Assembly (NCBI RefSeq): GCF_002775205.1
Contig: NC_036447.1
Span: forward strand, 25,526,501 to 25,590,500
Length of the DNA stretch: 64,000 bases
Reading direction: 5' to 3'
Source of the DNA: Xiphophorus maculatus
Taxonomy: Eukaryota; Chordata; Actinopteri; Cyprinodontiformes; Poeciliidae
This document shows positions 1-64,000 of the stretch, piece by piece (the first letter of the stretch is position 1; the number at the start of each line of letters is the position of its first letter). Position numbers and translations under genes: made by a program. The notes beneath the pieces were generated by a model. That model did no database searches. It had not been told where the DNA came from and saw only the letters and a program-made list of their open reading frames with translations.

Positions 1-3000
1 TGGGCGCCGCCTGCTGTGCTGGACGGGATGATCCCCAGTACTTTCTGCTGAACCACACCTGCACAGAAAGCCAAGACGGATTACAAAAGCTCCTAATGCC
101 TCGAAAACGTCGTTTTCAACTGGTGTAAGACAGTAAAGCAGTAGAGAAAGTGTGAGTAATGAAGACTTTCAAAGATGCGCTACGATAAGTAGTCAAAAAG
201 AAGTTCGCTTTTGTAGAAATCATCAATTATGTTCACATTCTCCTGGCAGGTAGCAGCTTCAAAATATTCAGAAGCCCATGATTTAATCACTAACGCCACA
301 AGTAAGCAGTTGCACAGTCGCCCTGCTGTAGCACAACTCAATCCGTTACTTGTGGGTGTCTCGCTTTGCTTAAGAGCCAACTTTTGATCACAATCTTTAT
401 AAATATTAGTCAAGGAGTTAAAGAAAAAAATAAAATCAAAGGCTCACTGAAAGCTTAGTTGGGTTTCCCCCAACATACCTGAGCTCCTTTATAAATTATG
501 TATGGACCAGCAAAAACCCACTTCTTAGCTTAATCTGACAAAGAGCGCGTTTCATATTTGCTCTCGGCCTTCCTGAGCTGATGTGAAACTGCTGGAGGAA
601 CTGGAAACCACGAGTGTGACTTCTCTGCTGCCTTCTTTCTGTGGTTCTGCAACTCTAACCCGAGAGGTAAGCCCATACATCAAGGGCTTCCCTCTTCAAA
701 TAAAGATGTTTAAACCCTCCCCCGTAATGCTGGTAGCTGCCGCTCCGGCCGCACATCCAAAACACGCTTCTGTTGGGGGGGCGGAGGGGTGTATAAAAAA
801 AGAAAGCTCGAGATGTCTGGGTTGCAGTGAGTGGAGAGGTAAACTCTTATTTAAAAACACGAAAGACGAGTGTGTGTGTGAAGGGGGAGGGGAGGAGTAC
901 AGATGTACTATAGAGGGCTACCTGTCTGGGAAGCAGACCTCAGGGTAAACTTGTTTCCCTGCCTTACTTCCTTAAGCCGTTCCAAAACAAACAGGGCACC
1001 AAGCAGTCACGCTGAATAAATACACACGTCTATTAAACGGCCACACTCCACCTGAGCTGACATTCCCTTTCACAGCGACTTCAAAAGTAAGAAATATCGC
1101 GTGCGCTGCATTACTCTTTTAACAGAATTCCCTTCAAACGTTAGTTGTGTTTTAATAAAGCAGATTTTAAGTCAATTCAAATAATCAAAAGTATTATTTT
1201 TCTTTTATTGCCCCATAATTTGATCCAAAGTTCTCTGAACAAAGCGTTTTCTGATTTCTTGCAAAAGTATTTAGGCACATTTTGTTGTAATAAAACTACA
1301 AGCTTAAATGTTTTGGATTTGATGTGACAAACAATTACATTACAGCGCAGAACTGCAAAGTGGAAGGAAATTAATGTACGGTCTTGACTGAGTCATTGCA
1401 AAAATGATTCACTGTGCACTAATTGCAGTTTTACAGTTGATCTTTAAAAAGCCGGACCTGCTGATTCTGATTTCGGCCGATACTGATGTTTTTGTCTGAG
1501 AAGTTGCTAAATATAGAGACAACGTCGGTGAGTTGGCAACAGAGTGGTGACAAATGTTTACTGAACACATGCAAATGTGATTTGGGGGGCGGGTCTGTCC
1601 GTCAGACAGAGCAGATACACAAAAATAAAAACCAGGGCTGATCTACCGATAACCTGCTACAAAGAGGAGTTAAGAAAATGTTTGAAACAATTTGCAGTTT
1701 TATTAGTTCATATATATGTGTATGTATATATATGCGTGTGTGTAATTAATTTTTTTGCATTTAAGTTAAAAACACCGTTGTTTGTAAACTCGTCATGTCG
1801 TATTTTTTTAGCTTCACTTGGTCCAAATTCACTAAAGGAATGCTATATTATGGCATTTGAGCAATAAAATGTTTCCTTTCTTACTTTAAAAAAAAACTGA
1901 ATAATTGTTTATTTCTATCTTTTAATGCATTTCTAGTATTGTATAAAAAGGCTTTAGTGAATAAATGGAAAATCTGTAGAACGTGCCAAATTTTATATCC
2001 GACTAATCGATTAATCAATTATTCTGACTACAGAATAATTGATTACAAAAGCAATCGTGGGTTGCAATTTTATTGCGCACTGCTCTAATTCACTGAAGTT
2101 TGTGGCTGTAACATGGAAAAACGGTACATAAAAAGACGCTGTATATAAAGCGCTGTTACTTTAAAACCAAACTTTGAAAACTGTGCGACTAATGCTGAAC
2201 ATGTCTCTCCAGCAGTCCCAGCCTAATTTGAGTCTCAAAATATACCAGTCATTTGGGGTTAAAACTTTTTTTTTTTTTTTAAATACTATGTACTCTCTCA
2301 CTGAAAGTGGCAACAAGCTAAAAAAATTTTAAGTTGCACCAAAAAATCTAGACTTCGAGGTTGGTGGCAACATCATCATTTAAAAAAAAAGAAGACCAGG
2401 TTGGCATTTTTATAGATCTGTGGCCTTTTCTGGCACACTGAGCTGTTTAAAGCAGCTGGCAGGTAATAAGGTGAACCTAACGAGCCGTCTGCGACACGTC
2501 CTAAACGTCTCAGGTGTGGGCCCGTAGCGAAGCAAAGAAAAACAAACACACGTGCGTCCGGAAGGAAGCCGTACCTCCCTGCGTCGTTGGCACGTTGACT
2601 GTGACGATTTTGCTGTTTGCGGGGAGCGGCAGCTTCGCCGTCACGACTTTTCCGCTGGCCGAGGTCCCTGTGATGTGTAAAGTATGCCCACTAGAAGTGG
2701 CGACAGGGGTCTCGCCGCCTGATCCTGAGAATTTAAAAACACACAAAGTGTTCAAACCGATTCAAGACCTTTATAAACAGAGAGTTTTTTTCCACCGAGT
2801 TACCTTGTGTGCTTTGACCCTGCTTGACCCAGGTGGCGAAGGACTGCTGGAAGTTTTTGTTCTGCTGGAATGTGACAGGACTGCCCATCTTGGTGGACAG
2901 CACCACCTTGGCAGTGGGGGTGCCCTGGCCGGAAATGGAGCCGACGATGACTTTGGGCGTGGCGGCGGGCGCAGCGGGAGTCCCGGCCGGTGTGGCTGTG

Positions 3001-5886
3001 ACGGAGCCGGACTTCTGTTCGAGACGTTTCTGCGACGGGGAGACCAAACGCTCAGCAGGAGAAACACAAGAACGTATAGAAAAGAATATCTAGCGCGCAA
3101 ATCAGAGATTTTAATCGGAGAATTATGTTTGGATCCCATCCGAAAACATATTTAGCCTTAAATGCCACCCACATGAGCCGTGCTTCAATTCATGGGTTTC
3201 TTTAATTAACTGATAAAAATCAACCAACATGCCAGCTGGGGAAACCGAACTGACCTTGGCTTGCTCTGCTGCCTGGGCCTTTTCTTTCTCCACCCTGTAA
3301 AATAAACATGTGTTCACAAACAATAAGCACTTCACAGAAGTTATTTCAGATTCAAAACACCTAAAAAGGAACATTTCCACTCAATCTTCTCATATAATGG
3401 GCATCATGAGCCCCTGATTCTGTTATTAAACAGAGTAATCGATTATTTAAATAATCGTGAACCAATTTAGTAGTCTGTTAATTGCTAACTGGAGCATTTG
3501 GACTCTAAAAAAGACTATTTGGTGAAAAATAAAACACATTCAGGGTCGTATTTAAACCAAAACTGTACAAAATACATATACAAATTTTGCATTTAAGACA
3601 AAATCGAATCTTTCAAATTTAGTATAGGAATGTTTTGCTATTGCATTTTAGGAAATAAAATGTTTATTTTCTTATTTTAAAAGAATATTGATTTATTTGC
3701 ATTTTTAAAAAATCTTTTTCCATTATTGCATGTAAATGCTTAAGTGGAAAAATGTGCAGAATGCTCAGATTTCTTTTTAAATCCGATTAATCATTAGAAC
3801 AAACAATCAGTATAGAGAGAATGAGAGATTTTTTCTAATATTTAATCACTGGCTGTCTAAATAAAAACATGAGGGCCTACAATGGCTGGCTAAGTGCAGT
3901 GAGTGATTTGATTTTCTGATTCAAATAATAGCAAAAACGCAGGGTTGCTCCTCCATTTGGAATCAAAATGACTCATTTTCCTGGAATAGCTCCAAAAAAT
4001 GTAATTTTATCAACAGCTGCATCTCCAAAAGGAGAAGAAACGGTTTCGATTAAACCCTTTAAACCTCATTTAAAAGCACAGCAACACAACCTGGGGGCTA
4101 CTCTGCTCACACAGCACTGGTTTTTGTTTTGCTGAAAGGATAATTGCCCCTTCCTGTCCCCCTGACCTTTCTGAAAAAGCCCTTATCTCCCAGAGGTCCA
4201 GCTCCTCCTCAGGCACCCATGTCTCGATCACCACTGGGCCGGTCTGCTTCGTGGGCTCGGGCTTCTTGGGACGCAAAGCACTGGAGCGCAGACCTTTCCT
4301 CTGAGGAGTGTGTGTTTCTGGAATGGTGGACAGGTAGGGAGGAAGAAAAAAAAAAAGATTATTGGAAGCAACTTTGTCAAATATGTGGACGTAAAGTCCA
4401 TCTAAACATTCTCTCACACATATATTGTGACAGATCAGTTCTTCATTGGGGAATTTAGATTTTCCAAACATTTTTAACAAGCAAGTACTAACAGTTGGTA
4501 TGACGTGTCACAAAACTAGCTAAGCCTGGTGGTAGGGAAGCTAGGGCGGTCATCCAGCAACTTTCCGTGTTTTTGAGTTAAAAACTGTTCAAAGTTTAGA
4601 GGAAATTTGAAAATATCACTAGGTAATTATGTGCTATTGGGAGACATTATCTACAATAACCAAGCATCAACTATAAAGTCTTAAAAACCCCTAAAATAAA
4701 ACAAGCAAAGCTTAGCCTGGTGGGGTTGCAAGTAAAGTCTGGTGGCCCACCAGGCTTATAATACAAACTGGGGGAAACCCTGTCGTATCAGTGTATAGAA
4801 AGAATAAAAGACTCAAAAATGTAGTAGTAACTGAAAAATGCCTCCCATAATAAACTTAAAGTTAATTATGAGTGTACTAATGGGTTTCTGGTTATTAACT
4901 AAAGGCAAAATGTATGTCAGTAATTTGCTTATTATTAGGAAATGGGAGTGGAGTTCAATTGAAGCAAGGGAGGCTGAAGCATGGCAAAAGAAGACAATAT
5001 TTTATAACTTTGTCACAGTAGTTGTACCATATTCCAGAAAATTTCTGACAGTTTGATATTTGTCTCAAGTCATCTTTGGTCAGATGACTTCAGAGCGAAG
5101 TCAGCGACTGGCAGGTCTGTCACTGAATGATCAGAGTACAGATTTTAATTCACAACCAGAAATTTTCTTTCAGACAAAAAAAACCTTCACTGGTTTTAGC
5201 CACAAATCACTTACATCTGCACAATATTTGCCCCGCTATCTGGGAAAAAAATCCCAAACTTGTTTATCAAAATACCAATCTCATCAACTCATGATCTTGC
5301 AAGACGACTGTGTAGGAATCGTGTAAATGACTAAAACAGAAAACGCAATTTACCCTTTGGCGTCTCGGGAACTCCGAGGGGGCAGATGATTTTGCGGATG
5401 CAATACTCTGAGCGGATGCCGTAGGGTCCCACATCACGCCGCTTTATGATCTCGGTGGTGGTGATTTCGGTATCCGAGGTCTCTGTTGCAATGAGTGGGG
5501 ATAGGGCTTTGGTTGGTATGGTGATGAGGACGAGACCCCCGCGCCCAAAAAAAACAAACAAAAAATTGGAGGAAATCCTCTCATAGAAACAGTAACAGCC
5601 AAATGAATGTCTTCACTGGTTTTTAGGCGGCAGTAGGAATAAGTTGGAGAAATCAGGTACTTATTACATATATGAGAGGTAATTTCCAACAATTTACAAT
5701 TCTCTACAAGTTTGTTTACTTTTTTATTTTCAAAAAACTGAGGACACATTCGAGGGTCTACCTGTACGCGTCGTGCCTACGGCGGCAGACGGTTTCACGG
5801 CCATGTCGTCCCACCTCAAACAGGCCCATAGGAGCCTCAGCATGAGGCTCACTCCAGCCAGGGACTTCACCGTCTGCAGCCGGTAC
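1..5886 (-). CDS. bptf: BPTF exons 16-22 (last one cut by window edge)
   Basis: Exon 16 encodes YRLQTVKSLAGVSLMLRLLW, a segment optional in mammalian transcripts. Exons 17 and 18 encode ITTTEIIKRRDVGPYGIRSE and TPQRKGLRSSALRPKKPEP. Exon 19 is only 40 nt (VEKEKAQAAEQAK). Exon 20 encodes KRLEQKSG through QNKNFQQSFATWVKQGQ. Exon 21 (150 nt) is a Thr/Ser/Gly-rich insert in symmetrical phase 1. Exon 22 begins at 58 with VVQQKVLGIIPSST and is cut at base 1. The 125- and 40-nt exons were found by homology and phase; splice sites are standard GT-AG. Confidence 0.92.
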
Positions 5887-8800
5887 CTGGATCCAGTGGC
5901 CAGAGGAAGTGTTAGTCACCCACAAATGCGAGAAAACATTTCCAGTTGCCCAATTGGCCAACGACAAAGTTTCCATTATATGCCGGTGTCGTAATGACTC
6001 CCCTCGGAGTGACAGAAAACAAGCTGCTGTACAATCACGTACGTAATTGGAAGATGCAGATAAAAAAAAAAAAGACTTCTGGGAATATAAACGCTGCCGT
6101 TTATATTTCTGCCAAACCAACAGCAGTGGCTTTCATTTTTAATAAATACTTTCAAGCTCTAGTTGAAGTTTAGGATGGCTGCTCACTAAAAACCGTATCA
6201 AAGAACACTTATTTCACACAGTTCGTTTAGTCACAGAAAATTTACGACAGGATGCCGTTCATCCACAGATGATGTCCAGAAGAAGGCATTAATCTTGCTT
6301 GGGCCATTATGGCCGGGAATTCTGTCCTTACAATGAATTTGGCTCTTGGACACTGTGATTAAAAACATCTTGAACATCTACAAAAACATGATTATCTCAG
6401 GGCTTTGAGTGCAGATGGGGTTTGGTAGGTCTGCACATTCCCATGTGTGACCGCCAGTGGAAAAGTATGCACAGGCTGCAGGGTTTGGTCGGTGCAGAAA
6501 GTGAACATGGTGACACCTCTCTGACCACTGGGTGATTCATGTCTGCTCCGAGACTCTGAAGCTTGGTCAAAACAACCAGAGGAGCCTGTGTGACACGAGA
6601 CTGGGAGCCGCAGTAGGCTCTACGGGCCAAAACCACAAACGGCAGATGGGAGGGAGGAGACACAAATGATAAACCGACAGTGGATACACCTTTCTGACAC
6701 GACACTTTTTTTACTGTATGTATAGCAGGTGATTTTAAGAGGGAGCCCTTTAAATGAGTGCATAAGTTTGTTATTTTTACATTACGAGGAGCCCTTTTTC
6801 TTTTTCTGATCTACACCTACGTAGAGTCTCTTTGGATCCTCAGGTTAAGCCTCAAACTAGGTTTATAGTTGACGAATTGAACTGGGTGCAAAGGGGCAAC
6901 TATAGGGATCTCACCTGCGCACTGTTGAGATGTCTGGTTGTGCACTTCTGGATTTTTGTACAGCTGGCTAAGTTTTTAGTTGATGCATTTAATTGCAGCA
7001 AAGGGGCGTCCCTTTAGCGAATTTTAACTGGTAATAGCTAAAAACTATGACACTTGAGGAGTTTTGAGAAAAAAATATTTACAGACAAAGGTGTTATCTT
7101 AAATGCATATATTTAATATACATATATATATATTGTAAGGTATTAGGCCTTTCAAATAGTTTCTTTAGCTTGTATATCCCAGTTAGCGATTAATCATTGC
7201 TAAATTAACTAGGCTACTACGACCACCGGGTCATAGTGGTCGTAGTAGCCTACCTGTACTACTACTAGCTAAACGTAGACAACAACATCGGTAGCCTACA
7301 GGCTACTTGTTAGCAAACTTAACGTGTTGTATTGGTATTAGCTAGTCATCTTTTAGCTAACATTACCTGCATCCAACCGCGTTACTCAACTCAGTCGGTT
7401 AGTTTGTGGGGAAGCTGCGACGTTCTTTGCGTTTTGCTGGTTTGCGGCGTTATTCTAACACACACCTGACTAGCTCTGCGCAGCAGCAGCAGGTCTTCGT
7501 CCCTGCCGCACAGGTGTAAACCCAGCGCGAGCGTCTTAGCGCTCATGTTGCGTTTAAAGGCGGCTCGGAAAAACAGGTCACGGCGTGTTAACAACAATTA
7601 AACAGTTTTAACTGCTGAAAACAGTGACAGAGGACACAGATATGGAAAGTGCGGAAGCCCCTACTGTATAAAATTAATATAGGAATAACAGAAAGTTGGC
7701 CATTCTAAGGTAAAAACAACAAACAGCTTCCAGTCCAGAGGGGGCACAGCTGAATCTGTGGGCGGGCGATGCCCCCCAATGCCCGCCCATGCTGCCGGGC
7801 CTGGGTATTGCGTTTATCATTAATGCGCTAGTTGAAGCCATATTCCCATAAAATGAGCCTTCAAAGAGAGTTTATATAAATATCAGTACAACTGTACCTG
7901 GTCTGCAAGAGCACCTTTCAAATCGTACAGTTTGCGTTACGTCACTGGTGACTCCCACCAGTGACAGCTCGCGAAGCCGACCCCTGTGGGCGGAGCCATG
8001 TGCTCGGTTCAACTCGCCCACTATAAACGAAGCTTAAATGCCACACCCCGCGCGTTGCCTTCGCGCGCCTCAAGATTGTTGTATCTGGACGCGAATCGCG
8101 CGTGCCACCTTTCACGCAACGTGGAAGGTGTTCTTGCAGAGCAGGTCCCCCCCCCCACGTACCGGTTTTTATATAATCCCTCCTTGAGGGCTCGTTTCAA
8201 GAAAATATTGCACCGCCGTTAAACGTCACTGCGCCTGCTCGGTACATGCGCGCTCAACGCAAACTTTTAAAAGCGAATCGCGCGCGTTACTTTTAACTCT
8301 AACTTGACGATTTGGAGGAAGTACCCCTGCATTTGCATTGATACAATCCCTCTAAGACTGTTCATTGTTATATAGTGTGAACTATTAACGTCACACCGCT
8401 GGCTCGGTTCGGTCCAGTATAAACTCAGCCATTTATTACCAGTGAAGCCGGCCATGTTTAGGACAACCCGAGCTTTCAGAAATGAAAACGGCATCACATA
8501 GTCAAAGACGTCGAGGTAAACATGTTTTCTGAAATGCCGCAACCAACTAGCTGTCGTTTTTACATCACACCCTGTGATGTGAAGCCAGCTTAACCTTTCT
8601 TACCGCGTCTACGAAATACAACAATTGTGATACAGAAGTAATATAAACTGCGACATCACATTCATTACACTGTAGGACTCTCACATTGTTGGACAACTGT
8701 ACAGACAATCTAACTACAACTGTCAAGGGTGGAGATCAAGTTGAGCTGAAATACAAAACGCTGAAGGTTTTCAGAGACAACCTGGCCTGGACTCAGTTGT

Positions 8801-11800
8801 ATTGAACCTGAAAGTGTGCTCTAAGTGAGGTTAACCTGTTTTTAGTCCTGTGGTTCCACATCCATCTGTTTCCCATTTATACATGACAGCCTTTTTCTTA
8901 ATGCTCTGCATTAAATTATTCTGACCATTAGGTTTTTCCTATTTTGTCATAGGAAACCACACACTTCAAAGTATTTTATAGGACTTTTTTTTTTTGGAAG
9001 TGACCAACACAAAGTAGTGCACACGTGTAAAGTGTGAGGAAAATGATACAAAAAACTTGACAACTGCAGAGTGCAAAATCATTCAATATCCCCAAACGAA
9101 CACTTTACAGGACCACCTGTCACTGCAATTACAGATATGATTACCAGATTTGGAAAACGCATTCAATGCCCATTCTAGTTTGCAAAGTAGCACAAGCTCA
9201 CTGAGATTGAACGGAGAGCATCTGTAAACGCACATTTTTCCAAATCTTGTCACAGATTCTTAGTTCAGTTCAGGTAACACTGAATGGGGTTCAATTACTC
9301 TTCATTTGGAGTCGGGCTGGATTTTATGTAAGGCGAGTCACAGTAAAGGGGGCTGAAAATAAAAATGTCAAAAAGCCTAAGGAAATAAATTAACGTTTGT
9401 GCTCGTTACATCACATGTGATGTGCTTTTCAACACACACATAAAGGGGTATCCTTCTATAAAGTACTGTATGTAATTACAAAGATATTATCTGCATGATT
9501 TAATCTTATAAAACAGTAAAACAATCATATTATTAATAAAATGTTCTGCATGAAAAAAATATACTACTGAAGTGTATGTTTTAAATGTATTTTCACAAGA
9601 AACGCATTGTGTGTGCAATGTGTCCCTTAACCTCACTGTAAAATGCCTTCAGAGTATGAAATGGACTTGGACGACAGGAAAACAAGCTAGCCCTAGTGTT
9701 TGTTCTTAGAGAACAGTAAGTGATTCTTGATCAACAAAGAGTAGCAGGTCTACCTCCAAGTGATTCCAAATGTAGGTCTGGGTGAAGGGTACGGCCAGAT
9801 ATCCTGGGCTGGCTTGGCGTTGTAACTGAACACCGGCACTTCGCGGAATCCTCCTCGCCTCGCCAGCACCTTCAAGTCGTCATGCGGCAGAACAAAGATA
9901 CTCCTCCGGCTGCTCTTGGTGATGAACTTGCGGTAAGAAGGAAGAGCTGTGTCGGAGCGCGTTTTCTTCGTGCGGGAGAATTTGAGAAGGCGCACGCGTC
10001 CTTTCGTCGTCAAACACTCTTCGTGGCTCATGGAGACAGACAACATGGTAGATGTACCACCTGCGCCAGAATCCCGGGTGCACGACGAGTGCGTCGTTCT
10101 CTGCTCCTGCACCAGTGTTTTGCTCTGGCTGTCTTCAGACAGATCGTCGAGTCCAGAGCAGCAAACTTTGGTCACTGTCGTTTTGGTCATGCTGGAAAGG
10201 GTCGAAACTGCGCTGCTCTTCGTCGTCACCACAGACGCCGTGGATTCACCCGGGCTTTTTGCCGTTCTCGTCTCCGTGGAGACTACCGTCGTCGTGGTGG
10301 AGGTTGTGGTTACCTGAGTGATGATGGTCTTGAATGGATCCGCTGACCCACTGTTGCTGTTCTCCTCTGCAAAGTCGTCGCTCAGACTGGACTCCTCTGG
10401 TGAAGGAATGGGAGAAGGAGCCATTCTGATGATCTTCACGGCAGGAGCGCGTTTGGTCTCCTCGGGATAAAAAGTTGAGGTGCTGTCATTCTCCAGATTG
10501 CTCCCGGCGTTGCCTCCAAATTTGTCTGTACTGTTCTCAAGCTTTGCCATCTTTGGCGGAGGGCTGTAATTCTGGTCCAGTGTAGTTATCTTTCCCTCTG
10601 CCTCAGAATCCGAATGTGCCTCTTTTCCTTTCAAAATGACCGTAGCGTTTACCGAGGTCAAGTCTCCGTTCACTAAAGGCTTCTGCTGTGCGCCATCCTT
10701 CGGCGAGACCACCAGCCTTTGATCCTCGGCCTTCCCGATGCTGTTCATGTTGGGCTGGGGTCTGTCGGTGAGCACACCATTATTCAAGCTCGTTACAGAG
10801 TTACTCAGTACATTTTCGCTAACCAAACCGCCATTCCCGTTCACTTGAGGCACAGGCGAAACTGGCTTGGAAGTGTCTTCCCCTATGGTTCCGTTGTGTC
10901 CAAAGCCCTGCGAGTTTCCTTGGTTCTCCTCTGGCCCAAAGCCATTTTCCTCTGAGTGCGCAGAATCAAGAGAGTCTGAGGTTTTAACAGGAGATCCGTT
11001 TTCGCTGGTATTTTGGTCGACACGTGGAAGTGTTGTCACAGAGTTGGACTCTGCATATAAAGAATGTTCCGCCTTGATTACATCTGATGCAACACAGGCT
11101 GTTTGTTGCCCTAAAGAGCTATTAGACCCCCTCACTTTTTTCTCTTGCTCATCTGACAGCTTAATAGCTTCTTGTCCAGAACCTTCAGAACTGTATTCTT
11201 TATGCCCCATAGTCCTTTCCTCCAAGCTTTCCTGGAGCATGGAGGCAGTTTGACTTTGTGGTGAACTTTCACCTGTACCTGTATTGCAAGTGTTTTTGGG
11301 GCTGCGGTTTGACACAGAGGAAGGAGAAGGGTTAAAGAGTTCAGTCGCACGCTCTCCTTCCTCTTGTCCTCCGGCTTTTGTTGCCCCTAACGTTTGTGCC
11401 GTAGAAAGTTTCTCTTCCACTTTCACAGCTTCCTTGTTTACAAGTTGTGTCTGTGCGAGATTCTGCGGCTTGAGCGGCGACCGAGGCCGGATCGGAGTGC
11501 TTGGGATGGGGGCTGAACAGGGAGAAACCGGCGCTGGTGCCAGCGATCTGGATGCGGAAACCTGCTGTCTCTGCTTCTCTTCTATCGTGTGCTGCTTCAC
11601 TCTGCGCTCCAGCAGGCTGTCCAGCTTGGAGGTCTTCACTTTCTTCTTGTAAGCAACGCGGGTGAGGAAGCCCTTGCTGACGTCTACGACGTCGTAGTTG
11701 AAGGGGCGCTGAGAAGGATCTGAAGGCTCCTCTTTTATGGCAGCTTTGTGCTCCTGAATACTGGATTCTGCAAGAGACAAATGCATTCACATTTCAGCTT

Positions 11801-14800
11801 AAGTTTTAGACTTGGTCCACACGTAGCTGGTTATCTGTTAAAACAAATACATTTTTATACGTTTTGGCCTTTCATCCACACCAAAACTCTGTTTAATATG
11901 GAAAAACGATTATTTATTAAACCTCAGACCAAAGTGGAAATTTAATTTAAAAAAAAACTCTTTATCTGTGTTTGCGTGTGTATATGAAAAAAAATGGAGA
12001 TTTGAGGTTCCGCACATTACAGTCTACAAATAAACGCGCTAATATATCCACATACTTGCTTTGACACAATTCCCAATTGACATTGCCTTCTGTTTTATTA
12101 ACTTTATATTCTAAATAGCTATTTAAATTAGTTCAACCCATCTGTCCACACAAATGAACCTCCTGGCGCCATGTTTATTCCCTAAGAGGAAGTCGGCGTT
12201 GTTTTGAAGCAATGCGATTGGTTTTAGCTTAGCGCTACTCTGCCCCCCGTCGGTTTGAGATGTTTAAAACAATGTTGGGGGGCAAATTTGTATGGGTTCA
12301 TGTGGATGAAAACTTTTCTGAATCCCATTCGGTGTGTACAATATTACTATTGATTCTTAGAAAGACCTGGCTATGCGTGGAGAATATACAATAATAGACA
12401 ATATCTTTTAAAGAAAAGGGAAATATAAAGTTTTTGTTTCATTTTTATCTCTCTAATTAACTAGTGTTTCAACTGATGGAGATAAGTATATTCTAATGCA
12501 TATGAGAAACTCCATATGCTACCGTTGCTGCTGCTAGCATGCAGCTGTTTTAGTACTTGTCATTGCGGTAGTTTTGGAGAACTACACTATACTTTGTTCC
12601 GTTGATGCGGAGTCTGTGGGATCCCCTTCCGTCTTTACAGGTGAGCCTGTTGGCTTCTTTTCTTCTGGTTCTTCGTTCTCTTCTTGCTCCATCCTTTCCG
12701 TAGATTCTGCGTCTTCAGCAGGTTTTCTGGAGAGACCCGTGGACTCTTGATCCTTGGTTTCGCTGCTTGACGCGGGACCGTCGTGAGCTCTCAATGCAAC
12801 TAAACTGGGTCGTCGGCTCAAGTCCAACAAGGTACATCTCTTGCCCAATTTAGCATCTATAGAAAAATATGAGATGAGAGATCATGTTTTTAGCAGCAGA
12901 GTCTATATGTTAATCGACTTAAACAAAACGTTTCAAAAATAAGTCGCAGGAGTTGTAACAAAACCAGACTTTGCCCTGCAGAAGCATCGATAGCCCTTGT
13001 GCCTTTCCACATATTGTCATACAACAACCACAAACTTTAAGGTGCTTTATTGGTATTGTGTCACACAATAAAGTAATAAAAAAATAAAAATAAAAAAATG
13101 CAGAAATAAAAAAATCTAAAAAATTAGAGAACAATAAAAAAAAAAAGACAGCAGGGGGAATGTTCTGGACTACTTTAAAGCAGGAATTGGTTATAGAACA
13201 ATGTCCCAAGCTTGAAACATCACATAAAATCACAATGTAATACATTAAGTTTATAATATGACAAAAAGTGACAAGTCTAAGTGTGAATACTTTTGTAAAC
13301 TAGAAAAGCAAGACTCCTTTGAAGTCTAATGGTCTCATGAAATAATTTTTAAAATAGACATAGATGAGGACCATTTTAATGTCTCTTTTGCTAATGATGC
13401 ACATAGGCACCGAGAAAGAGTAAGAGTTTACATCCGAGCAACATATTCAACTAAAATAAGTGTTGACCATTTGTGCATAAACCAAAGACTCAAGGGTGAA
13501 AGGCTTATTTCAGACCTTCCAGTTCTTTGCGGTAGTTGGCGTTGGTGTTTCCAGGAAGCTTTGGGGAAAACCGAGGTACGTAGGTCTTACTGATAAAACT
13601 CCAACCTCCGTAGCCTGTAACACGATACTCCTCTCCCTTCTGCTTCCACACCTACATATGGGATGTAAAATGAGAAAAACATCAACAAAAAAAAGGAAGA
13701 ACAAGAAGCTCAACTGATCAAGTGAAATGTAAGGAAAATTGTGAAGCGAGAAAAGCAAGCTTTCGTAGAAAAAGCTTAAATGTTCAGAGATTAGTGGTAT
13801 ATTTAGTCCAAATTGCTCAGGGAAATGACTCACAGAAGTGTTTGACCTTCTATATCAAAGAGCCCTTAATGGTCACATAAACCACATTACTTCTTACCAG
13901 ACTGACTCATTCTGAAGTCATTTAACATATTAAGACTTCAAATTATTTTGACTCAGACAACAGATGAGATGACATGGGTGGAATATTTAATTGTACGAGT
14001 TTTGGTCTGATTTCATCGCTGATAAAAGAGTAAATAGAGAGCACAGAATCTTTACAAGCATTAAGATTATTAAGGATTCAAACAACTACCAGTACACCTT
14101 AAATTAACCCAATGTTAACTACCTGGTGCTTGATTGGAAAGGTGTACTTGACCCAGGTTGCTTGTTGCATTGTCTCCTCATCCTCCAGCTTCTTTTCTCT
14201 CTTCTTCACCTTCTCTTTCTCTTCACGCTCCATGGACGTCATGCGGTTCAACCTGGAAGTATTTCACATTTTACTTAAGAAATGTTCATGCTTTCAATTC
14301 ATAAAAGACAAGTACGTGAAAGTTGAAATATGAGATTTGTCATTGTGGTGCACTGCACAAACAGCTGCACACACTTTAATTTGAACAATTTAAGTTCCAG
14401 AGGCCCCAGTCCTGTACACTGATTCTAACATACAATAACATTTACTCTATGAAGTTTGAGCAGAATCAAAACCTCAGAAGTGACATAGGACAAAGAGAGT
14501 GAAAGGAGGAAGGACACAATGAAGAAAATAGGACAGTAAACAAGGACAGAAGGAAGAACAATGTCAAGTAACATAATGAAGGACAGAATGGAAGACAAAA
14601 GAAAATGAAAGGAGAGGGAGGAAGGAAGTGATGTAGAGCACAAGGAAGAATGTGGCATAGGACACAACGAGGGAAGGAAAGAATGACAAGACAAGAAGGA
14701 AAACAAGGAAGAAAAAGGAAGCAATGAAGGATACAAGGAATAAAAGAAAGAAGGACAAAAAAACAAAAGGAAGGAAACAAGAAAAATGAAAGAAAGGAAA

Positions 14801-17800
14801 TGTAGACAAAGGACTAGGGAATGAAGTCAGAAGAAGAAATACAAATCATTTCCCATACATTTATTTTCCCTACTTATTCAAACACTCTAGCGTCATTCTA
14901 GACTGCGTTTTTAACCCTCTTCAACTCAGACTATGAGTTTGACTTTCATTTAAAATGAGAACCTGGTCTTCTGTTTAAAATCCCTTTTATGAAATGCAGT
15001 TTTTCTCACTATTATCTCGATAATCAGTGTTGCGATGTATAAACACATCCCGATCCCAACCCTGTGAGACCCTGGACAATCACCTCTATGAAAGGGCCCT
15101 ATGTCGCAGGAGGCGTAGAGGCAGAGTTGGGTGGTGCTGGTCGTGGACGTGCAATCAAAATATTATGCCTCACAGCTAGGGTGGGCCGTTCGAGCAGATC
15201 TGGTTACCGTCGACTTTGCCCGCTAAACTCAGTGAACATCCCCTGTGTACATGCACTGAATGCTTACTTAGGCTTCTGAAGGTCTGGTCAGCTAGTTTAA
15301 GAAATAGTTGGGACTTCAGTGATGAGGAGAAATGTTCTTGTTACGAGGATGTCTTCCTAAATTAGGCTTTTCATAAACTCAGACGATGCAAAAATAAAAT
15401 ATTGTTTTCTACAGGTTCAGCTGCTGTCCTTGCGTAGTTTTGTGTCGGTACATAGTTTTATGATAGATTTACACACGTCCCGAACACATACAGTGCTGTC
15501 CTTACTGGTGACGAAGCATACTCAAACTTGAAAGTTATTTAAAAACCAGAAACATTTTGTATTAATTAAGATGTCAGAAAATTGAAAATACAGGTGAGCA
15601 CTGCAAGTCAGCTGGATGAAAGAGGGCACTACGTTTCCTCCTCACTTACAAAAAAACAAACTATCTGAGCAGGTAGCCACACTGATTAATTAGTTGATAT
15701 CAACCTGTTTCGTTTACATTGCATTATAAAAAGTGAAAAGGTGCAATATTCTGTGTAGGGTTGAAACGATTAATCACGATTAATCGATTATTGAAACAAT
15801 CGTCAAATGACTTAGTAATCGATTAATCGTCAACTGGAGTATTCAGACTAAAAAAACAACAACAAAAAACCCCGCACTGCTGAAAAATTCACTGAAACTG
15901 TGGTACTTTTAGCTCCATTCCAGGCAGATTCTATGCGCAGTATTTCTTTACCTGGTGTGACCCAGTGAGTCTTTCCAGACAGGCAGCATTGCCACGGGTT
16001 TGATGGCACACTCCAGAATGGCCATGGCCAGTGCAAACTCTCTGGCCTTACTGCACATCTGGACTGCTTTGATCCAGTTGGTCCTACGAAAAGTAACAAA
16101 GAAGATCAATTACATGATCCTAAATTCTAAGAGACGTTATAATTAAATTTTAATTTGGCTATAAACACCCAGGTTTTGATTTTGCCTCTATTTGTACCTT
16201 ACTTGTAAAGTAAAGGACCAGATTGATAGTCACAAAGCCTCTTGTTTTGTTAAAAAAGGAAAGAAAGAAAAGTTATCTTTTTCCAGGTTTTACCTGTGTG
16301 AAGCCCAGTTTGGATGCATGAAAGGAGACGGAACGTTGTTCTCAAGCTGGATGATGGTGAGTCTTAACGTGGAGATAGTCAGAACCTTAGAACCATGAAT
16401 GGACCCGTTCCACTTGAACTCTCCTGCTGGCGTCATACAAAACTTATGGGAAAGATGTCGCCTCTTGTCATGGTCCTGTCCAGATTGGTTTTTCAAAAGT
16501 TAAATTAGAGATGCACTAATCAATTGGACACAAATAAATGACGAAAACGCTATTTGCCTCTCTATGCTGGTGCTTGTTGAGGGCCAAGGCATTGGCGCTG
16601 TACTGGTTATGATAGACGCGGTACTTCCCCTCCTGACCCAGCTTGAAGAACTGGCTGATGGTTCCCTTCATCACCACCTCCTTGCTGCTCCGCGTGCTGA
16701 CCCGGGTGATGTCGCCCTGGGCGTTCACCACTAACACCTGCAGAAACAACCGCAACCTTAAAAACGCTAACACAACAACTGTAACTCACAACTTTCATGA
16801 ATCTAAACAAGATTTTTTTTCCCCCCCGTGATATCCTACTTCGACAACATTCTACATAAAATATGTCGAGTGATATTGCTCCCGTGTTTGAGTCTGACCT
16901 CCTTGCCCTCCTTAAAGCCCCTGTTTGCCTCGTGAACAGCAGCTGCGACCTGTTGACTCTTCAGCTGACTCAGTTTGCTGTCTGGGTTCCTCAGGCGCGT
17001 CACCATGCGCGTCGCTGAAGACCTCTTGTTGTTGCCGCCGCCCGCCGTCTCGCTGTTGGTCGAGTCTTTGCTGTCCCCTAGAAATGCAGTGAGCAGTTTT
17101 AGTCAAAGAAATAAGAAGGTCAATGTAGTAAAACAGGCCGTTTTGTATTGTGAATACATAAATTCAGACTGTAACAAGCTTGCATCGCAATTTTTTGTCA
17201 GTTATTATGTATGGATGAAACGATTAATTGGATTAATCGATAATTGAAATAATTATCAACTAATTTAGTTATCAATTAATCATTACCTGAGTATATGGAG
17301 TGAAAAACAAAGTTATTTATAGCAATAATTAAGCAAAAATGGTACAAAATATATACACGTTTTAATTAAGATAAAAACACCTTCATCTGTAAATATGTTT
17401 TACCCAAAACTCCTCGAGTGGCGTAGGTTTAGCTTTACACTCTTCAATTTTATTAAAAAATTACTACTTAAAAAAGAACTGCATTTTTTATTTGCATCTT
17501 TTAGCGTATTTGTAATATTGTGTAAGTAGGTCTAAGTGGTTAAATAAAACAATCAGCAGAACGTGCCAATATTTTGTATCCGATGAATCGGCAGAATAAT
17601 TGATTGCTAAAATAACTGTTAGTTGCAGCCCTCTTATTAAGCATTATGCTTTGTATGACTTTATAAGTGATGGACCTGCGTCATCGAGGCTCGCCAGCGA
17701 TGACTGGGATGACCTATCAGCCAAGTCTGGGGGCTCCGGGCCCCTGGCAGCGACGCCGGCAACGCTGCTGTTGCTGTTGTCTTCACAGGGTTGGGAGGGC

Positions 17801-20800
17801 TGACTCAGGCTGGGGACGCCGTCACCACTGACAGGCACGGAGTCAGATGCTGGGTTTCCTTCACGCAGTAGGAAGGGGAAAAAAAATGCTGTTAGCACTG
17901 ACAGATAAATGGTTTGCATGTTTAAACAGGTAGCAGATTCGATTTGATTTTTCTCAGTTTACCCAGAATAATATCTAATTCTGCACTGGCATTGTTGCAG
18001 TGCACATTTTAATAATAATTACATATATAAGTAATTTCTTTCATTTTATTTCTTTAGGTGAAATATCACAGCTTCTTTCTTAACAAAAAAACATTTTTAT
18101 ACATGGTTTATAGCTTTTAGTTATAGTTTAGATTCTTTTTCATTGTGATTTGATTCTTTTTTTATTGCTCATTGCTGCTGTGACACATCAATGTCTTCAT
18201 GTCAGGATAAATAGAGTGCGTCTATCCATCTATTTAAGAAGAGAATCAACACATTAAAAATGCAATAAAAGTAAACGAGGAAGGAATATATTGTCAGTGA
18301 AAAAAGAAACTTTCACATGCCAGTAAAAATTAAGTTAGGCTTTGGCTCCCTCTGCTGAAACCTTTTGAGTATTGCATCAAACAAAATAAGAGGGAAGAAG
18401 AGGATTGAGTAACAAAGTTTACGAAATTTGAATTTGAGCTCTTCCTTGTGATACTGACTGTGGAAGTCAAACATTTTCCAGAAAAGCTCAAAATTAATTT
18501 TATTTGTTTTAGCAATATTACAGCTAAAACAAGCTGTTGTTGCTAGGAGCAACAACAGCAAAGAAATACTCTCAAAGATGATTAAAAAAATAAAAGAAGA
18601 TAGCCAAGAGTTAATTTCCTTTGCAGCCTTCCGGATACACTAAGACAAATAGTCCTACTTAAACTTAAACTGTACCTTCAGTTTTGTTAGACCCCGACTC
18701 GAAGACGCATCGTTCTAGCCGAACCTCCACAGTGGAGGACAGGCCGCCGCTCCCAGTGGAGGTTTGTGAAGGAGAAGCAGTCGACGGGATCGATGGTACA
18801 TCCCCGACACTGCTGCCGCCGCCGCCGCCGCCGTCTTCTTGGCTAGAGGGCGGAGCTCCACTTACTGTAGAAGCAGAAATAGTGTGAAATGTGAATGTTT
18901 CATGAGGGCAATGAAATACAAAACTGCCAATGGAGGGAGAATAATACGGCCAAATTACCTCTAAGAGGAAAAACACAACATTAGATTAAGCTATAGTACC
19001 CACTACTACTCCATTATCAGACAGCTACTAAAACAAATTTGTTCCTACAAGCGTTTTCTTTTTTTTTTTCTAAAACACCTACCACTGCTCTTCTCTCCAT
19101 CGTTTTTTTCCTGTGCGGCCTCCTCTTTTGTTGATTCGTCTTCCGCTGACCGCTCTTTGGCCTCGCCATCCTCCTGTTCTTCATCCTTCGGCTTGGCCTC
19201 CTCTTCTCCCTTCTCCAAATCTTGCTCCTTCTTCTGCTTCTCCAGCCGCGCCCTCTGGGCCTCTTCGGCAGCCCGTCTCTTCACCTCCTCCAGCTCTTCC
19301 TCCTTCTTAGCTCGCAGTCGCTCCAAGATTTCCTCTGAGTGGAAACAGAGAAGGGAAATAATGTTAAGACATGGTCAAATTGAAAGTCCAGAAAGGAAAA
19401 TTTGCTAAAAAGGTGAAGACTAGTATTTTTTTTCTTTTTTAAATCAGCTGCTTAAGGGAACTGCTTCCATGCTAACGCCAGCAGGAAAAGTGATCTGCAG
19501 TTATTGTTATAATATCAGTTTGCAGTAATAAAGCGTTGCTTGGGACAAAGGGAATTGTTTTGTGTGTGTGTTGTTGTTTTTTTTTAATTTAGTGCAGAAA
19601 TATTGCTGACAAGCCAGAGGCAATAAAGTGTTCAATTATTGTTTTCTTTAGTCAAAATAAAGCCATGTCTGTGGTGAGGTGGACACAGGAAGTTACACCT
19701 CTTGGAAATATAGGTTAAGGAAAAAGGGAAAAAAAGGCAAAAGAAAAAGTGAAAGAAAAAAAGGTTTTCTGTGCATCATAAGGGACAGAAAGACTGAGAT
19801 CTGATTTAAACCTGAAAATAATTTGAAAAGATGAATACAATTGATCATTTGCACTCATTTGATAGCAATGAGAGAACATACCATAAATTAATAAAAAAAA
19901 AAAAAAAAAAAGACAAGAATCATCATAAAGTCCACCAGCTTAAGGAATTTTCCGTTCTGTACCGTTGGCAGCGGTGAGGAAGCACTTGTTGTTGCCGCGA
20001 GCCTTGTTGGTGAGGTCTTCGGTGATGTCCATGTGAGTGTGCACCTCGTCCCTTATCTCCTCGAGGGCTGCGTACAGATCGGCCTCCCAGTACTCTTTAT
20101 CCAGCCGGTCTATCACCTCGGCCAGCTGGACCTGACAAACGCAGAGTGTGGGAGACTTAAGCATGATGGCAAAAACAAATTTAAAAACAAATATGAACTT
20201 CTTTACGAGGGGAAAAACCCGAATCTCTACCTTTGTGCTGTAGTACCAGATGGCTTTGTCTTCTTGCTCACCGTCCTCCTCACTGGAGACGACAGTTCGA
20301 TTAAAACAATAGTATTCTTTCATTTATATTTGTTTATGGGTTTATAGAATGGTGAAACGGTAAATGGTCTGTACTTGTCTAGAGCTTTATCAAGTCCAGA
20401 GGATCCCCAATGCAATTCATGCAACATTCAGTCATCAACCTGCATCTAAAATCTCCAACATAAGCTGACAGAAACATTCAACTGCAGCGTTTAGTCCTCT
20501 CTGCACGGAGACCTACTGTTTAGTAATAAATGGGTCAGTTGTTCTCATACCTGTTGTTGTTGCTGACTATTGTTCTCTGAGTAAAATCACTTGATCGAGC
20601 CTTTTTTGTAGCATTCCACATTACAAAATAAGTCATAGTAGCATGTATGATTTGTTCGGATATCGTATCGGGTCAACATTGGCATCGGCCAATTCTAAAA
20701 GCTGCAATAACAGTATCGTATCGGAAGTGAAAAAGTTGCATCGGAGCTGCACTCTTACAGCAATTATTAAGGAATACATTAGCTTCATTTAATCAGCCAA

Positions 20801-23800
20801 ATACAACACTACAGCTGCCAACTAAGTACTGAGTTTCTCCTTTCCAGCACTGGAAACATTTTCTACTTTGCTTGTAAGAAATATTTTACAAGTAATGTAA
20901 CAGACTGTTTTGTGTACTGTATATTTTGGGGTATTGTAATGCAATTAAGGGACTTTGTCATGTTTTCATGTCATATAAACAGAAGCTATCTCCGTCAACT
21001 GAACAGACATCTATCTGTAGGTGTTGCTTTGGCTCCAGACTGTTGACTGCTTCTAGAAAAGATGTCAAAATGCCACTGCTGTATTTAACACCTGAGGCTG
21101 TTTTTTTTTCTTTGAATTATCCGGCACTGGTGGCTCACTGAACATCATTAATAGTTTATCTTTGTAAGGAAGCTTGTTTACCTGTTTCTAAATGAAACAA
21201 CGTATATTGTTCCCAAATTTTACAAATTGTACATCCTTTTGTTAATGCCTCAGAAGATGGGGTCAGACTAACACTGTTGTGAGAAGAGGTCAGAATGAGA
21301 TGATTTTCCATTTATTAGCCCTTATTGGCCAAATACTGAAAAAGCTGAAATTTTGTTATTTAGTGCATATATTCTAACACGAAGAACTCTCACTTCCATT
21401 TGTCGATTGAAGCATCAACCAACAGAAACATTTGTTTTAGTTAGGAATCTTTACTTCAATGTCTAAAGTGGGTTATATTTGTCGTTCATGTTTTGTTGGA
21501 TTCGAAACTACAGAGTCCACCAATGAACTGGCAGCAAAATGTCGTCTAATTTCCTTGTTGGAGCCCTTTGGTATTGGTGTCGGTCAGAAGAGGCCTGATT
21601 AGTGCATCTCTAGTTGTTATGATCAATGGAGGAATAGTACATAAATACTTAATATTAAAAAAAAGAAGTTTATTTTGGTGTCCTGCTTTTTCCAACTTTA
21701 ACAAAAAGCAGAAAAGGGTTACTATGTTTCGATGTACAGAAGGTAACTGTTTTCTGTTTGTTTAAAGCTAAGAACCTGCAGTAGATTATTTCTAATTGGT
21801 CAACCATCCCTGAAAATCTCGGAATGGAAAAATCCGACCTTAAGGAAAACCGGATGTCCTATTAGCCAGAAAATTATGGGAGCCACTGAAAGTTTTGGAG
21901 ACTCTTGCCTTGCACACATCTGCTCCAATCTCAATTTTCATGAATTTTAGGCAGCTGGATGCAGCAAAACAAAAACATAACCTGAACATTAGTCATACCG
22001 CTGGCAGATTTAGGTTGAAAGTATTTAATTTTTCCAACATGTTCTGGCGTGAGTGGTTCATTGGAATGGCTCAGTCAAAGGGTTGAGTTAAACCAGATCA
22101 TATCCAATAATTTTTGAGGTGGTATTTTAAAAATTAAATGTGAATGATCTTTTTTTTTTCTCAATATTGGTCGTCCTTTTGCTGTCGTTTTGACAGAAAT
22201 CCATTAAATTTCCTGTCAAAAATAACGTTTCTGGTAAAATGAAAGTAATCTTAAATCAAAATTTAAAATTACATGTTATTTGTCCGTGCCTTTCTTGGCA
22301 CTCAAGGTCACCTCAACATCAAAAATCTGCTAGGAGTACGAATAATTTTGAGATTAGCTGTACAGTTGTGTGTTTTCAATGTTTTTGTTACCAAATTTAT
22401 TTCTGCAAGTAGTACTAATAACTTTCATGTGCTTTGATACATTCTACAGTGTGCAACACTGAAATCATTGACTCTTCTGGATCCTACTTGAATTTAGAAA
22501 ACAGGTCGCTGCTTATGAACACTGTGAACTTACACAACAATCCGGCGATTCAAGAACCAGTATTTACGATGGTGCCGGTCAAAGCCAACCGGTAGCTGAC
22601 GAAGAAAGGGCTTGGTCTTTTGTAATTCAGGCACGCAGTCCACCACGCCAGGCACCTTGTGCGCCACGCAGACCTCGCACTGCCACTCGTCCTCCGGCAC
22701 TTCCTGCAAGGGAGGCTTCACGCACTCCAAGTGATAAACAGCCGAGCACGTCTCGCAGCACAGCAGATCGCCGAGCCGATGGCACACCCTGCAGTGGTCG
22801 TCGTACGCAACCACGCCTTCCGACATCAGCTCCTCGCGGGCGATGTTGGTCGCCAAGAAATGGTCCACCAAAAACTGGAGGACTTTCACTTTGCTCTCCA
22901 GGGTCTCGTACGGGTAATCCTCGTTCTCCAGGAGGGGCAGGATGTGGCGGTATTCCGAGTCACTCTCGCAGTACGCCCGCACCACCTCCGGCCAGGTCAT
23001 GCCGTCCACGAAATACAGCGTGGAGTTAACCGAGTCCTTGACGTCAGCGGGACCGAACGTGGTGTTGGACGTGTCCTCTTCTCTGAGGATCGCTTTGAGC
23101 AAAGAGATGTGGGTCTCAGCCAGCAGCGTGCACTGCTCCTGGCTGGACAACGCCGTGCAGAAGTCCTCGAAGCGGAACGGGGAGAGACGCAGCACCGTGC
23201 CGAAGTTGCGTAGCACCTCGTAGACGGCGGACACGTTGAGGAGCTGCGAGGTAGAAACCAGGAGGTCCTCGGAGGACTTGGGAAGCTCCAAAGGGGGAAT
23301 GTCCTTCGCCTCGAGAGGCGGAGAGCGAGGCCGCAGAGCACGACTCCTTTTACGACCTGCAAAGAGTAAAAAGAGTCTCGTCAGGAGAGAGAAGGGTAGG
23401 ATGCAATACCAAAGGTAACCTTCTTATACCTTTGCAATTCTCATCCAATACCTGAATGCTAACAGCCTCTTCAGACATACAGCAAAATCCATGAGTGATT
23501 GCAGCTGCCTTAGTTACATTTTAATAAACAAGTAGATGCTGAAAGAAGAAAGCCTTTCACAATAAGGAATAACTAAATTAGCCGCATGACAAATTAAAAT
23601 GAACTCAAAAATTTTCATTTGGATGATTAATATTTTTTGAAAGGCAATTTTGTTAACAGAGATCAATTCTTCTTTTGGTTGGACTGTAATGTTTGTTCTC
23701 TGTGCACTAATTGGTGAATAAATAAATAGACTTCATAATCCATTTAATTTATGTTTTTTTGTTTATTTATTTTGAATATTTAATAAATCTTCCAGATTCA

Positions 23801-25759
23801 GTGCTAAGTGTTCTTTACAAAATTAAAGCATGTTGATATTTGCGAGGGCGTACTTGCATTATTATGACATTATTATTGTATTGCTTGAAAATGGTCTCAA
23901 AACAACAATATTATCATTTATCGCAATCATCTCTGGGACAATTTGTCATCCAGCAAAATTTGTTATCACGACAGGCCTAAAAAAAATAAACAACATCATT
24001 GTTATTAAAAATAATTTTAAAAAGAACTAATATATTTCGGTACTTTCCAAGTCAGAGCCCTGATCAACTGTGTTACCAAACAGTTGAGATGAGTTTAACA
24101 CCTAAATTTATTTATCAGCTAAGTATGAGCTGGGCTAAAAATACCCCCCCACCTGGCACTGAGTGTTTTAGGGTTTTATGGATGAGAACAGAAAAGGTGA
24201 TATGCTGCAGGTGAGACTTCACAGAAAACAGGAACATTTATGCCAAACAAGCTGGAGCAAAACAATCATTTTCTATGTCACATCTTCTCTGCAATTTCCA
24301 GAAGTAAAATGTGTCTCAAAAAAAACCCCAAAAAGGTTTGATTAGTCACCTGGAGTTTTATAAATATGCATGATAAAGCAAACACCTGATTTAGAGTGAT
24401 CACCAAGTTAATCCTTCACTCGCATAAATGTGGAGCTGTAATTTTTTTAGAAAATAAAAAGGCAAGTCGATTGGGCGTGCCGTGGTGGTTAGCGCGACCC
24501 GTATTTGGAGGCCTTGAGTCCTTGACACGGCCATCGCGGGTTCGACTCCCGGACCCGACGACATTTGCCACATGTCTTCCCCCCTCTCCTTCCCCGTTTC
24601 CTGTCAGCCTACTGTCATATAAGGGACACTAGAGCCCACAAAAAAAAGACCCCCTGTAGGGGTAAAAAAAAAAAAGGCAAGTCGATTGTTATTTTTTTGT
24701 TGCTGTTAGACAACATAGCTGAATTATCAATAAAACTTGCAGCAGCAACATGGTTTATCAGCCTGCCTTTGTTTCTAATTCTAGACACAGTCACGGCCAA
24801 TAGATAATAGCAGTTAGGTTCTGAATTATTCTTAATTTTGGAAGAATTTAATTAAAAAGTTATTTTCCAAAAAAAAAGTATAATAATAATGTACAAAGGT
24901 ACAATGGTTCCATGTTTTTATTTATGTTCAAAATATGGCGTAAAGAGAAAACATAGTATTCTTCTTAATAATGGTTGGAAAAGCAAATTACTAATAAGAC
25001 TGTTGCCTGTCTCCACTTATACTTTTGATTCTTCATAACAAAAATTTCAGTCAAAGGAAATATGCCAGTCAAAATAAAACATTACTTCAAATCTGAATCT
25101 ACCAGGTGTATGAATACTTTAAGCCCGCCTGTCAATATGCCCTTCATTAGATATTTGAATGTAGCAAAAAAAAAAAAAAGTGGGCACAGCCAACCTTTGT
25201 GGCCTCACTGCTGACGAAAGGTAATTCCTTTTCAATAACCATTGTGGTTTAAATAATATTCTCATAAAGCCATGATACTTGAGTATGACAAGACCTGTCA
25301 CGATAAACAATAAATCAATTAATCACTTGCTAAATTAAAGCGAGCTCAATAATTTCCATTTGCATGATTTATCGTTTCTCTTTCTACTAAAAACCGGATG
25401 ATAAAGGTTTTCAGTCTGGTGCTTTGGTCTCATATAGCCCTTTCTTTTGAAGGACAATTTTGTTTATAGAGACTTCAAATTTCATTTTATTTGTTGTTTC
25501 TGTTCTTTTGTTTACTTATTTTGGATATTTTAAATGTTTTCCATTTAACATATTTTAAATGTTTAACAATGTTTAATATTTTAAACCTTTAACAATATGT
25601 TCTTGCATTTTTATGCTATTACCGTTTACATTATTTGAAAATGGTCCCAAACAACAATATTATCGTTTATCGCAATAACGTCTGGGACAATTTATCGTCC
25701 AGCAAAATTTGTTATTCTGACAGGCCTTTGACAACTGTATTTACATACATAAACAAACA

Positions 25760-25813
<54 letters not shown>

Positions 25814-27393
25814 AATATATATACAAACATCCTGGTCACGCTGGAACGGGAGAGAAATGTGTGTAATCCCCGAACCATTTCATCTAAGCCTGTGGTGAAG
25901 TGTGACATAAAGAAAACAGAAATCACGTGTGTCGCTGAAAAATAATAATAAAAAAAGATTTAGGTCACAGAAAACTCGTGTGTAATTACTTGCCGTAGTC
26001 GCATTAGTAAATACCATATTACGTAAAAATAATCTGAATTGAGCTGCGCCTTCATCAACGTAAGTGTCCATAACTGTCCACGTGAAAAAGGAAAGCTTTC
26101 ACACCGTCACTATGGTTACGGTGCGCCGCTTTATAAATTAGAGGTTGCCACATGTGGGGGGGGGAAAAAGATGTCCTGCTTTAAATATCATGTATAGAAT
26201 CAAGTAGTCGGTAAAAATGAATAATGGAATCTAAAACAGAGTTCGTAACAGCGTGCAGTTTGACGTATTGTGAAAATAAAATGATGGCGAAAAATTGCTC
26301 TACCTGTAACACCTGTTTTGCGAAGAGTAATTAAGTTTGATTAAGAACCTTAAATGCATTTAAAGCTGTAAGCTACACCTAGAAACAACGCCCAGAGAAT
26401 TACTACGGTGCAAAAAATAGAAATTTCAATGAATAAATGAATAATATTTACTGTACATAACTCTATGGAATTCATATAAAGTGTACGAGGGAGTTCATAC
26501 ATCCTGTCCCTCCGCGCTTATGTAAACAAATTACAGACGAGGCGCGAGCGAACGCGAAGTAAAATCAGCAGGAGCACGTTCACTTCCAAAACAAAAACAA
26601 AACGTGTGCTGGTCTGACAAAAGTTAAAAACGCCGAAGCCCGTCGGAGCGCGGGGTCAGACCTGTAGGATAGCGGACCGTGGAGCACACGGTAAACAAAG
26701 GCCCGTTTCTGAGTGCCAGCTCCATTTTGAACAATGCGGCTTCGTTTCTGTTTTGAGCTAAAAATAAAATTTGCACTTGAAGTGCTGCAAACGTGCCCTG
26801 CTTAACTGCGTGCACTTGCAGACCGACGTACCTGGGGTGCTTCCGAGCGTGCTGTGGCTCCTGAAACTACTCTCGGTACAGTAGCTGGCATCCTCATCAT
26901 CTGGTAGGTCCTCCAGATAGTCAGACTCGTTTCCCAAGGCCTCCTCATCTTCTAGATCCGACGACGGATTGTCGTTCAATTCGTCTTCGTCCGAACGGTA
27001 GCTTAAATTATCGTCCTCCTCGTCGCTGTTGTCGTCGTAGACCACCTTGGTTTGAGGTCGCCTCACTCCGCCTCTACTGCCGCGGCCACCTCTGGACCCC
27101 CTACCCCTTCCTCTGCCCCGCGATGCCGCTGCAGCCGCTGCTATGGAGGCTCCAACTTTCCTACGGCCCCGCGACGAATGAAAGTTCTCTCGGCCGGAGA
27201 TATCCGTATCCACCTCCACGGAACCGATGCTGCAAACACCGCCACTTCCTCCTCGTCCCCGGCCCCGTCCTCTGCCTCTTCCCCGTCCACGCATCCCTCT
27301 GGTCCTGCCACCCCGAGAGCCCCGGACTGGCCCCGGTGAGCTTTCCCGCATCGCGGCTGCTTGTTTGGGCGGCCTTCCTCTTCTCCCCCTCAT
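1..27393 (-). CDS. bptf: BPTF, nucleosome-remodelling factor subunit (22 coding exons, 3' part off window)
   Basis: BPTF is the large NURF subunit that recruits the ISWI ATPase to chromatin and reads histone marks in the nucleus. Coding exons, 5' to 3' on the minus strand: 27393-26832, 23356-22534, 20282-20231, 20131-19963, 19334-19083, 18864-18676, 17858-17676, 17077-16899, 16737-16558, 16475-16294, 16083-15952, 14252-14123, 13651-13516, 12856-12593, 11767-9754, 5886-5762, 5482-5354, 4317-4167, 3294-3255, 3029-2804, 2724-2575, 58-1. Every junction keeps phase with no in-frame stop, giving about 2,108 codons. Recognition rests on near-identity to remembered vertebrate BPTF at many points: MRGRRGRPPKQ start, DDT, first PHD, KLGQEGKYRVYHNQYS, FGITWR, GPYGIRSEYCIRKIICP. 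The C-terminal Gln-rich region, second PHD and bromodomain lie beyond position 1. Exon edges are my own splice calls, so single edges could shift by a few bases. Confidence 0.96.
59..2574. other. BPTF intron 21-22 with a diverged ATTAATCG-type repeat
   Basis: This 2.5-kb intron has no coding segment I can support. Bases from about 1690 to 2076 match the right half of an interspersed repeat also found at 3428-3815 and 17208-17632 (shared blocks such as the end with CGATTAATC and GGTTGCA). The rest is unremarkable AT-rich sequence. Confidence 0.6.
3428..3815 (+). repeat. Interspersed repeat with AATCGATT-type ends
   Basis: This BPTF intron segment shares order and wording with 17208-17632: an AATCGATTATT start, a central GAAATAAAATGTTTATTTTC block, and an ATCCGATTAATC end. 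This is the pattern of a short non-autonomous DNA transposon family common in fish, probably hAT-like by its ends. Confidence 0.55.
5887..9753. other. 3.9-kb BPTF intron with hairpin, CpG-rich segment and Tc1-type fragment
   Basis: No coding exon is supported. It holds a 17-bp perfect hairpin at 7210-7252, a CpG-rich segment at about 7880-8560, and a degraded fish Tc1/mariner-type fragment at about 8930-9130 whose wording (GGAAACCACACACTTCAAAG, then GACCAACACAAAGTAGTGCA) is typical of those repeats. Confidence 0.6.
7210..7252. repeat. Perfect 17-bp inverted repeat, 9-nt loop
   Basis: The left arm TAGGCTACTACGACCAC (7210-7226) is exactly complementary to the right arm at 7236-7252, with loop CGGGTCATA. 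It is too short for a typical transposon and may be a palindromic element relic. Confidence 0.85.
9754..11767 (-). CDS. bptf: BPTF exon 15: large Ser/Thr-rich exon
   Basis: This 2,014-nt exon opens KSSIQEHKAAIKEEPSDP, has VDVSKGFLTRVAYKKK near its start, then a long low-complexity Ser/Asn/Glu/Thr region that is poorly conserved. It ends with the strongly conserved LLKFSRTKKTRSDTALPSY, KSSRRSIFVLPHDDL, YNAKPAQDIWPYPSPRPTFG and ITW-R. A Thr-run (TTTSTTTTVVST) corresponds to a similar run in mammals. It is the longest open reading segment in the window. Overlapping open frames on the other strand are shadows of it. Confidence 0.96.
12593..16475 (-). CDS. bptf: BPTF exons 10-14: conserved middle region
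   Basis: Exon 10 encodes DHDKRRHLSHKFCMTPAGEF and HPNWASHR. Exon 11 encodes NWIKAVQMCSKAREFALAMA through SLGHTR. Exon 12 encodes LNRMTSMEREEKEKVKKREK and TWVKYTFPIKHQ. Exon 13 encodes VWKQKGEEYRVTGYGGWSF through KLPGNTNANYRKELEG. Exon 14 is a Glu/Lys/Ser-rich segment of low conservation. Exons 10-13 match vertebrate BPTF almost residue for residue. Introns between them hold fish repeats: a truncated ATTAATCG-type repeat near 15755-15860, a Tc1-type fragment near 12960-13310 and a purine-rich tract at 14480-14815. Confidence 0.93.
12960..13310. repeat. Tc1/mariner-derived short element (degraded)
   Basis: The left side has TTTCCACATATTGTCATACAA followed by ACAACCACAAACTTTAAGGT; the right side has TGTGAATACTTTTGTAAAC. 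These are hallmark phrases of a widespread fish Tc1-type repeat. It lies in the intron between BPTF exons 13 and 14. Boundaries are approximate. Confidence 0.5.
14480..14815 (+). repeat. Purine-rich low-complexity tract
   Basis: About 330 bases on the plus strand are dominated by A and G (AAGGAAG, GAAAGAAGG, GGAAGAAAAAGG) with few pyrimidines. It lies in the intron between BPTF exons 12 and 13. Open frames across it on the minus strand are Phe/Ser/Leu-rich artefacts. Confidence 0.7.
15755..15860 (+). repeat. Truncated copy of the ATTAATCG element
   Basis: It begins TAGGGTTGAAACGATTAATC and continues through several ATCGATTA repeats to ACTGGAGTATTCAGACT, matching the left end of the copies at 3428 and 17208. 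The right half is missing. It lies in the intron between BPTF exons 11 and 12. Confidence 0.55.
16558..20282 (-). CDS. bptf: BPTF exons 3-9: linker, Glu/Lys coiled region, Gly/Ser linkers
   Basis: Exons 3 and 4 encode IWYYSTK and QLAEVIDRLDKEYWEADL through MDITEDLTNKARG. Exon 5 is a Glu/Lys/Arg-rich predicted coiled coil. Exons 6 and 7 are Ser/Gly/Pro-rich and poorly conserved; exon 6 has a run of six Gly codons at about 18815-18835. Exon 8 returns to the conserved TRLRNPDSKLSQLKSQQV, and exon 9 to FKLGQEGKYRVYHNQYS. Exon 8 contains no start codon in its frame but fits both phase and homology. Exon 9 ends at a GC donor rather than GT. Confidence 0.9.
17208..17632 (+). mobile_element. Non-autonomous DNA element, most complete copy of the ATTAATCG family
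   Basis: The left end reads GATGAAACGATTAATTGGAT and the right end TAACTGTTAGTTGCAGCCCT, which are roughly inverted to each other. It lies in the intron between BPTF exons 7 and 8. Diverged or partial copies sit at 1690-2076, 3428-3815 and 15755-15860, all in the same orientation. Confidence 0.55.
20640..21617 (+). repeat. Probable hAT-type interspersed repeat (TATCGG ends)
   Basis: The left side has GGATATCGTATCGGGTCAAC and GTATCGTATCGGAAGTGAAA. The right side has TGGTGTCGGTCAGAAGAGGC and ends near GTGCATCTCTAG. These are familiar fish repeat phrases of a hAT-like element. No transposase frame survives. It lies in the intron between BPTF exons 2 and 3; the left boundary is uncertain. Confidence 0.4.
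22534..23356 (-). CDS. bptf: BPTF exon 2: DDT domain and first PHD finger
   Basis: This exon joins exon 1 in phase 1 (STPG then RKRSRALRPRSP). It carries the DDT domain around YEVLRNFGTVLRLSPFRFED, a helical module that in this family contacts ISWI-type ATPases. The first PHD finger follows, with Cys/His ligands in order C-C-C-C-H-C-C-C (HCRVCHRLGDLLCCETC, then YHLEC and CEVC). The exon ends KYWFLNRRIVV in phase 2 at a gtaagt donor. Conservation with mammalian BPTF is very high here, so this is the strongest anchor for the gene. Confidence 0.97.
23550..23978 (+). repeat. hAT-like repeat, copy B (ends CACGACAGGCCT)
   Basis: The right end is ATCCAGCAAAATTTGTTATC then ACGACAGGCCT, and the interior matches the copy at 25291-25728 (GAAAATGGTCTCAAAACAAC, then a TTATCGCAAT block). 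The left end is degraded. It lies in BPTF intron 1. Confidence 0.5.
24456..24687 (+). mobile_element. tRNA-derived SINE with 17-bp target-site duplications
   Basis: The body (24473-24670) begins with a tRNA-like head: an A-box-like TGGTGGTTAGCGCG and a B box GGGTTCGACTCCC. A tRNA-unrelated region and an A-rich tail follow. The body is flanked by identical 17-bp repeats AAAAAGGCAAGTCGATT at 24456-24472 and 24671-24687, the signature of LINE-mediated insertion. Perfect duplications suggest a young insertion. The acceptor stem does not pair, so this is not a functional tRNA gene. It lies in BPTF intron 1. Confidence 0.88.
25291..25728 (+). mobile_element. hAT-like non-autonomous element, copy A
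   Basis: The left end AGACCTGTCACGATAAAC and right end GTTATTCTGACAGGCCTT form imperfect terminal inverted repeats. The interior matches the copy at 23550-23978. About 430 bp with no coding capacity. It lies in BPTF intron 1. Confidence 0.55.
25764..25809. repeat. (TA)n microsatellite
   Basis: Uninterrupted alternating T and A in BPTF intron 1. Open frames over it encode Tyr/Ile repeats and are not genes. Confidence 0.95.
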
Positions 27394-27660
27394 TGTAGGA
27401 GAGAAGCTACGTTCCGCTTCAATCTCGGTGCTCGGAAGAGGCGCACACTCCGGAGAAAAACGGGGAGGACGACAATAGCGGGTCCGGCGACGGTTCTCAA
27501 TGGGTCCCCACAGAGCCCGGGTCTCGGTTTGAAGGAGGAAAGCTTAAACTGAATGGCCGGTGTCCCGCTCCGAGTCGCCTGCAGACGCCATTTTTCTTCT
27601 CGACTCTCCCTCCGTTGAAAACACAGCAGGCCTCAAAGCTGCGTAAAGTTACACTCAGGC
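26830..27660 (-). promoter_or_regulatory. CpG-rich first exon, 5' UTR and probable BPTF promoter region
   Basis: CpG-dense sequence covers BPTF exon 1 and the bases just upstream of the start codon. No TATA box is evident. This fits a housekeeping CpG-island promoter, but the exact transcription start cannot be seen, and 27400-27600 could be 5' UTR. Confidence 0.5.
26832..27393 (-). CDS. bptf: BPTF exon 1: basic AT-hook-like start and acidic region
   Basis: The ATG at 27393-27391 opens MRGRRGRPPKQ, the invariant BPTF N-terminus, whose RGRP is AT-hook-like. Next comes an Arg/Gly-rich stretch (about residues 25-105), then VVYDD and a long Asp/Glu-rich block, ending in ASYCTESSFRSHST as in mammals. 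The exon ends in phase 1 at STP-G before a gtacgt donor. The GC-rich sequence is typical of a CpG-island first exon. An open frame runs past the donor but is intronic, because the next exon resumes the BPTF protein exactly. Confidence 0.95.
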
Positions 27661-28448
27661 AGTAACGTTGAAACCGGAAGTGAGCCTCCTTCCCATTAGC
27701 GTTTAGGAGCTGATAATAGTCGTGAAAATAGCACAGTAAGGTAAGAACCATTAACTGAATGAATTTGAACAACTTATTACGCCTCCTACAAATTAAAATC
27801 AATATAGGGAGAAGTCTGAAACTATGAAGTTTTAACATGTTTACTGGAGCTCTTCCGGAGAAGTGACGGTCACCTCCAGCTTGACGCTGCCAAACCTGAG
27901 TTAATTCGCGGTCACGTGACTCTATTCTACAACAGACGCAATAGCCGTAGTTCATAAAATTACTTATCCATGCTAACGCTAAGTGCACTTAACTAGCCGC
28001 TTACCGCGTGTATGAACAGATGCAAACACAGGTGGGCCAGATATATCGTTGATTATGTACTGCAATAACCTCTTATAGTATGTTTTCAGCCCCGACGCCA
28101 TTATCGTCACATACGGCGCAGCGAACGACACTGAGCTGGACTTAAAGAACTTATTAAAGTTTGTCCCACTCACACTTTCACATATCAAAGTTAATTTTTT
28201 TTCTTTACACAGTTGCATTATCCCTTTTTATTTTCTACCGAATTTACATAGATAAATTACATTTTGACAATGTGTTTCTTATCCTTTCTAAATAGCAGCT
28301 CAACAGACAAGCTAACTAAAGATTGCTTTCTGACGCAGCCTAATATCAATAACGCTGTTTTTACATATGAATAAATCCAGTCAATAGGAAGATTAAACAC
28401 GTGGTACCATCTGGATTATTACGGCATATTTGATGACGTATGATAACA
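27661..28448. other. Spacer between BPTF and tRNA-Ser
   Basis: No coding exon or RNA gene is supported. An open frame at 27497-27988 on the minus strand overlaps the BPTF upstream region and shows no recognisable protein. Confidence 0.5.
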
Positions 28449-28530
28449 GTTGTCGTGGCCGAGTGGTTAAGGCGATGGACTAGAAATCCATTGGGGTCTC
28501 CCCGCGCAGGTTCGAATCCTGCCGACAACG
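28449..28530 (+). tRNA. tRNA-Ser(AGA)
   Basis: An 82-nt type II tRNA. The acceptor stem GTTGTCG pairs with CGACAAC, with G as discriminator base. The A box is TGGCCGAGTGG. The anticodon stem ATGGA/TCCAT surrounds loop CTAGAAA with AGA at 28482-28484. There is a long variable arm, and the B box GGTTCGAATCC is perfect. A T6 pol III terminator starts at 28534. Apart from compensated acceptor-stem changes it reads like the standard vertebrate serine tRNA. Confidence 0.97.
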
Positions 28531-31064
28531 ACATTTTTTCCTTTCATTATCACAGCCAATAAAGAAATCTACTTGTTTTGCCCAAAATTATACCATATTA
28601 TGCCACTATGCTTCTCAAACAACTTCAATTTATATACAGCGTGTTAGAATCCAATTCTAAATTCATTAAAATCCAATCAAGTCAAACATTTACAGTCACA
28701 CCCAATGTAATACAGTTGAATACTTTGGACCTTCAACAGTGGCTCGTTACTTTGGCTAAAAATGAAAAACAGATAACAAATCTGAACCGGTAAAACAAGT
28801 GCAGCCTCCGCATATGGTGCGCCTGCTCTCCAACTGAGCCATGTGGCGCCCGTTTTCAGTCTCTTGATTCTGTGTCGTCCCTCTGTTGTGCCTGGAAGCT
28901 CTACGTCATTAATTCACTGGAATGTCAGCAGGATTTTCTGCTGCCACCGTCCTCTGTGTCCCCTCTCTCCTCACTGGCCCAGTGCCGCTGTCTTGTCTCA
29001 GTCAAGTCAATTTATGATGATACACACTTATTTCACAACTTGATTTTCTTATCTTCCTCCATCTTGTCTAGTGGTGTTTAAAACTATAAGAATAAAAAGC
29101 CCAAGGACTTTTAACTCAATGTGTTGAGTTATTTTTTCTCTTCCTAAGCCTGGCGAGGCGTGGCACCCAAGCAGACGACCCTAAACAACACTTTCTTTCT
29201 TTGGCTGATGAGTTACAAATTGATATTCTTAAACGATAAACATTCATTATAAATCTTAATAAATCTAATAATCTTAAAAAAGTTATTAAATGCATTAACT
29301 TGAGATTTTTAACAGTACACTTTCAAAAAATCTATCTACATGTAACAAATATTTGTGCATATAATTTTGTAGAAGGAAAAGAAAACATCAAATCAATCAA
29401 ATAAATTAATATTTGTCTCCCTAATTTACAAAAATTATGTAAAGCATACACACCAACATCATATTTGCCAAACAAATTGCAGCTAAAAGCAAAACATGCA
29501 GGTGTCTGGCTAAAATTAATCCAACCTCTCTCTGTACCCACACCAGTCTCTTCTAACACTACACTGCCCTCTTGTGTGCAAGTAATCTAACTACCAACTG
29601 CAATCGAAAATGAAAGAAAACTACAATTATTTTCCTGTGCAACATAAAAATCTGACAAGTTATAATATAATAATATAAAATAATATATAAGGATAACATA
29701 ATTTATATCGCTATTTTCACCCTGTGGTTTGTACTATGAAGTACCTATTTTTCATTTGGCTTAACCAATTCTGATTATTTTTTCTTCAAAATCGCTGAAT
29801 CTTCGCATTTTCGCATTCAAATGCTCAGAAGCGAAGCCGGTGAGGCAGCAGTGAGCTGAGCCTCACCTGGAATTGATCAACCTCTCGCTAACTGCACTGG
29901 CTGCCATTTTATGTGAGCTTGCTCCTCCTGTCTGTACGTCACCAATAAAATGATTAAAAAACATTTAATGTATGAACTAATTGCCATAATTTAGCTTATG
30001 TATATAATGTAAAGTGTTTTATGTCACCAACTGTGTGTAACGTGTATCGTGTGCTGAGAAGCGATCAGAAACAGCAGAGAACAGATTCGAGGTGAGGCAG
30101 GCAGTTCTCTTGCCTCATGGCAGGGGGCGCTCATGATCCCAGACATTGTGACTCCACAACTGCAGAGTAAGAGACAGTAACAGCGAGCTAGCCATACATT
30201 CAAGTGCAGCTATATATTTATGGTTTTCTCCTTTTACCACAGCAATCACTTATGAATAATCGCAAAATAAACATTAATACACACGACTGCAACAGGCTGA
30301 ATGTTCTGCTCTTTGCACAATGTAGTGGTAAACATATTCTGACTTTTTTTTGGTCAGTTGAGCAGGAAATTAGAAGGAGGCAGAAGAGAATGACATGCAG
30401 CAGATTGCCCAGGACATGGAATTGAACCCAGGGAAACTGTGTTGAGGTCTACAGCCTCTGCAGATGTTAAACAAAACATAACTTGCAGTCTTATTGTAAA
30501 GTTGATTAACGCCAAAAATAACTGAATCAGGCGTTCCTTAGCCCCTTGTTCTTCTCTTTTATACCAGCAGACAACACATAAGCTCAACAAAGCAACATAA
30601 CAACATAAGCTTTATATTTATAGCAAGGAATTAATTTAATAGTCAACTTTTTTCCTGTATTAGTAATGATTTCTGGTTACGTTTTAGTACTTTCATGGAT
30701 TGTATTTTTTTGCCTTTTCTACTCAGATTTTCATGTTAAGTTGCACTTTATTTTGTTAAGTTTGTTATACTATCTTGAATCTGTTATTTTAAATAAAGAC
30801 TAACAGAAAGATCACACAGTTCCTTTCATTCTTGATAAAACCTGTTTTTTCTTCTTATAACAAACAAACCAGACATAACAAGTTTGGGCTTCTTCAGGGA
30901 ACAAAGTATTAAATTATGATTACAATTATCATCTAATATTATGTACAGATGTAATTCTAATATTAATTTAACGCCTGGGACCCTGGAGAAGTCCAAACTT
31001 GTTAAATCAGCTTTTTTATGTTTGGTATAAAAAACAACACAGAATTTATCAAAAAAAGAAAAGA

Positions 31065-31290
31065 TAAATGGACTGAACTTGTGTAGTGCCTTGTTAATCC
31101 TTTAGACCACTCAAAGCGCTTCACACTACAGTCACATTCACCCACACACACATTTACACCGACATGCAGATTGGTGGGTAACTTGGGGTTGAGTGCCTTG
31201 CCCAGGGGCACCTCAACATGTGGCAGGAGGAAGCTGAAATCAAACTTACAACCTTCTGATCACAAGACGATCACTCTACCCTCAGAACCA
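31065..31290 (-). repeat. Common fish interspersed repeat (AAATGGACTG type)
   Basis: It starts GATAAATGGACTGAACTTGT, has CCACTCAAAGCGCTTCACAC in the middle and TTGCCCAGGGGCACCTCAAC later. This wording is widely repeated in teleost genomes. Strand is not certain. A partial copy of its first words occurs near 63373. Confidence 0.55.
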
Positions 31291-31539
31291 CAGCAAAAAA
31301 ATAAATAAAAAATCCACTTTATGATCCTTTTGTTCATCTTTTTTTAAAACAATATAATGAGCCACATTTCACTACAAAAAAGTGCAATTTAACATTAAAA
31401 GTGAGAAATTGTTACTATTATAAGAAGAATTTAAATTCTTAAATTAATATGTTGCTATGAATATTGAGCTGTGTGTTGTTGCGCCATCTACCATTCAAAA
31501 GGCAAAGGGCTGTTTTTAATTTTTTCAAGCAATTCCGGC

Positions 31540-31700
31540 AATTTCTTGAACCCTTTTGGGGGTAATTTACATCGACCAATTGACCTAACCCACATGTTTT
31601 AGGAGATGTGAGGCATAACCGGAGCACCCTGAGAAAACCCACACAAGCACTGGGAGAACACGCAAACTGCACACAGCAAAGATCTGACACATCCTCTCTG
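31540..31700. repeat. Fish interspersed repeat (GGAGAAAACCC type)
   Basis: The phrases CATGTTTTAGGAGATGTGAG, ACCGGAGCACCCTGAGAAAA and ACTGGGAGAACACGCAAACT are diverged versions of a sequence found in very many copies in fish. Confidence 0.5.
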
Positions 31701-31743
31701 TGAGCTGCAGTGTTAACCACTTTTTTTTCATTTCAAATCCATC

Positions 31744-32598
31744 TTAACGTTTGAATGCTTTATTGAATTGGGTCAGGAAGGGATCTGTTTCTAGTTGGTT
31801 AATGGGGGCTGGAGGGGGATGAGGGGAACTTGCCTTTTTAAAATTTCTCGATGGTGAAAGCGAGCTTCCCGTGTACAGAGTCTTCTTACCGCTGTGTGAC
31901 CAACACAAGTGTGGTTCCTCTGTTGCAGGTCTTCCACCTTCTCCAAAATGTGCGGATTTTTGCTGGAGATCTTCCTTCTCAGCTCTGAGTGTCGGCAGGC
32001 TGCATATCATAATTAGCTCTTTCCAAATGAACACTTTTCTCACAACTCATCTGCTGCTGGTATTTTTCTACTTGTTCTTTTAGTGCAGCAACATCGGTTT
32101 CGTACCTGCAGTTTAACTCCTGGTATAAACCTTTAATCCTCTCCAGCTCGACCTGTGCATCCCTTTCCTTCTCTTGCAGGCGTTTGATCTTTTTACCCAT
32201 ACTTTCTCGGAGGGCGGCATTCATAGCTCTGGCGTTGTTGAGAAGCGCCATGTCCTCCTTTGACTTCTCCAGGTGAGTTTTTTTCTCCTGAGTGACATGC
32301 AGCTGAAGATGTTCCACCTTCTGCTGCAGAGAAGACATTTTAAATGTTTCGCCAACCCACGGAATTTCTCCAGCAGCGTCTCAAACTCTTTTGACATTTC
32401 GTCAAAGAGACAATCCTTCTCAGCTCTCAGTTCGCCAATTTGCTGGAGGTCCTGCTTTGCTCTTTCTGAATTGGCTTTTCTTTCCTGGTCCAAGATGTTC
32501 TGATACGTTTCCACCTCTTGTTTCAGCCCAGAAACATCTTTTTCATACTTGCAGTTCAGCTCTTTGTATGAAAGCTGTTCCTGCAAACTTTTCCTCAA
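31744..32598 (-). pseudogene. Decayed coiled-coil protein fragment with two internal repeats
   Basis: Three overlapping minus-strand frames together encode a Glu/Lys/Gln-rich heptad pattern typical of a long coiled coil. The frame changes near 32340 and again near 31995, with no splice signals, so the reading frame is broken at least twice. Two repeat units can be seen about 450 nt apart: ELNCKYEKDVSGLKQEVETY and ELNCRYETDVAALKEQVEKY. Each continues to an ELRAEKD/LRAEKED block. The parent gene is not identified. A real gene with assembly errors is the main alternative. Confidence 0.6.
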
Positions 32599-32639
32599 CA
32601 GTATCTAGGCCTGTTTAGGCCCTAAAACTGTATCTCAGC

Positions 32640-34692
32640 ACCCCTGAATCAGGTTGCCACCCTTCCCGTAAAATACGGAGTCGTCTCATATTTGGCCGTT
32701 AAATGTGCGTCCCGTATTTAACCGATACATATCTGTCCGATAGAAACGCCTATCATACACACGTCAACACTAAGTTTAACAATAATGACCAAAATAAAAC
32801 ACAGGAAATATTAAGGTCAGCTAAATTGTCGTGGCGGGAGACTAAAGGACCCCGAACGCTACGGACCGACGCTGAACGTCACCGTTGCCTAGAGACGGAC
32901 ACTACGCAGCCGCGGTGAGCTGCTATCAACCTGCGTCTTTTTAAAACGTCCTCGACTCGATTCCATGTCCTTTGAAGCAAAAACGCTTTTAAAATACAGA
33001 CGTGAGTGAAAAGACGCGCATTATAAGCTGAATAATTTAAGAGAGGATGGATACTGTGGACATCGAAAGACAAAAAAAAAGTGTCCGTCGTGGCGCAGTG
33101 TGCTGCTGGATGTCAGACCCATCAGAACCTTAAGAACCAGAAATCAGCGTCTCTTCATCCTCAATCATCTCCTGAGGCTGATATGGTACAAAACATTTAG
33201 TTATTATTGATTAAGTTTCTTATTGTGATTGTTCTCGAAACATTGAGCAAACAGAAAATGTCCAAGGTAATAAAATACACATATTATCCTACTTCACCAT
33301 ACTGTAACTTGCCAGTCTTATGGACGCACACTCTCATAAAACCACAAAACTACCTACGAACACAACTCCTGCTGACCTGCACTGCTTCTTGAACAGCGTT
33401 TTGATCAAAATATTACTCACAAACCGGTCGCGCCACCTAGTGGCGAAACTAAGAACTACAATACAGCCTTCAGAGTATTTTATTCTATTCAAAATAGTCT
33501 GTGATTCACTTGTTTTTATCCCATATACGATCATCTCTTGTGAACGTTTTTCAGTGTCTATGCATTGGCACTGAAATTTTGCTTGTTTAGCCAAACATTT
33601 ATTTTATTGCTCTTGTGTCACCAAACATAGTACGTCTTGGAAAAAGAGAGTGGGAAAGAAAATTTGGAAGAAATAGATGAGGCCTGGAAAGTTTGTTTCT
33701 TTTATCAAACATTTATTGCTTTCCTAGTCCTTTTTTTGCTTTGTATACAGATGTGGGAACTGGTAACAATATGCTAAGTTGATGCCATAAGTGGAACCTT
33801 TAGGTTTGGTACCTGGCACTGTTAAAGTTGCATCGTCACATTTCTATTTACAGCATACACATTCTTCCTGTACGTTTGTTTGCTTTCACGGTATTCTGCG
33901 GCTTCCTGCCGCAGCCTAAAACAGCGCAAAATTGGTTAACCATAAACCTCACACTGTCTTGTATTATTAGACTTGCTGGTTTCTGTGTAGGCCAGTGTGT
34001 TTCCACCCCAAGTAGTCTCCTTATGCTAAGCAGCCAGCAGGGGGCGCTAACTCCTCATTAACTTCACATGCATAAAAACAGAAGTAAACTCAAGTAGCAA
34101 CTGACAGACCAGCTACAGTTTTTCATCTGGTGCTTGCGCTCCTCTTCCTCTGTTGTCACCCCAGGCAACTGCCAATTTGCGAGAGATGGCACAAGGGAGC
34201 AAAGAGGAGTAAAACATAATAGGACAACAGAAAACATAAGTGAAATACAGGTCAAGGAATAAATAATAGACATAATCAAACTAAAAACAACTAGACTGAA
34301 CTAAATCAAAACCGAAACAAGGCTTACATGATCAAAAAATAACGACTGGCTAAGACAAACGCAGAACAAATAATCAAAACTATGAAACAAAACAACCCAA
34401 AGTCCTGACAGAAATGACCGTCAGCGCTGAAAGAGCCCTTAAAACAAAGATGTGCATAGAAATCCAGTGTCCGGAGCTTCAAATTTGATTGTCTACAGAG
34501 ACTTTCTGCGTATTTGTCTTAGCATGCAAATAAAATGACGTTTTAATTTGGCTGTCACAACAATTTTTCTTTCTTAGAATTAAAAAAAAAAGCCCAAAAC
34601 CATGTTTACTTTATATTAATGTGTTAATTACCGGTAGAATTTAGATTGACTTTCATTGTTTTGTTGCAAGAATAATAAAAGATAGTGGAATT

Positions 34693-34775
<83 letters not shown>

Positions 34776-35280
34776 ATGACAAGCCCCAAAGTACAAATAT
34801 TGTGTTAATATAAAAAAAATAATTAGGATAATTAGTAACTGTCGCATATAGCTGCTGAACAACAGATGTGAGAGGAAAAAGTAGACATTAATTGCTGATC
34901 TTTTCAGTGGGATGTGTAAGTTTGAGATGCAGTAACTATGACGCAGCTTTCGAAATAAAAGCTATTTATATTTTCTGATCATTTAATAACCCGCTGGTGA
35001 ACGAACTAACAAGATTTCACTAAAATCGAAAGCTTTACTTGATGTTACAGTGGTCCTATCCATCATCATTGCTTACTCCATCATTATTTACAGCATTCAC
35101 CAAAAAATAAAATCATTGCTCTCACGCGATCGCCTTTCACTTTCAGAACAATGTTTTGCATAAATCAAACGACGCCCTGCTTTCAATCCAAAACCCAACA
35201 GGCTCTTTTTCCAAATGATTAGAACCGTGACTCCGGCTTCCCATTTCCTGGTTACAAGTTAAGACTTCAGGTCCGTCTGA
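32640..35280. other. Intergenic region between coiled-coil pseudogene and first lectin gene
   Basis: I see no gene here. It holds a (TA)n tract at 34698-34770 and scattered repeat-like wording (for example GGCGCTAACT and GCCACCTAGTGGC near 33430 and 34045). Confidence 0.5.
34698..34770. repeat. (TA)n microsatellite
   Basis: About 36 uninterrupted TA units. Confidence 0.95.
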
Positions 35281-35307
35281 ACTTCCCTCGACTTGGTTCG
35301 GTTTTAT

Positions 35308-36852
35308 TTACGGAGCCACCGCTTTCTCACAGATCCAGTAGTTTTCGTCTCCACACGGTATGTCGTTCCAGCTGTTTTCCAGCTCAAAGAACCTTATCTC
35401 CACACAGTTTTCCATTTTGCCTTCGAAACCGTTTGGCTCTCCAGGCCCCCAGTAGCTGAAACCAAAAGAAGACAAAACAGGACAACGTCAATGGCAAGAA
35501 AATATGTTTTAGTAAAAAAGTACAAACTGACATGTTAGTATGCATCCTATTTTTATTCACGTTAATTATTGAGGTGTAATCATCACTTTCTACATCTTTT
35601 TATGCTTCACAAAACAGAAAAATGGTAAAACCAAACAACAACAACAACACCTTTTGGTCAGCGGAGTCCCATCCACCCATGTCCAGTTCCCCGTCTTGGT
35701 CTTATTATGAAGTCCGAGCCAAGTGAGTCTGTTAAACTGTCTTGTGAAGTCCTTACGCAGAAAATGCAACCATAAGAAATGCACATATTTACTTAAAATA
35801 ATTACCCAATTATTTCATTTTGAATGAAGACACGCTTACCTGTTCTTCTTTGGTGTTGATGATCACCAGGTCAGCGCCTTGCTGCAGACAGAACCGTCTG
35901 CTCTGCTGCCACGTGTTCCTGTTGGAAGAAATATAATACACACTGGAATGGAAACGCACCCATCCCCGCTGGATGTACCGCTCTGTGGAGGGGAGAAAAA
36001 CTCTTCAGACTCTTTCCACTTACCCTGTGTTTGCATCAAAATTTGTTTTAGAAAAGCTTTAGAGGTTTTAATCAAAAGACGAACTAATGCGGTGTAACAA
36101 TGTAAAGTCTAAATTAAATGGTCACACTTTATTTGAAGGTGTGTACGTAAGACTGACTTGCCACTGTCAGAAACATGACACAACACCTGTCATGAAGATG
36201 AAGGAGCCTTTGAGAATGTTTACGACTGCTGTCATGAAGTGTGACTTGGTACATAATTACATTTTTAATGCAAAGGTCACCATTTTAATGGACTTTTGAC
36301 ACAAGATTTAGTGTAATTTTCTATCACAAGTGTCATTATCTACCGAAAGGCACTTCACGACAACAATCGTAAATGTCCATAAAGACTCCTTCATGTTCCT
36401 GACAGGCGTTGTGTCATGCTTATGACGGTGTCATGTCAGTCTTATGAACACCCCGTCAAATAAAAGTGTTACCACCTAAACTTCTCATCTGTGTCAGTTT
36501 GTCTTAGAGTTGCATTGATCCAAAGTTATGAGTAATTATTGAGGTTCTTTCAGATGCTTAAACAATGTGTCTTTTATCTGCATTTTATCTGTTTGGAGAT
36601 CCGAGCAAAGTCATTTGCAGGATGAAAGAGAATTTAGCCAATTTAAATTAATCGTGCTAATGATTATAATTAATCGTGCTAATGATTATAATTAATCGTG
36701 CTAATGATTGTGAGAGATAAATAGCAGAAAATACTATGAAGATTTAGCCTCAATATTTATTTTACATGCTGTTTGTGTTACCATTGTTGAACTCAGTAGA
36801 TGTATGTTTTCCCCATGATGAGTTTCATCATCAACATCATCATCATCATCAA

Positions 36853-36950
<98 letters not shown>

Positions 36951-39090
36951 CACTTACCGATCAGTTGTTCCTGCTTGACAGTTTCATTACTGCAAGCGGG
37001 TCCTGTTGGTGATGTCTGACCGTCAGATTTGACTGAAAGAGAAGAGAATTAATCAACATTGTGAAAACAAGACCTTCGTCGTGCTGTCATGTGATTAGAA
37101 AAAGCAAGTGAGCTCATGTTAATGTGGGAGTCTGTAGTTCATTTTAAGGACAAAACAGTGAAGCATTAGCCAAGTGGAAAGCCCCCATCCTTTGGTTCCC
37201 CTCTGTCAGTCTGCGTAGTACCTCTGACTTTTCACAGGTTTCACAACAGTTCGTGATTCTTATCGTCCTGAAATGGATAGAAATGTGTTCATGTTCCCTT
37301 CGCCAAGTATGACAATGTGAACGATCCATGTTCACACTATTTAACACTGAAGTCAATTTGATGCCCATAGGCTCTCCATAAAAGACACATTTCAGGATTT
37401 TTTTTTTTGGTCACTTTAACACCTACATTTTACATTCTTTAACAAAAGAAATAATATAAAAAAAGTGATTTCCAATTAAATCAAACCCTTGTGAGACGAC
37501 ACAGATGACTTCACAGGAGGAAAATTGTGAAATGCACTTCCTCAAAATTTGCCATCTAGGACATAACGAATGCCAACGTGGTGGTTGCTATAGTAACGGT
37601 GTGAATTCCTCGACCCCGCGGCGACAAACCTTCACTGAGAAACTGTTGCTATTTTATCATAACTTTCTTCCATTCTGAACCACAAAACAAACATTTTTGT
37701 ACCTGCAGGAGCCAAAGCTAAATGTTATAAAGATTATATGCATAACTGGTACTGTTTGCTGATTTACCTTTTTGTTCCTTCTTCTGATTTTTATTGTTTT
37801 GAAATTGAAAGAAATATGCACCAATTTCAAAGGGATGAAAGGCTGGTTCGAATACTCCTTGAATAAATGATCAGGTGTTTAGTTTTGTCAGATGATGATG
37901 ACAGTCATTTGACCTCTTTCTCTTTCATTACTGACACGTGGTTACATCAGTTTTTCCATTTCCTCTTTATTTTTAATTTTGTTTTTTGGTCAAAATGTTT
38001 CAGTTTTTTAGTAAACACACAGACTCACACACACCATCTTTGAGGATAGTTAAAGTTTTTTGGATTAGAATTATGTCTTAGGTAATTACAATTTGAGAAT
38101 TGTAATTCACATTGCACATTCACATTACAATTTCAGAATATTACTTAAGCTTCGCTCATTCAGGATCTGCAGTATCAATGTAGTTAATTGTTGCATATTC
38201 TCTTGGCATTTTGGTATTTTTTGGTATATCTGAAATGAGTAGATAAATATTTTCTGAAAGGCCTTAAAAATCATACAAAATATTTTTATGTACTATTTTC
38301 TGGAGACCTTGCATTACACCCAAATTCCATTTATTTTCGCTCCAATCACCCTTCAGGTCTATTTGCTCCCACAAAACATGACCCGTTATGACCTCTGATT
38401 AAACAAAATCTACCTTGAAAGACAAATTAATCCGTAACAACATGTCCTTACAGGGAACCAGGAGAAGATATTGGAAAATTATTTCAATCTTTGGTTGTTA
38501 AAGTTGGGAACAAATCGCAGACCGACTCAGTACAAAACGTCCTGCCAGACGACCCTTTATTTGTAACAAAAAGGAGACAGGAAATGACTATAGCTGAAAA
38601 GGCACGAAACAGCAAACGGACAAAATGTCCACGCTTCCTCTCTCAACTTAAGCATTATTTCCAGCAGCTGCTCTTCACATGCATTACAATCTGAGGATAT
38701 TATTAAATTTGGCTTATAGTCTCTCTGCTAAATGGGGCCTGATAAAACAAATTTATTATTTGTTTCTTTGGTGAATGCTGTTTTTTGCCTTTAATCAGCA
38801 ATTGATGCCATTTTGGAAACATGTTTTTACCCTTCTCTAGTTTGTTTCCTTAATCCAGATAAAACGTATTGCTCACAAAGCACAAAGCTTAGCTGTCACG
38901 CTGACAAACGGTGTAAAACTCACACAGTGTCAGGCGGAGAGACACGTTGACAGCAACTTGTAGGAAGCAAAGGAGTCCAAAGCTAACTCCAACCAGCCTC
39001 AATAGCTTTGTCCCTGGATATAGAAACAGGGTCACAATAACAGAGAAATTCTTCTGTTGCATCTTTTGTCAAACGTTTGTGTGTGTGCAC

Positions 39091-39157
<67 letters not shown>

Positions 39158-39491
39158 CCTACGCTAAGCCTGACACACCAATGTAAGTCAAACACAAACA
39201 TAAGTTTCATCCAGTCATTTAATAAGACCAGTGAAGAAATATTATTAAGATAAATTGTGCTTGGGGCTATTCTTAATATTACAGTAATTGCTAAATGATG
39301 GGGGGGGGGGATGTGTATTTAAAATGAAATCTAAAATAGTAAAGCACACTTTTGAACGGAGTTTTTTTCTTACCTGGTGCAGAACGACTCCCCTCGTCTC
39401 TTCCTCCAGCAGCCGTTGTAACTGAAGGCTCAGGCAGATTCACATAGTCCATGCCGAACTCTGCTGGCTCTCTGCGCACAGCTCTTGCCAT
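35308..39491 (-). CDS. C-type lectin receptor 1 (CD209/CLEC4-like, type II membrane protein)
   Basis: Six exons: 39491-39374, 39013-38924, 37032-36958, 35982-35840, 35751-35651, 35455-35308, in continuous phase, giving 224 aa. The product has a short cytoplasmic tail (MARAVRREPAEF, DYVN at residues 15-18), one membrane helix (about 43-64, LLRLVGVSFGLLCFLQVAVN), a short stalk with a Cys, and a C-type lectin domain on three exons. The domain has WVRFHSSVYYIS, WLGLHN, WTWVDG, WGPGEPNG and WNDIPC. The EPN and WND motifs are the calcium/sugar site 2 signature, which in this family predicts mannose-type binding. The start ATG has a good context (AAGATGG). A poly(A)-type AATAAA overlaps the stop. 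Closest known class is teleost CD209-like receptors; orthology cannot be fixed. Confidence 0.9.
36121..36476. mobile_element. Short palindromic DNA element in lectin gene 1 intron
   Basis: The left end GGTCACACTTTATTTGAAGG and right end, read on the other strand, GGTAACACTTTTATTTGACG are inverted repeats. They continue into shared AAGACTGAC and GACACAAC blocks. About 356 bp, no coding capacity. This wording is common in fish genomes. Confidence 0.65.
36646..36711 (+). repeat. Three tandem copies of a 22-bp unit
   Basis: The unit AATTAATCGTGCTAATGATTA plus T repeats three times, the last copy ending in G. It lies in an intron of lectin gene 1. Confidence 0.9.
36826..36950. repeat. (CAT)n microsatellite next to a splice donor
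   Basis: About 40 CAT units with two CAA interruptions near the left end. On the minus strand it begins a few bases after the gtaagtg donor of lectin gene 1 exon 3. Long His or Ile open frames over it are artefacts. Confidence 0.95.
39079..39155. repeat. (GT)n microsatellite
   Basis: Nearly pure GT repeats with a short GCACGC interruption, in the first intron of lectin gene 1. Confidence 0.95.
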
Positions 39492-40171
39492 CTTACCTTC
39501 AGAGCACCGTCGTGTGACAACGGGCAACAAACTGCTTTTCTTGCATGACACTAGAAAGCAACGCACTTCTTCTTCTGTTCGTTTTGCAACAAAAACAAGA
39601 CTTGCTTTTTCTTCCTCTTTCGGGCACCTTATCTCATTTCTCCCCTCATGAGTAAAAGGTCAGAAAACCCCCGGCTCCCCCTAAAAAACATTACTTCATC
39701 TAAACCACTGATTTGCCGTACTTAAGAAATACATGCGTCATGATGACGATGTGTTCATGTCCGCCACCGACATATCTGAACATTTTAGTGACCTCTAACA
39801 GAGAACTGTTGGTTTATTCTCTAATCTAATCGACAAAACAACCTGATCAATGAAAGCATTAAGACAACGTTGAGTTTGAAGCTTCTTTATTCTTCATAAA
39901 AAAGCAATAAATAAATAAATACAAAAAACATGGAATAAGATAAATTGGAACATTTTAATAGTAGAAAGAAAAGAGAAGAAGAGCAACATGAGCCTCAGGA
40001 TTTCCTCACTTCCTTTGTCGCTCTCATCTTCCATAATTCAAAGCAGAACTTTCATGAAGTAACCTCTTCAAAAAGGGAGTTTTTCTTTGTTTTTTTAAAA
40101 TTACATTTCTCAAATACTTTAATTTCTCCTAAAACAGCTCGTGGATTCGTTTTCCGCATTCCCGCTCGGCG

Positions 40172-40261
40172 ACAACATGCAACACGTTTGTGGTTGCATG
40201 TTGTGCAACTTGAAGGATGCAAACTGCATCCTTCAACACGTTTGTGGAGTTGAAGGATGCA
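40172..40261. repeat. Two adjacent hairpins with repeated loop sequence
   Basis: Hairpin one: ACAACATGCAAC at 40172-40183 pairs with 40193-40204 around ACGTTTGTG. Hairpin two: TTGAAGGATGCA at 40210-40221 pairs with 40225-40236 around AAC. The CACGTTTGTGG phrase recurs at 40237-40247, followed by a third copy of TTGAAGGATGCA. Confidence 0.8.
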
Positions 40262-41506
40262 ATTTGCCAAAAAAAAAAAAAAAAAAAAGCAAGTAGAGGT
40301 GAAAACATTCACGGATGTGAAATCGTGGGTAAAAATGCTGAATTCTTTGAGCCGCAGATTCAACAAGGTGGTCAAAAGACATTCGCCAGAGATGTTTGGT
40401 TGCCATTGGCATCGTCACGCGATGGCTGCAGATTTGAGAATCCTCCCTTCTGCTGCCTCACTGTGACCGTTTCATTGTGCACTTGATGATTTTTAAAAAT
40501 GCAAGTTGCTTTCAAAGACGTGTGAGGTCGGTACCAGTCACGGTCTGGGAGAGTTTGAAAATGGCCGTTTTCTGTTTTGTTTTTAATATCATAAACTGCA
40601 GTAGTTAAAGCCTCAAAGACAAATAATAAGTACTGAAGTTGACTCAGACACTTTCCTACAGCGGGTTGTTTTCTGCATGGTCATTTCAATTTTATGCATT
40701 CTCAAAGTCAACATTTGGTCTGTGAAAAAAGGGGATCAACAGCTTCTCACAGTGAAGAAATCTTTTTTGTTTTTGGTTTGTGCAACAACAGGTTTGCTTT
40801 GAATAGCCATAAATAGCAATACTAACTTTGTTCAAAGGAAATGAACAAAGTTAGTAATTTGGCTCAAAATCAACAAGTCGGGGGCCCCGCCTGATTATCA
40901 GAAAATAATTGTTAAGTATTATTAATTTGTGATTACCTTCCTGGGTGAGGTTTGGTATTAAATATCACTGAATAAACAGACAACCTGTCTTCAAGTTTTT
41001 AAGAGAAATTATTAAAAATATACAACTAAGAAGAATGCCAGTTTTGCTGCCCGAATCATTTTTGCATTGCTGCAGGAAAACGTCTGCCTTGGAATTATGT
41101 CACCAAGAGACCAAAAGTTGGGAAAAAAAAAAGAAACAGATCCTTTCACTTGCATGTATAAATTATCCACTGAATCTACAGCAGATCAGTTTGATATTCC
41201 CAACAAACGATGGCAAACAAACAAATAAATCAACAACAACAACAAAAACGGATCTGCAACGAGCTTAGAAAAAAAAAGTCTTGCTACACAAGAGTTAAAG
41301 AAATCCCAACAACGAGAAGCTAATTTATTTGAAAAAGTGTTTTTGGACTGGTGTTAACTTGCTGTCCATTTACTACTGCCTGTGTGCGCCACCTGCTGGA
41401 CTGAACTGTTAATTCTGCTTTTTAAGAAAGCAGAAGTCATTCTACAAGACTAAAACCTAAAGCTTTAGTTGACACGGAAATAACTGATTTCTTCGGTGGA
41501 ATTTCT

Positions 41507-41512
41507 TTTATT
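41507..41512 (-). terminator. Candidate poly(A) signal AATAAA for lectin gene 2
   Basis: AATAAA on the minus strand, about 250 bases past the stop codon of lectin gene 2. It is a motif match only. Confidence 0.35.
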
Positions 41513-41763
41513 GATGGTTTAGCAATATAAATTACACTGCCTGTTTCCTGAAATGTGCTATACAAATAAACATGGCTGATGGATTGATTGATAGAAATGA
41601 ACAGAAATGATCAGAGCGATGGCTTTCATTTTAAAAATACATTTAAAAATCAAAATACGCCATGCTTATACTGCCAACAGAAAATCCACCAGAAAATCAG
41701 CCTTTTATAAAATCCTGATTCATTTTCCAAGTTTTGGTTTGTTTGTTTGTTTTCTGGTGTTGT

Positions 41764-44700
41764 TCAAAGAGCTGCTTCTTTTTCACACATCCAAAAGTTC
41801 TCAGTGGTGCAGGATATGTCATTCCAGCTGTTTTCCGTATCGAAGAACCTCATCTCCACACATATTGGATTTCCTTTTACCAGCCTGTTTGGCTCGTCAG
41901 GGCCCCAGTAGCTTGAAACGAACAAGACAAAAACGGGACAACATCAGAGACACAACGATGAAAACTGTCGCAGGTAAAGAGAACAGAGCGACGCAGCAAC
42001 TCTTCAAAAGTGATCAGATTTCATCACGTTCACTGTTAACAGATTTTTGACCGCCAGTAGATTGAACACATGCGGCTTAAGATTAAGGAGCTGCTGCATG
42101 ATGGTGCAAGTTCTTGGAAGAAAGTGGTGGTACACACCGTTAATGGATGTTTCTAGGTAGTTTTTTAAATTTTTTTTAATGTTTAAAAAAAGTAAAAACC
42201 TCTCCGTCAGCGGAGCTCCATCCACCCATATCCACCGTTCTGTCCCAGATAACTCGTGCAGTCCGATCCAGGTCAACCTGTCCCTGCTTAACTGCGTGAT
42301 AAAGTTCTTACGCAGAAAATAAAAATAATAACAACAAATGCAGAAATCAGTCAAAATGAAGATTATTGCTATTTTGCATGTTCTGCTTATTTGTTTTGCC
42401 TAATAATGATTTTTCGCTCACGGTAACAGAAGCCTACCTGTTCCTCTCTGCTGTTTATGATCAGCAGGTCGGCGTCCTCCCGCAGGCAGTACTTCCGGCT
42501 CTCGTCCCAAGTCTTCTTGATGGACGACATGTAATAAAAACTGTCGCGGAAATACAGCCATCCTTTCTGGAGATACTGCCCTGTTGAGGTGTTAAAACGT
42601 CTTATGAGCTTAATGTTTCCCTCATACTGAAGCCTGAATTGCAATTCAAGAAAAGCACAAATTTTTCCTTTTAAATCGGTTTATGCAAATGGAGACTTTT
42701 TTTATTTATTTTTTATTTTTTACATTTAATATGGGCAATGTTATTATTAACAACTTTAAATAGTATTACATTCATCTTTAGGTACAACGCACCAGGGCCG
42801 TGCAGAGACCTTTGGAGGGCTCAAAGTTAAAAAGGGCACATTGAACAAGATCTTAAAAACATCCTACAACAACACAGCAACGACCCATATTAACCAAGAA
42901 CCTAATTGGATCCTACTATATCATTGCCATCATGCGGGGAAATGCAAAGCAAATATAGTCTATATTTTCCCCAACAGGTATAAAGTATCTGTTTCTGCTG
43001 CTGACAGTCCTGGAGGGCTGAGCTGATCTAACAGACCAGAGGAGAGAAGGTCAAAGGTTATAAAGTTATGAAATAAGCAAATTTGCTGCCATTTTACTAA
43101 TGAAGCCCTAATAATATCTATTTAACCTCTAGAATAACCTGGCTGCAGACTGATTTATAGATCCAAAAAGCTCGAAGGGGTTAAATCTATATAATAGTTT
43201 GATTTTAAACCTCTAGATCTAGAATTATAAGACTGGGATATCAAGGCAAAGAAAACTCAGTAGCTGCTGGTAGGGGCCATTCAGGGGCCTCCAGACATTC
43301 AGGGGCCCCTAGAAATGGTTTAATTGTAACACAGACCATAGATCTAAACCTGTAGCATCATTTATAGAAAATGACAATGTTATTAAATTTTATTTAACGC
43401 ATTCAGCTGAGAAAAAAATATTTACATTTAGGATTTAATTAGGAAGTTTACTTTGTAAAAGTTTAAAGCATCATCTTGATAGTTTGATTCAGGGTCGGTT
43501 CTAGCCATGGATACATGAGGGGGACAATAAGGCAGCGTCATAATACTGTAATGACGCCAACACCGCAGATGTCGTCCCGCAGAATAGGGTTTATTAGAAT
43601 AAGTACAAGCTGCTATTCCTGAGGCTGCAGATCACGCCTCTAACAAACTGGTACACTCAACAGATAGCGTCACTGCTAACCCAACTCTGAACTCTCTCCG
43701 CTTCCGGTCCTGGTATCAGGTTTCAGCGCCAAAAGACGCAAACATTTCCCACACAAAGGACAGAATATTCAGTCCGTAACAGTTTCTTTTCTGGCATGAC
43801 GTTTATTTTGCGATTACTACAAATGAACACAGTGCGATTGATTAGCTAACGTGAAAACCTGCTGGACTGATAATGTGTCAGAGTTGGTGTGAGGGTTGGT
43901 TTATTTTAACTGGACCGAAACGCAGCGAGCTGCGCAGCACAACATGCTAAGGTTGTTAAAGTCAAGGGAACATAAATGAGCTACTTCCAACTCCCTTGAT
44001 ATATTTTAAAAAAAAAATTGAAACTTTAACTCTGGGGCTTGTTTTGGACCTGTAGTGTTAGCAAAGCATTGTGTTCCTTTAGTGTACATTTAAGATTTAG
44101 ACAACTTGGCAGATAAAGTCGCCATCGCTGGCATCTAGCCAGTTTGCTGCCCGCTACCAGGGCGTGAGGCTGGTTTGAATACTGAATGCTGATTGGCTTT
44201 TTACCAGAGGCTGAGGGGTTTCAGCTGCAGGCTGACCACAGACAGACGGGAGAAGATCGTCTGGTGCGCAGCAGAACCTCAGATAACGGAGATGTTTCGT
44301 TAATTGTGGCAAGTTTCATTTGAGGGGGCAAGACGTTTGTTTGAGGGGGGGACTGCTCCCTTTTGCCCCAGCGTATAGCCGGCCCTGTTTGATTGTTGTG
44401 TTACCATGGCTACAATATGGTGTAATCTTTGTGTTTGAAATGGGTTTGTTCACAAATACATCACAGCAAACAACCAATAATCAGTGATTGATTTTAAACT
44501 CGGCCAATAAACCTGGTCTCCCCTGGTGTCTTACTTTTAATAATGAAAATGTCCAAAACTTTTTTCAGTTTTGGATTTACAAAATAATTGACATTCCCAA
44601 CAACAACAAAACACTGTATCTACTGTATTAGTTTGAAATATTACATCTTATTTATTGCTGAGCAAATTAAAAAAAAATTTAATTTCATTTTGGCCCACAA

Positions 44701-46271
44701 GCATTTTTAAGTTAGAGATTTTGGCCCATGCAGCAAAAGGCTTGGACACCACTGATCTAGTGCTTTCCACATATGAATTGTCACATAATCTCTTATGGGT
44801 CATTTCATAATCTTCGCACTTACTGGTCTCTTGCTTCAGCTTGCACATGTCCTGAGTCTCGTTACCGCAAAACACCTCATCTGGCGTGGGCTGAGGTACG
44901 TCTGAAAGAGTAGGACAAGTTGGCCATGATTTAAAAGAAAATCTCTCATTGCGGTTTCATGGAAGTGTTAAGTGTAAAGATATAGTATCCATAAAGAAAT
45001 TATGGAGGCGTCGAGTAGCTTTGTAGATTAAATGGAAAAAATAAGACAAAAAAACTAAACAAAAGAAAACATGGGAGCGCAGAGAGCCAGAGGAGAACCA
45101 AAACAGAAATCCAGTAAAAGTTGAAGACAGGATACACAAGGAAGAAAAATGATTTAATGGGAGGAGCCAGCAAGGAGTGACTGAGAAAGAGTTGTATTTA
45201 CACTGGGAGCTTGACTCCTGAACAAGGACCAGATGGCTGATTAGAAATGGGTTGGAAGTGTGAGGGAGAGAGAGAGAAAAAATGGCACAGGGAGCGAGTT
45301 ACACAAACTGGGTAACTGGGAAAACGAATCTATAATAAATAAATAGATATAAGGAACCTAATTAAACTAAGGTAACTAGAGGACTGAAGTAAGGTGAAAC
45401 AAAAACAAAGCTATTCAAGTTGAAGAAAGAGATAAGGAACATAGAATAATAACAAAACTAGGATCAAACTCCAAAACAACCCAAAAAAACTGCAAAAGTT
45501 TGAAAAATGACTTCCAGCTAAATTTCTCTATCAACTGGAGCAAAATTAACAGCATGTTTTTTTCAGGATTGTTCATAGCTGTGTTTATTGTTGCAGTTTT
45601 CCATTCTATAAATGCAGTTTGTAAAGCAAAAATGCAATAAAAAGAACTACAAGGTTTTGCTAAAGCCTCAAACTATTAATTGCTGTCTTTCATCGCTCAA
45701 CTTACATACTTGAAAAAAAACAACAAACTGAATTTCAAAGTTGGATTCCTGAAAGTCTCCAGATCCACCTCCTGGGCTCTGATTGATCTTTAGAAAAAGT
45801 GTCCGGTCTCACAACAAAGGTTAAAAAGACAAAACACAAAACCAACTCACTGAGAGCCAGACGAAGGGAAACGTTGAGAGCAACTTGTAGGATGCAAAGA
45901 ACTCCGAAGATAACAGCGACCACTCTGAGCGACTTAATCCCTTAGGGAAAAAACAAAAAAGCACATTGACAGTTAAATGCTTGTGTTGCTGTTTAAAACA
46001 AATCGTTTTTCTTTTTCATGCAAACCAATTAGTGGAGATATTCTTCTTAAAATCACGTAAAAGTAAGAGCAGCGAGTTTCAATCAGTTTCTCAAAATTTG
46101 TCAAGTTAAGAAGAAACATTCTTTAAGGCAATGATGTTTCAAGGCTATTTGGGTCTTACCCGACTCGGCGTCATTTCCCCCGGTCTCTAACTCGGGACGC
46201 CCATTAGTGGACGGATGGGGCTGATTCACATAATCGATCTCGGCTGCGTTTCGGTTAACAGCTCGCGCCAT
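41764..46271 (-). CDS. C-type lectin receptor 2 (CD209/CLEC4-like, paralogue of receptor 1)
   Basis: Six exons: 46271-46160, 45940-45851, 44901-44824, 42580-42438, 42306-42200, 41911-41764, in continuous phase, giving 225 aa. It has the same plan as receptor 1 with the same exon phases. The tail MARAVNRNAAEIDYVNQ carries DYVN at residues 13-16. The membrane helix is VVAVIFGVLCILQVALNV. The stalk has an Asn-glycosylation site (NET) and two Cys. The lectin domain has GWLYFRDSFYYMSS, KTWDESRKYCL, WIGLHE, WIWVDG, WGPDEPN, WNDISC and WMCEKE. EPN and WND again predict calcium-dependent mannose-type binding. It sits head-to-tail behind receptor 1, so a tandem duplication is likely. Introns hold hAT-like material. 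Confidence 0.9.
43490..44387. mobile_element. hAT-like non-autonomous transposon (898 bp)
   Basis: It starts CAGGGTCGGTTCTAGCC and ends, on the other strand, CAGGGCCGGCTATACGC, which are imperfect hAT-type inverted ends. It is flanked by TTTGATT at 43483-43489 and 44388-44394 (an 8-bp GTTTGATT if the end base is shared), as expected of an 8-bp hAT target duplication. No transposase frame. It lies in an intron of lectin gene 2. Confidence 0.75.
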
Positions 46272-46299
46272 CTGACCCTGACGGTCAGCAACACTGACG

Positions 46300-48460
46300 A
46301 TGGGCGACAAATCTATGTTGAGAATGATGCTGGAGCCCAACGCCGTTCTGCTTTTGCTCGTTTCTCAACATGGCAACACCTTCTTTTTCTTCTCCTTTCA
46401 GACGTCCTAAAAAGCCTTTAGTTCCCCAGTAGGAAAAAAAGTGAAGAAAGAAACACTATTTCAACAAAACCTTTGCTCCGAATCGGAATGATTGAAGGGC
46501 GCAGGTTTCACAATCTGAAACATAGTCATCTTTTAAAAAATGATTTAAAATCAATTTTCTTCCTCTGGTCATGATTGTGTTAGCTACAAACTGCACACTT
46601 TTATGGTTATATATATGTATTTTAAAAGGTGTGTTTTGTTTTACGTCTGCTGGGATTCTTGTTTAAACTCTTTGGATCAGGTCTAAGAAGAAACTTCACA
46701 ACATTAAATGAACGTAAATATATTGAGCTAGGACAACAAGAGAATGATGATCTCATCATATGTTGTCATTTTTGAGAATTGGATAGAGATGTTTTAAAAT
46801 GTGAAGGTAAAGCTGCCAACTGTTAACTGTTAAAGCTGTTAACCTAAAGACAACTTTAGCTGCCACTAAAGGCAAAGGTTTACCTTAAAGAAGCCTGAAA
46901 ATTGTCATTAAATCTCGACCATGGCAACACCAGCGTTTTGTGATTTGCTCATTTCCTGTGTGGCACTTCTTTTGCAAATCAAGATATTTCAAACAGAACT
47001 ACCTGTCAGAGAAGTAACCACTTTTAAGGATTTTGAAAACATCCTTTCTTAACTTGTTCAACTAGTTCCTCACATTTGTTTTTCTCTGTGATGAATCTTC
47101 CACATTTTGAACCACAATTTCTGCTTCTGATTTTTTTTCCCTCTTACCCAACTTGCTCAAAACAAGGAAGATATTTGTGAAAGGAAAGGAGACGAACAGA
47201 ACGAAGGCAGAGAATTACTGTGCTGAAAGTAGGAGAATCGATGCTTGGCTGGGGTACACACTGGAAAGATATACGGAAATTTCAGGTTTAAAGGACACTC
47301 CGGGATTTGGACTGTTATTCTTTTCTTTTTTTACATTTGCAATTTAAGATCCAGTTCAGTTCCAGAATCACTCTGGTAAGATTAAAAGAACTGCTTCATT
47401 CACATTCCTCAGACAGTTCGGTCCATATCGACATTTTGAATTGCTGCCTTTACAGTCATGGTGTAAGTCTGCCGTCCAGCCACATCCCACTGGTAAGAAG
47501 CTATAGAAGCCATCATTTGGCTGAGATTCTATTAGCGCAGACCTTTAGCTTAGACACTTTGTCCAACACATTTCCGGGGGCCATAGCCCACTCAATCTGA
47601 GACCACCACATGGTCAAGAAACATTTTTCAAAAGAGGTATTGTCCAATTTTGTTGAGCCTGGGTAGATCATAGCATCAGTTTCCTGTCCTCTACTGGAGG
47701 AACTATCAGGTGGTGCGGTCTCTTTCTGCTGTAGCTCATCCGCTTCAGGACTGGAAATGCTCTACGTTTAGAGCATTGTTATGCCCATATTTGGTCATTT
47801 TACTTGGCCTGCCCACTCTCCTCTCCTCTGCAGGCTTTTCAGTTCTCTGCCAATCACAGGAAATGACTTAAAATATCAACAGTTACCAAAAGTCAGAGGC
47901 CAGCCACTCTGGGGCCAAAAAAAACATTTCATGTTCAAAGTCGCATAAATCCTCTTGCTTCTCCAGTCTGATGATGGGTTTGATCTTCAGTCGTCTTTAT
48001 CATGTTCAGATCCCTAAATGCCTGATGCTCTTGACTGGCCAAGTCACTGTTTCTGTTACGACTGAATAGGTCTAGGCATTGAATTTATTTATTTCAGCTG
48101 CACAGGTAATAAATAAACAATGTTTCTCGTGAATGCGCGTCATCCCTTTGTGATAGTATATCTATATGTCTGTGTGTACACATACCGTTCCTGGGGAAAT
48201 GTACTCCCTATGATTTACATTTTGTCATGTCACAGCCGCACATTCAAAGGAGGCCATTGAATTTTTATGACACACAGATACAAAATGAATCATCATTCCG
48301 GAAAATTACACTTTTGTTCAGCCTAGATTGTGATATAAATGCATCTATCTGTGTATCTGTCTGTGACCGATGACAAGTGATGTGGTTTATCTTTTTTTTT
48401 TTTAAAGCTTGTTTCTTCCTCTTTTTGTTACCACTTCTAATTTTGTCTTTCCTCGTTCTT
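46300..48460. other. Intergenic region between the divergent lectin gene 2 and the lectin-less receptor
   Basis: The two genes point away from each other across this 2.1-kb gap, so their promoters probably lie here. No further coding segment or clear element is seen. Confidence 0.5.
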
Positions 48461-48465
48461 TAAGA

Positions 48466-49098
48466 ATGCACCAGAAGCAGGAGGATGACATCACTCAGTG
48501 TCTAGCTGCCGATGAAGTCGGGACAATGCCCAGACGGGGGATGAGCGACTATGTTAATGAGCGGCCATATGGGGAAACAAATTTGCCAGGTAACACAAAA
48601 TATTACAAACATCTTCATTTTAGCTTATCAATTTAAATACATGTTTTCCTTTGACTTGCAGAGAGAAGACGCTATCGTCTGCTTTTCCTCAGCATCGGCG
48701 CGCTGTGTATCATACAAGCCATTCTCAATTTGTCGCTTCGTCTTACATGTGAGTGTCTCTTCTTTGTCTCATAGAGTGTAGGTAAAACAACAAAAAACAG
48801 CCATAACAGTTTGTTTTTTCTCGTTTTATTCACAGTGTACTCAAACAAGATTGCACCCTCCTCAGCTTGCAACATATCCGTGTTTGGTGATGAAAACCAC
48901 AAGATGGAGGAAGAAACAATGTGTGAGCAAATTAAGCCTGGTCAGTGCAGAAAGTTCCTGGAAGTCGCCTGTGCCTTGAAGAGAGACAGAGGCACACTTG
49001 AAGAAACTATCAGCAGACTCACGAAGGAAAAAAAGATGGTAGAGGAGGAGAGAGACCGGCTGAAAATGAATCTCTGCCTCCCTTTGGAGGCGCCATAA
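48466..49098 (+). CDS. Type II receptor related to the lectin receptors, lacking a lectin domain
   Basis: Three exons: 48466-48589, 48662-48748, 48836-49098, continuous phase, 157 aa. The tail (about 41 aa) has MSDYVNERPYG with DYVN at residues 28-31. The membrane exon gives YRLLFLSIGALCIIQAILNL, clearly homologous to receptors 1 and 2. The third exon encodes a stalk with several Cys and a predicted coiled coil (TISRLTKEKKMVEEERDRL), then stops. No C-type lectin domain exon follows within 2 kb. The stop and last residues seem to lie in a hAT-like element. The ATG lies two bases after a strong acceptor (TTCTTTAAG), so a 5' untranslated exon upstream is likely. A GTGAGC donor within exon 3 near 48922 could give a shorter stalk like the paralogues. 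It may be a decaying gene or a lectin-less receptor. Confidence 0.75.
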
Positions 49099-50428
49099 GC
49101 AAACTAAGCAGCCGGTAAGGGCCCCGGGGCCGCTAGGGGGCCCCCTAAGTGGAACCTTTTTTTTTCTTTTTAGTAATAATTTCTACGTGATTAGATTAAC
49201 AAAAACACACACATTCATTATGAAGTTGTGATTATTTTACAATAGCATATATTTGATAATGTATTGTAGAAATCTTTCTTATATGGGCAAGAAGAAAAAA
49301 AAAATTGAATTGTTCATGGGGGTCCCCTGGTGGCCGCGGTAGGTACCGCACCGCACGATACTATAAGCTGCTGTGCAGAACAACCCAAACCTCCAAATCA
49401 CCGGTGGAGGATGAGTTAGCAAAAAAAGGACTTATCCTTCAGGGAGAGAGAAAAGAAAGAGGAAGAATAGAGAAAAGGTCAGGATAAAGGTATGTTTTAA
49501 TGTGTCTCGGTAACGTAATGTTTATCAGAAAGATTTGTGGAGCTGCTAATAGAAAATTAGCTTGATAGCAACCTTGAACGGTCCAATTCAACAACCAAAC
49601 ATTTGCGCTACATTGTTTGTATTTGTGTGAAACTGAGATTTGACTTTAAATGAGTTGGTTCTCCCGGTTGGCCCTGAATGTTTCGAAGTGTTGTTTGACT
49701 TCAAAGCAACGTGTTTGATAACATTTGACAACAATAATTAGCTTCTCAATGTTTGTTGCTTAGCAAAATGCTTCTCCATCAGGCTACCTGGCTACTGCAT
49801 TAATATGTCCATGAGCTGCTCTAAGCTGTAGTTGGATATATGTTGTTTGTTGCTGAGCGTGATAATTTATGTATCTAAAACAACCATTTTTTTTTTACAT
49901 CAACTTCTAAGTTTATTGAAACTTCTGCAGTTAAAAATTATTTGAAGGTTCAGACTCAGCCTGGTACCGGTATAAAAAACTCCCAGGTGATTTGTGAAGT
50001 ACGTAGTTGTTTCTGCCTCGTTACTCCAACCTGTTCTATCCTGTTTACAGGTTAGAAGTGGTCCAATACAGTGGTCTTACTCTCAGTACGTCTCACAACG
50101 TAACCTTTTGAAGAACCTATTTAGTCTTGTTAAGGAAGTTTTTATAGAGTCTTTTAGAGTTTGGTTTACCGCTGTCATAGCAACTGATCTAACAGGCGCT
50201 GGGAGGAAGAAGAGCGACTGCCGTCTTAGTCAGCTGAGGTTTTATGTACACATTGTTTACTTTACGTCAGTTGTCATTTATTAAATAAAACGGCTCTGGA
50301 TATTGTTGGAAAGTAATATGCAAATGTTGTTTAGATATTTCAAATATGTTACCTGTGATCTGTTTAGCCATATGTCTTTCTGTGAGCATGTTCATGTGTA
50401 GAAAAAAGAAAGGCTTGGGCCGGCCCTG
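49084..50428. mobile_element. hAT-like element fused to the 3' end of the lectin-less receptor
   Basis: The right end, read on the other strand, is CAGGGCCGGCCCAAGCC, a hAT-type terminus. The left side has CATAAGCAAACTAAGCAGCC then GGGCCCCGGGGCCGCTAGG, wording of the subterminal part of such fish elements, but the terminal bases are lost. Flanking TCTGCCTC (left) and TCTGCGTG (right) match at 6 of 8 positions. No transposase frame survives. The left junction is uncertain by about 10 bases. Confidence 0.5.
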
Positions 50429-51247
50429 TCTGCGTGGTCGGAGAATAAAAATGGCATTCTAGAGATGTTCCTCAGTGCTGAGTCATTGGTTACATGTCAG
50501 AGACATTTACTTGATGTTGCATAAGGGGACGCTATTTAAAAAAATCCCCAACATCACACATTTGCTAATTATTTTCTGAATGTAGCTTTGTAGTTTTTAA
50601 AGCTAAGCAAAAATAAATTGTATGCTGTTGTCTTGTTCATGAGCACTGGCTCGATGAAATGAGACATGAAGACATAGCTTGGGTTTTCGTAATAAAGAAA
50701 TTGCTTAAGGGTGTTTTCACACCTGATTGTCTGGTAGACTCAGTTCGATTGAGGACCAAAATTGCAACATTTGTTACATTTTCAGCTGGTGTCACTGTGT
50801 CAAACAAACCAAACTCTTTGAGGAAACTATTTACCCCCCTAGCGCTGCACCAAGAACCACCTAGAACTACCTAAACAAATTAAACTTTCCAGACAAATTG
50901 ACTGAATCGGACTAGACAGTTCTGGTCTGGTCCGATCATCCGGTAGACTCTGTTTGATTGGAGACCAAAACCCACAACATTGCAACTTGGGTCAGGGTTG
51001 CATTCCAAAGTGAGCATTTTTCAATTAATAAATGAGCTGTGAATAATTTTCAGCCTTTAACGTGAAATCAGGCAGAAATAGAGGTTTGACCATTTGTTCA
51101 TCTACACATTACTGTGCTCTGTGAGAGAATCAATGTCCTCATAGGATACTCTGCAGTATAAACATTTGGCTTTGTCTGCAACAAGTCACTTAAATTAGCC
51201 TTTGACAAATTTTGGACCCTTTACCAAGAATGTTCTATATGAGACCA
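50429..51247. other. Short gene-free spacer before tRNA-Val
   Basis: No lectin-domain exon, other coding exon or clear repeat was found, although this is where the missing lectin exons of the receptor at 48466 would be expected. Confidence 0.5.
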
Positions 51248-51320
51248 GTTTCTGTAGTGTAATGGATATCACGTTTGCTTTACACGCAAAAAGTATCTGG
51301 TTCAAGACCAGACAGAAACA
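51248..51320 (+). tRNA. tRNA-Val(TAC)
   Basis: A 73-nt cloverleaf. The acceptor stem GTTTCTG pairs perfectly with CAGAAAC, with A as discriminator. The D arm is GTG...CAC. The anticodon stem TTTGC/GCAAA surrounds loop TTTACAC with TAC at 51281-51283. The T stem TCTGG/CCAGA is perfect around TTCAAGA. A TTTT terminator follows immediately at 51321. The sequence differs from the usual vertebrate valine tRNA at several stem pairs, all compensated, so it looks intact rather than decayed. A tRNA pseudogene is the alternative. Confidence 0.85.
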
Positions 51321-51685
51321 TTTTCTCCAGGTTATGTTTATCATAGGGTGTTGTCAGTCAACAGAAGGGTGTCATTTGTGTGATCTGGCACTTGCCAAGT
51401 CACTTCTGTGAGGCGTCCTTGAAATCAAGGCTCATTCAAGCACATTTAATCACTTATGGTTTTACACCCTGGATTCTGAATCGTGGTATCTGAGTTCCAG
51501 GTACAGTAGGAACTTCTGGCATTGCACCTAAAATGTTGCACAAAGCAACTTTTTCAATACAGTAAGTGTTCTCAGGCTTCATTTATGGACTCTAAGTAAC
51601 GCAAAAGTTCACTTGACCCAAAATCAAGTGAACTGGAACCCAAAGAAGCAACAAAATCTAGCAAACCAACATGATTTCAATATAC

Positions 51686-51691
51686 TTTATT
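51686..51691 (-). terminator. Poly(A) signal AATAAA for the 502-aa membrane protein gene
   Basis: AATAAA on the minus strand about 60 bases past the stop codon at 51751, well placed for transcript end formation. Confidence 0.6.
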
Positions 51692-51750
51692 AAAACATGG
51701 TAAATAATTTAGAAATCAGTAACAGTTTGTATTATAATACAGTACTTTAG

Positions 51751-54187
51751 TTAAAAAGGATTGGACATTGCAAACACAAAGGCCACAGGAAGCTGTAGCC
51801 CAATATTGACAATGTGCAACTTTCCCATCCCTAATGCTCCAAGAATCAACCCTGCCACCGTCCCCACAGTTCCCAGCCATGAGGACCACCTTGTAGCTGC
51901 CGCCGATGTTGCACCAACTGACATCCCCGCTGCTCCAACCACTCCCAGCAGGGCACCCGCCATCTCTCCGTCACTCAGAACTGGAGCTAAAGCGTCCATC
52001 CCTGTGAGTAGGACTCCTGCGACCGAAGCTGCCCCTACAATAACCTTTACCTCGCCAGCTGCTCTGCGAACTAATGCCCCTCCCACTGTGGCCCCCAGGC
52101 CCAGCTGACATAGTTTTGCCCCAAAAAAGGATGTGGTCACAGCCTCCAGGGAAGACTGAAGGTTCATTCGAGTGCTGATGGATTCTGCGGACTGATTGTG
52201 CCCCGCCTGGCTCATCCTCGTAGCAGCTGTAACAGCCTCCTGCTTGGCATGCAGCGTGAGCATGGCAATGATGAAGGTTGCAAACATTCCCATGCACCCC
52301 ACCAACATCCAGAACTTAAAGTCAGAGGACTGCATAAGAACAAAGGCAATGAGGACAACTAAAGCCAGAAGCACTATAAGCACAACCTGATGGCTCCCAT
52401 AGCCAAACAATCCTAATACTGATGTGACAAAGGAAACCACTGCCATTGGTATTCCCGTGAAAGCCAAGAAATCGACTTGTTTGACCAAAACGGTATTGAT
52501 CCAGTCGTGGATGGTTCTTTGCTCCATTTCAGCCTCTTTTTTCTCGATTTTCCTCTTGTCTATCGCCTCCCTTTCTCTTTTTTCAGTGATCCATCTCGCC
52601 CTGTCATCCACTGCGTTACCGCCCTTCTCTACGGACAATATCCTCTCCTCTATTTGCAGAGCCACCCTTTGTCTCTGCTGCCACTCAATAATCTCAATGT
52701 CTTCCCTCTCTCTGGACATGACATCAACTCCTAGAGTGCAACAAGTCTCTCCCTGGGTCCATGCCAGCTGGAATAAAACACTAAGAGGCGGTTTAAGCAC
52801 AGTGAACAGGCCTAAAGCCCACAGAAGTCCCACCATGCCATAGGTCCTCACAATCCATTCGATTGCCTTCCCAAACGTTGCTCCGCTGAGTGTGATCCCT
52901 AGAATGCCAGCACATCCTGCTGATGCCCACAAGCCAGCAGAGTCTGCGTAGGAGGTGCTGCACCTCCTCATTCTTACAAACACCGAGGCTACCGCCGCCG
53001 CCAAAATAACTCCTGCTATGACGGATGTCATTGCTGTTGTCAGTGCTGTTGCTCCCATAAGCGTGCCCAGTCCCAGGGGACCCATCACCCTGACCTCCTC
53101 CATCACTGGTTTCAGTGGACCGCTTGCAGTCATGGCAGACGCGATCCTATCCACCGGGTCCTCCGTAGCGCCCAGTATGCACCCTCCCACAGCTCCCAGG
53201 GCAAATCCCAGAGCTGCCTCCATCAACTGGCTCTTGTTTCCTGAAAGAGAAAGAAGGCACAAATCGTTTTACCACTTTGGCTTTTTTTATTCCTACTATT
53301 TCAGGAGCAAACAAATAGTTCTGTACCACCAGAACTACTGGACATCATATAATTTGAAACTACATTTCTGAAATCTCCACATTATCAAATGTTGTCATCA
53401 CGTTTGAAATATGTAATCCCAACAAATAATTTCTACGAGGTGAAAGTTGGTTTACTATTTCGACTTGATAGGCAGTCATAATTTCTTTTGATACTTTTGG
53501 ATCAGAACCACAATCAATGGAAATATGGTGCTATATGAAGTCTTCAGAAAACAGTAAGGTGTATGTGTTTTTATGCTTCATAATTATGTCTTATTTCAGT
53601 TTTTAGGGTTTCAAACATGTTCAGAAGAAGATTCTCTGCCAAACTGAACAAGTTCCACAAGAAAAAATCTACACTAACCGCATTGCACATGAAACTACGC
53701 ATTTTTCAGCCGAAGCAGTCAAACGGTGGTTACATTTTTGTAATTTTAGTTTCAGATTTTTTTCTGTCAATATCTGTCACTACTTTATCTCAAGAGCACA
53801 ATGTTGCCCCGTGGCAATGGACAATGTACCTACAGTCGGAACAGACAGACACCTTTGACAAACAGGTTTTTCAGGTTCGACCCGGAGAAGCGATCTCTAT
53901 CTGTGCCTGGCTACATGTGACTTTAATCAAGCTAGCAAAGATGGAAGCTATAAACAATAAAAAACCTGGCGTGAACACTTTAACCTACAAAAGTTAGCAT
54001 GAATCATTTGTGTAGTTAGCCAATGATGAAAGCACTTGCAGTCCTGTCCGGTGGATGTTTTACTTCAGCTCAGTTTACAAGAACAAAGGAGCAAACCACA
54101 CTCAAACACTGGGTTATCAACAAACTTGTGAATGAAACTGTTGATTTAGGTATTAGATGTAGCCTTACTCAGTTTATTCCGTGCCAT
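51751..54187 (-). CDS. Unrecognised 502-aa Gly/Ala-rich multi-pass membrane protein
   Basis: Two exons: 54187-54169 (ATG in good context, ACAACATGG; gtaagg donor) and 53240-51751 (acceptor CTTTCAG), joined in phase 1; the product begins MARNKLRNKSQLMEAALG. I do not recognise the family. About 11-12 hydrophobic segments are visible (approx. 14-31, 59-96, 107-136, 140-167, 258-287, 290-310, 314-336, 375-399, 404-428, 430-455, 458-479, 482-498). The first and last blocks are rich in Gly/Ala with GxxxG-type spacing. Between residues 183 and 250 lies a highly charged, probably helical loop (SREREDIEIIEW, KREREAIDKRKIEKKEAE). No signal peptide or catalytic motif is evident. The first exon might instead be non-coding, with translation from Met13. 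Nearly all coding sequence is in one exon. Confidence 0.8.
53617..53997 (+). CDS. Hypothetical 126-aa single-pass protein inside an intron, opposite strand
   Basis: An ATG-initiated frame with a basic N-terminus (FRRRFSAKLNKFHKKKS), a hydrophobic segment YIFVILVSDFFLSISVT at about residues 40-56, and a luminal-looking remainder (NVAPWQWTMYLQSE), ending in TAG. This is the plan of a type II signal-anchor protein, such as the first part of a glycosyltransferase, but I cannot name a family. It lies in the intron of the 502-aa gene on the other strand. Coding status is unproven. Confidence 0.25.
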   Translation: MFRRRFSAKLNKFHKKKSTLTALHMKLRIFQPKQSNGGYIFVILVSDFFLSISVTTLSQEHNVAPWQWTMYLQSEQTDTFDKQVFQVRPGEAISICAWLHVTLIKLAKMEAINNKKPGVNTLTYKS

Positions 54188-55139
54188 GTTGTCCAGAGAT
54201 AAGGAAATCCTCTTTCCCAGAAATGCTTCTCTCCTCGTTTGTGTGCTCACAAGACTCGTAGTAAAACTTGTCTAAGATAGTTTCCTTTTTTCTACCCCCC
54301 ATAGTAAAGGAGCCTTCAGGGGACACGCCCTCTTTTCCAACTCACTTCTCTGAATCATCTTTCCTGGAGATCTACAGGATCTCTGCACTATGCAGCTCAA
54401 TGTGTTTGTCAGCGGGATTCAAAGGAGTAACAATGCAGCAACTTCCATCTGTGGTTTTGGTTAATGTAAAAAAAAAAAAAAACTACAAACGTTTGAAATA
54501 AATGCGTCCTTTATTGCAAAAGCATGAAAGACAACAAAAAAATACTTCTTTATATTTATTTAGCATGGAAAAAACATGTAGTTAATTATGTAATATTGCT
54601 TTTTTAACAATAAGGAATTTGATACACTGCCAAGTCTGAGATAATCTTCATCAATGGTGAAAGATGCAATCTTGAAAAAAAATCAGAAAAATGACATTGT
54701 GCTATCTTTAATTTGCATTTTATTGCATAAAAAACATTTTATATGATAGAAAAATGACACTTAACATAAGGAAAAGATGTTTACAATTACAGAGATTAGA
54801 TTTGTTCTGTAATTCTTGACCAGGATTTCAATTACTGCAGTAGAGATTTTATCCCACTCCTCCATACAGATATTCTCAAAATCTTTCAGGTAGTAAATGA
54901 AAATCTAGAAACTTAAATAAATAAAAAAAAAACCTCAGGAAATAACAGATATTTGTGTCTTGCAATAAATTACAACCTGGCCAATGTTTTCAAAAGAGAA
55001 GTGTTTATAGAAAAACTCTTTCATAACATCAAACAGTACAAATTAAATTTTATGTTGATTAGATCACAAAGACTAAATTTCCGTTTAGACAAACACAGAG
55101 GTGATATTCATGAGATTCTTTATGAACATTTTGATTAAA

Positions 55140-55650
55140 AATAAATTCTTGGCACCGTCCAAATGACATTATTTCATCCTCGTGAGTTATCTATAGAACA
55201 TGTTTGATTATTGACTTTGATTTTTCCACCAGTTATAAAAAATAATGGCTTAATCTAAACCTTCATCTTGTATGTTGGATCTGATCTCAGTCATTTAAAG
55301 AAATGTTGCCTTTGATTCCTGTTTCCATTGTAGACAAAAAATCTAACGCTTTTATAGTAGCTGTAATTAAACCTATATTTAGAAATATTCCCTCAATCAA
55401 GAGGATTTAATAAATTATCTAATCTCCATTTATTATCTAGAATCCTTGAGAAAATACTTGTCTTGTTAGATCTCAGAGCTTCTTTGATCAGTCGATCACA
55501 ATAATCTTAGAAATGTCTAAACATGCTGCAGGGATCAAGGGAAAAAGCCCTGAGCAAGTTTAAATCTTATTCATTCATAACTTCTTGTTGACTCTGAACA
55601 CAACAAGAAGACATTTGATCACACAATCAGTCTTTTTTTAACACAAGCGC
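55140..55650 (+). pseudogene. Degraded LINE reverse-transcriptase fragment
   Basis: Translated in plus frames, it contains FNKLSNLHLLSRILEKI, which resembles the NYRPISNLPFLSKVLEK region of non-LTR retrotransposon reverse transcriptases, followed by LVLLDLRASL. Many stops and frame changes are present. Family not determined; boundaries approximate. Confidence 0.5.
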
Positions 55651-55993
55651 ATGTATTTGGGCTTCAATGATGTGGCTATCAACACATTAATACAGCTGCA
55701 GCTAGCATACACAGTACAGTTCATTTTATTATGATAGTAGTTTTTGTTACTTCAAGCAAACTGTACACATGTAACGGAAGTTAAAATGATTATTTATGTA
55801 CAACCTGTTGTTCATTTGGCATCAGTAAGTCATCACTTATTTTTATGAATAAAAAACACATATTGCTGATAAAACAATGAATTTTCTCCCCCATTAGTTT
55901 CAAAAACAGACCTGTGGTCACCTTAAAACTCCCGCGGTATTAAGACATTTGGACCCCACAAGTCTTATACTTTGTGCACGGTCCGACAGGGCA

Positions 55994-55996
<3 letters not shown>

Positions 55997-56029
<33 letters not shown>
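55997..56029. repeat. (GT)n microsatellite
   Basis: About 16 GT units. It is followed by TTTCAGGAGCTGACGGTCTG, wording that recurs near 57627, so a local duplication is likely. Confidence 0.85.
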
Positions 56030-56030
<1 letters not shown>

Positions 56031-56081
56031 TTTCAGGAGCTGACGGTCTGACATTTGTCACTGTCCTCTCGAGCATCACAC

Positions 56082-56118
56082 TAACGCTATCAGTACAGAT
56101 AGTGTACTGATAGCGTTA
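56082..56118. repeat. Perfect 16-bp inverted repeat, 5-nt loop
   Basis: TAACGCTATCAGTACA at 56082-56097 is exactly complementary to 56103-56118, loop GATAG. The outer TCACAC/GTGTGA bases extend the pairing after a small gap. Confidence 0.85.
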
Positions 56119-56724
56119 ATGGTGTGACTTTTGACTGTTGACTTCTAGAGCTGGTGCAATGCTCTTACTCTCAAACCTGTTGTTGTTACAGGCAGGATTC
56201 ATCATACAGCTGAGGTGTTATGCAGAAATAACTGTGAAATGGTTCTGGGGGAAAAAGGAATTTGCAACAGAAAGACTGTTTCTGTGGGTGAGGCGAATCC
56301 ATCCACTTCCTGTCATTGCCTCGTATCTCTCACCAACGTTTCCTCCTTTTTGGGAAAGTTTGAGAATTCACTCATTAATATATTTTTTTCATCCAGTTCC
56401 CAATTGAAAGGTCTTTTTTTGTCAAAACAATTTGTTTCCTGTTTCCAGTTGTGATGCAGTTCCAGATGATGTCTTCTCTATATATATGATGTTACACTTT
56501 TTGTTTCATTTGAAACATTTGTTGAATTGTCCTCTTTCCCAGCAATAATAATAATAATAATAATGACAATATGTGTAAAAGGGAAGTTCAAAGCAGAAAG
56601 TCCATTCTCTGGGCATTTTGGTCCATCCTAATGTTTACCTGGAGGCTGATTGATAAGCTGCAGGTAATTATAATGAAAAAAGAACAACCTTATGACCACA
56701 AGTATGTTTGTACAGCAATAAATA

Positions 56725-59560
56725 TTATTTACCCGGTTTACGTTTATTTACTACGCTGTATAAAGCATTTGAATCATCTTCGGGTTCTGGGTTTTCAGTT
56801 CTGAAAAGGAAAAAGAAATGAAAATGCAACATGAAATGCTTTGGCAGAGTAATTTGTGAATACTTGTTTTTCTTTTTCTTGGTAAAGCAAGTCTGTAGAA
56901 CAAATCCAAAAGAGAAACCCTCCATAATCAGGCTACTCTAAAAGATATATTTCACAAATGTTTTCTCTACACAACACTTTGGCAGCTTAAGGAATCATTG
57001 TCTTCTATAATAATTTAAATGTGCTGTTTCTTAATGTTCACCAAGCACGATGTTAACGAGAGCTACTTACCTCTGGCCAAACTTGACAGTAGCGTACTCT
57101 ACGTTCTGCTCGCCCTCTTCCTCCAGATCAGCTGTGCCGGTTTTACCAGGTTGAAAGTTTTCATACACAGGAGCTCTCTGCTTCCTCAGGAACCGGATGC
57201 TGGCGTACTGAAGGTCTTCCTGCGACTTCGACAGGCTGTTTTGGTTCTGCAGGACCAAATGCATTTCACAATCAGTTATAGATTCGCTTGTCAAATGAAG
57301 CCGTGCTTCAAACAGTTTACTGTCCACAGAAAACTGTTACTGTTCTAACGTTTCAATGACTAAGATGGCTGCAGCGCCTGTCACTTTAAAAGATACAGCA
57401 GGGGAAAATAAGTATTGAGAACATCAACGTCTTACTCAGTTATATCTATAATGAAGCAATGACCCAGCTAATCCACAGACAAACAACAACAAATTAATCC
57501 AGAAATAATGTGTAGCAAAGCAAAATGATGCAGGAACATTCTTACTGAAATTTATTAGTTTGTCTGCGGTCCAGTGGGATCGCACTGACCCCGTGTGCGC
57601 TGTTACATTTTTTATTTTTTGTGTAGTTTCAGGAACTGACGGTCTGATGGATCAACCTTCCCTGCTGTCTGACTGTGACATTTGCTGCTAAGACCACGAG
57701 AGGGTTCATGGACTTGTTTACTTTTATATCTTTGAACATATCGACTCGGTTTGTTACCACCATATTGGTCGATTTTCATTAGAGAAGTACAACTAGAAAC
57801 AGAGATATAATGTTGATGGCACTAATCTCTTAAAGAAAACCAAGAGGCACTGACTAAATATCAGTTTTTTTTTCATGACATATTCATTGTCACTGCCCCA
57901 CCAGCCCTGGTGCTTTGCTCCTGGCTCCACTCAGAACTTGCTGACTGTTTTACTGCGTTATTAACAGAAGTCAGGATGTGAAGAGGGGATTATACCAGCC
58001 TCTTATTTCCCATCTGACCTGCTCAATGTTGTTGGGGTTTCCTCCAGGCTTAGGCGGTGGTGTTGATGTTCTCCACTTTCTAGTTATTAGAAAAAATAGT
58101 TAGTGGTCATTTATTGTTCCTAAAATGACCGCATGGCAACAGTGTCTGTAAAAAGTATTCACCCCCTTTGATATGTTACTCTGATATTGATTTTAAAAAT
58201 TAATTAAGATCAACAAAATGTTTTTTTTGACAATATATGCCAAATACCTTCCATTATTTATAATGGGTTTAATTCAGGGGTGTCAAACTCCAGTCCTGGA
58301 GGGCCGCTGTCCTGCAACTTTTAGATGAGCCTCTGCTGCACCACACCTGAATAGAATAATTAGGTCATTAGCAAGGCTGGGAGAACTGATCTACACAAGG
58401 AGGAGGTAATTAAGCCATTTCATTCCAGCGGTTTGTACCTGTGGCACATCTAAAAACTGCAGGACAGGAAACTTGAGGACTGGAGTTTGACACCTGTGGT
58501 TTAATTAAACTCCAGGGGATGTTCAGTGCCTTAGAGATTCTTTTTGTATGCATCTCCTGACTTATACTTTCCAATAATTGGAGTGTTCTTTTGTCTTCAT
58601 GCTGCAACCATTCGAGACACAATCACTCTTTGTGAGACTGCTAGCCCCAATTGGCTGGACCTCTGTTGAATTAAGTCTGTCACTTTAACAGGGTGAATAT
58701 TAACACAATTGCATTTTGTTTCATGTTTTTAATTTATTGTCATTACTTTCTAGAGATCAGTTTTCACTTTGACATTTAAGGGGTTTGTTTTGTTTTATTT
58801 GTGGAAAAAACAACATTTGTTGACCATGATTGATTTGTGCAAGTGTTAAAAAGTTAAAACAACCAGAAGGGTGAATGCATTTTATGGGCACTTTAAATGT
58901 AAGAAATGTGAAGATTAAAAAGATTAACTTACCTCGATATTAAGAAGACAAGGAGAAAAATCATGATCAGCAAAATAGAAGCAACAGTCCCAAAGACTAT
59001 TATCTTTGATTGCCCTGAAAAGAAAACACATTTAGACCTACCAAACTGAAATGTTTAGAGTGATTCTACAATTTAAAATTCTATTCTAGTTTTTGTTCGG
59101 GTTAGCCCACAGTTTGCACGATAACTATGCCTAAAAAAGTCATTGGGTGATTTAAACTATAAATATTTACCTGGCACAACAGTCACAGATACAGAGGTGT
59201 TATGATGTCCTATCTTGTTCTGGACTTTACAGTAATAGTTCCCACTGTGTTCATTTTGTATGTTGGTGATGGTGAAGTTTTCTCCTGAAGCTTTTTGTGC
59301 CTTCTCTCCCTCCTTGTACCAATTAGTACCAATGACCAACAATTAGTTGACTGTTTAATCCTAAAGTAAAGGAGTCAACTTTACCTTTGACTGAGCCAAG
59401 AAAACACTGGATTACTGGAAATAATAAAAATACTTAATCTTGTATCTTGTTTCATCAATAACATCTAATAGTTAAATTTGTTCAGGCAACGTACAGAATT
59501 AATTAATGTAACTAAATGCAAAGATAGAAGGGTCAGTAGAAAAAACAATATTTATATATA

Positions 59561-59598
<38 letters not shown>

Positions 59599-60002
59599 TA
59601 TATATATATACAGTACAGACCAAAAGTTTGGACACACCTTTTAATTCAATGGGTTTTCTTTATTTTCATGACTATTTATAAGGCAATAAATCCCACTTAT
59701 TAACCTGACAGGGCAGGTTGACCTATGAAGTGAAAACCATTTCAGGTGACGACCTCTTGAAGCTCATCAAGAAAATGCAGAGTGTGTGCAAAGCAGTAAT
59801 CACAGCAAAAGGTTGCTACTTTGAAGAAACTAGAATATAAGGGGTATTTTCAGTTGTTTTACACTTTTTTGTTTAGTGCATATTTCCACATGTGTTATTC
59901 ATAGTTTTGATGCCTTCAGTGTGAATCTACAATGTCAATAGTCATGAAAATAAAGGAAACTCATTGAATTAAAAGGTGTGTCCAAACCTTTGGTCTGTAC
60001 TG

Positions 60003-60057
<55 letters not shown>

Positions 60058-63000
60058 TGCTCAAAAAATAAAGGTAACACTTAAACAACACAATATAACT
60101 CCAAGTAAATCAAACTTCTGTGAAATCAAACTGTCCACTTAGGAAGCAACACTGATTGACAATCAATTTCACCTGCTGTTGTGCAAATGAAATAGACAAC
60201 AGGTGGAAATTATTGGCAATTAGCAAGACACACTCAATAAAGGAGTGGTTCTGCAGTTGGGACCACAGACCACTTCTCAGTACCTATGCTGTCTGGCTGA
60301 TGCTTTGGTCAGTTTTGAATGTTGGTAGTGCTTTCACACTTGTGGTAGCATGAGACGGACTCCACAACCCACACAAGTGGCTCAGGTAGTGCAGCTCATC
60401 CAGGATGGCACATCAATGCGAGCTGTGGCAAGAAGGTTTGCTGTGTCTGTCAGCGTAGTGTCCAGAGGCTGGAGGCGCTACCAGGAGACAGACCAATACA
60501 CCAGGAGACGTGGAGGAGGCCGTAGGAGGGCAACAACCCAGCAGCAGGACCGCTACCTCCACCTTTGTGCAAGAAGGAACAGGAGGAGCACTGCCAGAGC
60601 CCTGCAAAATGACCTCCAGCAGGCCACAAATGTGCATGTGTCTGCACAAACGGTTAGAAACCGACTCCATGAGGATGGTATGAGGACCCGACGTCCACAG
60701 ATGGGGGTTGTGCTCACAGCCCAACACCGTGCAGGACGCTTGGCATTTGCCAGAGAACACCAGGATTGGCAAATTCGCCACTGCGCCTTGTGCTCTTCAC
60801 AGATGAAAGCAGGTTCACACTGAGCACATGTGACAGACGTGACAGAGTCTGGAGACGCTGTGGAGAGCGGTCTGCTGCCTGCAACATCCTTCAGCATGAC
60901 CAGTTTGGCAGTGGGTCAGTAATGGTGTGGGGTGGCTTTTCTTTGGAGGGCCGCACAGCCCTCCATGTGTTCACCAGAGGTAGCCTGACTGCCATTAGGT
61001 ACCGAGATGAGATCCTCAGACCCCTTGTGAGACCATATGCTGGTGCGGTTGGCCCTGGGTTCCTCCTAATGCAGAACAATGCTAGACCTCATGTGGCTGG
61101 AGTGTGTCAGCAGTTCCTGCAAGATGAAGGCATTGAAGCCATGGACTGGCCAGCCCGTTCCCCAGACCTGAATCCGATTGAGCACATCTGGGACATCATG
61201 TCTCGCTCCATCCACCAACGTCACGTTGCACCACAGACTGTCCAGGAGTTGGCGAATGCTTTAGTCCAGGTCTGGGAGAAGATCCCTCAGGAGACCATCC
61301 GCCACCTCATCAGGAGCATGCCCAGGCGTTGTAGGGAGGCCACACACAATACTGAGCCTCATTTTGACTTGTTTTAAGGACATTACATTAAAGTTGGATC
61401 AGCGTGTAGTGTTATTTCACTTTAATTTTGTGTGTGGCTCCAAATCCAGGCCTCCATTGGTTAATAAATTTGATTTCCATTGATGATTTTTGTGTGATTT
61501 TGTTGTCAGCACATTCAACTTTGTACAGAACAAAGTATTCAATGAGAATATTTCTTTCATTCAGATCTAGGATGTGTTATTTGAGTGTTCCCTTTATTTT
61601 TTTGAGCAGTGTGTATATATATATAGGAGAAATATTTACCTGCCACAACAGTCACAGATACAGAGGTGTTATGATGTCCTATCTTGTTCTGGACTTTACA
61701 GTAATAGTTCCCTCTGTGTTCATTTTGTATGTTGGTGATGGTGAAGTGTTCTCCTGAAGCTTTTTGTGCCTTCTCTCCCTCCTTGTACCAGGTGTAGTTA
61801 GCTGCTGGGTTAGCATCACTGCTACATGTCAGAGTCACGGAGCTACCCACCACGATGTCACCAGACGGACTCTGAGACACTGAAGGAGATCTGGGAGCAT
61901 CTGCAAGAAAAAGTAGGAGTTGTGTTTGTTACTTTTATAATAATGTCAAAATATAAAGTTAATAAGTGGAAGACATTCTTTAATGTGCGACTGCGTACAT
62001 TTAACATCAACATTGACTATTGAGTTGTTTTGTCCCATCTTGTTTATGGCTGTACAGTAATATTGCCCAGAATCCATCGACTTGATGGAGTCAAAGATAA
62101 GATTTTTATTTGATTCCAGGAGTTTGTTGTCTTTTTCCTTGTACCAGGTGTAGTTAGCTGCTGGGTTAGCATCACTGCTGCAGGTCAGAGTCACTGGGTT
62201 TCCCTCCTTGATCTCTCCTGAAGGAGTTATGGACACAGAGACGTTTGGGGCATCTGACAAAAACAATAAGTAGACATTTACTAAGCATGAATGAAATGGA
62301 AATACATCCTGATATAAAAATAAAAGAAGAAAACTTACAGAGAACATCAAGAAACCGAGATGAAGAGTTACATTCTCCATGCAGGTTCTGAGCCTTGCAA
62401 GAGTAGCTTCCTCTGTGCTCAGAGCCGACAGCGAGGACATGAAAAACCTCAGACCCATTAGCAATGATTTTATTCTCCTTGTACCAGGTGTAGTTAGCTG
62501 CTGGGTTAGCATCACTAGTACAGGTCAGAGTCACTGGGTTTCCCTCCTCTACTGCTCCAGAGGGTTTCACCGACACAGAACAGTTCTTTGGACCGTCTGA
62601 GTGAGGAAACAAAATGATAGACTGAGGTTTGGTTTGAATGTTTCAAACTATATTATAGGATCTATTAAAAGTCTATATCTGATTTTCTAAACTGGTTACC
62701 CAGTAAATGAAAGAATAAAACTTAGTCTGACTGTCTAATCGACAGACAGACAATTTTCTGTTTTAATCTGAAAATTAAAAAATCAGACAGGAAAATCTGA
62801 GGGCCACACTTGAAACCTAAAAACATTTTCAACTTCCTGTCATGACTTTCTGATTATTCAAGCTAGGATAATTACATCTGAAAGAATTAATTCTTGCAAA
62901 ATAATTCTTGACAAATCTTTTGTGAAAAAGTAAAAAAAAAATTGAACCTTCAAACGGTTCAACCTTTGCTTCTACAGAACCAACAGTAAGTCTCTATTGT

Positions 63001-64000
63001 ATTCTACTCACATTTCACATTAATATCGATACTTGGAGACGTCCGGCTCCCAAGGTCATTTCCAGCTGCACAGTAATACCTCCCAGAATCAGAGACCTGG
63101 ATGGAGCTGAAGACTGGTTGTATTTCTGTGCTGACAAGTTGACCATGTTGATCTTCATTCACCCTGTAAATGTTGTATTTAGCTGCTGGATTAGCATCAC
63201 TGCTGCAGGTCAGAGTCACTTTAGAGCCTTCAACAGTTTCTGAGGGGGTCACTGACAGAACGGTGGTCTGTGGAGCATCTGGAGAAAACGTGAGAATAAA
63301 ACTTCAGATGAAGCTCATGACTTTGCAACTTGAAGCTCAGAATCCCAAATATCAATAAATTTACAAAAATGTAGAGATAAATGGACTAAACTTGTGGCGT
63401 CGCATTCAAAATTTAGCAACAACTGTGAGCATTTATGTAAATGTAATTTATTGGTTTCTTAAGTTCAAAGCTTTTTTACATATTATTGTAATGAGATATT
63501 TATGTGCAGCATTTTGAGGAAAGAGATTATTGTAATTTGAAATGTGACTGTAACATTGCAAAATTTATAAAAAGTGAATCACTGTGAATAAATACTTTCA
63601 GGCTGCACTGAGAATCTGATGGAAAATATGTGGAAAGAGCAACAGATTAGGGTGATGGGAAAGAGGCTTTTTTTCCCAACAGAAATTGCAAAAATTTACA
63701 ATGTTTTGAACTTTTGAGAGATGCCTGTCAAATCAGTAACCATGACACATTTCTAGGTTGAATTAAAATATTTTTAGATCTAAACCTGCCAGGTGAATTA
63801 ATAATTTTTGTTGAACTAAATACATTAAATATTTTCATCAGACAAATACAGAGATACAAACTTACACACTGCAAGAGATGGAACATCCTCATGTCCTCTT
63901 ATTGCACACTGATATCTGTGTGTGGTATTAAATGAGGACAGGACCAAATTATTGTTATTTTCTTTGTTTGCTTTCCCATCCTCCAACCAGACGTAGGAAA
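56725..64000 (-). CDS. CD22/Siglec-like inhibitory receptor (N-terminus off window)
   Basis: Exons, 5' to 3': >64000-63866 (Ig, partial), 63278-63012, 62596-62339, 62253-61999, 61900-61640 (four Ig exons), 59014-58933 (membrane helix), 58079-58019, 57246-57071, 56800-56725 (tail). All join in phase (Ig exons phase 1). Each Ig exon has the two Cys and a YTWYKE or YYC-type motif, most with [11 protein letters not shown]. The helix is about [20 protein letters not shown]. The tail has LQYASI and VEYATV, both matching the ITIM consensus, with VYENF (YxN, Grb2-type) between them and ALYSVV in the last exon. ITIMs recruit SHP-type phosphatases to dampen immune-cell activation. This layout fits fish CD22-like B-cell receptors; other Siglec/CEACAM-like receptors are possible. 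Confidence 0.88.
58145..58905. mobile_element. Tc1/mariner-type short element, host of a nested hAT element
   Basis: The left end AGTGTCTGTAAAAAGTATTC then ACCCCC, and the right end on the other strand AAGTGCCCATAAAATGCATTC then ACCCT, are imperfect inverted repeats. This wording is typical of a common fish DNA element. It is interrupted by the element at 58275-58498 and lies in the CD22-like intron after the membrane exon. Confidence 0.6.
58275..58498. mobile_element. hAT-like short element with perfect 8-bp target duplication
   Basis: The ends CAGGGGTGTCAAACTCCAGT and, inverted, CACAGGTGTCAAACTCCAGT flank a 224-bp body. GTTTAATT occurs on both sides (58267-58274 and 58499-58506). It is inserted in the older Tc1-type element. 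Confidence 0.85.
59171..59341 (-). pseudogene. Truncated duplicate of the last Ig exon
   Basis: Almost identical to the 3' two-thirds of the exon at 61640-61900 (shared [25 protein letters not shown]) and it keeps a gtaaat donor. Similarity ends abruptly at 59328. The part encoding the first Cys and the splice acceptor are missing, and an in-frame TAA lies just upstream. It is therefore unlikely to be a working exon. Confidence 0.75.
59552..59610. repeat. (TA)n microsatellite, first segment
   Basis: TA repeats with few interruptions. The tract continues as 60003-60054 and 61614-61624 after two transposon insertions. Confidence 0.9.
59611..60002. mobile_element. Short mariner/Tc1-type element with near-perfect long inverted ends
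   Basis: The left end CAGTACAGACCAAAAGTTTG and right end (other strand) CAGTACAGACCAAAGGTTTG continue as GACACACCTTTTAATTCAAT on both sides, over 40 bp with one mismatch. TA flanks each side. 392 bp, non-coding. Confidence 0.85.
60003..60054. repeat. (TA)n microsatellite, second segment
   Basis: TA repeats lying between two DNA transposons. Confidence 0.9.
60055..61611 (+). mobile_element. Tc1-like DNA transposon, about 1.56 kb
   Basis: The ends CACTGCTCAAAAAATAAAGG (left) and, on the other strand, CACTGCTCAAAAAAATAAAG (right) are inverted repeats next to TA. It carries one transposase gene, which is broken. It sits in the CD22-like intron between the last Ig exon and its truncated duplicate. 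Confidence 0.92.
60350..61377 (+). pseudogene. Tc1-like transposase, frameshifted and lacking a catalytic Asp
   Basis: The first frame (60350-60823) has an N-terminal helix-turn-helix DNA-binding part ([20 protein letters not shown]) and a basic GRRRATT-like linker. The second frame (in use from about 60766 to 61377) has the DDE catalytic core: FTDESRF (first Asp), MQNNARPH where the family has QDNARPH (second Asp replaced by Asn), and [12 protein letters not shown] (Glu). The frame changes near 60770-60790. Together with the missing Asp, this means the copy cannot supply active transposase, although its ends look intact. Confidence 0.9.
61614..61624. repeat. (TA)n microsatellite, third segment
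   Basis: Short remainder of the TA tract right of the Tc1-like element. Confidence 0.8.

Follow-up and report, generated by a model that had tools for sequence, protein, structure and literature searches.

The closest described systems to the gene reported here are the IFI6/IFI27 (ISG12, FAM14) and apolipoprotein L (APOL) families. Members of the IFI6/IFI27 family (PF06140) are short proteins with Gly/Ala-rich hydrophobic segments; excerpts of one report give human IFI6 as 130 amino acids with two transmembrane regions, chicken IFI6 as 107 amino acids and IFI27L1 as 104 amino acids (PMC10687481). Parts of a second report state that APOL1 and APOL3 form ion channels via a domain with a membrane hairpin, and compare this hairpin to the ones found in BCL2 family members and in bacterial colicins (PMC7891394). 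In fish, the promoters of IFN-induced genes contain both ISRE (GAAA-N2-GAAA) and GAS (TTC-n3-4-GAA) elements, according to sections of two papers (PMC11695323, PMC7573153). The same sections recount that IFN-gamma-induced promoter activity in trout relied on ISRE and not on GAS (PMC11695323), and that trout PSMB9a needed both elements (PMC7573153).

The gene considered here encodes a protein of 502 amino acids and lies in a window of 64 000 nt from Xiphophorus maculatus (C5:25526501-25590500), by which is meant the whole stretch of DNA that was analysed. The protein is like the IFI6/IFI27 proteins in its Gly/Ala-rich hydrophobic segments, and interferon-linked promoter elements are suspected in the gene; unlike those short proteins of ∼104–130 amino acids with two membrane regions, it is predicted to have ∼10 segments. 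It is also like apolipoprotein L (PF05461) in combining a hydrophobic hairpin with charged helices. The coding sequence of APOL genes lies mostly in one long exon, and the 502-amino-acid protein is likewise mostly the product of one long coding exon.

Structure of the gene

The initial annotation, made from the DNA alone, had proposed a 19 nt coding first exon joined in phase to one long exon, a poly(A) signal and a product of 502 amino acids; the coordinates proved right, and the splice sites and AATAAA could be read directly. The gene is on the minus strand. Exon 1 (54187-54169) comprises 19 coding nt, starts with the ATG at 54187 in a good, Kozak-like context (AACATGG) and ends at the donor A/GTAAGG. 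The GT-AG intron (54168-53241) is 928 nt long and its acceptor reads TTTCTCTTTCAG/GA. Exon 2 (53240-51751) encodes residues 7 (part) to 502 and the stop codon TAA at 51751-51753, and joins exon 1 in phase to give the 502-amino-acid product. An AATAAA polyadenylation signal is located at 51691-51686 on the same strand, 60 nt past the stop.

The stop-to-stop frame extends over 505 codons, compared with a longest frame of 250 codons and a mean of 124 when the bases of this DNA were shuffled 300 times and read in six frames, which indicates that the open frame did not arise by chance. Codon usage, for which the yardstick was one BPTF exon from the window, was best in the sense frame, although by a small margin (−4.136 per codon, against −4.177 to −4.456 in the other five frames). 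The gene looks real and intact, and its model is secure. A gene for tRNA-Val (anticodon TAC, 61.4 bits) is present on the opposite strand at 51248-51320 (+), ∼430 nt past the stop, and was the sole Rfam match within positions 40000-64000 of the window.

Genomic setting

The first ∼28 kb of the window contain minus-strand exons that we take to belong to BPTF; two stretches of this region were compared with Pfam, which identified DDT and PHD domains in one and no family in the second. CD22-like Ig exons appear in the window beyond 57 kb and share the strand of the 502-amino-acid gene. Ig domains were identified by Pfam in all three of the window exons tested, and an Ig_CD22 domain in locus L001; among the matches listed, CD22-like exons recur through the next 60 kb. 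The first gene of this tandem array is the 5' neighbour of the 502-amino-acid gene. The earlier placement of the gene within an immune-receptor cluster therefore stands as far as a tandem CD22-like array adjoins it, but the gene itself is at the edge, between BPTF and the array.

Near-identical CD22-like Ig exons are shared between positions 61557-64000 together with L001 and a second locus, L002 (∼74.1–76.6 kb from the window start), for example 61557-61928 and 74103-74537, and point to recent tandem duplication. Histone genes and mobile elements appear to break up the array. The histone genes lie inside it at ∼99.7–109.8 kb from the window start (L004-L005), and are presumably those for H2A, H3, H4 and, in two frames with an identical translation, H2B. 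A transposase, which we take to be Tc1/mariner-like, is found at 60329-61374 (+) in two overlapping frames, with a DDE_3 domain in 60673-61374. It is situated between the Ig exons that begin at 61557 and the tail exon of the first CD22-like gene (57070-57336), which we regard as ITIM-like.

This setting is compatible with a role outside immunity, in which the protein would serve a general function as a transporter, channel or ER/Golgi scaffold, either divergent or unclassified, and its position beside CD22-like genes would be accidental. The other neighbour, BPTF, is not an immune gene, and the tandem array and histone genes represent local turnover that could have placed the gene where it is.

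Searches for relatives

The Pfam search, performed with the whole protein and with three pieces at E values up to 10, returned no family above cut-off, with the proviso that the HMMER filters may lose weak matches. NCBIfam gave no match to the 502-amino-acid protein, PHROGs nothing below E 0.099 and the PDB sequences nothing below E 0.33. The statement in the initial annotation that no family was known with this layout is thus borne out for Pfam, NCBIfam and PHROGs. It had also named a match to a known transporter as grounds for abandoning its proposal, and none was present in Pfam, NCBIfam or the PDB sequences, a result that equally weighs against a transporter or channel. Three scans of viral contigs and one of prokaryote genomes, each seeded by six exact peptide patterns and so reaching close relatives only, detected no relative, and neither did tblastn searches of phages and plasmids. 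No description of the protein was found among the papers listed by literature searches, as judged by titles and the starts of abstracts.

The species' own genome (704.3 Mb, 101 contigs) yielded no paralogue. Exon 2 matched once, also at E values up to 10, and the middle piece and the C piece alone gave one match each; as this search scores only the best candidates (one or two here), a distant paralogue could be missed. A single genomic match is unlike the expanding immune families and favours a non-immune role. By these searches the gene is unclassified, matching no family in the libraries covered, and orthologues may be present in other fish as unnamed proteins in databases.

That no relative was found in any library or collection searched would also suit a young, lineage-specific orphan gene whose function is not settled. 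We consider this unlikely: the length of the protein, the clean splice sites, the good start context and the intact 505-codon frame suggest maintenance, and absence from the libraries says little when they include no vertebrate protein set.

The searches bear in the same way on a transposon- or virus-borne gene, an origin to which the Tc1-like transposase 6 kb away (60329-61374) and the mobile sequence in the extended locus draw attention. Part of the intron (53496-53551, or 45–51 bases of it) resembles four other places in the genome at 84–87%, while the rest of 53200-54500, covering intron and promoter DNA, has no second match there. Such an origin, of which the transposon-borne form had been listed beforehand as a threat to the proposal, is very improbable given one genomic match, DNA that is unique over 53200-54500 but for ∼50 bases, a vertebrate-type intron and poly(A) signal, and no viral or phage relative from the scans and searches above.

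Comparison with IFI6/IFI27 and APOL

Gly/Ala-rich hydrophobic blocks and runs of small residues might mark the protein as an enlarged member of the IFI6/IFI27 family, and this possibility was put to a direct comparison. A profile search of the species' own genome identified seven Ifi-6-16 matches, all above cut-off and all within ∼30 kb on another contig, C19. When a profile constructed from these seven copies was run without filters, the best domain of the 502-amino-acid protein scored −3.4 bits, and 428 of 500 local shuffles of its sequence scored as well; as a positive control, all seven members scored 62–100 bits when held out. Pfam Ifi-6-16 (PF06140) was absent among matches at E values up to 10. 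Membership of the IFI27/ISG12 family, named in the initial annotation as an outcome that would overturn it, is excluded at the sequence level, since the profile scores the protein no better than its shuffles; an enlarged IFI6/IFI27 protein is accordingly the least probable of the explanations considered. The resemblance to ISG12, as measured by these scores, is compositional. The C19 matches form an IFI6/IFI27-like cluster (C19:10932640-10961907, L029-L035), and three of the seven have an in-frame stop inside the match; these stops may be read-through exon ends or mark pseudogenes.

The APOL domain (PF05461) was also absent from the Pfam matches to the whole protein and the three pieces at E values up to 10. 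All the Pfam matches fell below threshold, two likenesses among them. Residues 13-32 resemble the glycine-zipper domain Gly-zipper_OmpA (PF13436; E 0.032, 14.5 bits, curated cut-off 27 bits), although over only 20 residues. The hydrophobic stretch 294-364 resembles EOS1 (PF12326; E 0.003, 18 bits, cut-off 23 bits), but with the middle piece in isolation the best EOS1 stretch shifted to residues 221-281 (E 0.05), moving as chance matches do.

Predicted membrane anatomy

The protein is composed of 13.1% Ala, 11.4% Leu, 10.6% Gly and 10.2% Val. A position-weighted biological hydrophobicity scale identified ten hydrophobic segments (12-32, 73-95, 108-130, 136-157, 264-286, 289-311, 316-338, 406-424, 433-455 and 461-481) in place of the 11–12 claimed previously; a Kyte-Doolittle scan added a C-terminal stretch at 480-499. 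On the position-weighted scale three of the ten segments (73-95, 289-311 and 316-338) are favourable alone, and the other seven are marginal at +0.9 to +2.8 kcal/mol. From its hydrophobicity the protein is predicted to be polytopic, with about ten segments. A charged region was found at 183-250, where one had been described. A polytopic protein in which a charged loop separates segment 4 from segment 5 would fit a transporter, channel or scaffold, although the weakness of seven of the ten segments counts against a transporter or channel.

Two further proposals from the initial annotation were not supported. The number of GxxxG motifs, from which tight helix packing had been suggested, was not clearly above that expected from composition, with five in the N block where 2.6 were expected (90 of 1000 shuffles reached as many) and six in the C block where 3.2 were (83 of 1000). 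The layout of two membrane blocks as a clean symmetry failed under local shuffling. When the N and C blocks were compared by BLAST without composition correction they aligned over 95 residues with 32% identity (E 2e-5), a score reached by four of 500 global shuffles and by 34 of 500 shuffles within blocks of 10 residues. We do not claim that the N and C blocks arose by duplication within the protein, given the local shuffles that equalled the score. The middle block gave low scores of 43 and 41 against the N and C blocks; scores as good were obtained from 10 global and four local shuffles of 500 for the N block, and from 10 and 11 of 500 for the C block. These values suggest, weakly, some internal similarity of the middle block to both. 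A single-sequence AlphaFold2 model was all-helical, with a mean pLDDT of 47.7 and a pTM of 0.27, too poor for fold comparison.

Four of the first 10 residues are Lys or Arg, and an RMRR loop follows segment 2. The loop 339-405 contains an N-Q-S sequon at residue 355. We infer an arrangement in which the N terminus, the RMRR loop and the charged helical region 183-250 would face the cytosol, whereas the N355 sequon and the loop 339-405 that contains it would face the lumen; this loop is also rich in Lys/Arg, which speaks against its lumenal placement.

Promoter elements

The DNA upstream of exon 1 contains a GAS/STAT-type site, TTCTGGGAA, at 54214..54222 (minus strand), 35 to 27 nt upstream of the ATG, and a second, TTCAGAGAA, at 54346..54354 (minus), starting 167 nt upstream. 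Between them lies an ISRE-like site, AAAAAGGAAAC, at 54280..54290 (minus), with one mismatch to GAAANNGAAAC and starting 103 nt upstream. The proximal promoter thus carries two exact GAS sites (TTCNNNGAA), the element looked for in interferon-stimulated genes, at −35 and −167. No exact ISRE (GAAANNGAAA) was found in the 2 kb upstream, and the proximal promoter has only the one-mismatch site at −103; in the intron plus these 2 kb, the sole exact GAAANNGAAA is within the pyrimidine tract of the intron.

Over the surrounding 124 kb, at least two TTCNNNGAA sites together with an ISRE-like site within 300 nt were found in the promoter of the 502-amino-acid gene and nowhere else (six of 4948 intervals of 300 nt, which overlap); none of 7760 intervals from 200 kb in 20 stretches of other contigs contained them. 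The combination was spotted by eye before it was counted and is in that sense post hoc. One GAS site was present in ∼8–10% of 300 nt intervals and a GAS pair in 0.22% at the locus and 0.41% elsewhere. A one-mismatch ISRE was present in 20% of intervals at the locus and is so common that the promoter argument comes down to the GAS pair. The seven IFI27-like loci contained an exact ISRE in four cases and a GAS in two, in regions of ∼3 kb each that in part overlap and in which promoters were not located, so that they provide no clean control.

The promoter hints at control of the gene by immune signals, and the GAS pair tells against a purely non-immune role. The initial annotation had cautioned that any role in immunity was drawn from the neighbours; that caution was right, and the promoter adds separate, modest and post hoc evidence.

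A possible mode of action

The explanation that we put forward, with a probability of roughly one in four, is that the gene encodes a STAT-responsive multi-pass protein that modulates intracellular membranes, its weak Gly/Ala segments acting conditionally on either side of a strong central hairpin. We give a higher probability, though still short of an even chance, to a non-immune transporter or scaffold. The GAS pair with the ISRE-like site and the CD22-like 5' neighbour on the same strand were counted in favour of the STAT-responsive protein, as were the gene structure with its intact frame, the single match in the genome, the strengths of the segments and the layout of charge. Counted against it were the confinement of the exact ISRE to the pyrimidine tract of the intron, the dependence of trout promoter activity on ISRE over GAS as recounted in part of PMC11695323, and the post hoc spotting of the motifs. 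The non-immune neighbour BPTF was counted on the same side, and a transporter with transmembrane helices packed in the ordinary way could account for the Gly/Ala segments.

The mechanism is the weak part of this explanation. The strongly hydrophobic central hairpin 289-338 would act as a membrane anchor, and the marginal Gly/Ala-rich flanking segments would insert or rearrange conditionally, with a change in permeability or membrane dynamics as the outcome; the charged helix may serve as a regulatory or oligomerisation arm. With less assurance, STAT/IRF signalling in immune cells might switch the gene on, and the protein might reside in an intracellular membrane, that of the ER, an endolysosome or a mitochondrion. 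In its action the protein would resemble APOL or ISG12/IFI6 proteins while belonging to neither family. At its most speculative, and we think it distinctly improbable, the protein would be the first representative of a vertebrate family, so far undescribed, of STAT-inducible polytopic membrane proteins in which a strong central hairpin anchors Gly/Ala segments that insert on demand, so that pathogen-containing or mitochondrial membranes are permeabilised or remodelled, a fish counterpart of APOL or ISG12 in action and not in descent.

If the gene were STAT-inducible and lineage-restricted, it would represent a new membrane effector in fish innate immunity, missed by human-based annotation and adjoining a duplicating array of CD22-like receptors; were it to encode a housekeeping membrane protein instead, it would simply join the other unclassified genes. 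In both cases there are concrete starting points in the gene model, the promoter sites and the exclusion of ISG12.

Other features of the window

Between BPTF and the 502-amino-acid gene, coiled-coil-like frames are present at 31744-32604 (−) and 48775-49098 (+), two pieces of which matched no Pfam family above cut-off. A simple repeat at 36734-37048 (−) reads as more than 30 aspartates in a row.
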